A stretch of DNA of 40,345 nt, taken from positions 1 through 40,345 of the forward strand of contig JACPAX010000044.1 in the NCBI GenBank assembly GCA_016180585.1, read 5' to 3'. The DNA is from Candidatus Omnitrophota bacterium. Its GTDB lineage: Bacteria > Omnitrophota > Gorgyraeia > 2-02-FULL-51-18. The notes below the pieces were generated by a model that made no database searches, was not told the DNA's origin, and saw only the letters and a program-made list of their open reading frames with translations. Positions 1-40,345 of this stretch are shown in pieces (the first letter of the stretch is position 1; every line of letters starts with the position of its first letter). The translations under genes were made by a program, and so were the position numbers.

Positions 1-163
1 CCGGGCGCCCCGTCGAATGACGGGGCGAACCATCCCATCGGCTTGCCCAATTTCTGAACGATACAATGGGTACGGCTGGACTCGCCCGGTCATTCGACCG
101 GGCGCCCCGTCGAATGACGGGGCGAACCATCCCATCGGCTTGCCCAATTTCTGAACGATACAA
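1..163. repeat. 97-bp tandem unit next to tRNA-Val: 79-bp hairpin element plus duplicated tRNA end
   Basis: A 97-bp unit is repeated in tandem; the base at position 1 matches position 98 and the match continues from there. Each unit is a 79-bp element (complete copy 85-163) plus an 18-bp copy of the 3' end of the adjacent tRNA-Val (67-84, identical to 164-181 inside the tRNA). The left copy is cut by the window edge, so more copies may lie outside. The element begins with two adjacent 7-bp hairpins. The layout fits insertion into the T-loop of a tRNA gene with regeneration of its end, but no integrase gene is visible, so mobility is inferred. Confidence 0.8.
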
Positions 164-237
164 TGGGTACGGCTGGACTCGAACCAGCGACCTCTTCGAT
201 GTGAACGAAGCGCTCTAACCAGCTGAGCTACGCACCC
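164..237 (-). tRNA. tRNA-Val (anticodon CAC)
   Basis: The minus strand folds into a complete 74-nt cloverleaf. It has a 7-bp acceptor (gggtgcg with cgtaccc), a D-arm gctcagctggttagagc, a 5-bp anticodon stem cttcg/cgaag around loop TTCACAT, a 5-nt variable loop and a T-arm gctgg-ttcgagt-ccagc. The anticodon is CAC, which reads the valine codon GUG. CCA is not encoded; the discriminator A is followed by TTG. The last 18 nt recur at 67-84 beyond a 79-bp insert-like element. Confidence 0.95.
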
Positions 238-289
238 TAATCCTTGATCCGCCGGCAACACGCTTTGACGGGAACCAATCCTACACCAC

Positions 290-386
290 TGGGCCCGGTT
301 GGACTCGCCCGGTCATTCGACCGGGCGCCCCGTCGAATGACGGGGCGAACCACCCCATCGGCTTGCCCAATTTCTGAACGATACAA
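290..386. repeat. 79-bp hairpin element flanked by an 18-bp tRNA-end duplication (CAU tRNA copy)
   Basis: Positions 308-386 repeat the 79-bp element found next to tRNA-Val (85-163) with a single difference that I can see (c instead of t near 353). It lies between 290-307 and 387-404. These are identical 18-bp copies of the 3' end of the neighbouring CAU tRNA, covering the discriminator, acceptor strand, T-stem strand and last five T-loop bases. The element therefore sits at exactly the same point in two tRNA genes of different sequence. Each copy carries its own tRNA's duplication, which points to site-specific insertion and not to one segmental duplication. Confidence 0.8.
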
Positions 387-460
387 TGGGCCCGGTTGGA
401 CTCGAACCAACGACCCGCTCATTATGAGTGAGCTGCTCTAACCGACTGAGCTACAGGCCC
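387..460 (-). tRNA. tRNA with CAU anticodon (elongator Met, or Ile2 if lysidine-modified)
   Basis: A complete 74-nt cloverleaf on the minus strand. It has acceptor gggcctg/cgggccc, D-arm gctcagtcggttagagc, anticodon stem gctca/tgagc with loop CTCATAA, and T-arm gttgg-ttcgagt-ccaac. The anticodon CAU is shared by initiator Met, elongator Met and tRNA-Ile2. The paired first acceptor base pair (G-C) argues against initiator; Met and Ile2 cannot be separated by eye. CCA is not encoded. Its 5' end is only 7 nt beyond the rpoD stop codon, so it probably shares that transcript. Confidence 0.93.
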
Positions 461-467
461 AAAACCT

Positions 468-2216
468 TCAGAACTCCAAATCTTCGCCGGCACCCAGCTC
501 CAGAAACGTCTTGAGCTTTCTCGAGCGGGTCGGGTGGCGAAGTTTGCGGAGCGCCTTGGCCTCAATCTGGCGTACCCGCTCCCTCGTGACGTTGAAGATG
601 GACCCAACCTCTTCGAGAGTCCGCGGATAACCGTCGCTGATTCCAAAGCGGAGCTTGAGGACTTTTCTTTCCCTGTCCGTCAGCGTCGTGAGCACATCAT
701 CCATCTGTTCTTTCAGCATCGCATAAGTCGTCGCGCTGGAGGGAGACACGGCGCGTTTGTCTTCGATGAAGTCGCCGAAATGCGTATCCCCTTCGTCGCC
801 GATCGGCGTCTGAAGCGAAATCGGCTCCTGCGCGATCTTGAGAATTTCACGCACCTTTTCCACGCCCATGCGCATGCGCTGGCCGATCTCTTCGGGCGTC
901 GGCTCCTTGCCGGTTTCCTGCACAAGCTGCCTGGACACGCGAATGAGTTTATTGATCGTCTCGGTCATGTGCACGGGGATTCGGATCGTCCGCGCCTGAT
1001 CGGCGATGGAACGCGTCACGGCCTGGCGAATCCACCAGGTCGCGTAAGTGCTGAATTTGTAACCGCGCCGGTACTCGAACTTGTCCACCGCCTTCATCAG
1101 ACCGATGTTGCCTTCCTGGATCAGGTCGAGAAACGACAAGCCGCGGTTGGTGTATTTCTTCGCGATGCTGACCACCAAACGCAGATTGGCCTCGACCAGC
1201 TCCCGCTTGGCCTTTTGGTATTTGCTTTCCTTGCGGCGAATCGTCAGGTAACGATCCTTGAAGGCCTCGTAATTTTTCTCCCCGAATGTCTTCAGGATCT
1301 GGCGCCGCTCCTTGAGGAGCCTCGTGATCTCGGTCCGAGCCCTCCTGCGCCGGTGCTTCTCGATGTCTTTATCGATCCTGTCCATCCGAAAAAGCCCGTC
1401 CCGGATATCATGGAAAATGTCTTCGACGACGCCCGGGCTCACGCGGAACTGCAGCAAAAGATCGAGCGTGTTGGTCGTCCGCTTCGCCCCGCGGAGCCGC
1501 CGGGCGAGTATCTTGAGCCGCCGCAGCGTCCGCGGCGCGTTGTCACGGAATTTGAATTCTTCGTCGATGTATTCCTCGATCGTGTATTCTTTTTTGAGCA
1601 GTTTATTCGTGAAATCCAAAATATACCCCCGCGAATAGACGCTCTCAAAAACCGTTTTCCTGAATTCCAGCTCGTCCGCCTCGATGCGCTTGGCAAGCTC
1701 GAGCTCCTCCTCGCGGGTGAGAAGCGAGATCTGTCCCATCTGCCTCAGATACATCCGCACGGGGTCGTCCATCTGCTCAAGACGGACGGGAGAGATCGTG
1801 CTGACCTCCTCTTCTTTCTTTTCCACCTCGGGCTCGGGGGCCTCGTCCGAATCGGAATCCTTGTCGGAATCCGTATCGGCGTCCGTTTCTTTGGAATCCG
1901 GTTCTTCGGAGTCCACGACATCAATCTGCTGGGCATTCAGCGTCACAAGCACATCGTCGATCTCGTCGGAGGAGGTGACGTGAGTCGGTAAAATCCGGTT
2001 GATGTCATCATAGGTCAGGAACCCTTTTTCCTTGCCCAGCGCGACAAGTTGCTCGATGCTTTTGGTTTTGAGCCTGTTCTTGGCGGCTTCCGACACCTCC
2101 GCCCCTTCCGGAGAGGCGGCCTGGACGACGGAGCCCTTTACCGCCGATCCTTTCCGAGCCTGAGCCTGCCGCTCGGATCTTTTGGGTCCAACGATTCGTT
2201 TTTTACTTTTTTTCAT
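468..2216 (-). CDS. rpoD: RNA polymerase primary sigma factor RpoD (sigma-70)
   Basis: This 582-residue protein directs core RNA polymerase to housekeeping promoters. The N-terminal part (about 50-110) resembles region 1.1 and is followed by an acidic Asp/Ser/Glu-rich stretch. Region 1.2 starts near [11 protein letters not shown] (about 150). Region 2 (about 343-413) contains [30 protein letters not shown] and the promoter-melting segment [14 protein letters not shown]. Region 3 follows, and region 4 (about 505-565) has the helix-turn-helix [20 protein letters not shown]. All group-1 hallmarks are present. The start codon ATG at 2216 overlaps the 3' end of dnaG by 14 nt, so translation is probably coupled. 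The gene is last in a cvpA-dnaG-rpoD operon; two tRNA genes follow directly. Confidence 0.97.
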
Positions 2217-3883
2217 GCGTCTCTTTTTCCCTTTTATTAAGCTCCGTTAAATCGTACAAAAGCTGACTGATCCTGTTGCGGTCGCCCTCGCGTTCGGCAT
2301 GAACGATCTGGGACCGTATCCCCTCCCGCTCGGATTTCAATCTTGACCGTTTCATCACCAAAAGACAGTCGGAAAACACTCTTTTCTTGTCCGTCATGCC
2401 GTCGACCTCCGCGCAGGCAAGGGATATCATCTTCACCGCCTCCGGATCCTCGCCGAAGCGATTCATCCACTGTTGGACGGACATCACGGGCGATTCGAAA
2501 ATGCTTTTCACGAGTCCCCGGATCACCGGATTTCTGAAATCGCCGGGACCGACCTGATCCCTGGCGTCGTTCGTAAAATCGTCGCCCTCAAACAAGAGGC
2601 CCAAAATCAACCGCTCCGCCGCCGGCGCGGAGCCCTGCTCGACCGACGGACCGGAAGGAACGGTGGGCGGTAAAAACCGCCGCAGCCTCGGCCCTTCCCC
2701 GGACCTTGCCGAGCAAAAGCGCCATCTCATTGGCGATCTTCACCCGGCCCTCGAGGGCGCCCGCATCGTGCTTGGCCTTGGCCAGCGACAACCTGAACTC
2801 AAAAAGCGACTTCGCGCCGGCCAACTCCGCTTTCAACGCCTCGCCCCCCCGCTCCTGAAGATAAGAATCCGGGTCGTGCCCTTCCGGCAGGCGCACCACC
2901 TTCACTTCAAGCGCCTGCTCCAGAAAAATCTCGAGCCCCCGAAGCGTGGCCATCTCTCCCGCCTTGTCGGCGTCGTAGAGAATCGTGACATTCGACGTGT
3001 GGCGCCGGATGAGCCTGGCCTGCTCTTCCGTCAGCGCGGTTCCCAAAGACGCCACCACACCGGTCACCCCCGCCTGATGGCAGGCGATCAGGTCCATATA
3101 GCCTTCGACGACCACCGCGCCGTCATTTTCGCGGACCGACTTTCTCGCCTGAAAAAGCCCGTACAGATTTCTGCCCTTTGAATAAATCTCGCTCTCGGGC
3201 GAGTTGAGATACTTGGGCAGCGACTGGTCGAGGACTCTCCCGCCAAACGCCACGCAGATCCCCTTCGCATCCAAAATCGGGAAGATCACCCGCCCGCGAA
3301 AACGGTCGTAAAAACCGCCGCCTTTTTTCGGGAGCACCAGTCCGTTCTTTTCGAGCGTCTCTTCGGATGCCCGGTCTTTGAGCGCCCGGTAAAGGGCGTC
3401 CCACGATTCCGGCGCATAACCGATTTTAAAATGCTCTATCGTTTCCCGTCGGATCCCTCGCGACTCCAGATACCGCCGGGCGGTTTGCGCCTCCGCCTTC
3501 GTCAAAAGACACTCGTGATAAAACTCAAGCGCCAGCCGATTGGCCTCAAGCGCCTGCGCGGTCCTTTTCTGGGCCGCGGGATTCTCCGTCCTGTCCTTCG
3601 GGATCTCGACGCCGGTTTTTTCCGCGAGCGCCTCGACGACCTCCCTGAAATCCTTTTTCTCGAATTTCATCAAAAAGCTGAAGACGTTGCCGCCGACGCC
3701 GCATCCGAAACAATGAAAAATCTGCTTGTCGGGATTCACCACAAACGAAGGCGTCCGCTCCTCGTGGAACGGGCAATTCGCCTTGAAATTCCGCCCGGCC
3801 CGGCGAAGCGGCACAAAATCGGAGACCACCTCGACGATATCCAGCCGCTCCTGGATCTGGCTCAGCACCGCGTCAGGAATCAT
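2203..3883 (-). CDS. dnaG: DNA primase DnaG, reading frame interrupted by a one-base shift near 2680
   Basis: DnaG makes RNA primers for DNA replication. The first frame (3883 to 2588) carries the N-terminal zinc finger (C37, H40, C58, C61 in [12 protein letters not shown]...HCFGCG), the catalytic core and the TOPRIM fold ([14 protein letters not shown] near 258, [12 protein letters not shown] further on). The C-terminal helicase-interaction domain continues in another frame (about 2690 to 2203, ending [10 protein letters not shown]). The frames meet at a run of five A on the plus strand (2672-2676). Dropping one base joins them into about 560 residues, a normal DnaG length. This may be a homopolymer assembly error, a real mutation or recoding; a working primase is essential, so an assembly error is the simplest explanation. 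The ATG at 3883 overlaps the upstream stop as ATGA. Confidence 0.9.
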
Positions 3884-4449
3884 AGGGCCTTCTCGGAGAC
3901 GCCCAACTGCGGCGACAAGGCGGACAAAAAGTCAAAGAGCGACGGCGCCACCCGCGAAATGACCGGCCCCGCGAACGATCGCTCGCGGATATCGGTCTTG
4001 AGCGGCCCCAACGGCAAGTGATCGATCATCATGAAAATAAGGCTTAAGAGAATCACCCACCGGCACGCGCCGAAAACCGCCCCGCCCGCCCGGTACAGAA
4101 ACCCGCCGTCGCCCACTTTGAGCATGCGCAGCACGAGCATCGTCAAAAGCTTGGCGGCCAGAAACACGCCTCCGAGAAGAAGCGCCAACGACACCGCCGA
4201 CGCCGTTCCCTCATTCAAAAAAGTGTTTAAAGTCAGGACCCTCGCCAGAGAGCCGTGAAAATGAAACGTCACGATCACCGTGACCAGATACCCGGCGCTC
4301 CTCAAAAGCTCGGGGAAAAATCCCGACTGAAAACCGGTGTATCCCCCTCGCAACACCGCCAAAATGGCAATGCACTCCACCCAGGTCAGTCTTGAAATAA
4401 ACTCTTTCAAAACGCCCCTTTCTTGAGAAAAAAGACCATCCGGTTCCAA
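3880..4449 (-). CDS. CvpA family inner-membrane protein
   Basis: A 189-residue hydrophobic protein with four or so predicted membrane segments (about 18-35, 43-62, 78-105 and 125-145). The segment WVECIAILAVLRGGYTGFQS is the kind of start seen in CvpA/colicin V production proteins, membrane proteins of poorly defined function. The gene is first in the operon with dnaG and rpoD, a place often taken by rpsU in other bacteria. The first possible codon is TTG at 4449. A second TTG at 4410 lies behind a purine-rich AAAGGGG and could be the true start, so the N-terminus is uncertain. The stop overlaps the dnaG start. Confidence 0.75.
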   Translation of the reverse strand: MEPDGLFSQERGVLKEFISRLTWVECIAILAVLRGGYTGFQSGFFPELLRSAGYLVTVIVTFHFHGSLARVLTLNTFLNEGTASAVSLALLLGGVFLAAKLLTMLVLRMLKVGDGGFLYRAGGAVFGACRWVILLSLIFMMIDHLPLGPLKTDIRERSFAGPVISRVAPSLFDFLSALSPQLGVSEKAL

Positions 4450-4501
4450 TCAAACGGTTTGGTTTTGCACCGCGCCCCGTGGAGAGTGAGAGAACGCCGG
4501 A

Positions 4502-4530
4502 AGTATACCACCCTCAAAGGGATTTGTCAA
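4502..4530 (-). promoter_or_regulatory. Near-consensus sigma-70 promoter for cvpA-dnaG-rpoD
   Basis: On the minus strand TTGACA (4525-4530) is followed after exactly 17 nt by TATACT (4502-4507). The -35 is perfect and the -10 differs in one position from TATAAT. It lies in the AT-rich gap between rsmE and cvpA. The expected start of transcription is about 4495, roughly 46 nt before the first cvpA start candidate. Confidence 0.8.
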
Positions 4531-4566
4531 ATTGTTAATAGATATTATTTTTAGATTGTCCCCGTT

Positions 4567-5313
4567 TCAATCGAAAAAAGCGAAATTAAGCGCCGCCGTT
4601 AAATAGACAGCGGCCGTTTCACTGCGCAGCACGAGTTTTCCGAGGGAAACGGGCTCGGCGCCGGCGGCCACCGCAAGTGCGGCCTCCTGCGGGGTAAAAT
4701 CCCCTTCGGGTCCGATCAGCGCGAGAATATTTTTGGCGGAGCGTCGCGCGTCCAAAACGGATTTGAGCGGCCGGCCTTGGACGGCGAGCGTCGGAATCAA
4801 GACCCGATCAAAACCGCCGAATCCTTGAACGCACGCCCTAAAATCCTGCGCCGGGCCGACGACGGGCGCCTGCGAGCGGCCGCATTGCTTGCATGTTTCG
4901 CGCGCGATTTTCTGCCACCGCTCGATCTTTCGCGGCCATCGCTCCCGGGAGATCCGAATGACGCTTCTCTGCGAAAGAACGGGCAGGATGCCGGATGCGC
5001 CAAGCTCGCTTGCCTTTTCGATGAGCCACTCCATGCGGTCCGGCTTAATGACGGAAATCCCCAGCGTCACCCGGACACCGGGGTCCCGTGCCGGGAGGGC
5101 CTCCTCGACACAGACCAGGAGCCGCCCGCGCGCCCGGCCGGTGACGCGCCCGCCAAAGGCATTTCCCTCGCCGTCAAAAAGCTCGATGCGGTCTCCGTCC
5201 CCGAGCCTCAGGACCTTCAGCGCGTGGCGGCTTTCTTTCTCGCCGAGCTCAAAAGTCCGGGATCTCAGCCGTTGGGCCGGAACAAAAAAACGCGGGAGGC
5301 TCACGCGGGTCAC
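4567..5313 (-). CDS. rsmE: 16S rRNA (uracil-1498-N3)-methyltransferase RsmE
   Basis: This 248-residue protein methylates N3 of U1498 in 16S rRNA using S-adenosylmethionine. The N-terminal 75 residues form the PUA-like RNA-binding part (ESRHALKVLRLGDGDRIELFDGEG). The rest is a SPOUT methyltransferase with SVIKPDRMEWLIEKASELG, the SAM-binding knot motif ALIGPEGDFTPQEA (about 197-210) and the closing LGKLVLRSETAAVYL. Its length is normal for the family. The start codon overlaps the stop of the upstream pilus gene, which makes it the last gene of the pilus operon by position. That is a positional association only, as rsmE has no known pilus role. Confidence 0.95.
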   Translation of the reverse strand: MTRVSLPRFFVPAQRLRSRTFELGEKESRHALKVLRLGDGDRIELFDGEGNAFGGRVTGRARGRLLVCVEEALPARDPGVRVTLGISVIKPDRMEWLIEKASELGASGILPVLSQRSVIRISRERWPRKIERWQKIARETCKQCGRSQAPVVGPAQDFRACVQGFGGFDRVLIPTLAVQGRPLKSVLDARRSAKNILALIGPEGDFTPQEAALAVAAGAEPVSLGKLVLRSETAAVYLTAALNFAFFD

Positions 5314-5735
5314 TCCAACATCAGTTCAATTTTATCCCTGCCGTCATCGAGCACCACCTGGTTCGGCCGGATGTCCTCGACCTTCGTCCCGCCCGGCGCC
5401 ACCACGTCTCCGACGCCGACGATCTGCCCGCCGATGATCGCCTGGGGCTTCACGCGGTCCCAGAGAATTCCGTTCAAGGTCAGCCCCGCAAAAGACTGGG
5501 CTGATACCGATCCGAAGACAAAAGGGTTTCTGCCCCAGGTCTCCCCGGCATGCTTCCGCTTGGGCCGGACGGAGGGACCGGACGCCCCGCCGGCAGGCCC
5601 AAGTAGCGGAGCGGACGCGGGAGGCGAAACGGGCAGACCCCCGGGCCGGCGGGCGGGAACGCGCAATCCATAAATCAGGCTTCCGACCGCCGCCACGGCG
5701 AGCGCGATCAAGAGCGGGAGTTCTTTTTTTCTCAT
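5310..5735 (-). CDS. PilP/GspC-like pilus assembly protein
   Basis: A 141-residue protein with one N-terminal membrane helix (LPLLIALAVAAVGSLIYGL, 6-24), a Pro/Ala/Gly-rich linker (about 27-60) and a small C-terminal domain. The motif WGRNPFV and the pattern LNGILWDRVKPQAIIGGQIVG...VGDVV...V...VVLDDG are typical of PilP and of the HR domain of GspC, which link the inner-membrane platform to the outer-membrane secretin. Its place directly after PilM-PilN and PilO supports a PilP role. ATGA overlaps at both ends imply coupled translation. Specific assignment between PilP, GspB and GspC types is uncertain. Confidence 0.75.
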   Translation of the reverse strand: MRKKELPLLIALAVAAVGSLIYGLRVPARRPGGLPVSPPASAPLLGPAGGASGPSVRPKRKHAGETWGRNPFVFGSVSAQSFAGLTLNGILWDRVKPQAIIGGQIVGVGDVVAPGGTKVEDIRPNQVVLDDGRDKIELMLE

Positions 5736-6256
5736 AAGTTCGCACCGGCCTTCGCCAGAAAAAGATGGAGTAAAATCCGCGATTCCACCGTCGCCGCGTT
5801 TTCTTTTTGCGGAACAATCGTGAAGCTCTCCACGACGACCAGGCCCTGCTCCAACTCATCCAGGATCCCCAGAAATTCCCCGAGTCCGGCGAACGTGGAG
5901 CGCGTCTCCACCTCCACCGGCAATATCCGATAAAGCGCGCCGCCGGAGTCCGGCGGTTCTTTGGGCGTCATCGAAAGGAAATCCACTCCGGCGGCGCGGC
6001 CCCGGCGCGCCAGCTCGTCGATCGCCAGCGACAGATTTTCCTCGGTCACGAGCCGCCCCCCCTCGGTCCCCGCGGCCGCGCGCAAATCGGCGACGAGGCG
6101 CCTGGCCTCGAGAAGCCTGTCGTGCGCCGCGCGGCACTCCAGACGGGCCTCTCTGGATTTCCATGCCAGCGCCCCCAGCGCCAGCGCCGCCGCGAGCGCC
6201 ACGGCGATCGCGAGCGCCGGAGAGACCGCGCGAAGTTTCATCCGGTCGATTTTCAT
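5732..6256 (-). CDS. pilO: PilO-like type IV pilus inner-membrane protein
   Basis: A 174-residue protein with a short cytoplasmic N-terminus, one membrane helix (about 11-31, Ala-rich), a coiled-coil segment (about 33-60) and a periplasmic domain. The stretch FAGLGEFLGILDELEQGLVVVESFTI is the ferredoxin-like core signature of PilO/GspM proteins. In type IV pilus systems PilO pairs with PilN and holds PilP. It follows the PilM-PilN fusion with a 4-nt overlap and is itself overlapped by the PilP-like gene, so the canonical M-N-O-P order is kept. Confidence 0.82.
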   Translation of the reverse strand: MKIDRMKLRAVSPALAIAVALAAALALGALAWKSREARLECRAAHDRLLEARRLVADLRAAAGTEGGRLVTEENLSLAIDELARRGRAAGVDFLSMTPKEPPDSGGALYRILPVEVETRSTFAGLGEFLGILDELEQGLVVVESFTIVPQKENAATVESRILLHLFLAKAGANL

Positions 6257-7872
6257 TGGCCGTCCACCCAGGCCGCGAGCTCAAACTCGTTCATCTGCCG
6301 GCCGTTGAGCTCGCGCGTCGTCACAAGCCTCACGTTTTTAAACGCCCCCTTTTCCAAAGCAAACATGAAATTCGAAAGCGTCTCCTCCCTTTCCTGAAAG
6401 GCCACGACCCCTTTCAAGACAAGGCCTCTTCCCCGTTTGGTGATTTCGGTGAGCCGGACGTTCTCCGGCACGCGGAGGGCGAGCTCCTTGAAAAGGTCGT
6501 CCCAGTAAGGCTCTCCCGCCAAAAAAGACCCGATAAACTTGGCGCGCTCGGCTTCCTCCACCGCGGGCCGCAGGCTCTCGATCTCCGCGACGGCGCCGGC
6601 GGTCTTTTTTTTATCGCTTTCTCCCTGAATGACAAACCCCGCCGCCAGCAGCACGAACCCCGTCGCGACGACCGCGGCAAGCGCCTTGAAGGCGGTGCGC
6701 CTGATCGTTTTTTCCGTCCCGCTCCTGGCCTCCGGCGGAATGAGATTGATGCCCCTGCCCGCGCCGATCGCCAACCCCACGGCGGTCGCAAATGGCGCGG
6801 GATTCTCGGGAAGCGGCGCGGGACTTGCCCGCAACGCGGGACTCGCAAAGGGATTTCCGCGTTTGCACCGCACCCCAAGCCGGTCCGCCAGAAATTCAGC
6901 CAGCCCCTTGAGCGACCCGCCGCCGCCGAAGAGCGTCACCGAATCCACCCGCGCGTCCGCGGCTTCCTCGTGACAATAGTCAAAACACCGCTCGATCTCC
7001 CCGGCCAGCTGATCCAGCGGCAGGCGCGTCATCGAGGCCGCCTGCGCCGCGGAGATTTTTCCTTCGGGAATGACGGCGTCGGACGCCGGGATCCCCCATT
7101 CTTTTTTAAACGCCTCCGCTTCCCCCGGGCCCAGCTGAATCTTGCCTTTGTCGGAGACCAGCGCGGCCGTAAGCGCCTTGGTGAAATCCCGGCCGCCCAC
7201 CGGAATCTTCCTCGAGAACAGAAGATCCGGCCGCTTCGCCGTGTCCGCGACGCCCCCCCTGAGGCAGAAGACCACAAGCTCCGTGAACGTCTCGCCGATC
7301 TCCACCAGGCACTTCACGCGCCCCTCTTCGACACCCCCCGCTTCCGCCAAATGCTCCAACGCGCAGGGGACGGGCGCCAGCGCCGCCGGTCGTATCCCGG
7401 CCTTTTCGAGGAGGGCCAGCGCGTCGTCGACGGTGGAGGTCGGAGAGGTCGCGACCAGCGCGTGAAACCTCGGGCCGTCTTTGCCCGAAAATTCCTCCGT
7501 GATCTCAAAATCGACCCGAGCGTCGTCGGTCGCAAAAGGAAAATAATCCTTGCAGTGGCTCCCGATCCATTCCTTTAATGCTTTGGACGGCGCGGCCGGG
7601 ACGGCGACCCTGCGCACCGCCGTCCTCGGGCAGTTGACGTTCGCGAACACCTTCGATCTTTTGACCTCGAGGTCCCCGGCGACGTCCCGCAGCGCCTCGA
7701 TCGTCTTTTGTTTCCGCTCCTCGGGCGCGGCGGAGGCGTCGATTTCTCTCCGGTCGGCCTTCAGCAGGTGAAGCCCGCCTTCTTTTTTCGCGAAAAGCGC
7801 CCATTTGACGGAGGCGACGCCCACGTCCAGACCGATCACGTAGTCTTGCCCCGCGCCAAAAAGTGCTCTCAT
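6253..7872 (-). CDS. pilM: PilM-PilN fusion protein (actin-like ATPase joined to inner-membrane PilN)
   Basis: One 539-residue reading frame covers two proteins that are normally separate. Residues 1 to about 365 are PilM, an actin-like cytoplasmic ATP-binding protein: YVIGLDVGVASVKWAL (phosphate 1), CLVEIGETFTELVVF (phosphate 2), VTLFGGGGSLKGLAEFLADRL (adenosine region). Near 370 comes GINLIPPEA, the short INL-P motif with which PilN docks onto PilM. It is followed by a membrane helix (about 390-412), a coiled coil and a periplasmic PilN domain (LTEITKRGRGLVLKGVV...EFELAAW). There is no stop or start-like break between the parts. The fusion would fix the PilM:PilN ratio at 1:1. It overlaps its neighbours by 4 nt on both sides. 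Confidence 0.88.
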   Translation of the reverse strand: MRALFGAGQDYVIGLDVGVASVKWALFAKKEGGLHLLKADRREIDASAAPEERKQKTIEALRDVAGDLEVKRSKVFANVNCPRTAVRRVAVPAAPSKALKEWIGSHCKDYFPFATDDARVDFEITEEFSGKDGPRFHALVATSPTSTVDDALALLEKAGIRPAALAPVPCALEHLAEAGGVEEGRVKCLVEIGETFTELVVFCLRGGVADTAKRPDLLFSRKIPVGGRDFTKALTAALVSDKGKIQLGPGEAEAFKKEWGIPASDAVIPEGKISAAQAASMTRLPLDQLAGEIERCFDYCHEEAADARVDSVTLFGGGGSLKGLAEFLADRLGVRCKRGNPFASPALRASPAPLPENPAPFATAVGLAIGAGRGINLIPPEARSGTEKTIRRTAFKALAAVVATGFVLLAAGFVIQGESDKKKTAGAVAEIESLRPAVEEAERAKFIGSFLAGEPYWDDLFKELALRVPENVRLTEITKRGRGLVLKGVVAFQEREETLSNFMFALEKGAFKNVRLVTTRELNGRQMNEFELAAWVDGQ

Positions 7873-9380
7873 TCGAAACGCTCCCGGCGATACCCGGCGC
7901 TGACCGTGTCCCCCACGGCGGTCGTAAACGTTCGGTTCCCCCGGTCCCCCAGGATGGTCGTCACGCGCAACCGGCGGCCGGCAAACCCGCCCACGGATTC
8001 CACTTTGAAAACGCCGGAATCATAGCAGAATTCCGTCGTCACCGCGTCTTCGGCGTTTCCCCCTTCGCGGGTGGGGCTCAGAGACGACGCGTCGGCGTTG
8101 CCCAGCACGCGGTCGTCCTCGGCGTTGCTCAGCCCGCTCACCGAACGCTCCAGGTGGTAGAAGGCGCGGGTGTCCGAGTCGTCCGACGTGTAAAAAGAAG
8201 TGAAGGGCTCCTCCTCCCTCTGGGCGATAATCTCGTCGACGAGGTTCGTCACGTCGCCGGGATTCGAGAAGGCCAACGGATCAAAAACCGCCTCGAGGAC
8301 CCGGCGCGAGGCCGTGTTGATGTTGATCGGCGCGCGCGGCGCGGCGGGGCCCTGGGCGCTCGTGTTGATCCGCGAGTATACCGTGATGTCGGGCTCTATC
8401 GCGTCGTAGATGGCGGCGGTCATCCCGGAGACCTGTTTGACCTCCTCGATGGAGTCAAAGGGATTGGAGGCGCGGGCGTTGACGATATTCGTCGCGACGA
8501 CGGCGGCGACGCCGGCGGCCACCCCGTGTTCCTCCATCAAATACCGGAGCAGCGGCTGTGAGGCCGTATTCAGATGCGCCTTGCCCTGCTCGTCGGCGAT
8601 CGTGACGGACTCCACGGTCCCCCCGCCGAGACTTTTGGGAAAAGTGTCGTAGGTTCCCGTCGCCCAGGGTTCGTCGGCGGCGTCGATTTCATAGGTGACG
8701 CTCAAAAAAAGATAATCCATCTCAAGGTCGCGGTTGCTCGAGTCGTACGCCCTGGCCCGGATTTTGAAATCGGGATCGGCGATCACCGGCCATGTCCACG
8801 TCCGGTCCGCGGTGATATCGAGCGCGACGTACGGCGACGCGTTGTAGGACCCGGATCCTGCGACCGCGTCAAACGACGAGTTGCCCGCTTCGGGGAACGA
8901 GCCGTTGGTCGTGTACAAAATCTCAAGCCTGGGGCTCGTGCCGCCGCCGGATGATTTGCGGTACCGGCAACCGAGGCTGACATGGGTAATCCGCGTCCCC
9001 AGATAATTCAGGTCAAAATCCCCCAGCACGACGTTCGTGCCGCCGCCGGCGGCGTCGAGCGTCAGGGCGTCTCCGTCCCCCGTGTAACGGACGCGGTTCC
9101 TCTGGGCGCTTGTGCCCGCCGTGCCGCCGGTGGTCGCGCCCCGGAGGTCCGCGGTCCCCGTCTCGGTCGAGGACTCGGCTTCCCGGCGTATCTCGCGCAT
9201 CGCCCTTTCAATTCCCGCTTCCGCCAGATTTAAAAGCTTCAGGTCCTGCGTCCTTGCGGCCGCGTCGCGCGTCTGGTGCGCCACCAAAAACAAAAGGGCC
9301 GCCGCGATGACGGTGAGCGTGGTCATCAGCATAAACGCGAAAAGCAGAAGAAAACCCTCCTTTCCTCTTGCGCGCATCAA
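7869..9380 (-). CDS. gspK: GspK-like minor pseudopilin (general secretion pathway protein K)
   Basis: A 503-residue protein with a prepilin-type N-terminus: a short charged leader, then GFLLLFAFMLMTTLTVIAAALLF as a hydrophobic helix. Position +5 of the mature protein lacks the usual Glu, as is typical for GspK, the tip subunit that starts the pseudopilus. Near the middle are LNTASQPLLRYLM and ININTASRRVLEAVF, the repeated helix-hairpin-helix-like segments of GspK. The protein is longer than most GspK (about 330 residues) because of an inserted beta-rich Gly/Ser/Thr region at roughly 70-260. It overlaps the upstream J-type and downstream PilM-PilN genes by 4 nt each. Confidence 0.8.
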   Translation of the reverse strand: MMRARGKEGFLLLFAFMLMTTLTVIAAALLFLVAHQTRDAAARTQDLKLLNLAEAGIERAMREIRREAESSTETGTADLRGATTGGTAGTSAQRNRVRYTGDGDALTLDAAGGGTNVVLGDFDLNYLGTRITHVSLGCRYRKSSGGGTSPRLEILYTTNGSFPEAGNSSFDAVAGSGSYNASPYVALDITADRTWTWPVIADPDFKIRARAYDSSNRDLEMDYLFLSVTYEIDAADEPWATGTYDTFPKSLGGGTVESVTIADEQGKAHLNTASQPLLRYLMEEHGVAAGVAAVVATNIVNARASNPFDSIEEVKQVSGMTAAIYDAIEPDITVYSRINTSAQGPAAPRAPININTASRRVLEAVFDPLAFSNPGDVTNLVDEIIAQREEEPFTSFYTSDDSDTRAFYHLERSVSGLSNAEDDRVLGNADASSLSPTREGGNAEDAVTTEFCYDSGVFKVESVGGFAGRRLRVTTILGDRGNRTFTTAVGDTVSAGYRRERFE

Positions 9381-9901
9381 AGATTTCTCGGGCGCGCGCT
9401 CGAACGGAGGCGGAAAACTTCGTCGGCCTCCGAAAGCGTGAGGTCAAACCCCACGCGTCTGACCTGCGACGCCGTGACCGGGAAGTCCAGCAGATTGTCG
9501 CCGGCGTCGTAATACGAAAACACAAGACTTTGCACCGAGTGCGCGGCCGGCACGGACGCCGCGGCCGCGCGCACCAGATCGTCCCCCGCCGTCCCGGACC
9601 AGGAATATTCGATGCCCTCGTCCACCCCGTCCGCGTCGGTGTCGGCCGTAAACGTGACGGCGGCCGCTCCCGCGCCGGCCAGCGAGGTGGCCCCCCTCAG
9701 GTCAGCGGACAGCGCCGCCACGGCCTGCGCGGCCTGGCCTTGGAGGGCGCTCCCCCTCTCCTGCGCGCCAAACGCCCTGAACCCGGTGACATACACCATG
9801 AGCACCGCTCCGATGAGAATAAACACCAGCGCCAGCGCGATCAAAAGCTCGATCAGAGTGAATCCCACAATGGGGCGACGGGTCCTAAACCTCCGACACA
9901 T
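9377..9901 (-). CDS. GspJ/PilW-like minor pseudopilin
   Basis: A 174-residue prepilin with the type III signal peptide: basic leader MCRRFRTRRPIVG, cleavage after Gly, then FTLIELLIALALVFILIGAV with Glu at +5. The body has the J-type pattern QAAQAVAALSADLRGA and SLVFSYYDAGDNL, resembling PulJ/GspJ and PilW minor subunits. It sits between the I-type and K-type genes, matching the G-(H)-I-J-K order of type II secretion operons. It overlaps the I-type gene by 17 nt and gspK by 4 nt. Confidence 0.8.
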   Translation of the reverse strand: MCRRFRTRRPIVGFTLIELLIALALVFILIGAVLMVYVTGFRAFGAQERGSALQGQAAQAVAALSADLRGATSLAGAGAAAVTFTADTDADGVDEGIEYSWSGTAGDDLVRAAAASVPAAHSVQSLVFSYYDAGDNLLDFPVTASQVRRVGFDLTLSEADEVFRLRSSARPRNL

Positions 9902-10283
9902 AAGTCACAAGGCTCGAGCTGAGATCCGCGCTTTTCGAAGTCCAGTAGACGTTTACGGCGACCTGTTTCAGGCCCGCCTGCACGGCGCCGACGACGACCT
10001 CGCGCTCATAGGGGGAGAAACCGCTCACCGCGGCGCGGGCTTCGCCGGCGATGCCCGCAAAAGTTTCGTTCCGCATCTCTTCCATCTTTTCCTGGGCCAG
10101 CCACACGGCCGTCGCCTCGTTCGCGTTTTCGCGGCCGGCAAAAAGCCCGGTCGCCAGCGCCCGCAGGAGAACCACGGACCCCGTCGTGACGAGGACCATC
10201 ACGAGGATGACCTCAAATAAGGTAAACCCCCGCCGACTGTTAAGGTTGGGTATCCTGGCCGATATTCGATACATAAATACCAC
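9885..10283 (-). CDS. GspI/PilV-like minor pseudopilin
   Basis: A 132-residue prepilin. The leader ends RRG, followed by FTLFEVILVMVLVTTGSVVLL with Glu at +5, then the I-type feature ATAVWLAQEKMEEMRNETF typical of GspI and PilV. Start candidates are ATG at 10283 and 10274. Both overlap the end of the gspG-like gene (by 44 or 35 nt), and no later start codon precedes the leader, so the long overlap is real. It forms part of a four-subunit pseudopilin set with the G, J and K types. Confidence 0.8.
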   Translation of the reverse strand: MVFMYRISARIPNLNSRRGFTLFEVILVMVLVTTGSVVLLRALATGLFAGRENANEATAVWLAQEKMEEMRNETFAGIAGEARAAVSGFSPYEREVVVGAVQAGLKQVAVNVYWTSKSADLSSSLVTYVSEV

Positions 10284-10677
10284 TTGAGCCGTTGGTCTCG
10301 GTGACCGTGTCCGTGTCGGAGATTGCGGCGGAACCGTTGCCGCCGGGGCCGACGGAATAGATGATGTAGAAGTTATTGCCCGTCCCCCCGCGGGTATAGC
10401 CGTAGGAACCCGACCCGAAAGGATCGTTGGGGATAGCGCTTACGATGGTCGGCGACGCGGACGTGAGCGCCGAGAGGGCGCTCGGGTAGGCGTTACTGTT
10501 ATGCGCGTAGTAACTTTCCACCGCCACCTGCAGGGACCTCAACTCCCCTTTGGCCTTGGCGATATTTCCCTCATCGCGCATCCCCTTGAACCGCGGGAGC
10601 GCGATCCCCGCCAGGATCGCGATGACCGCGATCACGATCAAAAGCTCAATCAGCGTAAACCCGTTCTTTCTCCGCAT
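10240..10677 (-). CDS. gspG: Major pseudopilin, GspG type
   Basis: A 145-residue prepilin with a short basic leader MRRKNG, then FTLIELLIVIAVIAILAGIALPRF with Glu at +5, the classic N-methylation/cleavage signal recognised by the prepilin peptidase. The globular part has AKGELRSLQVAVESYYAHN and the segment IPNDPFGSGSYGYTRGG...FYIIYSVGPGGNG, characteristic of GspG, which builds the pseudopilus shaft. A strong ribosome-binding site, AAGGAGG, lies 7 nt upstream of the ATG. A 50-nt gap separates it from gspF, the widest break in this operon between pilB and rsmE. Confidence 0.88.
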   Translation of the reverse strand: MRRKNGFTLIELLIVIAVIAILAGIALPRFKGMRDEGNIAKAKGELRSLQVAVESYYAHNSNAYPSALSALTSASPTIVSAIPNDPFGSGSYGYTRGGTGNNFYIIYSVGPGGNGSAAISDTDTVTETNGSSGIYVSNIGQDTQP

Positions 10678-10727
10678 GCGACGTCCTCCTTATGAAGTGA
10701 CCGAGTTTCCTTCTCCTGATATGAAAG

Positions 10728-11792
10728 TCAACGTCTCAAAATCTGGATCATGTCCAATATCGGCACCAAAAGCGACGCCATGATAAAGCCGACCACGCCT
10801 CCCATCGCCGCCAGAAGCGCCGGTTCGAGCACGACGGTGAGCCGCTTCAGCGAATAGTGCAGAGACAGGTCATAAAAGTCGGCGATCTTGGCGAGCATCC
10901 CGTCGAGGTCCCCGCTCTCCTCGGCAACGGCGATCATCCGCACCGCGTCGGCGGGAAACTCGCCGCCGGCTTTCAGCGCCCCCGACAGGCTCTCGCCCTT
11001 TTCGACCGCCGTCCGCGCGGCGGCGATCACGCGGGCGATGACCTCGTTGCCCACCACCGATCGGACGATATCCAGCGACTCGAGAATCGGCACGCCGCTC
11101 GAGACCAGCGTGCTGAGGGTCCTCGAGAACCGCGAGATCGCCGCCTTTCGGTGCAGCGCGCCAAAAAGCGGCAGTCGGAGCTTCAGGGAATCCCACTGCA
11201 GCCTGCCGCGCGCGGACATCACGACCATCCGCGCGCCCAGCGCGACGACCGCCGCGCCCGACAAAACCGAGACCCAGAAGCGCTGCATCCCCATCCCGAG
11301 GGCATACACCACTCTCGTCGGCAAAGGCAGCCGCACTCCCGATTGCAGAAAGATCCCGGCAAATTCCGGCACGATAAACGTGACGATATAAAGAATCACC
11401 GCCAGTCCCGCGAACACCAAAATCGTCGGATAAAAAAGCGCGGCGCTTATTTTTTGACGCAGGTCCTCCCGCCGTTCCGAAAACTCGGCGAAACGCCCGA
11501 GCACCGCGCCGAGACGGCCGCTCGTCTCGCCGACGCGGACCATGCTCAGAAAAAGCGGGTCAAACACCCGCGGCCTTTTGGCCAGGGCCTGGGAAAGGCT
11601 GTCCCCCGACTCGATGTCGCCGCAGAGAAGCCTCACGGCGCCTTTGAGCTTTTTGTTCTCGAGCTGCGTTTCGAGCGTGTAGAGGCTGGTCACGATCGGG
11701 ATCCCGGAATTGATGAGGTTGGCCAGCTGCGCGTTGAAGATCACAAGCTCTATCGGACTCACCCGTCTTGAGACGATCCCGGTTTCACTCAT
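10728..11792 (-). CDS. Inner-membrane platform protein GspF/PilC
   Basis: A 354-residue polytopic membrane protein of the T2SF family. It carries the two duplicated T2SF domains: the first around ELVIFNAQLANLINSGIPIV...GDIESGDSLSQALAKRP, the second around ISRFSRTLSTLVSSGVPILESL...VEKGESLSGALKAGGEFP. Membrane segments follow each (near 150-175, 195-215 and at the C-terminus). It is the rotor or platform that couples the assembly ATPase to pilin polymerisation. It overlaps the ATPase gene upstream by 8 nt. The N-terminus is shorter than in PilC, closer to GspF. Confidence 0.92.
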   Translation of the reverse strand: MSETGIVSRRVSPIELVIFNAQLANLINSGIPIVTSLYTLETQLENKKLKGAVRLLCGDIESGDSLSQALAKRPRVFDPLFLSMVRVGETSGRLGAVLGRFAEFSERREDLRQKISAALFYPTILVFAGLAVILYIVTFIVPEFAGIFLQSGVRLPLPTRVVYALGMGMQRFWVSVLSGAAVVALGARMVVMSARGRLQWDSLKLRLPLFGALHRKAAISRFSRTLSTLVSSGVPILESLDIVRSVVGNEVIARVIAAARTAVEKGESLSGALKAGGEFPADAVRMIAVAEESGDLDGMLAKIADFYDLSLHYSLKRLTVVLEPALLAAMGGVVGFIMASLLVPILDMIQILRR

Positions 11793-13524
11793 CCTGGGTC
11801 ACCCTTAAGACCTCTTCAATGGTCGTGATCCCCTCCCTGGCCTTGAGGAGCCCGTCTTCCCTCAGCGACATCATCCCCGAGACCCTCGCCTGTTTTCTGA
11901 TTTCTTCGGAAGAGGCCTTCATGACCGTCAAATGCCTTATCTTTTCGTCGGGCACGAGAAGCTCGAAAATGGCCAGCCTCCCTTTGTACCCCGTGTCGAG
12001 ACACTCCTGACAGCCGCGGCCGCGGTAAAAATCCCCGCCTCCGCCGCGGAACGCGGACGGACCCTCCGGTATTTTGACGGCGGGGGCGCCATCGGCCGGA
12101 CCGATCTCGCGGAGGTCCTCGGGGGACGGCTGGTATTTCTCCCTGCATTGGGGACAGATGGTGCGGACCAGGCGCTGCGCCGCAAACGCCACCACCGCGG
12201 AGGAGACCAGGAACGGCTCCACCCCCATGTCGATCAGGCGCGTGACCGCGCCCGGCGCGTCGTTGGTGTGCAGCGTCGAAAATACCAGATGCCCCGTGAG
12301 GGCGGCCTGGATCGCGATCTCGGCGGTTTCAAAATCCCTGATCTCGCCGACCATGATCACGTCGGGGTCCTGCCGGAGAATCGACCGGAGGCCGTTGGCG
12401 AAGGTGAGGTTCACTTTGGAGTTGACCTGGGTCTGGCGGATTCCCGGCAGACGATACTCGACCGGGTCCTCGATGGTGATGATATTTTTATCGGGGGTGT
12501 TGATTTTGGCCAGCGAGGAGTAAAGTGTGGTGGTCTTGCCGCTGCCGGTGGGGCCCGTGACCAGGACGATGCCGTGCGGCCGGTGAATCAGCTTCGCGTA
12601 TTTTTCAAAGTTTTCCCTGGAGAAACCCAGTTGCCCCAGGGACAGGAGGGCCTGCGAGACGTCCAGAAGCCTCAACACGACGTTTTCCCCGTAAATCGTC
12701 GGGACACAGGAGACGCGCACGTCGATTTCGCGCCCTTCTATTCTCAGGTTGAAACGCCCGTCCTGCGGCGTCCTTCGCTCGGCGATGTCGAGATTGGCCA
12801 TGATCTTGATTCTTGAAATGATCGCGGGCTGCAGATGCTTGGGGGGCGCGGCGATCTCCCGGAGCATCCCGTCCATGCGGAAACGGACCTTCAGCACGTG
12901 TTCCTCCGGCTCGACATGAATGTCGCTTGCGCCCCGGCGTATCGCCTCCATCAGGAGAAGGTGGACGAGTTTGACGACCACCGGTTCCTTGGAGATTTCG
13001 TCGAGGCGCTTCAGGTCCAGCTCTTTTTCCTCGCGGAGGCTCACCTGCTCCTCCTGGATGGATTTAATCACGTCCTCGATGCCGCCTTTCGCGCCGTAGT
13101 ATTCTTCCAGCGATTTTTTGATCTCGGACTCGGTCGCGACGGCCGGCTCAATGATGAGCCCCGTCTTCGCGCGCAGCTCATCCAGCGCGAAGACATTCCA
13201 GGGGTCCACCATCGCGCAGGTGAGGCGGTTCCCGATTTTCAGGATCGGGATCACCTCGTGCTTTCTGGCGAGGTCTTCCGGGATGAGCTCGGCGATCTTG
13301 GGATCGATCAAAATGTTGCCAAGCTCGATTCGGGGCAGGCCGAGCCTGTCGCTCAGAAAAGAGACGAGGTCTTCTTCGGCGATAAACCCGAGCCGGACCA
13401 GGATCTTCCGGAGGCGTTGGCCCGTCTTTTTGTCCTCGGCCTGGGCCCGGAGAAGCTGCTCCGGCGTGAGCATTCCCTCCTGCACGAGGCTTTCTCCCAG
13501 CGATAATTTTTTTTTGAGGGCCAT
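11785..13524 (-). CDS. Assembly ATPase GspE/PilB
   Basis: A 579-residue secretion/pilus extension ATPase. The N-terminal 150 residues are an MshEN-type domain (LGESLVQEGMLTPEQLLRAQ, LGFIAEEDLVSFLSDRLGLP). The core has the Walker A GPTGSGKTTTLYS (about 325), an Asp box (ITIEDPVEYRLPGI), Walker B-type RQDPDVIMVGEIRDFETAE and a His box (GHLVFSTLHTND). A tetracysteine zinc site follows, CPQC near 457 and CQEC near 503, as in PilB/GspE and unlike PilT. The start ATG at 13524 lies 20 nt after the receiver gene. It heads the machinery genes of the operon. Confidence 0.95.
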   Translation of the reverse strand: MALKKKLSLGESLVQEGMLTPEQLLRAQAEDKKTGQRLRKILVRLGFIAEEDLVSFLSDRLGLPRIELGNILIDPKIAELIPEDLARKHEVIPILKIGNRLTCAMVDPWNVFALDELRAKTGLIIEPAVATESEIKKSLEEYYGAKGGIEDVIKSIQEEQVSLREEKELDLKRLDEISKEPVVVKLVHLLLMEAIRRGASDIHVEPEEHVLKVRFRMDGMLREIAAPPKHLQPAIISRIKIMANLDIAERRTPQDGRFNLRIEGREIDVRVSCVPTIYGENVVLRLLDVSQALLSLGQLGFSRENFEKYAKLIHRPHGIVLVTGPTGSGKTTTLYSSLAKINTPDKNIITIEDPVEYRLPGIRQTQVNSKVNLTFANGLRSILRQDPDVIMVGEIRDFETAEIAIQAALTGHLVFSTLHTNDAPGAVTRLIDMGVEPFLVSSAVVAFAAQRLVRTICPQCREKYQPSPEDLREIGPADGAPAVKIPEGPSAFRGGGGDFYRGRGCQECLDTGYKGRLAIFELLVPDEKIRHLTVMKASSEEIRKQARVSGMMSLREDGLLKAREGITTIEEVLRVTQDE

Positions 13525-13544
13525 GGATTCCCCGGCGCGGACGC

Positions 13545-13913
13545 CTAGCCGATAAACTCGGCGATTTTTTTGAGCAAGGCCTGCGGCTCAAAGGGTTTGG
13601 TGAGGTACGCGTCGGCGCCGGTTTCCTCGGCCATTTTCTTGTCCGAGTCCTGCGCGCGGGCCGTGAAGACAATGACCGGAATGGCCCGAAAGCGCGTGTC
13701 CGCCTTGAGCAGACCGCAGACCTTGTACCCGTCGATCTTGGGAAGCATCAGGTCCAGGAGAATCAGGTCGGGCCGCTCGCGGCGGGCCGCGTCCAGTCCT
13801 TCCTGTCCGTCGGCGGCGGTGATTACTTCGTACCGGTTGGCTTCAAGCCGCATCTTGACCATCGCCACGAGCTCCGTCTCATCGTCTACGACGAGAATCT
13901 TTTTCCCGGGCAT
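13545..13913 (-). CDS. Single-domain response regulator (receiver only)
   Basis: A 122-residue stand-alone receiver. The acidic pair D10/D11, phospho-acceptor D54 (ILLDLMLP), switch Thr in FTAR and Lys in YLTKPF are all present. There is no output domain, so it probably acts by protein contact, as CheY- or PilG/PilH-type proteins do. It sits 20 nt upstream of the assembly ATPase gene and is likely the first gene of the pilus operon, which suggests a role in pilus control. AGGAG lies about 9 nt upstream of the start. Its receiver is notably similar to the one at the end of the hybrid kinase next door (both share KMRLEAN). Confidence 0.93.
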   Translation of the reverse strand: MPGKKILVVDDETELVAMVKMRLEANRYEVITAADGQEGLDAARRERPDLILLDLMLPKIDGYKVCGLLKADTRFRAIPVIVFTARAQDSDKKMAEETGADAYLTKPFEPQALLKKIAEFIG

Positions 13914-13925
13914 TTAGTGGATCTC

Positions 13926-14097
13926 CTTTTTGAAACATGAAGCATGAGACATGAAGCAGGAGACATGAGACATGAAGCATGAAGCAGGAGGCAGGAGGCA
14001 GGAGGCATGATAAAAGAGCCTTCTTTTCCTGTTTCATGCTTCATGCTTCCTGTTTCATGCTTCATGCTTCCTGTTTCCTGCTTCGTGCTTCCTGTTT
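13926..14097. repeat. Inverted array of heptanucleotide repeats
   Basis: The left arm (about 13935-14010) is a run of 7-nt units in strict phase: catgaag, catgaga, caggaga, caggagg and similar. The right arm (about 14028-14096) runs in the opposite sense: ttcatgc, ttcctgt, ttcctgc, ttcgtgc. The two arms are complementary overall around a short centre near 14011-14027 and could form a very long imperfect hairpin. The open frame that crosses it is Cys/Ser/Leu/His-rich low complexity and is not a credible gene. Confidence 0.85.
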
Positions 14098-16788
14098 TCA
14101 ACGCACACTGTATTGGTCCGACATATCCAATACCGTCATGATATTCACGATCTCGTGATTCAGGTCGCTTGTTTTGCGGATAAACCCGGCCGCGCCCAGC
14201 TCCATCGCCAGATCAAAGCGCTGATCGGTGGTATACGCGGTGATCATGAACACCGGCAGGTCCCGGTATTGGCCCTTGATGATTTTGAGCGCCTCAAGCC
14301 CGTCCATCCGGGGCATCAGCATGTCGAGGAGCACCGCGTCAAAGCGATCGGTCTTGAGCTTTTCCAGCGCGTCCCGGCCGTCATAGGCGGGGGTCACGAC
14401 GAAATCGTTGGCCTCGAGCCGCATCTTGAGCATGTCGACGAAGTCCGGCTCGTTGTCGACGAGGAGGATTTTCTTTTTGACGAGCCATTTCTTCTGGAAA
14501 GAAGCGCGCTTTGCTTTGAGAAGCAGATCGTCGCCGGCGGCGGCGTCATCCGGAAACGCGGCGCATCCCACCCCTATCTTCGCCCTCCCGGACAGGTTTT
14601 TTTCCACCAGATAATCGTTGGCGGCCTGGCCGAGGCGCATCCCCATTTTCAGCGCGTTGTCGCGGTCGCAGTCGACGCAGACGACGAAGACCGTCGTCCC
14701 GTCCCTGAAGGCCATGTCGCCCTGGCGGCGCAGGCCGCTTTTCACGATTTCGGCAAGCTCGTCCATCAGCGGGTCCGAGGGAGCCGGTTCTTTGGGCCCC
14801 GCCTCCGCGGCCGTGACCGCGACGACCGCAAGTTTGAAGTTTTTCTTTTTCGCCTGTTCGATGCCGGAGGCGACGCATTCCCTGGCGAGGGTGCCGGGGG
14901 TGTGTTTGGGAAGCCAGAACGTGAAGCGCGTCCCCCTCCCGGGCTCGCTCTCGACGCGTATCCGGCCGCGGTGAAGTTCCACGATGCCTTTGACGATGGA
15001 CAGCCCCAGTCCCGTCCCCTTCTCTCCGGGACCCGCCGTGCGCCCGAACTGCTGAAACTTGTCAAACACCTTCGGCAGGCTCTCTTTCTCGATCCCGATT
15101 CCCGTGTCGCTCACCGCGCATTCCACCTCCGCGGCGTTTTCCCTCGCCTCGACGAGGACGGATCCCTTCCCGGTGAATTTCAGCGCGTTGCCGACCAGAT
15201 TCGTGAAGACCTGGTTGATCTTGTCCTCATCCGCGTAGACCCGCACCCCCTCCGCGGGAAGATTGAGCTTGAGCTCGATCCCCTTCTCCTTCGCCTTCGC
15301 CTCGAAAAACGACAGGTTCTTCTGGAGAAGCGGCCCAAGCTCGACAAGCTCCTTGCGGACCTCCACCTTGCCCGACTCGATCTTGGAGATGTCCAGCAGG
15401 TTGTCGATGATGCGTTCGAGACGATAGAGGCTGTTCTTCATCGCCTCCAGCAGGCGCCCTTGCTGGTCGTTGACCGGGCCCGGGATCCGGTCGAGGATGA
15501 GATTGATTCCCTCCTTCATGATGGAAAGCGGAGTCCTCAGCTCATGCGAGACCGTGGAGACAAAATGCGATTTGAGCTGGTCCAGGTTCTGCAGCTCTTT
15601 GTTGGTCCGCTCCAGGTCTTCTTTGGTCTTTTGGAGGTCCTCAAGCATGTTGAGCGCCGCCTTCTGCGCCTGCCCGAGGTCCATGGTCCTGGCCTCCACT
15701 TTTTTCTCGAGGGTCTTCGCCCAGTCCTCCAGCGCCAGATTCGCCCGCTTGAGCTCGTCGGTCATTTTGTAGAAAGACCTGGCCAGCTCCCCGACCTCAT
15801 CGCGGGAACGGACCTGGGGTCCCGTGTCAAACTCCCCGCGGCTGATGCGGTCGGCCGCGCGCTTCAGCCGGACCAGAGGCCGCGAGATCGACTGGGACAC
15901 CACGAAGACGGCGAGAATGGAAAAGAACGCGATCGGCAACAGCACCGCGACGATCCGGTCGCGCAGCTCGAGGGCCGGCTTGAAAACAATGCCCTTGGGG
16001 ATGTAGGCGCGCAGCGTCCAGCCGCTGCCCTTGAAGTCCGAGTATCCGTTCTCCTTCACGAAGACATAGAAGTACTCCTCTTGCGGCGACGCGTCCCCCC
16101 CGGCCTTCAGCGCTTTTTTCACGCTCTCCCAGCCCGTCAGATTGTCCTTGAGCATTCCCTTTTTATTGTAGGTCGAGTAGAGCAGGAGGCCTTCTTCGTT
16201 CACCAGGTCGATGATCGGCGCGTATTCCTCATGAAGCGAGGCGGTGCCCTCGATGATGCGGTACACCGTGGAAACCAGGACCCGCGAAACGAGCACGCCG
16301 AGAATCTTTTCCCGCGCGTCTTTGACGGGATGGGAAAAATAAAAAGCGGGATCTCCGCCGGTTTCCGATCGGGAAATTTCCATCACGTAACGCTCGCCGA
16401 GCAGCACGTCCGCCCAGCGCGCCGCAAAAGGATATTCCTCGCCGGCTTCCGCGGCGCCGGAGCCCGCGATCTTCACGCGGTTGAGATCATAAAAAAACAA
16501 CGCCGCCTCGCCGTCCGCGAATTCTTTCAGTCTGGCCGCGACGGCCGCCGGCGCGGGCGGGTTGGAGCGGAGCGCGGGGTCCGACGCCAGATGCCGCAGG
16601 TCCGAGAACCGCTCATACAGGGACCGGTCGATCTGGTCCATCACGTTGATGATGTCGTTTTTAAAGCGCTTCTTGATTTCGCGTTCGAGCGACTCGAGCC
16701 CCGGCAGATAGACGAAGTGGTAGATCACCACCCCCATCGCCGCGAGGATTCCCAGCATCACGGCGATGAGCTTCCATGCGAATTTCAT
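14098..16788 (-). CDS. Hybrid sensor histidine kinase (dCache-HAMP-HisKA-HATPase-GGDEF-like-REC)
   Basis: An 896-residue membrane kinase. Membrane helix 1 (about 7-28) is followed by a periplasmic Cache-type sensor (about 30-275), helix 2 (about 282-302) and a HAMP linker (SRPLVRLKRAADRISRGEF). A coiled coil then leads to HisKA with the phospho-accepting His in FVSTVSHELRTPLS (about 411). The HATPase has N (FTNLVGNALKFT), G1 (VSDTGIGI), F and G2 (GEKGTGLGLSIV) boxes. Residues about 648-765 look like a GGDEF fold without the GGDEF motif (GRAKIGVGCAAFPDDAAAGDDLLLKAKRA). The C-terminal receiver has phospho-acceptor LLDMLMP and Lys in IRKTSD, with DN in place of the first DD pair. A PAS protein gene ends 3 nt upstream. 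Confidence 0.93.
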   Translation of the reverse strand: MKFAWKLIAVMLGILAAMGVVIYHFVYLPGLESLEREIKKRFKNDIINVMDQIDRSLYERFSDLRHLASDPALRSNPPAPAAVAARLKEFADGEAALFFYDLNRVKIAGSGAAEAGEEYPFAARWADVLLGERYVMEISRSETGGDPAFYFSHPVKDAREKILGVLVSRVLVSTVYRIIEGTASLHEEYAPIIDLVNEEGLLLYSTYNKKGMLKDNLTGWESVKKALKAGGDASPQEEYFYVFVKENGYSDFKGSGWTLRAYIPKGIVFKPALELRDRIVAVLLPIAFFSILAVFVVSQSISRPLVRLKRAADRISRGEFDTGPQVRSRDEVGELARSFYKMTDELKRANLALEDWAKTLEKKVEARTMDLGQAQKAALNMLEDLQKTKEDLERTNKELQNLDQLKSHFVSTVSHELRTPLSIMKEGINLILDRIPGPVNDQQGRLLEAMKNSLYRLERIIDNLLDISKIESGKVEVRKELVELGPLLQKNLSFFEAKAKEKGIELKLNLPAEGVRVYADEDKINQVFTNLVGNALKFTGKGSVLVEARENAAEVECAVSDTGIGIEKESLPKVFDKFQQFGRTAGPGEKGTGLGLSIVKGIVELHRGRIRVESEPGRGTRFTFWLPKHTPGTLARECVASGIEQAKKKNFKLAVVAVTAAEAGPKEPAPSDPLMDELAEIVKSGLRRQGDMAFRDGTTVFVVCVDCDRDNALKMGMRLGQAANDYLVEKNLSGRAKIGVGCAAFPDDAAAGDDLLLKAKRASFQKKWLVKKKILLVDNEPDFVDMLKMRLEANDFVVTPAYDGRDALEKLKTDRFDAVLLDMLMPRMDGLEALKIIKGQYRDLPVFMITAYTTDQRFDLAMELGAAGFIRKTSDLNHEIVNIMTVLDMSDQYSVR

Positions 16789-16791
16789 CGC

Positions 16792-17376
16792 CTACCCTTT
16801 CTCATAAAATCTCAACCGCTCCTCAAGCTCGCGTATTTTTTGTTTGAGCTCCATCATCTTGAGCTCTCGGCCCACCGCGGCCCTGTTGAAGCGCTCGAGG
16901 TCCCGCATCTTGTCCTTGAGCTCCGCCTCCATCTTCCGGCGCTGGGTCACCTCCGCTCCGAAGAGCAGGAACCAGCGGTCCTTTTGCGAATCGCTCTGGA
17001 TGGGGATGACCGTGAAGCCGAGAAAACCTTTTTGCCCGTCCGCGCGCGTGAACGCGATGTCCTCCAGCGGCACCGGGCGGTTTTTTTCACCGCAGTCGGC
17101 GATGCGCTCGAGGATCGCCGCCGAATCCCACGGCACGCCGCATTCGGCCAGCGGCCGCAGCACCACGTCCACGGCCCTCACCTGAAACGTGGACTCGGCG
17201 ACGGGATTCCAATAGTTGACGGTTCCTTTGGGAGTGACTCCGATGAGGATGGACGTGAGCGAATACAGAAGCGCTTCGGTGGGGTCTTTTTTATCGGCGC
17301 GGGCGTCGACGGGCTCCGTCGTTTTTGGCGACCACCCTGCCCATCGTCTCCCGATTCCGCTCCGCGCGCGCTTCAT
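16792..17376 (-). CDS. PAS domain protein with C-terminal coiled coil
   Basis: A 194-residue soluble protein. Residues about 30-150 form one PAS domain (LLYSLTSILIGVTPKGTVNYWNP... AEVTQRRKMEAEL). The rest is a long charged helix containing FNRAAVGRELKMMELKQKI, a motif frequently found between PAS and HisKA domains of sensor kinases. Here the gene stops after the helix, leaving a sensor without a kinase core. The hybrid kinase starts 3 nt later, so the two are probably co-expressed and may act together. The ATG at 17376 lacks a clear ribosome-binding site, and TATAGT lies a few bases upstream, so the transcript may be almost leaderless. Confidence 0.8.
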   Translation of the reverse strand: MKRARSGIGRRWAGWSPKTTEPVDARADKKDPTEALLYSLTSILIGVTPKGTVNYWNPVAESTFQVRAVDVVLRPLAECGVPWDSAAILERIADCGEKNRPVPLEDIAFTRADGQKGFLGFTVIPIQSDSQKDRWFLLFGAEVTQRRKMEAELKDKMRDLERFNRAAVGRELKMMELKQKIRELEERLRFYEKG

Positions 17377-17470
17377 CCAGACTAGAATACTATAGAAGCC
17401 CGAAAATATCTATCACTCAGCGTCTTTTAATAAATACCGATCAATTCTTTACAAACTTAAGTCCCGGAAC

Positions 17471-17500
17471 TAAAAACCACCCCTCCTTACGAAGGAGGGG
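17471..17500 (-). terminator. Rho-independent terminator after the cytochrome gene
   Basis: On the minus strand a perfect 9-bp stem, cccctcctt/aaggagggg (17480-17488 with 17492-17500), with a 3-nt loop, is followed by TGGTTTTTA. It begins 30 nt beyond the stop of the cytochrome gene. The remaining gap to the PAS gene (17377-17470) is AT-rich and probably holds the promoter of the PAS-kinase pair, but I see no convincing -35/-10 pair. Confidence 0.8.
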
Positions 17501-17529
17501 AACGGGGAGGTTAAGCACGAGAGAGAATT

Positions 17530-18057
17530 TTACACCTTGGGCTTCGGGTGCTTGATCTTTTCCCGGTAGGTCTTGTAATCAAAATCCTCGGGGACGGGCC
17601 CCCCGGCGTTGTGGCACCGGAGACAGGTCTTTTCGTCCGGAACCAGGAGCCCCGCCGCTTTCGCCGCCCGGAGGTCCTGCATCACGCTTTTTTTCATATA
17701 GTCCTTCCCCGGACCGTGGCAGGATTCGCAGGAGACCCCCTCCTCGACCGCGATCGCGTCGCTGGCTCTTTTTTCGGTGAACCCATACGCCGTCGAGTGG
17801 CACTTGAGACATTGGCCGCTTTGGGACGGATCGTCCACCCCCGCTTTTTGGGCGATCGCCGCGGCCGCGGGGGTGCCCAGCGTCTCAAAGGCCTTCGCGT
17901 GTTTGCTCTCGAGCCAGATCCCGTACTGCCCGCCCTGAGCGGGCGTCTTGTGGCAAATCGCGCACTTTTTGGCGCCGACAAACTCATGCCCCGGCGCCTC
18001 CGCCGCCGCGACGCCCGCGCCCAACAAAAACAAAATCACCCCCAGGACGGTTTTCAT
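17530..18057 (-). CDS. Exported tetrahaem c-type cytochrome (cytochrome c554-like)
   Basis: A 175-residue protein with a signal peptide (MKTVLGVILFLLGAGVAAAEA). It has four CxxCH haem-binding motifs: CAICH, CLKCH, CESCH and CLRCH. Spacing and the segments FVGAKKCAICHK, GVSCESCHGPGKDYM and TCLRCHN resemble the cytochrome c554 / multihaem family, whose members carry electrons in the periplasm. The open frame extends upstream to 18222, but that extension is Pro/Gly-rich and crosses a G-tract. The ATG at 18057 opens directly onto the signal peptide and is the right start. It stands alone with its own terminator; the redox partner is unknown. Confidence 0.92.
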   Translation of the reverse strand: MKTVLGVILFLLGAGVAAAEAPGHEFVGAKKCAICHKTPAQGGQYGIWLESKHAKAFETLGTPAAAAIAQKAGVDDPSQSGQCLKCHSTAYGFTEKRASDAIAVEEGVSCESCHGPGKDYMKKSVMQDLRAAKAAGLLVPDEKTCLRCHNAGGPVPEDFDYKTYREKIKHPKPKV

Positions 18058-18358
18058 GTTTTTAGGCGGCAAGCACCCTGCCCGGAATAACCATTGATGG
18101 ACATCCAAACGCTTCACTTTTCCAAACCCATCCCCCAAAATATCGGCGCCCCGCAGTCCCCCAAAGCTTGCCGGGTGGCGGGGGAGGGGGTGGGGACAAG
18201 GCGAGCCGGGCCCTGAGGGCAAACGGACCCACTACCTTAAAATCAGACTCTTTGACAACCCCAACCGGCCTCATGTAAGCTCCGGGTGTATCGCGGCCAA
18301 AACGGCAGGACTTAAGCTATCACCTTAATGCGAGTCTCTCAAGAAATTTCGGAATTTA
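18058..18358. other. Intergenic gap of 301 bp with a G-quadruplex-type tract
   Basis: This gap separates the cytochrome gene from the end of the giant gene. At 18173-18195 the plus strand has four G-runs (3, 5, 5 and 4 long) with short spacers, matching the G-quadruplex pattern, with the C-rich strand upstream of the cytochrome gene. No classical terminator for the giant gene is evident; only weak inverted repeats appear (for example ttaag...cttaa near 18312-18331). No gene is supported here. Confidence 0.6.
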
Positions 18359-21300
18359 TTATACCGATCCTCCAATGGCTCTTTCAGCCATATAGACTTG
18401 CGCGACAAGACGGCCGATAAGCTTCGAAACAAACGGGATGAGAAGCGCCCCCCGCAGCGCGGCTTTCAGTTCATCTCTATTTACGCGTCTGCCGACAATC
18501 TGGCTGTAAACTTGAGCGGCGCGTTCCCAATCTTCTTCTAATGAAACCAGGTCCATGAGTACGCCGACCGGCGTAAGCGCATAAACACCGATGAGGTTTT
18601 TTTCATCGGGCGATTGCAGGCGAAAATACCTCTGATTTTTGCCATAAAGCGCTTTCGCCTGGTCTAAATAAGTATCTGCCACAAGGTAGCTTGTAGGAAG
18701 GTCGAGTTTCGCTAAGTCCCCCTTGCTCATGGCCATGAATTGAGCGGAGTTTCTCACGCCGATCGCCCTCGCTAAAGCCGCTATTTTTTCAGCCTTACCC
18801 GGCTCCCGTGAAACCAAGACCACTTGAGAGCCTTCGGCCAGCGTCTGGCTGAAGCGAAGAATGAGGTTTCGATAAAAAGCATCGTTCGGGAGGTCCGGGA
18901 AGCTGTCTACCAAAACTACTTTTGCGGTTGGCTTAGTGCTTCTTGTAGAGACAAGCATACCATTGGCCTCATGAAGACCAAATGCCTGCTCGGTGATATC
19001 CGTCGCGCCGGACAAGTCGTGTCTTTCTTTTTCACGTACTTTTGTCAAAGCTTGGATTGAGACATCGTAAGTCAATTGTTCCCGAGTGTCTTGATTCACC
19101 ACGACGAGGATATCCTGAGCGTCTTTTTTAAGAGAAAGAATTTGAATATTCCGATCATCCTTCATGAGCGATAATTCTCTCTGAAAACCTTCAGGAAGAT
19201 TCCAGCCTACACTAAGAAAAAAACGCGCGCGGGATACTTCCGAATGAGCTGGTGCTTTGGTCGTGGCCAGCCGCGTACCCTCCGCCGATTTTTCTATAAA
19301 CTCTTCCAAAAACGGCGTCACATAGGCACCATAAGCTTCGGGCATCTCTTCTAAAACGGTGAGACGAAGACCCTTATAATATTGGGCGGGTGTATACAAA
19401 TCTCTTGCGACTCTCTTTAAACCTTCTAATGTAAGTGGTTTAATTTTTGTATCCTTCCATTTTTCTGCCGGATTGTCTCCCCAAGGCCACTTTAATTCAG
19501 TAGCCAGGTTTTTAAAGAACGCCAGAACTTCGGCCTCATCCTCATTGACCCATCTTAATCTATCCATGGGATGAAAGGAGGCCTGCTTGACCGCTTTCCG
19601 ATATGCATCTATCTGAGGAAGAACATGGCCAAAGGTGTCACGATGAACACTGAAAAGAACCTGATAAGCCGCACGATCAGCGGAGAAATTTAATGGAATA
19701 TCGAGCGTGAATGATTCCTCAAACTCTATCGGCCTCCATTGACCTTGATCATTCCATATCTCTTTTGCAACCCCACTTACTTTTACGGTTGCCGGTTTAA
19801 TATCCAAAGAATTTTGATCATATTCTTTTATCACAGTAACCTTAATTTTCGTGATGCCATTTTTACTGTTAAGGGTATAAGATTGCGTGGCCGATCGCCC
19901 GCCGGATTTTTGAGTCCGATGCCGATTGAGTAGATTAGCTGTCGAAGCGTCATGGACTACAGTCGCAGGCTGACCTTTAAGTTCTTTTAAAATTGGTCCG
20001 GCTTGCACTTTACCAAGCTCGACTCCCCACTGGTCAAAGCTGAAAATATTTAAAACCACCCCTTCAGCAAAAATCTGATGTTCATACATTGCCACGAGAG
20101 CGCCTAAAGCCCTAGGAGACATCCTATTGACCAAAATGGAATTCGTAGGATTATTTCCTTTAAATACTCTGTGAGGCGCAATGGCCGGATGAACGCCCTC
20201 GGCGAGCACTTCATCCAGCGATTTACCGAAAGCGAGCGCCTTTGTTTGAGCAAAAAAGTTCGCAAGTAACTTTTCGTGATGATCGCCTTGCGGATTATGG
20301 CTATTCGAAACGCCTATAAAATCGGCCGGAATGATTTGATTTCCTTGGTGAATCAATTGATAAAAGGGGTGTTGGCCATTGGTGCCGGCTTCTCCGAAAA
20401 TGATGGGTGAAACCACGTAATCGATAGGTCGGCCGCTTCGATCAACGCTTTTTCCATTGCTTTCCATAAAAGCCTGTTGCAGATACGCAGGCAAGCGATG
20501 CAAATACTGATCATAAGGCAATACCGCATGGGTTTCGGCGCGGTAAAAATTGGTATACCAGACGCTGAGAAGCGCCAAAATGACAGGGATATTGTGTTCG
20601 AAAGAAACGTTTTTGAAGTGCTCATCCATGTCATGCGCTCCGGCGAGAAGCTCTTGGAAATTATCGAAGCCGACATAGGCGGCGATTGAAAGGCCGATGG
20701 CAGACCAGAAGGAATAGCGACCGCCCACCCAATCCCAAAACTCGAACATATTGGCCGTATCAATACCGAATTTTTCTACCGTCGTTTCAGGATCAAGCTT
20801 CTTGATGACTTTTTCGGTGACATCGGTTCCGTCGACGTTTGAAACAAAATGAACTTTTACATTTCCCGTGGCATACGGTTTCAAGGCCTCTGTCACCATG
20901 ACAGGTCCGAGATCTGACCCGCCGATTCCTATATTGACGATATCCGTGATCCGTTTACCCGTATATCCTTTCCATTCGCCCGAATTGACAGCTTCAGAAA
21001 ATGCTCTCATCTGATCCAAAACCCGGTGCACGTCTGCGGTAACATCCTGTCCGTTGACGACAAGCTTTTGGTCGCGCGGTATTCTTAAAGCCGTATGAAG
21101 TACGGCTCTATTTTCAGTCTGATTGATCTTCTCTCCGGCAAACATTTGTTGAATCGCATCGGCAAGGCCTGTTTCTTGAGCCAATTCCAAAAGATGTTGA
21201 ATCGTTTCTTGGTCGACCAAATTCTTTGAGTAATCGACAAAAACCTCCGCGCCGTTTGATTTAAATGCTTCACTTAAGCGCTTGGCTCTTTCGGGATCGG

Positions 21301-24300
21301 ACTGAAACAAATCGCGCAAATGTTGAGCTTGTACCCTCGTAAAATCAGCCTGTAGCTTTTTCCATGCTTCGGTTGTGGTCGGATTTACCGTCTGTAACGC
21401 GAGACGGAAGCCAGTGGTTGGATTCGATCTCAAAACTTCATTTGATAAGGGTAGCTCCACCTCGGAAAGATGGTGTTTACTCGCCAATTGAGAACCGGCT
21501 TTTGCAAACTCCACATCGGCGTATTGCGTCGGAGGAGTATAGTTTTTTGGAGGCAAACCAATCCTATAATATTCCTGATAGCGATCCCAAGCCATTTTCT
21601 CAGCTCCTTCAAGATCCGAGTAATTGCTTGGAACGATTTGATGATGTAAAGGTGTCAGTTCTCCGCTATAATTTCCGACGGCTGCGCCGTAACGCGCCAA
21701 GAGATTTTTATCAATACCCATTCCATAAGCCTTTGATTTGGCGTCCGTACCTGAGGGACGAATCTCGAGGACTTTGTCCGGAAAATCAAAATAAACACCG
21801 TCTCCGACAAAATAGATTTCTTTCAAGTCGCTGAAGCCAAGCTCATCCCTTTCGAATAAACCATTCAAGATATCGATGATATTTTGTTTGGTGATTTTGC
21901 CATCTTGATAAGCCAAGGCCATACTCAAGTAGAACGTGTAGTTCTTGGTTCTCTTTAAAATACCTTCATCCTTGGCCTTTGCCATCACAACCGGATCAGG
22001 CTCGCTTTGGTTGTAATAGGGGATATCTTCTCGAATATCAAAACGGCCTTTAATGTCATTCTGCTCAAATATCTGGCTCAGATAATCCGAAAGCATCATG
22101 CCCCTGGATTCAAGATACGCAGTCATAGCCGCTTCGATGACAGTTAGCTCTCCGTCGCTCTTTTCTCTCATGCCAATGGCGATGCGACCATGCTTGCTCC
22201 GGATCAATTCTTCCGGCCCGAAAACAGCACCGCCCGATTCCTCACCGCCGAATAACATGCGCGGCTGAACTCCCAGATTCACTTCTCTTTTGAAAGCATC
22301 TGTAACAACAACGGGTTTCTTGGGATCATTATCGGGATTTTGCGCTATTTGATATTCTATTTTTCTTTGTGCGGCGGCTATTTCCTTGAAACCAACCGGA
22401 GTATTGATTACTTCAACTCCATTTTTTTTCGACCACTCGCGCCAGGCGGTGGAAGAGGCAGTGGTCATGATGATAAATCTCGGATGATTTTCCCAAAGCC
22501 CCGCCGCTTTTAAAGATTCCGCTTGGTAAACGATGGCGAGAAAGAAAGATTGATTCGGTGAATAAACAGCCAATATCCTGTCCTTGCCCAAAATCAAATA
22601 TTCAATGCCCAATTTCTTGAGATATCCCGCACGATCCGCCGACTCGATCTGCGCGGTCACAAGCCTGTCTGCGTCGGGATCAGCCATCAAGATAACAGTG
22701 CCGATAGGTTTGTCTTTCAACAGCGTATCGTATCCCATGCGTTCCATGACGGGAATTGCGGTGGTTTCTCCCGTTTTGGGATCGCGTTGAACAATAGTGG
22801 TATCCTGCGACCAGTCATAAACTTGTCCGTTCGGTTTTAGTTCTTTTCCGATGCCGCTAAAAAACGGGTCCTGATTGGTTCTGAACCATTCGAAAGAGCC
22901 CGCGATTCCTAATCTTTCAAAGATCGGTGTGGCGGTTTGATGAAATGCGCCGGAAACGTTATCAATGATAATCGGATTTTTTACTTTTCGAATACGGTTA
23001 AGATTGACATCCGTCGCCACGCCTTTTCTTAAATACTCGGTATAATCATTGACGCCATTCTGAATCAAAACCATGAACTGATCGTCAATCAGTGGATCGT
23101 CTTCTGCGGCGATCTCAAAAGAGTATTCGCCAGTCTTATCGGCCGTTTCGAACATCTCACGGATTTTTTTCACAAAACGGATAGATTCTTCGGGTAAATA
23201 CTGACCTCCTTCCGAGTCAAGGTCTTTAGTCGCAAAAAACGAGCTATTGGCATGAGAAGACGTGCCAAACTCTCCTCCCGCAAGATCATACATAAAAGTC
23301 AAAAACGAGGTCATCCAGATCGTTAAAGTTTCGCGCTTGGCAGGAAGATATGTTTTGATGCCCTGAGCGGCTTGGATTCTTGCAACTTCACTCACATAAT
23401 CTTTTGTATTATAGCGGACTTCTCCCGCGGCTATTTTTTGCAGCTTAGCGTCGGAATAATTTTCTTTGGCAACAAGCGTTTTGGCAAGTGTGGCAAAAGC
23501 TACGCCGACAAGATTGACACGAAAACGTGTGTCGAAAGAATAAAGCACATTCTGAGGCGACCGGATTCCGGCCGTTGCTTGAGCAGCTTCTTTCTCGTAA
23601 TCTTTAAGCCACTTCCATAGTCCCAATCCTTTTGGATTATCCACTGCATCATAATCGCCGAGATTTTCTTTTCGAATAGTAACTTTGATGCGGCCTTTTT
23701 CGTGGATATCGAATAACTGATTATCTTTGACATGCTGTGGCGTGCTTGCTTCCACTTGATTAAGATAAACTTGTTCCAAATCCGGACGTGTCGGGCCAAG
23801 TACGGGTGTTGCCGCCAGCCGCAAACCATAAAGATTCCAAATCAGAATCACAGCTACTTTATCTAGTGGAGGATGAAGCACTGGATTATAATGATGATTA
23901 CCAAGCCAAACAATAGCTTTTGGATCAACTTGGTTCAGCTGTCTCTGGCTAACTTTAAGATTTAAATAATCCTTGTAATCAATCTCCGGCAAAGATGAAA
24001 AAAATCCGACCCGGTAGGTATCGCCTGACTGAAAAAGCAGCGCATGTGCATAAGGTATTTCTGCTTTCATCATTACGCCAATAAGAGAGACCGTCGGAGT
24101 TTGCTCTGGAAACACTTTGTCTAAACCGGAGCGCTTTAGAATTTCCTGAAGGTCTCGAACATTCTCGGGCGTGTTATCCAAGGGAAATTCCGACCAGGTA
24201 AAGCCTCTGGTTGTATCCTGGCCAATCACACGGCGCTTGCTTGGGCTTTGATCAAAAACAAGCGTTGCAAGACGCACCCCGCTGGTTTTCTTGGGCTTTC

Positions 24301-27300
24301 TCAAATCTGTAATGTCCCACTGAACTTGTTTGCCATCTGTATCAATGGCAGTTAGCAGATCACTTTTCACCTCAAGCGCAATAAAAGGGCTCCTGGATTC
24401 GGCCTTTGTGGATCGGCCTGGAGCTTCAAGAATCGACTCCACTTTCCCGACAAACGAATCCCAAATGGCAAGAGAAGGTAGGTAATTATCGTGATAAATA
24501 GGGCTTAAATCGGATGTGTCATAAGAATGCGTATAACTCCTGATTCCGACTACTTTATAATTGCTTCCAGGAATATTCGCCACAGCGGAAATAGGGCCGG
24601 CTTGATTCGGGGATGGGTTAAAACTTATTGCTTGTGGATGATGAAATTGATCTTTAATGTATTGTTTTATTTGAGAAGGCAAATCCGCTGCCATGCGGAC
24701 ACCCAAGACTTTGTGAACATCCAACAGATTGTCTGGAACAGATTCTTCTGACACGATGTTGAAATAAAACATGTAGGATCGTGTCAGAAATGAATTTTTG
24801 GGAGACGCTTTAGCTTCTGTGTATTTCCTATTAAAGGCTTCACTTACAAGAAGATAAATGTTTCCCTCCTTATCACGACCAAAACCACGGAAAGAGTTGG
24901 GTTCGTTTATGGTGGCACGGTCACTCTCGACCCATTTATAGGCATCCGATCTTTCAATCGTTACCTCTGAGGGACCAAAGCTCATTCTATAAATATCCCT
25001 GCCAAGGACATCCTCATCCCCATACCAGTGTCTTGTTTCAAATTGTAGCGTATCCTCATTTACTAATTGAACGGCGAGAGTAGTGTCAGATCCATCTTGA
25101 CTGGGCTGTTGTGCCAAAACATTGCCTTCCAACTCAAAAAGACGCTCTTCAAACCGCTTGAACGATGGAACCAGCTCATTTTCAAAAAAGGTTTTTAGTC
25201 CAGCTAGTCGCCCACCTTTTTGCGAGAATAGATCAGAAGCTTCTTTAATGATGCCGTCATTAGAAACATATTCATGAAGCTCATTTAAACTGAAACGAGA
25301 CAACAGGAAATTGGCAATAGCTCCCTGAGCATAATCCCCTAGACCATGCTTAGCCGCAATCCATGAAGAAGCCAAGACCGCCTTAGCCTTGGGCTGGTGT
25401 TCCGATCTTTCTTCAAATGTAGTCGAAATAAGATCCAAGATGGCCTTTGTAGCGTGGTAAAAACTAATCTGACCTGATAAATATTTTTTCACCACATCAA
25501 CCAGTGCATCAGGGTAGTCTTCTGCCAATTCGTTCAAAACAGCTTGAATTCCTTCTGAAGTGGCCACAGGCTGAAACGGCTTTGCTTGAAAGTGAAAATA
25601 ATGATTCGGCCGTTCGAATCGCGCAGTGGCTTCTTCCGGCGTAGACCCAAATGCAAATGGTAAGGCCTCATCAACTACGATTGACCATGTTGAAGAAGTT
25701 TTACGAGTAATTCCTGAACTTTCAAGCGATGCAGGGATATCTTCTTCGCTCAAAATTATTGTTTCACCCACGGGCCCAGTTAATAAAAAGTTTGCTTTTC
25801 CAGTTTCAGTTTTATGCTGACTAATAACTCTTTTTAATACGGGGACTATCTGATCCCATTCCACTTGAATTTCTGCCATTCTCGCGCCAGCTATTGCGGG
25901 AGTTGTCTTAATTGGCCTACCCCCCACAAATCCAGCGCCGCCCACTCCGGCCAAGGGACCGCCCAGAGCATTTTCTCTTTCTTTCATGGCTAGAACGATT
26001 CGGTTGGAATCATCGGCGGAAGTTGCCAAACCATCTGCTAATGCTTCGTCGTAAGGAATGCCCAATTGACCCATTTGCAAAACACGCATCAACATGTTGG
26101 TGTGAACGGTTGTTTTAAAACTAGCCGCCATCGGAGACGCGGTGACAGTCTTGACAGCATCAATATTTTGATTTAAAAGAAGCTCTTCATACCGCTTTTG
26201 ATTCGTTTCCTGCAACACCTGAGGAGTAATACAGATATAGGAAAGGCCCTGGGCTTTCAGGAGATATTTAAGATTGGGAGTATGGTAGCCGCCGGTGATC
26301 AGCACCGCTTTTTCTTGGTTTTCCGAGTTCATTTTCTGAGTCAGATTTTGAATGAACTTTTGGTCTCTTTCGTAGGTGAGAGAGTAAAATACTTCGCATC
26401 GCTTGACGACGTCTTCATAGCCTGATTCGAGGAAAACCGCTCGTTCATAATGGGCCCCCAAATCCATGATCTTTTTATTCAAAAAGCCCGTGAGTCGACT
26501 GATGTCAAAGCTTAACTTATTTTTTTGGTACTCCGCGAATTCATCCGGCGTGAGCGTCAAATTAAAGAGCTTCTTCAAAGATTCGAGATTCTTTGAAGCT
26601 TGTATAAGATTTGCCTCGTCTTCATTATGGGTAAGAGATCTGAATACTTCCTCTTCCAAAGCTTCTTGTTCCTCGAGAATGGCCTTGGGCCGGATATTCC
26701 TTGCTTCCTTTAAATAATGGAAGTACTTGGAGAGTTCGGGATATTGGCTAAGATTCATGCCAACTTTTTCCTCAAGAAGCGCAAAGAACGCTTTCTCGCT
26801 TGGCTTGTCAGTGCCGGAAATCTTGGATGGAGCCTGTGCCGCAACGAGTTCTTTCTGATCGTCGGCTGGCAGAGAGGAAACGACGGCCTTTTCTTCGTCG
26901 TTCGCTTTCTTGAAATCAATCTTCGATTCGATTTCCTTGAGTACTTTTAGCGCTTTAAGATGCGGGTAATTCTCGGAAAGAATGCCAAGTTTTTCCGCTT
27001 CGTTCGTGAGTATTTCAAAATAATCCGTTAAGGATAACCGGCCTTTCTCAAACTTTTGATATTTCTCATCAAAAGCGGACAAAAAAGGGTTGTAGATTTT
27101 TGGCTTTAAGGCGTTGATCGTGGCTTCGATTTGGGCAAGATAGGCTTGGAATTTTTCTCTTTCTTTGGCAACCGCGCGATAAGTGGCGACGGATTTGGCA
27201 TACAGGCTTAAATCTTCGACGCCCCAGAGAATGAAATGATGCTTGGAGGTGAGGTCGAGATATTCCGTGCCTTGAAGCTTACCGTTGATCAAAAAGGATT

Positions 27301-27733
27301 TGGCGACTTGTTTTCTTTTTTCTTCGGAGGCGTATTTTCTTAAGAATGAGAGGGATTCATCGCCGGAACCGGCTTCGAGGAAAACATATTTAATCGGGTC
27401 TTTTTTGAAGATCAGATCGAGCGCTTTAGCGACGTTGATTTGACCGGAATTATTGGTATGGGCGTCTTGGATGAGAATGACTGTCTTATTCGAATCTGAT
27501 TGGTAGGAGTCTTCAATCGTAGCTATCGATTCGGGAATGGCAGGCAATAATTTCTGAGCCCAAGCCTTGGAGTTTTCAGCGTCCGCCCCCCCCTGTGGGG
27601 TTATTTTAAAAATATCGGGATTGGCGAAAGCAAATTCCTGAAAAAGGAAAGCGCAAATCAAGAAGCTGGAAACGGTCTTAAGGAAGCCGCCTTTTCTTCC
27701 TTTATTTATCTCAAATTTAAAATGCGGTGACAA
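18359..27733 (-). CDS. Giant exported protein (3124 aa) with phosphoglucomutase and glucose-6-phosphate isomerase domains
   Basis: One unbroken frame, starting at TTG 27733 behind a perfect AAGGAGG with 5-nt spacing; no in-frame ATG lies nearby. A signal peptide ([23 protein letters not shown]) predicts export. Residues about 50-560 resemble the ChaN/EreA/TraB fold ([37 protein letters not shown]). About 560-1330 is unrecognised. About 1335-2010 is a phosphohexomutase: YSFDTRF, a serine loop FGTSSHAN (Ser about 1493, lacking the usual NP), metal loop DPDADR (1685-1690), FGGEESGGA and RPSGT (1992). About 2115-2606 is glucose-6-phosphate isomerase ([51 protein letters not shown]). It lacks about 48 residues at 2318/2319, including the SKTFTTQET loop. 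About 2607-3124 is unrecognised. GC content is visibly below all neighbours. Confidence 0.93.
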
Positions 27734-27745
27734 TTCGGCCTCCTT
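27731..27745 (-). promoter_or_regulatory. Ribosome-binding site that fixes the TTG start of the giant gene
   Basis: The minus strand reads aaggaggccgaattg: a full anti-Shine-Dalgarno match, five spacer bases and a TTG start codon. No ATG or GTG occurs in frame before the signal peptide, so TTG initiation is well supported. Confidence 0.8.
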
Positions 27746-27768
27746 AAAATTTATCCGGAATCCACGTA

Positions 27769-27800
27769 AGTATAGGAATTTAAAGCTAGCCAGCAGTCAA
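27769..27800 (-). promoter_or_regulatory. Possible promoter of the giant gene
   Basis: On the minus strand TATACT (27769-27774) lies 20 nt after TTGACT (27795-27800). Both hexamers are good, but the spacing is 3 nt longer than ideal. The gap 27734-28017 is AT-rich and shows no gene, so the promoter must lie here or close by. Confidence 0.35.
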
Positions 27801-28017
27801 AAGAAAGTCTACCCGTCAACTTAGTCAAATTCAAATTGTTTCAGATTTTTTCTTGGTTTACCGATTAAACGGATTTAAGCAAAACTTAGCCTGGCTCAAC
27901 AAGGTTTAATTCGAGACAAATTATTTTTTAGACGATCCTTCGAACTTGTGAATTTGGTGACATTTCTCTATCATCGCCAATTAAAAAAATTAAGAAGACT
28001 GAAAAATCTATGAGCCG

Positions 28018-28161
28018 AACAGTCTGATCAAAAAGCCCAAGATGCGAGGTGCCGAGGAAGCGAGCGCGCCCGCCACAAAGCTCGTCGGGTCCGTCCATAG
28101 AGCTTTGCGGACGGGTCCGCCGGCGCTTTGTGGCGGAGATTGGGCTTTTCATCAGACTGTT
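28018..28161. mobile_element. MITE-like palindromic element, 144 bp, with a nested second palindrome
   Basis: The ends are near-perfect inverted repeats of about 21 bp (28018-28039 and 28141-28161). The left interior reads aagatgcgaggtgccgagga and aagcgagcgcg. This matches the reverse complement of the element at 37629-37750 in both terminal and subterminal sequence, so they are one family. Inside it (28070-28136) is a separate palindrome with 12-bp perfect arms, ccgccacaaagc/gctttgtggcgg. The right end supplies the stop codon of the kinase gene (28160-28162). No coding capacity; mobility in trans is inferred. Confidence 0.75.
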
Positions 28162-29674
28162 AGTTTAAAAAAGAAGGCGCCTGGGCGGGGGGAAAGACAA
28201 TGCGAAACGTCGTGCCCTTGCCCGGTTTGCTGCCGACCTCTATCCGGCCGTGATGGGCCTCGACGATGGACTTGGCGATGCTGAGGCCGAGCCCGTAGCC
28301 CTCCCCGACCTGGCGGACCTTGTCCACCCGGTAAAACCGATCGAAGAGGTGGGGCAGGTGCTCCTCGGAAATCCCGACGCCGGTGTCACTGACGCGGATC
28401 TCCGCCCCCTTGTCGCTCCGGCCGATGTCCAGCGTGACCTTCCCCCCCGCCGGCGTGTATTTGACGGCGTTGTCGAGAAGATTCATGAGGAGTCGTCGCA
28501 GATGGATCGGGTGGGCGCTCAGCGTCGCCGGCTGCCCGTTCTGAAAATGCACCTCGACGCCTTTCGAGCCCGCCAACACCCGGATGTCCTCGATCACCGA
28601 CGCGGCGAGCGCGCCCAAGTCCACCGGCTCGGTTTCGAGCGGCGAGGTCTGGGCGTCGAGTCGCGCCAGCGTCAGGAGATTGTCGATGATCCGGCGTATC
28701 GATTCTATTTCCTCAAGACCGCTTTTTAAAATTTCCTCGTATTCGGCCGGGTCGCGCGTTTTCTTGAGCGCCACTTCGAGCTGCCCCCTCAAAATCGTCA
28801 GCGGCGTTTTAAGCTCGTGGGAGATGTCCTGGACGATTTGCCTCTGGGAGACAAAAGAGCGATCGAGCCTGGCGAGCATCTGGTTGAACGTCTCGGCCAG
28901 GCGCGCGATCTCGTCGTTGGTATGCGGAAGCTGGATCCGGTTATCGAGATTGTCGGAGCGGATGTTTCGTATTCTGCGGACCATTCTATCGACGGGACTG
29001 AGCGTGATTTTTACGAGCAAAAGTCCCGCCCAGCTGGTGATGAGGAGCGTGATCAGCGTCAGAAAAAAGAGGGCGCGGCCGATCCCTCCGAGTTCTTCCC
29101 CGATGGGTTTGAGCGACGCCCCGACCTGAATGATGTATTCGACCTTCTTCCCGTCGACCACCGGCCGCGTCAGCGCCCGTACGGGAATCCGCCTGCCGTC
29201 GGCAAATTTGATCTTGACGTTGTGCACCTGGGGCCGCCCCACCCGCGCGTTTCTCAGCACCACCGGATCCAGCACCGTCGTCCGCGACAGCCGGTGCGTC
29301 GAGGCGATGAGCTTCCCCGAACGGTCGAAAATAGTCGCCGCCATCTCGAGGCGTCCGGCATTCGAGGCCAGGTCTTTTTTAGTCAGAAGGCCCGTGATCA
29401 CCCAAAACGCCTCGTCCTTCTTGCGGGAACTCGCCAGAAACGCGAACCACCCGGCCGGTTCGGTGATCTCGCGGGTCTTGAGGTAGGTCTTGATTGAGTT
29501 TTCGAGTCCCTGGGCCTTGAGATCCAACATCACATCGACGCGGCGGGAAATCTCGTTTGAGAAATAGAAATAAAGGCAGGCGCTGAAGAGCGACAGCGTG
29601 AAAAAAAGCGTCAGGACGTAGAGGAGGACGATCCGGAACCGGAGATGTAGACGTCGATCACGTTCGAGCAGGAG
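28160..29674 (-). CDS. Sensor histidine kinase lacking a visible start codon (5' end apparently deleted)
   Basis: The frame is open from 29674, just after an in-frame TGA at 29675-29677, but the first ATG (29533) lies after an obvious membrane helix (RFRIVLLYVLTLFFTLSLFS). The real N-terminus therefore has no ATG, GTG or TTG. Numbering from Met 29533: extracytoplasmic domain about 1-145, membrane helix about 150-170, HAMP (TLSPVDRMVRRIRNI), HisKA with phospho-accepting His in DISHELKTPLT (about 236), and a HATPase with LMNLLDNAVKYT, VSDTGVGI and GYGLGLSIAKSI. It is of the OmpR-partner type (CusS-like layout). It overlaps the truncated regulator gene; see that entry. The stop codon is provided by the MITE end. 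Confidence 0.82.
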   Translation of the reverse strand, partial: LLLERDRRLHLRFRIVLLYVLTLFFTLSLFSACLYFYFSNEISRRVDVMLDLKAQGLENSIKTYLKTREITEPAGWFAFLASSRKKDEAFWVITGLLTKKDLASNAGRLEMAATIFDRSGKLIASTHRLSRTTVLDPVVLRNARVGRPQVHNVKIKFADGRRIPVRALTRPVVDGKKVEYIIQVGASLKPIGEELGGIGRALFFLTLITLLITSWAGLLLVKITLSPVDRMVRRIRNIRSDNLDNRIQLPHTNDEIARLAETFNQMLARLDRSFVSQRQIVQDISHELKTPLTILRGQLEVALKKTRDPAEYEEILKSGLEEIESIRRIIDNLLTLARLDAQTSPLETEPVDLGALAASVIEDIRVLAGSKGVEVHFQNGQPATLSAHPIHLRRLLMNLLDNAVKYTPAGGKVTLDIGRSDKGAEIRVSDTGVGISEEHLPHLFDRFYRVDKVRQVGEGYGLGLSIAKSIVEAHHGRIEVGSKPGKGTTFRIVFPPAQAPSFLN

Positions 29675-30225
29675 TCAAAATGGATGTCCCAGACATGCTC
29701 GGCGATCATCGTCCGCGTCACGACCTCTCCCGCGTGATTCATCAGATACTCGAGCAGCGCGAATTCCTTCGCGGTAAGCGGGATTTCCTTGCGGTCGCGC
29801 TCGACGCGGTGAGTCAGGAGATCCAGGCTCAGGTCGCCCGCCCGGTAGCGGGTGGCGGCCGGTTCGTTTTTTTTCCTCAGATGCGCCCGGACGCGGGCCA
29901 GAAGCTCCTCGAAGGCGAAGGGTTTGGTGAGATAGTCATCGGCGCCCGTGTCGAGACCCGCGACCTTGTCTTTGACGTCGTCTTTGGCGGTGAGGATGAT
30001 CACCGGCGGCGAGGCCTTGTCCCGGCGCAGCTTCCGGCAGAGGTTGAGACCGTCCATCTTGGGAAGCATGAGGTCCAGGACGATGAGGTCGTAGTCATTG
30101 GTTGTGGCGAGAAAATGGCCCTCTTCCCCGTCGGCGGCCGTGTCTACCGCGTAGCCTTCTTCCCGGAGCCCGCGTCGGATAAACGCGGCGATTTTTTTCT
30201 CGTCTTCGACGACCAATAGACGCAT
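29611..30225 (-). CDS. OmpR-family response regulator with aberrant C-terminus
   Basis: 204 residues: receiver domain with E7/D8, phospho-acceptor D51 (LIVLDLMLP) and Lys about 101 (YLTKPF). A winged-helix DNA-binding domain follows (LTAKEFALLEYLMNHAGEVVTRTMIAEHVWD). OmpR-type proteins normally continue after DVYI with a sequence like xxLRxKID...TVRGVGY. Here DVYIS runs straight into GSGSSSSTS and a stop. The DNA that encodes this tail is, in another frame, the start of the kinase's first membrane helix. The recognition helix lies before the break but the C-terminal hairpin (wing) is missing, so DNA binding is doubtful. Confidence 0.85.
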   Translation of the reverse strand: MRLLVVEDEKKIAAFIRRGLREEGYAVDTAADGEEGHFLATTNDYDLIVLDLMLPKMDGLNLCRKLRRDKASPPVIILTAKDDVKDKVAGLDTGADDYLTKPFAFEELLARVRAHLRKKNEPAATRYRAGDLSLDLLTHRVERDRKEIPLTAKEFALLEYLMNHAGEVVTRTMIAEHVWDIHFDSCSNVIDVYISGSGSSSSTS

Positions 30226-30263
30226 CGGCAGTCCCCTCCGGCGATCCTCCGTCCTCGGGCCCT

Positions 30264-30292
30264 ATTATAATCCGCTTTCCTTATTCCGTCAC
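30264..30292 (-). promoter_or_regulatory. Sigma-70 promoter for the OmpR regulator-kinase pair
   Basis: On the minus strand a perfect TATAAT (30264-30269) lies 17 nt after GTGACG (30287-30292), which matches the TGAC core of the -35 consensus. The -35 overlaps the last codons of the upstream receiver gene. Expected transcript start is about 30257, 32 nt before the regulator ATG. Confidence 0.65.
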
Positions 30293-30670
30293 CCCGCTTG
30301 CGACCACCGGCGTCGGGAGGCTCAGCGCCTCCCTCACCTTCCGCACGAGGAGCCCCGTTCCCTCGGACTTGTCAAAATAATCGTCGGCCTTGAGGATCAG
30401 CCGCTTTTGCTCATCGAGCGGATAGACGCTTGAGACGATCACGCGGATGCGGGGATCGTGGAGCCTCGTCACGCGGTACACGACGTCCCCGCTCGCATCG
30501 GGCATGTGAATGTCCAGGAGGATCAGACCGATGTCCGGATGATCCAGCAAGGCATCCGTCACGGCCTCCCAGTCTTCCGCCTCCGCCGTCGGATAACCTT
30601 CGATTTCCAACACCCTCCGGTAAATCCTCCGCGTCTGCTTGTCGTCATCGACCACGAGTATTTTTCGCAT
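30281..30670 (-). CDS. Single-domain response regulator (receiver only)
   Basis: A 129-residue stand-alone receiver: acidic residues D8-D10, phospho-acceptor D53 (ILLDIHMP), switch Ser in IVSSVY and Lys in FDKSEG. There is no output domain. The start ATG at 30670 is chosen over the frame's upstream ATG (30712) because AGGAGG lies 8 nt before it and the VVDDD strand begins at once. It lies between the aldolase gene and the OmpR-type regulator. It is separated from the former by about 100 nt with a weak AT-rich inverted repeat (30723-30758), so it is probably its own transcription unit. Confidence 0.88.
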   Translation of the reverse strand: MRKILVVDDDKQTRRIYRRVLEIEGYPTAEAEDWEAVTDALLDHPDIGLILLDIHMPDASGDVVYRVTRLHDPRIRVIVSSVYPLDEQKRLILKADDYFDKSEGTGLLVRKVREALSLPTPVVASGVTE

Positions 30671-30772
30671 CAGGCTGTCCTCCTTTTTATTCCTGCCAAA
30701 GACAGCGTACAAAAAGGAGGGTTAGAAAAAAATTAGAATCGGATTAAATTTTTCTAATTTCGCCGTGTCGCG

Positions 30773-31381
30773 CTAGGATTTTTCCAGCGCCTTGCCGAGC
30801 ATCTCCACGGCGCGGGCGCCGGCATCGTCGAGGTCCTTTCCAAGACAGACAAAGCCGTGATTTTTCATGACCGCGAAGAAACCCCCCGCGAGCGCGGCCG
30901 AAACGCTTTCGGCGAGCGCGGCCGTCCCGTAGGGCAGCTCCTCCGGGGTTTCGGGGATTCCGAGCCTGGCGGCCCGGGCGAGGATTTGGGGACAATGCCC
31001 GTGAAAAATCGCGTGGATGTCCCGACGCTTCCGGTAAATCGCCTCATGCATGAGGCTCTCGGAAGACGGCCGGCGCACCCCCGCGCCGCTCACCGTGTTT
31101 GTTCTGAGGTCCGCGCGGTTGACCTCAAAGAAACACCGTCTGGTGAGCCGGTTTTTGAGACGGATCGCCGAGGCGGTGATGATGAACCGGTTTCCCCCCG
31201 GTTTGACCCGGAAGCTCAAGTTCCCATGGGAGCCCAGTCCATAGGAGGGCGCCAGTCCCGAGCGGTGAAACACCCCGCACCAGGACTTAAGCGCCTCAAG
31301 CCTCGGATCGTCGGGGGCCCGCCTTTTAAGGAATGTGGTCTTAAACTTGGGCGGGTGTCTTTCCGGTTTCGGTTTTTTCAT
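30773..31381 (-). CDS. Class II aldolase/adducin family protein, probable 5-methylthioribulose-1-phosphate aldolase
   Basis: 202 residues of the zinc-dependent class II aldolase family. Visible metal and active-site elements are GSHGNLSFRV (Gly/Asn phosphate site), the Glu in SSESLMHEAIY, the HxH pair in IFHGHCP and the late His in VMKNHGFV. Its start overlaps mtnA by 41 nt, directly after mtnP and mtnA. That order matches the DHAP shunt, in which MtnP, MtnA and an Ald2-type aldolase turn methylthioadenosine into adenine, dihydroxyacetone phosphate and methylthioacetaldehyde. The alternative is MtnB, the dehydratase of the classic methionine salvage pathway; no mtnC, mtnD or mtnK is in the window. 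The family is certain, the substrate inferred. Confidence 0.82.
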   Translation of the reverse strand: MKKPKPERHPPKFKTTFLKRRAPDDPRLEALKSWCGVFHRSGLAPSYGLGSHGNLSFRVKPGGNRFIITASAIRLKNRLTRRCFFEVNRADLRTNTVSGAGVRRPSSESLMHEAIYRKRRDIHAIFHGHCPQILARAARLGIPETPEELPYGTAALAESVSAALAGGFFAVMKNHGFVCLGKDLDDAGARAVEMLGKALEKS

Positions 31382-32441
31382 TTTCTTTCCCTCTGAACAA
31401 ATAAGCGACGTTTTCCCGCGAGGGCCTGAGAATCCCCTTCTCCGTGAGGATCCCCGTCAGAAACTTCGCCGGCGTGACGTCAAAAGCGGGGTTCAGCGCC
31501 CGCGAGCCCGGCGAGGCGACGCGTATCCTCCCTTCCTTTCCCCGCGGACCCGGACCGCTCTGATAAAGCACCTCGTCCTCGGAGCGCTCCTCGATGGGGA
31601 TCTCCTCCCCGCTCCGGCAGCCGGGATCAAAAGTGGAGGTCGGCGCCGCGACGTAGAAAGGGACCCCGAACTCCTTCGCGCAGACCGCCTTTTCGAGCGT
31701 CCCGATCTTATTGGCGGCGTCTCCGTTCGCCGCGATCCGGTCCGCGCCGACGATCACAAGGTCTATTTTTTTCTTCGAGAAGAAATACGCCGCGGCGTTG
31801 TCGGGAATAATCGCGTGGGGGATCCTCTCGTTGCGGAGCTCCCAGGCGGTGAGTCTCGCTCCCTGACCGCGCGGCCTGGTCTCGTCCACGTAAACGAAAA
31901 TTTTTTTTCCGCCGCGGGCCGCGGCGTACACGGGCGAGAGCGCGGTCCCGTAGTCCACGAACGCCAGCCACCCCGCATTGCAGTGCGTCCCGACGGAGGC
32001 CCCGTCTTTGATCAGGGCGTTTCCGATCTCGCCGATACGCCGGCAGTCCTCCTCGTCTTTCCGCGCGAGCGACGCCGCTTCATCCGCCGCCGCCTTTTTC
32101 GGGTCGCGGGAGCGGACCGCGCGGTCAAAGACCCGCTTCACCGCGTAGAAAAGATTCTGCGCCGTCGGCCGCGTGGATTCGATTCTTTGGCGGGCCTTTC
32201 GGGCGTAATCCTCCAAGCCGCGGGGGGGCGCCTCGGCAAACGCCTGCGCCATCGCGAACGCCGCCGCGGCGCCGATCGCCCCCGCCCCCCGCACCGTCAT
32301 CGCGCGTATCGCCTCGCAGGTGTCCCGGTGCGTCGCGGCCCTGACGATTTTGAAACGGAACGGCAGGAGCGTCTGGTCGATCAGAAACACCGATCGCGCG
32401 TTCATCCACACCGTTTTGTAATGTTTCCCGCGGACCCGCAT
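31341..32441 (-). CDS. mtnA: S-methyl-5-thioribose-1-phosphate isomerase MtnA
   Basis: A 366-residue protein of the eIF2B-like isomerase family, which converts methylthioribose-1-phosphate to methylthioribulose-1-phosphate. Key motifs are MTVRGAGAIGAAAAFA (substrate loop), THCNAGWLA with the catalytic Cys (about 154), DETRPRGQGARLTAWEL, VGADRIAANGDAANKIGT with the catalytic Asp (about 234) and NPAFDVTPA. The extended 'QLLPF' type start (LIDQTLLPF) is also present. It begins 4 nt after mtnP and overlaps the aldolase gene. Confidence 0.95.
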   Translation of the reverse strand: MRVRGKHYKTVWMNARSVFLIDQTLLPFRFKIVRAATHRDTCEAIRAMTVRGAGAIGAAAAFAMAQAFAEAPPRGLEDYARKARQRIESTRPTAQNLFYAVKRVFDRAVRSRDPKKAAADEAASLARKDEEDCRRIGEIGNALIKDGASVGTHCNAGWLAFVDYGTALSPVYAAARGGKKIFVYVDETRPRGQGARLTAWELRNERIPHAIIPDNAAAYFFSKKKIDLVIVGADRIAANGDAANKIGTLEKAVCAKEFGVPFYVAAPTSTFDPGCRSGEEIPIEERSEDEVLYQSGPGPRGKEGRIRVASPGSRALNPAFDVTPAKFLTGILTEKGILRPSRENVAYLFRGKENEKTETGKTPAQV

Positions 32442-32445
32442 GTCT

Positions 32446-33180
32446 TCAGATTTCCCGGATCGCGCGGAGCAGAAGCTTTTTTACTTTTTCGGCGTTTTGC
32501 TTCATGAGGGCCATCACCCTATCGTAGGTCACCGGCTTCTCGTTTGCTTTCCAGCAGTCGTAGTCCGTGGACATCGCGAGGGTCTGGTAGGGGATCTTGA
32601 GCTCATTGGCGAGAATGACCTCGGGACAGGACGACATGTTGATGATGTCGGCGCCCCAGCTTCTGAACAGCCGGCTTTCCGCCTTCGTCGAGAACCGCGG
32701 CCCTTCGATGGTGATCACGGTCACGTCGCGGTTGTAGGCCAGCCCGAGCGCCTCGCAGCCCCGGCAAAGAATATCCCTGAGTCTTTTGTCGTAGGGCTCG
32801 CTCATCGGCGTGTGCACCACTTCGTCGGTGAAAAACGTCATTTCCCTGAGCCGGGTGAAGTCGATGAACTGGGAGGGGAAAACGAGATTTCCCGGCTTGA
32901 TTTCTTCCCTCAATGAACCGACGGCCGTGGCCGCCAGGATATGGGTACAGCCCTCGTCTTTCAAAGCCCGGAGATTCGCCCGAAAATTGATTTGAGTGGG
33001 CGGCACGCTGTGGTCTTTTCCGTGACGGGCAAGGATCACGACGTCGACCCCTCCGATTTTTCCGCAAACCAGCGGCGAAGACGGACTGCCGTAGGAGTTC
33101 CGGACGGATTTTTCGACCGGACCTTCCAGGATCTCGGGACTGTCGAGCCCCGACCCCCCGATCACCGCGATTTTTTTCAT
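32446..33180 (-). CDS. mtnP: S-methyl-5'-thioadenosine phosphorylase MtnP
   Basis: A 244-residue purine nucleoside phosphorylase-type enzyme (PNP/MTAP family 2), which splits methylthioadenosine by phosphate into adenine and methylthioribose-1-phosphate. Motifs are IAVIGGSGLD at the N-terminus (phosphate), LARHGKDHSVPPTQINFRAN, EGPRFSTKAESRLFR, INMSSCPE (ribose and Met side) and STDYDCW with the base-binding Asp about 203, which favours 6-amino purines. The frame is open further upstream, but ATG at 33180 begins exactly at the first beta-strand and overlaps the preceding receiver gene as ATGA, so it is the start. Confidence 0.94.
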   Translation of the reverse strand: MKKIAVIGGSGLDSPEILEGPVEKSVRNSYGSPSSPLVCGKIGGVDVVILARHGKDHSVPPTQINFRANLRALKDEGCTHILAATAVGSLREEIKPGNLVFPSQFIDFTRLREMTFFTDEVVHTPMSEPYDKRLRDILCRGCEALGLAYNRDVTVITIEGPRFSTKAESRLFRSWGADIINMSSCPEVILANELKIPYQTLAMSTDYDCWKANEKPVTYDRVMALMKQNAEKVKKLLLRAIREI

Positions 33181-33569
33181 GCCTGGGTTGAACCTTTGGG
33201 CAAAAGCTGCCTGATTTTGTCCAGAAGCTCCCGGGCCCGAAAGGGCTTGCCGATGTAGGCGTCCGTGCCGCATTCGAACCCCCGGGCCTCATCGCTCTCC
33301 TGGACGCGCGCGGTCAACATGATCACCGGGATGTTCCACGTGCCGGCGCCGGCCTTGAGGAGGCGGCAGACCTCGTAGCCGTTGAGACCCGGAAGCATCA
33401 GGTCGAGAATCACAAGATCCGGTTTCCCGCTGCGGGCTTTCTCGAACGCCGATTCGCCGTCCATCGCGGGGATGACCTCAAAACCCTCGGCCTCCAGACG
33501 CCGGCCCACGACCTTGATGATATTGGGCTCATCGTCGACAAGGAGGATGCGCGGTTTTTTGTCAGTCAT
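33177..33569 (-). CDS. Single-domain response regulator (receiver only)
   Basis: A 130-residue stand-alone receiver with D12/D13, phospho-acceptor D56 (VILDLMLPG), switch Thr in MLTAR and Lys in YIGKPF. The start ATG at 33569 overlaps the stop of the preceding kinase gene by 8 nt. A longer upstream frame lies inside the kinase gene and is not used. It is the likely phosphorylation target of that kinase and is itself coupled to mtnP by a 4-nt overlap. Confidence 0.92.
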   Translation of the reverse strand: MTDKKPRILLVDDEPNIIKVVGRRLEAEGFEVIPAMDGESAFEKARSGKPDLVILDLMLPGLNGYEVCRLLKAGAGTWNIPVIMLTARVQESDEARGFECGTDAYIGKPFRARELLDKIRQLLPKGSTQA

Positions 33570-35946
33570 GCGGGGCCCCCGGAGCGGCCAGCGGCAGCGT
33601 AAACGTGAAACGCGATCCCGCGCCCGGCGCCGAATCGACGGTGATTCTCCCGCCGTGGCGTTCCACCAGTTGTTTGACAAGCGCCAATCCCAATCCCGTG
33701 CCCGGCGCGTGTTTGGTCCCCACCTGGGAAAATCTTTGAAAGAGTTTGGGCAGATCTTCGGCGGCGATGCCCACGCCGTCGTCTCCCACGGTCACCGCGG
33801 CCCACACCCCGCGGTCCTCCACCCGTTCTTCCGCGCGGATCACGATGTCCCCCTCCTCCGGAGTGAATTTCACCGCGTTGGACAAAAGATTGGATAAAAT
33901 TTTGATCAGGCTGTCCGCGTCGGCGTATACTTCAAGCCCTTCGGGGATATGGAGTCGGACCGTCCGGCGGCCCAAAATCGCGCGGTAATTACTGAGCTGC
34001 GCGTCGACGACCGTCCGGATCTCCAGGCGCTGGCGCACCAGATCAAAACGGCCCGCCTCCATTTTGGAGAGGTCGAGAATGTTGTTGATGAGCTCGTGGA
34101 GACGGTCCACGCTCCCGTTTACGGTCCTCAGAAAATCATCCTGCTCGCCGGTCACGGGCCCGAGCACTCCGTCGAGGACCAGCGAGACTCCCTCCCGGAT
34201 CGCGGTAAGCGGCGTGCGAAATTCATGGCTGACATTCGCCACAAACTCGTCCTTGACCGCCACGAGTTCCTTCAGTTGCCGGTTGGCGACGCGCAGGGCC
34301 TCCTCGGAGAGTTTTCTCTCGGTGATGTCGCTGACGGAGGCCATGACCGCCGGACCCTCCGCCGTTTGGACCGGATTGAGACCGATCTCGACGGGGAATT
34401 CGCCCCCGTCTTTGCGAAGGCCGTGCAAATCGCGGCCCGTCCCCATCGCGCGCAGGCTGGGAGCGGCAAAAAATCCGGCTCGGTCGGCGGGGTGTTTTTC
34501 GCGAAAATGTTCCGGCACCAGCATCTCCACGGGGCGGCCCAGGAGCTCTTCCCGCGTGTATCCGAAGAGTTTCTCCGTCTGCGAATTGACGAGGACCATC
34601 TTGCCCTCCCGGTCCACCATCACCATCCCCATCGGCGCGGCCTCGACGACAAGCCGAAATCGTTCCTCCGCCCGTTTGCGCTCGGAGATGTCTCGGAGAT
34701 AGCCGGTGAATATCGGCCGGCAATCGATGTGAATGACGTTGACCACCAACTCCACGGGAAAAGTCGATCCGTCCCGCCGCAGCGCCTCAAACTCCAGACG
34801 CTTTCCGAAAATTTCGCTGCGGCCCGTATCCAGATAACGGCCGAGCCCCCAGCGATGCGCCTGCCGCAGTCCCGGGGGAATCAAAAGCCCGGCAAGCTCC
34901 CGGCCCAGCGCCTCCTGCCGGGAATACCCGAGGGTCTTCTCCGCGGCGGGATTGAAATCCAGGATTTTACCTTCCGAGTCCATCGAGATCACGCAGTCAA
35001 GCGACGCGTCGAGGATCGCGCCCTTGCGGGCGCTGAGTTCCAGGATTTCCTTTTCGACGCGTTTTCTTTCGGCAATCATCGAGGCCAGCATCAGCATCGC
35101 CAGAGCGACCACCACCAGATAGCCTTGCAGCAAAAGGAGCGAATAGTGGGGGTCCTCCACGACAAACGGTCCGCCGCGAACGGCCCCGTGGACCGCAAGG
35201 ATGGAGATCGCCAGCATGGCCCCCGATGCGCCGCGCGGACCGAAGCGAAACGCCGCCCACAGAAGAAAAGGAATGCACAAAAATTTAAGCGGATACCCCC
35301 TCGGGGTCGGTATCCACCCGCCGAACACGAGCTGGCCGACCGCGAAAATCGCCAGGATCAAGGCCAGCGCCTCCGCGGCCTCCCTGGGATCCGGCCGCCG
35401 CAACGACCTGCCTCCCCAGATGAGAAAAAGCGGGGCGACGATAAAATCGCTGGCCATGTCCCCCAGCCACCAGGTAAACCATACGGCCCCGTAGCCCGAG
35501 GGTTCGGAGTATCCGGCCAAAGTCAGCGCCGTGACGCCGCAGGTCGCGCTGATCGCGGTGCTGACCATGCCGGCCAAAAATGCAAATCGGAGAATGTCCT
35601 GCGACCGCTCGAAGACACGGCGGCCGCCGGCGTAACGGCTTACCAGATACGCGCCGACCACCGCTTCAAGCGTATTCCCGGCGGCGATCCCAAGCGACGT
35701 GGCCAAATTCCCCGCCGTGGTCCAGTTCACCCAAAAAGCGGCCACGAGAATCCCCGGCCAGAGCCGGCGCCCGAAAATAAGAAGCATGGCCAGCGAAAAA
35801 CCGGTGGGCGGCCACACCGCGGTCGCGCTGCTGTTGATAAAGGCCAGCGACAGCCCGAACTTGCCCAGAAAATAGTAGACGGCCCCGACACCGAAAATTC
35901 CGGCCGCCCAGGAAAGGCGCCGGCGGCTAAACGTGAGGGGTTTCAT
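33562..35946 (-). CDS. MASE1-PAS-PAS sensor histidine kinase
   Basis: A 794-residue membrane kinase. The first 290 residues are a MASE1 sensor with about eight membrane segments (FINSSATAVWPPTGFSLAMLL, ATSLGIAAGNTLEAVVGAYL, WWLGDMASDFIVAPLFLIW). Two PAS domains follow (about 305-425 and 430-545), each ending in a DISERKRAEE- or DITERKLSEE-type joint. HisKA has the phospho-accepting His in FVANVSHEFRTPLT (about 570). The HATPase shows LSNLLSNAVKFT, VGDDGVGI and GTGLGLALVKQL. MASE1 sensors are common in bacterial kinases and diguanylate cyclases, and their ligands are mostly unknown. It overlaps the GGDEF gene by 20 nt and the receiver gene by 8 nt. Confidence 0.94.
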   Translation of the reverse strand: MKPLTFSRRRLSWAAGIFGVGAVYYFLGKFGLSLAFINSSATAVWPPTGFSLAMLLIFGRRLWPGILVAAFWVNWTTAGNLATSLGIAAGNTLEAVVGAYLVSRYAGGRRVFERSQDILRFAFLAGMVSTAISATCGVTALTLAGYSEPSGYGAVWFTWWLGDMASDFIVAPLFLIWGGRSLRRPDPREAAEALALILAIFAVGQLVFGGWIPTPRGYPLKFLCIPFLLWAAFRFGPRGASGAMLAISILAVHGAVRGGPFVVEDPHYSLLLLQGYLVVVALAMLMLASMIAERKRVEKEILELSARKGAILDASLDCVISMDSEGKILDFNPAAEKTLGYSRQEALGRELAGLLIPPGLRQAHRWGLGRYLDTGRSEIFGKRLEFEALRRDGSTFPVELVVNVIHIDCRPIFTGYLRDISERKRAEERFRLVVEAAPMGMVMVDREGKMVLVNSQTEKLFGYTREELLGRPVEMLVPEHFREKHPADRAGFFAAPSLRAMGTGRDLHGLRKDGGEFPVEIGLNPVQTAEGPAVMASVSDITERKLSEEALRVANRQLKELVAVKDEFVANVSHEFRTPLTAIREGVSLVLDGVLGPVTGEQDDFLRTVNGSVDRLHELINNILDLSKMEAGRFDLVRQRLEIRTVVDAQLSNYRAILGRRTVRLHIPEGLEVYADADSLIKILSNLLSNAVKFTPEEGDIVIRAEERVEDRGVWAAVTVGDDGVGIAAEDLPKLFQRFSQVGTKHAPGTGLGLALVKQLVERHGGRITVDSAPGAGSRFTFTLPLAAPGAPHD

Positions 35947-37228
35947 GCGGGGGCCCGCCCCACGCGGTGTCGGTAAGCTCCCGAACGCGTTCGAGAAGCT
36001 CCTCGGTCCCGAAGGGTTTGGAGATATAGTGGTTGGCGCCGATCACCTTGCCGATCACGCGATCGACATCGGAGCATTTGGCCGTGAGCATGATAATGGG
36101 GGTGGCGGCGAACTTTTTGTCGCGGTCCTCGCGGATCGCCTTGCAGACTTCTTCGCCGGAGAGTTTGGGAAGTTTCAAATCGAGGATGATTAGATCCGGG
36201 AGCTCGCGCCGGGCCCCCTCCAGCCCCGCCTGCCCGTCCGCGGCGGCGATGACGTCGAAATCCAGGCTCTTCAGCCGCACGCCCAGGAATTTACTGATCG
36301 TGGGGTCGTCTTCCACGACGAGAATTTTCTTGTGGCTGTTTTTTTTGCTCTGTTTGGAGACGTACATTTGCCGGTCGGCGCGCGACAGGAGCTCATCGAG
36401 CGAGGCGGGATGACCGGGATCGAATTTTTGCGCCCCCATGCTGACGGAGAGCCGGGAAAGCGGATTGTGGAGAGCGCGGGCATCCCGGAGCCTGTCCGTC
36501 AGACGGTCCAGAAGAGCGCCGGCGACCGCCTCGTGCGCGCGAATGGCGAGCGCCACAAACTCATCCCCTCCGATGCGGGCGACGATGTCGGATCCCCGAA
36601 ACACGCCCTTAAGAATTTTGGCGAACTCGGCGAGCAGGCGATCGCCCTCCGTGTGTCCGTAGGTGTCGTTGATCTGCTTGAAATTATCCAGGTCGACGAA
36701 AAAAATCAGAAAACCCGCCCCGCTCCTCCGCGCGAGCTTGATCTGCTGTTCCCCCAGCGCCAGAAAACCCCGGCGGTTGTAGAGACCCGTGAGCTCGTCC
36801 ATCCAGGAGAGATTCTGAAGCGCTTCCCTCTGCCGATGCCGCTCGATCGCGTAGCAGAGCACGCGCCAGATCACGCGGCTGTCTCCGCGCCCCTTCACCA
36901 GATAATCTTCGGCCCCGCGTCGCACCGCCTCGACCGCCATCGCGTCGTCATCGACGGCGGTGGACACCACCACCGGCACCTCCGGCGCCTGCGCGCGCAC
37001 CTTCATCAGCGTGTCTATCCCCCGGCTGTCCGGCAGGCAAAGATCGAGAAGCACCACGTCGGTCTTGCCGCCGGCCAGATGGTTGAGCCCGGTCTCCAAC
37101 CGGTCAAAATGCTCGACGCTGAAGGAGGGATGCGTCGATTCCAGCAGGCGACGCTTGAGGATGTTGGCGTAGGCCGCGTCGTCTTCGATAAAAAGGACGT
37201 TGAATAAAGCGGCTTGGGACCCGTTCAT
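35927..37228 (-). CDS. REC-GGDEF-REC diguanylate cyclase response regulator
   Basis: 433 residues in three domains. Receiver 1 (about 8-128) has ED pair, phospho-acceptor in VVLLDLCLPDS and Lys in YLVKGRG. The GGDEF domain (about 140-300) has the intact motif RIGGDEFVAL (about 218) and an upstream RGSD five residues before it, a complete inhibitory I-site. It should therefore make cyclic di-GMP and be feedback-inhibited. Receiver 2 (about 305-425) has EDD, phospho-acceptor IILDLKLPK, switch TAK and Lys in YISKPF. A cyclase sandwiched between two receivers can take two phospho-inputs. The start overlaps the small HTH gene by 4 nt. Confidence 0.93.
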   Translation of the reverse strand: MNGSQAALFNVLFIEDDAAYANILKRRLLESTHPSFSVEHFDRLETGLNHLAGGKTDVVLLDLCLPDSRGIDTLMKVRAQAPEVPVVVSTAVDDDAMAVEAVRRGAEDYLVKGRGDSRVIWRVLCYAIERHRQREALQNLSWMDELTGLYNRRGFLALGEQQIKLARRSGAGFLIFFVDLDNFKQINDTYGHTEGDRLLAEFAKILKGVFRGSDIVARIGGDEFVALAIRAHEAVAGALLDRLTDRLRDARALHNPLSRLSVSMGAQKFDPGHPASLDELLSRADRQMYVSKQSKKNSHKKILVVEDDPTISKFLGVRLKSLDFDVIAAADGQAGLEGARRELPDLIILDLKLPKLSGEEVCKAIREDRDKKFAATPIIMLTAKCSDVDRVIGKVIGANHYISKPFGTEELLERVRELTDTAWGGPPHETPHV

Positions 37229-37461
37229 TCTTTTTTACGCCCCCCCGTTCCGCCGAGCGAAGGCGCCTCGTCGGCAAGCAGCCACTTGACGGTGACCTGG
37301 TCGGCGACCCACTCCTCCAATTGGCTTTCGCTGAAACGCCACTGGTTTCCGATTTTAAACGCGGGCAGTTTCCCGCGTTTGACCAAACGGTAGACGGTGG
37401 TGATATTGACCCCGAAACGTTCGGCAACCTCTTGGATGGAAAGATAGGCGCTTTTTTTCAT
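37225..37461 (-). CDS. Small helix-turn-helix protein (excisionase/BldC-like)
   Basis: A 78-residue protein of the MerR-like/excisionase HTH_17 family. YLSIQEVAERFGVNITTVYRL is the helix-turn-helix, and VKRGKLPAFKIGNQWRFSES is the wing with the family's KIG..WRF signature, ending LEEWV. Such proteins bind DNA, often at their own operon. It is the first gene of the signalling-MTA operon, with a good promoter 52 nt upstream. There is no integrase nearby, so an operon regulator is more likely than a phage excisionase. Confidence 0.88.
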   Translation of the reverse strand: MKKSAYLSIQEVAERFGVNITTVYRLVKRGKLPAFKIGNQWRFSESQLEEWVADQVTVKWLLADEAPSLGGTGGRKKE

Positions 37462-37512
37462 TTCGCACCCTGCTTGGCTGGACTAAATATAGCTTTGCTT
37501 AAATTTGCCTAA

Positions 37513-37541
37513 ATCTTACCACAAATCAAATAGCTTGGCAA
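37513..37541 (-). promoter_or_regulatory. Extended -10 sigma-70 promoter for the HTH-signalling-mtn operon
   Basis: On the minus strand TTGCCA (37536-37541) is followed after 17 nt by TAAGAT (37513-37518), with TGG directly before the -10 as an extended -10 element. Half-sites ttggcaa (37535-37541) and ttgccaa (37555-37561) form an inverted repeat that overlaps the -35. It could be an operator for the HTH protein encoded first in the operon. Confidence 0.65.
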
Positions 37542-37628
37542 GTAATTCCCAGTATTGCCAACCATTGCCACCTGCGCCCCGGAGACGGGGGGACATAATT
37601 TGGGAACACGACACCTCATTCAAAAATT

Positions 37629-37750
37629 AAGTCTGCTGAAAAAGCCTCATCTGCGGCGTTGCTCGGTCGCTCGCTTGTGCGGCACTATTCCCATAGCGCC
37701 TCCGCGCTCGCTTCCTCGCGCCTTGCATCTGAGGCTTTTTCAGCAGACTT
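37629..37750. mobile_element. MITE-like element, 122 bp, same family as 28018-28161
   Basis: Perfect 21-bp terminal inverted repeats (37629-37649 with 37730-37750; ends agtctgctgaaaaagcc). The subterminal region in the reverse direction reads agatgcaaggcgcgaggaag followed by cgagcgcg, closely matching the left part of the other element. It has no coding capacity. It lies in the 342-bp gap between the HTH gene and the zinc-ribbon gene and could end transcripts from either side. The rest of that gap holds the operon promoter (37513-37541) and a short AT-rich stretch. Confidence 0.8.
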
Positions 37751-37803
37751 TTCTGTACCGTGTCCCTGTGTTTATTACTTATATAAGGTACAGTCTATAT
37801 GAG

Positions 37804-37965
37804 CTAGCGGCCCTTGTCCTTGCGCTTCGAGAAACAGTCTTTACAGTAAACGGGTCTGTCTTCCCGTGGCTTGAAAGGGACCTCGCACTCTTTATGGCAT
37901 TCCGCGCAGGTTGCCTTAAACATCTCCTTCGGTCCGCCAAATCCTCCACCACCCTGATAACCCAT
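37804..37965 (-). CDS. CxxC-x17-CxxC zinc-ribbon protein, 53 aa
   Basis: A 53-residue protein: a Gly-rich N-terminus (MGYQGGGGFGGPKEMF) and a single zinc ribbon with CAEC and CKDC separated by exactly 17 residues. That spacing defines the CxxC-x17-CxxC family of small bacterial proteins of unknown function. The Lys/Arg-rich tail could touch nucleic acid. The start at 37965 is chosen over the longer frame (38004) because AAGGAG sits 5 nt before it and the Gly-rich start is typical. It is monocistronic, followed by the MITE. Confidence 0.85.
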   Translation of the reverse strand: MGYQGGGGFGGPKEMFKATCAECHKECEVPFKPREDRPVYCKDCFSKRKDKGR

Positions 37966-38066
37966 GTCGTCTCCTTTGTATGGTAACCGTAACCGAGCAA
38001 TCATAACACGCCAAAAACACCCGACACAAACTTATTTTGAACCGCCCGGTCGGGGCTCTTGTCGGC

Positions 38067-38192
38067 TTATTTGGTTCGTTTGGCCGCCGCTTCCGCGCGG
38101 CGCTTCATTTTCTGCACCGCGTTGTAAACTTTCTCCATCTTGGTCAGTTTTTCCACTTTCTTCTCGCCTCTGTTGAATGTCCGTGGTTTCAT
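38067..38192 (-). CDS. Possible 41-residue basic protein
   Basis: The short frame MKPRTFNRGEKKVEKLTKME... ends in a Lys/Arg/Ala-rich helix (KMKRRAEAAAKRTK). An AAGGAAA-type ribosome-binding site lies about 6 nt upstream of the ATG at 38192. The frame is open further upstream, but that part runs antisense into the ABC-F gene and is not credible. The function is unknown; a nucleic-acid-binding role is only a guess from charge. It is divergent from the ABC-F gene. Confidence 0.5.
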   Translation of the reverse strand: MKPRTFNRGEKKVEKLTKMEKVYNAVQKMKRRAEAAAKRTK

Positions 38193-38264
38193 GGGGTTTT
38201 CCTTTTTGACAGCTATGGTACCAGCTCGTCCAAGAAAACGATATGGCTTTTTCGCTTTTCGGGT

Positions 38265-38270
38265 TAGAAT
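38265..38270 (+). promoter_or_regulatory. Probable -10 element of the ABC-F gene
   Basis: TAGAAT ends 12 nt before the ATG at 38283, so transcription would start about 6 nt before the start codon. No Shine-Dalgarno sequence precedes the ATG, which fits a nearly leaderless mRNA. No good -35 is seen at 16-18 nt. Confidence 0.4.
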
Positions 38271-38282
38271 ACTCCGCATTTC

Positions 38283-40097
38283 ATGAAAATTCTTCTTCAA
38301 CTCAACAATCTTCATAAAAGCTACGGCGCGCGGGTGATTTTCGACGGCGCGACGGCTTCTTTTGCCGAGAACCAGAAAATCGGCGTGATCGGCCGCAACG
38401 GCGCCGGCAAATCCACGCTTTGCAAAATCATCACCGGCCACGAGGAAGCCGACAGCGGCGAGGTCAGCAAAGGCTCCGGACTCAGGCTGAGTTACCTCGA
38501 ACAACACGACCCCTACTCGCTCGACGAGACCGTGATCGGATTTCTCATGCGGCACAGCGGCAAGGAAGCATGGGAATGCGGAAAAATCGCGGGGCGTTTT
38601 CAGCTTAAGCATGGGACGCTCGAAGCCAAGATCGGCTCGCTTTCCGGCGGTTACCGCACCCGTGTCAAACTCGCCTCGATGCTCCTAGCCGAACCCAACT
38701 TCCTCATCTTGGACGAGCCGACCAACTATCTCGATCTCAAGACGCTGATTCTCCTCGAAGAATTTTTTCAGGACTACGACGGAGGGTTCCTCATTGTCTC
38801 GCACGACCGGGAATTCCTCAAAAAAACCTGCGAGCACACGCTCGAAGTGGAAAACGGCGCCTGCACGCTCTATCCCGGCGGCGTCGAGGAGTATCTCCTC
38901 TTTAAAGAGGCGCAGAAAGAACAGGCGCTAAGCGCCAACAAAAACATCGAGGCCAAGAAAAAACAGCTCCAGGCCTTTGTCGACCGCTTCCGCGCCAAGG
39001 CGTCCAAGGCGAGCCAGGCCAAGTCCAAGATGAAGCAGATTGAAAAGCTCAAAACCATCGAGGTCGGCCATCCCCTCTCCAACGTCCACATCAAAATCCC
39101 CGCCGTCGAACGGAAAAACAGCTTCGCGCTGCGCTGCGAGGAGCTTGCCATCGGCTATCCGGAGAAACTGGTGGCCGGACGCATCCACATGGAAATCGAG
39201 CAGGGGTCGCACGTCGCGGTGTTGGGCGACAACGGCCAGGGCAAAACGACTTTCTTGAGGACGCTCGCGGGCGACCTCTCCAAAAAAGGCGGCGCCTACC
39301 GCTGGGGCCACGGGTTGAATATCGGTTACTACGCCCAGCACGTGTTCACGGCGCTTCCGGCCGATACGGACGTTTACACTTACCTTTCGGAGATGGCGGC
39401 CCCCGCGGTCACGCGTCAGGAAGTGCTCAACCTTGCCGGAAGTTTTCTCTTTAAAGGCGAGGACGTGAAAAAGAAAATCTCGGTTTTGAGCGGGGGCGAA
39501 CGGGCGCGAGCGTGCCTGGCGGGATTACTGCTCGGAAAAAATCAGGCGCTGCTCCTCGACGAGCCGACGAACCATTTGGATTTTGAGACCGTCGAGGCGC
39601 TGGGCCGGGCGCTCAAGTCCTTCGCGGGGACTCTCTTTTTCATCAGCCACGACCGGACGTTCGTGAACCTTGTCGCGACGCAGATCGTGGAGGTCAAGCA
39701 CAGCGCCGTCCGGCTGTATCCCGGCAAATACGAGGACTATGTCTACCACCTCGAGACCGTCCTGCGCGCCGAGCTCGGCCAGGACGCCGCGCCCCAATCC
39801 GAAGAGAAGGAGAGGCCGGCCAAACCAAAATCAGACTATCACCTCAAAAAAGAACTCGAATCCCGGAAACGCAAGCTTGGCTCACAGGTTCGCAAAGCGG
39901 AAGAGCGGATCGCGGCGCATAAAAAAGAACGCGAGACGATTCACGAGCATTTCATGAAGGACCCGATGCACTGGTCGCGGGAACTCAACAACCGCTACGA
40001 AGCACTCGCGAAACTCCTCGAAACCGAAGAGTCCCTGTGGCTGGACCTCACCCAAGAGCTTGAGGGCCTGCAACCGCGCCACACTCAAAAAAATTAG
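38283..40097 (+). CDS. ABC-F family ATP-binding protein (ribosome-associated)
   Basis: A 604-residue soluble protein with two ATPase cassettes and no membrane segment. Cassette 1 has Walker A GRNGAGKST (about 37), signature LSGGYRTRV and Walker B LILDEPTNYLDL. The linker (about 225-280) is a long charged helical hairpin like the P-site-tRNA interaction motif. Cassette 2 has Walker A GDNGQGKTT (about 315), signature LSGGERARA and Walker B LLLDEPTNHLDF. The C-terminal 90 residues are a charged coiled coil, as in Uup and some other ABC-F factors. ABC-F proteins act on the ribosome's E site; the exact subgroup is not assigned. It is the only sizeable plus-strand gene in the window. Confidence 0.93.
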   Translation: MKILLQLNNLHKSYGARVIFDGATASFAENQKIGVIGRNGAGKSTLCKIITGHEEADSGEVSKGSGLRLSYLEQHDPYSLDETVIGFLMRHSGKEAWECGKIAGRFQLKHGTLEAKIGSLSGGYRTRVKLASMLLAEPNFLILDEPTNYLDLKTLILLEEFFQDYDGGFLIVSHDREFLKKTCEHTLEVENGACTLYPGGVEEYLLFKEAQKEQALSANKNIEAKKKQLQAFVDRFRAKASKASQAKSKMKQIEKLKTIEVGHPLSNVHIKIPAVERKNSFALRCEELAIGYPEKLVAGRIHMEIEQGSHVAVLGDNGQGKTTFLRTLAGDLSKKGGAYRWGHGLNIGYYAQHVFTALPADTDVYTYLSEMAAPAVTRQEVLNLAGSFLFKGEDVKKKISVLSGGERARACLAGLLLGKNQALLLDEPTNHLDFETVEALGRALKSFAGTLFFISHDRTFVNLVATQIVEVKHSAVRLYPGKYEDYVYHLETVLRAELGQDAAPQSEEKERPAKPKSDYHLKKELESRKRKLGSQVRKAEERIAAHKKERETIHEHFMKDPMHWSRELNNRYEALAKLLETEESLWLDLTQELEGLQPRHTQKN

Positions 40098-40136
40098 CGA
40101 ATACTGCTTGATGCTGCTTGATGCTCAATATTATTT

Positions 40137-40166
40137 GTATCTCATATTTATGTATTTATGAGATAC
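40137..40166. repeat. Perfect 9-bp hairpin downstream of the ABC-F gene
   Basis: Arms gtatctcat and atgagatac with a 12-nt AT-rich loop, starting 40 nt after the ABC-F stop. There is no T-run after it, so it is not a classic terminator, but it may still mark the transcript end. Just before it, tgcttgatgc occurs twice in tandem (40104-40123). Confidence 0.5.
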
Positions 40167-40210
40167 TGCGCATAAAGGGTCAAATCTTTCCCTGACTTCA
40201 CCTTTTCGAA

Positions 40211-40235
40211 GCGGCGGACTCAAATGTGCCGCCGC
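40211..40235. repeat. GC-rich 7-bp hairpin
   Basis: Arms gcggcgg (40211-40217) and ccgccgc (40229-40235) with an 11-nt loop, 8 nt before the tRNA-like fragment at the right end. It has no T-tract. The function is unknown. Confidence 0.4.
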
Positions 40236-40243
40236 GAGAAGAA

Positions 40244-40320
40244 TGGTGGACCTGAGCGGGCTCGAACCGCTGGCCTGTCGCCTGCGGCGACCGCGCTACC
40301 CCCGCCACAAAGCATCGGTG
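40244..40320 (-). other. tRNA-like 3' half with encoded CCA, joined to repeat sequence
   Basis: The minus strand ends in a perfect tRNA 3' half: T-arm agcgg-ttcgagc-ccgct, acceptor strand caggtcc, discriminator A and CCA. Upstream of it are ggtagcgcg, as in many D-arms, and a hairpin gtcgc/gcgac with only five loop bases, too short for an anticodon loop. Further upstream the sequence becomes the ccgccacaaagc repeat (40302-40313). The 5' acceptor pairs in only five of seven positions at best. It looks like a damaged tRNA or a tRNA-derived repeat, not a working tRNA. Confidence 0.4.
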
Positions 40321-40345
40321 GGTCCGTCCCGCCCAGGCCGGGCGG
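40302..40345. repeat. Partial copy of the palindrome nested in the 28-kb MITE
   Basis: The string ccgccacaaagc followed by a near match of tcgtcgggtccgtcc recurs here and at 28070-28095. The window ends before a matching right arm could be seen. Confidence 0.5.

Follow-up and report, generated by a model that had tools for sequence, protein, structure and literature searches.

Among the described systems, SegB of the T-even phages is a GIY-YIG homing endonuclease whose free-standing gene lies in a tRNA region, and it drives the local amplification of tRNA and nuclease genes (PMC13096335, PMC2988022). As far as the available parts of these accounts go, the loci described here resemble SegB in having a stand-alone GIY-YIG nuclease gene that adjoins tRNA genes, in the local duplication of tRNA and nuclease and, at some loci, in a similarity between the 5' region of the tRNA and the 3' end of the nuclease gene. 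Unlike the present elements, SegB is phage-borne and has a tRNA intergenic region as its listed target, and neither the splitting of tRNA genes nor flanking double hairpins are described in the portions of the two reports that were available (PMC13096335, PMC2988022). The loci discussed below are instead found in bacterial genome assemblies, their ORFs have about 80 codons, and their tRNAs are broken in loops.

In fungal mitochondria, mobile ORFs form gene hybrids, as described in excerpts of one report for atp6 of Allomyces and for atp6, atp9, cox2 and nad3 of Glomus, with a GIY-YIG nuclease in one of the Glomus cases (PMC3630166). The likeness, on the basis of the same excerpts, is that an endonuclease ORF is inserted together with a duplicated gene part, which displaces the native part and leaves the gene complete (PMC3630166). 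These elements differ in that they enter mitochondrial protein genes and not bacterial tRNA genes, and the word hairpin is absent from that report (PMC3630166).

Double-hairpin elements are also on record from the mitochondria of Allomyces (Paquin et al. 2000, cited in PMC2800124). Going by that second-hand account, the elements described here are similar, being short, GC-rich double hairpins of presumed mobility. The Allomyces hairpins are reportedly short, GC-rich and thought to be mobile, and we know of no tRNA-loop specificity or nuclease link for them.

Small nuclease-encoding insertions have, in addition, been found in the rRNA genes of CPR bacteria, and those that encode a GIY-YIG protein have no match to group I or group II introns (PMC11270868). 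They share with the present loci the small size, the encoded nuclease and the residence in structural RNA genes of uncultured bacteria, but their targets are rRNA genes, they are mostly of the LAGLIDADG type and intron-like, and tRNA genes are not treated in that study (PMC11270868). None of the sources on SegB, the fungal ORFs and the Allomyces hairpins describes, in its available text, GIY-YIG genes together with hairpins and broken tRNA loops in bacterial genomes; a description of such tRNA-breaking GIY-YIG elements was not found in the literature searched, most subscription journals being outside its scope.

The starting point here is two short units at the start of the window, i.e., the whole stretch of 40,345 nt that was analyzed. 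The preferred reading, to which a probability of roughly 0.7 is given, is that a tRNA-gene-targeting GIY-YIG element breaks a tRNA loop while an intact copy of the tRNA is kept or regenerated, and that the units of the window are derivatives of this element that lack the ORF.

The 79-bp units behind tRNA-Val and tRNA-Met

The window starts at base 1 of its contig (C21 of genome G000), and the features of this locus are all on the minus strand, which is the sense strand of the tRNAs. Read in that sense, the order is an rpoD-type sigma factor gene (468-2216, an ORF named from its sequence and matched in 59 related genomes), an intact tRNA-Met(CAU) (387-460) and an intact tRNA-Val(CAC) (164-237), each tRNA being followed by its own 79-bp unit; the first gene serves as the anchor for this order. 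Both tRNAs were found by ARAGORN and by the Rfam tRNA model, the latter giving 69.5 bits for tRNA-Val.

At tRNA-Met, the unit occupies 308-386, its 44-nt double hairpin core lies at 305-348, and the last 18 bp of the tRNA are repeated at 290-307. At tRNA-Val, the unit (85-163) is composed of a 35-bp spacer and the hairpin core, which is located at the T-loop motif GGTTCG/CGAGTCC (82-125) and precedes the repeated last 18 bp of tRNA-Val (t57-74; 67-84). There the element is repeated in tandem with a period of 97 bp, and the array is truncated because the window begins at contig base 1, which leaves only positions 1-66 of the second copy, identical to 98-163. The initial annotation had described the same element, with one visible difference, behind tRNA-Val and a CAU tRNA, enclosed at both sites between two copies of the last 18 nt of the tRNA and tandemly repeated at tRNA-Val; each of these points was borne out, with every tRNA supplying its own 18 nt.

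The two complete copies of the unit are one base apart (GATGGGATGG against GATGGGGTGG), copies of an 84-nt repeat show 100% and 95% identity, and the core consists of two adjacent GC-rich hairpins with a folding z of -5.8 against shuffles. A chance origin of the repeats is excluded by the identity of the copies together with a core that folds far better than its shuffles. The 79 bp had been taken as a whole for the conserved unit; instead, conservation is confined to the 44-bp double hairpin, and the full unit with its spacer occurs in the genome at the tRNA-Val and tRNA-Met loci only. It counts against the preferred reading that the 35-bp spacer is restricted to these two loci, where the near identity of the units suggests copying between tRNA-Val and tRNA-Met. 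The element is likewise not the isolated tiny one that was first supposed and belongs to a family with ORF-bearing members, while its description as small, non-coding, directed to the T-loop, sparing an intact tRNA and present at several tRNAs still stands.

Since the array ends at a contig edge, and short-read metagenome assemblies can misjoin repeats, the units might represent an assembly artefact or a plain tandem duplication in which no mobile element took part. Such an origin is very improbable, as the same architecture recurs with different sequences in many independent assemblies and phyla; nearly all of the genomes compared are metagenome assemblies, from which the loci were collected by search and by position. 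Another possibility is that the insert is a tRNA intron, of group I or another type, or a processing signal, and not a mobile element, given its place in a tRNA loop and the fact that group I introns often contain GIY-YIG genes. This idea is scarcely credible, because the inserts are not large enough and because the broken copy is accompanied by a complete tRNA at the loci examined. Rfam returned no intron or ribozyme match in ten loci and the window, the sub-threshold ones being far below the gathering scores and treated as chance; a group I identity was rejected, as the conserved intron core was not found in the same ten loci and window.

Elsewhere in the window, intergenic arrays of a 7-bp unit (CATGAGG / TTCATGC) are present in both orientations at 13931-14097, and a single ORF of 3124 aa (18359-27733) lies in a stretch of low GC content (0.43-0.48 vs about 0.60 around it).

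The double hairpin and the GIY-YIG nuclease gene

In the same genome, two extra copies of tRNA-Gly(GCC) on contig C87 also contain the 44-bp double hairpin, one of the two having a nested insert, and a further copy of the hairpin lies inverted behind tRNA-Ala on C73, within a T-arm-like remnant. Every copy in this genome is flanked by GGTTCG on one side and by CGAGTC on the other, which corresponds to the T-loop. Being a short repeated insert made of two adjacent GC-rich hairpins, the unit of the window qualifies as a double-hairpin element. Shorter palindromes of similar sequence occur outside tRNA genes as well (C91, C2 and C67). The one on C91 (GGTCATTCGACC, L054:984) is of the same type and is located within a clpX-like reading frame, which it leaves unbroken.

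Because similar hairpins occur outside tRNA genes, the mobility of the hairpin may be independent of the nuclease. A further step would be to regard the hairpins as REP-like palindromes moved by a Y1 (HUH) transposase, with tRNA loops as one landing place and an incidental link to GIY-YIG genes. Six Y1_Tnp matches in the genome and the hairpins outside tRNA genes, including that in the clpX-like frame, are in line with this view; it is nevertheless improbable, given the restriction of all double-hairpin copies to T-loop motifs, the tight linkage of the same hairpin to the same nuclease in two bacterial classes, and the D-, anticodon- and T-loop breaks that are found beside nuclease genes across phyla.

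The linkage is seen on C87, where a GIY-YIG ORF of 84 codons comes immediately after the tRNA-Gly that is interrupted in its T-loop, and an intact tRNA-Gly comes next. In G092, a genome from the same phylum and another class, a double hairpin lies in the T-loop of tRNA-Ser(GGA) and is followed by a GIY-YIG ORF and an intact tRNA-Ser. The two hairpins are 90% identical over 49 bp, and the two nucleases share 61 of 82 residues (74%), whereas the next best match in 384 genomes reaches 48%. Because the same arrangement is shared by a tRNA-Gly and a tRNA-Ser locus, hairpin and nuclease appear to travel together, the tRNA being the target's own. Since the tRNA of each site matches its target, it would not move with the T-loop element. 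The tRNA-Gly locus on C87 is the likely autonomous partner in the genome of the window.

The 18-bp duplications had at first been compared with the attachment sites of tyrosine integrases, and a search for an integrase gene with matching att sites had been suggested. Three integrase-family genes are indeed present in the genome, and the duplicated part is the tRNA 3' end, as would suit remnant att sites of an integrase island; none of the three, however, is next to a copy of the element. Moreover, the 18-bp repeats match each target tRNA on both sides, where a shared attP would impose a single sequence, and related elements break D- and anticodon loops and carry GIY-YIG genes. An att origin is highly unlikely in view of these points, and the integrase analogy gives way to a GIY-YIG partner, because it is a GIY-YIG gene that the hairpin adjoins in C87 and G092.

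Other GIY-YIG loci of the same genome with an arrangement like that of C87 are a second one at tRNA-Pro(CGG) on C40, with a break in the anticodon loop and a duplication of 94 bp, and a third at tRNA-Ala(CGC), with a break in the D-loop; a fourth ORF has a copy of a tRNA-like 5' fragment on either side. Four tested ORFs match PF01541 with 41.8-64.6 bits, against a curated cut-off of 22.6, and Y8, Y19, G21, R29, H33 and E65 are invariant in 16 sequences.

A second short family, of about 100 bp, is also located behind tRNAs and has a duplicated tRNA 3' part. Its members end with GGAGGGCGCC/GA and start with an inverted copy of the T-arm that follows each target tRNA; they are found at tRNA-Gly(TCC) on C29 (L023) and tRNA-Trp on C10 (L032) of G000, and at L107, L084 and L085.

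Empty sites and a proposed route of insertion

Empty sites, named in the initial annotation as part of the evidence that would establish insertion, exist in several relatives, in which tRNA-Met and tRNA-Val stand behind the rpoD-type gene and lack the unit (G007, G008 for tRNA-Met, G012, G015, G004, G009 and G011). Homologous tRNA sites are occupied in some species and empty in others, the polymorphism that characterizes free-standing homing endonucleases. Other occupants are found at the same locus. In G003, an intact tRNA-Met is followed by a short spacer, a different double hairpin in the T-loop and then the 3' part. In G006, the hairpin in the D-loop of tRNA-Met is nearly identical to that of the nuclease-bearing tRNA-Val locus of this genome; it is another double hairpin, whose three genomic copies are all in tRNA D-loops, two at ORF-bearing tRNA-Val and one at the ORF-less tRNA-Met, and it can be read as an independent parallel to the ORF-less units of the window.

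According to the mechanism that we infer from these arrangements, the element would consist of a GC-rich (double) hairpin and a stand-alone GIY-YIG gene of about 80 codons. The nuclease would cut a tRNA gene inside a loop, which for the family of the window would be the T-loop (GGTTCG^AGTCC), and repair of the break would bring a copy of the hairpin, either alone or together with the nuclease gene, into the cut site. The repair would also duplicate part of the target tRNA, leaving a complete tRNA next to the broken one. The units of the window lack the nuclease gene, and the part of the tRNA that is repeated there is the last 18 nt (t57-74); the units may have been moved in trans by an element of the C87 type, or may have lost the nuclease part through recombination between repeats. 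A point against this account is that the layouts differ, the window having a duplicated 3' end plus spacer and the ORF-bearing loci a duplicated 5' part.

The intact tRNA might also have arrived with the element. In such a home-and-rescue cassette, a nuclease and a complete tRNA of the right type would be carried together, the resident tRNA would be split, and the carried one would take over its function; the units of the window would then be what remained after recombination between tRNA repeats had deleted the 5' half and the nuclease gene. This alternative is possible, if doubtful. In G001, the outer halves of tRNA-Asp, when joined, are exactly the uninterrupted, native tRNA-Asp of its genus mate G000, and the inner intact copy differs by a compensatory pair change in the acceptor stem and a wobble. 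At the window locus of G010, the leftover 3' part of tRNA-Met is closer to the native tRNA-Met of G008 (CGGACCC end) than to the adjoining intact copy, and duplicated 3' parts often end exactly at the tRNA 3' end, which points in the same direction. Against it, tRNA-Gly of G000 and tRNA-Ser of G092 each match their target in the company of nearly the same hairpin and nuclease. In addition, the duplication includes the upstream flank of its own locus in several cases, among them tRNA-Pro on C40 (94 bp) and tRNA-Pro of G003 (about 90 bp), as local duplication predicts, and the divergence of the inner copy could also be explained by an old duplication. For the T-loop family, in which C87 and G092 have different tRNAs, duplication of the target is thus the better fit, and a carried rescue tRNA would fit G001 and perhaps G010; both may occur.

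GIY-YIG genes beside tRNAs in other lineages

In 24 related genomes, 22 of 57 non-UvrC GIY-YIG ORFs are within 400 bp of a tRNA, all 22 on the strand of the tRNA, and about 60% of the ORFs in this survey lie away from tRNAs. One clade of their tree has 18 tRNA-associated members out of 21, and the catalytic-type residues (GIY, YIG, R, H, E) show little or no variation across it. A tRNA-Val D-loop group and a Pro/Tyr anticodon-loop group of two members are supported, in a tree based on few columns and with several forks without support.

A scan of one genome per species gave 66 relatives in named assemblies, among them members of Omnitrophota, Patescibacteria, Bacteroidota, Verrucomicrobia, Dehalococcoidia and Ignavibacteria. 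The query was a narrow alignment (A2) with mainly tRNA-Val/Asn members, a broad GIY-YIG alignment having no conserved stretch, and it biases the scan toward tRNA-associated relatives, though most matches come from other phyla. Because the query was built from tRNA-associated proteins, the 57 of 66 relatives that lie within 400 bp of a tRNA (about 5 expected from the local background), all 57 on its strand, therefore describe that subfamily. With the C87 nuclease as the query of a separate scan, 17 of 30 loci are near a tRNA, again all on the same strand. In viral contigs, only 13 weak matches were found.

The tRNAs of related loci are broken in the D-, anticodon- or T-loop, and the halves joined across the insert give a complete tRNA at Val (L165), Asp (L138), Pro (L068) and Tyr (L153). 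Break points are in or beside loops in 61 of 72 cases, with 66% expected, so the preference for loops is real but moderate. A hairpin borders directly on the broken tRNA copy in 33 of 50 cases, compared with 9.6% in controls, when a stem of at least 6 and a loop of 0-6 are allowed, a setting adopted after the first one was seen to miss tight palindromes; under a stricter setting (stem at least 7, loop 3-10) the figures are 15 of 51 and 7.5%, and the P-values for these hairpins and for the tRNA-linked loci ignore relatedness.

The chances appear evenly balanced that these loci represent a phylum-spanning class of elements of about 0.3-0.5 kb, in which a GIY-YIG nuclease breaks the loops of essential tRNAs, an intact tRNA is supplied or regenerated, and ORF-less hairpin derivatives, the 79-bp units of the window among them, are spawned. 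Such a class would be a natural counterpart of home-and-rescue drive and would imply that many uncultured bacterial lineages carry minimal selfish elements targeting tRNA genes, which are among the most conserved and essential sites of the genome. It would also account for the broken tRNA copies next to intact ones, and would offer a very small system for studying the persistence of a nuclease element that depends on preserving the function of its essential target.

Flanking repeats were not found at most GIY-YIG ORFs away from tRNAs. Three such ORFs (L125, L133 and L141) have near-identical, hairpin-rich repeats of about 30-90 bp on both sides. At L150 (G003:C92), tandem copies of a GIY-YIG fragment occur together with parts of tRNA-Val and an exact repeat of 223 bp, and they look like the product of local amplification.
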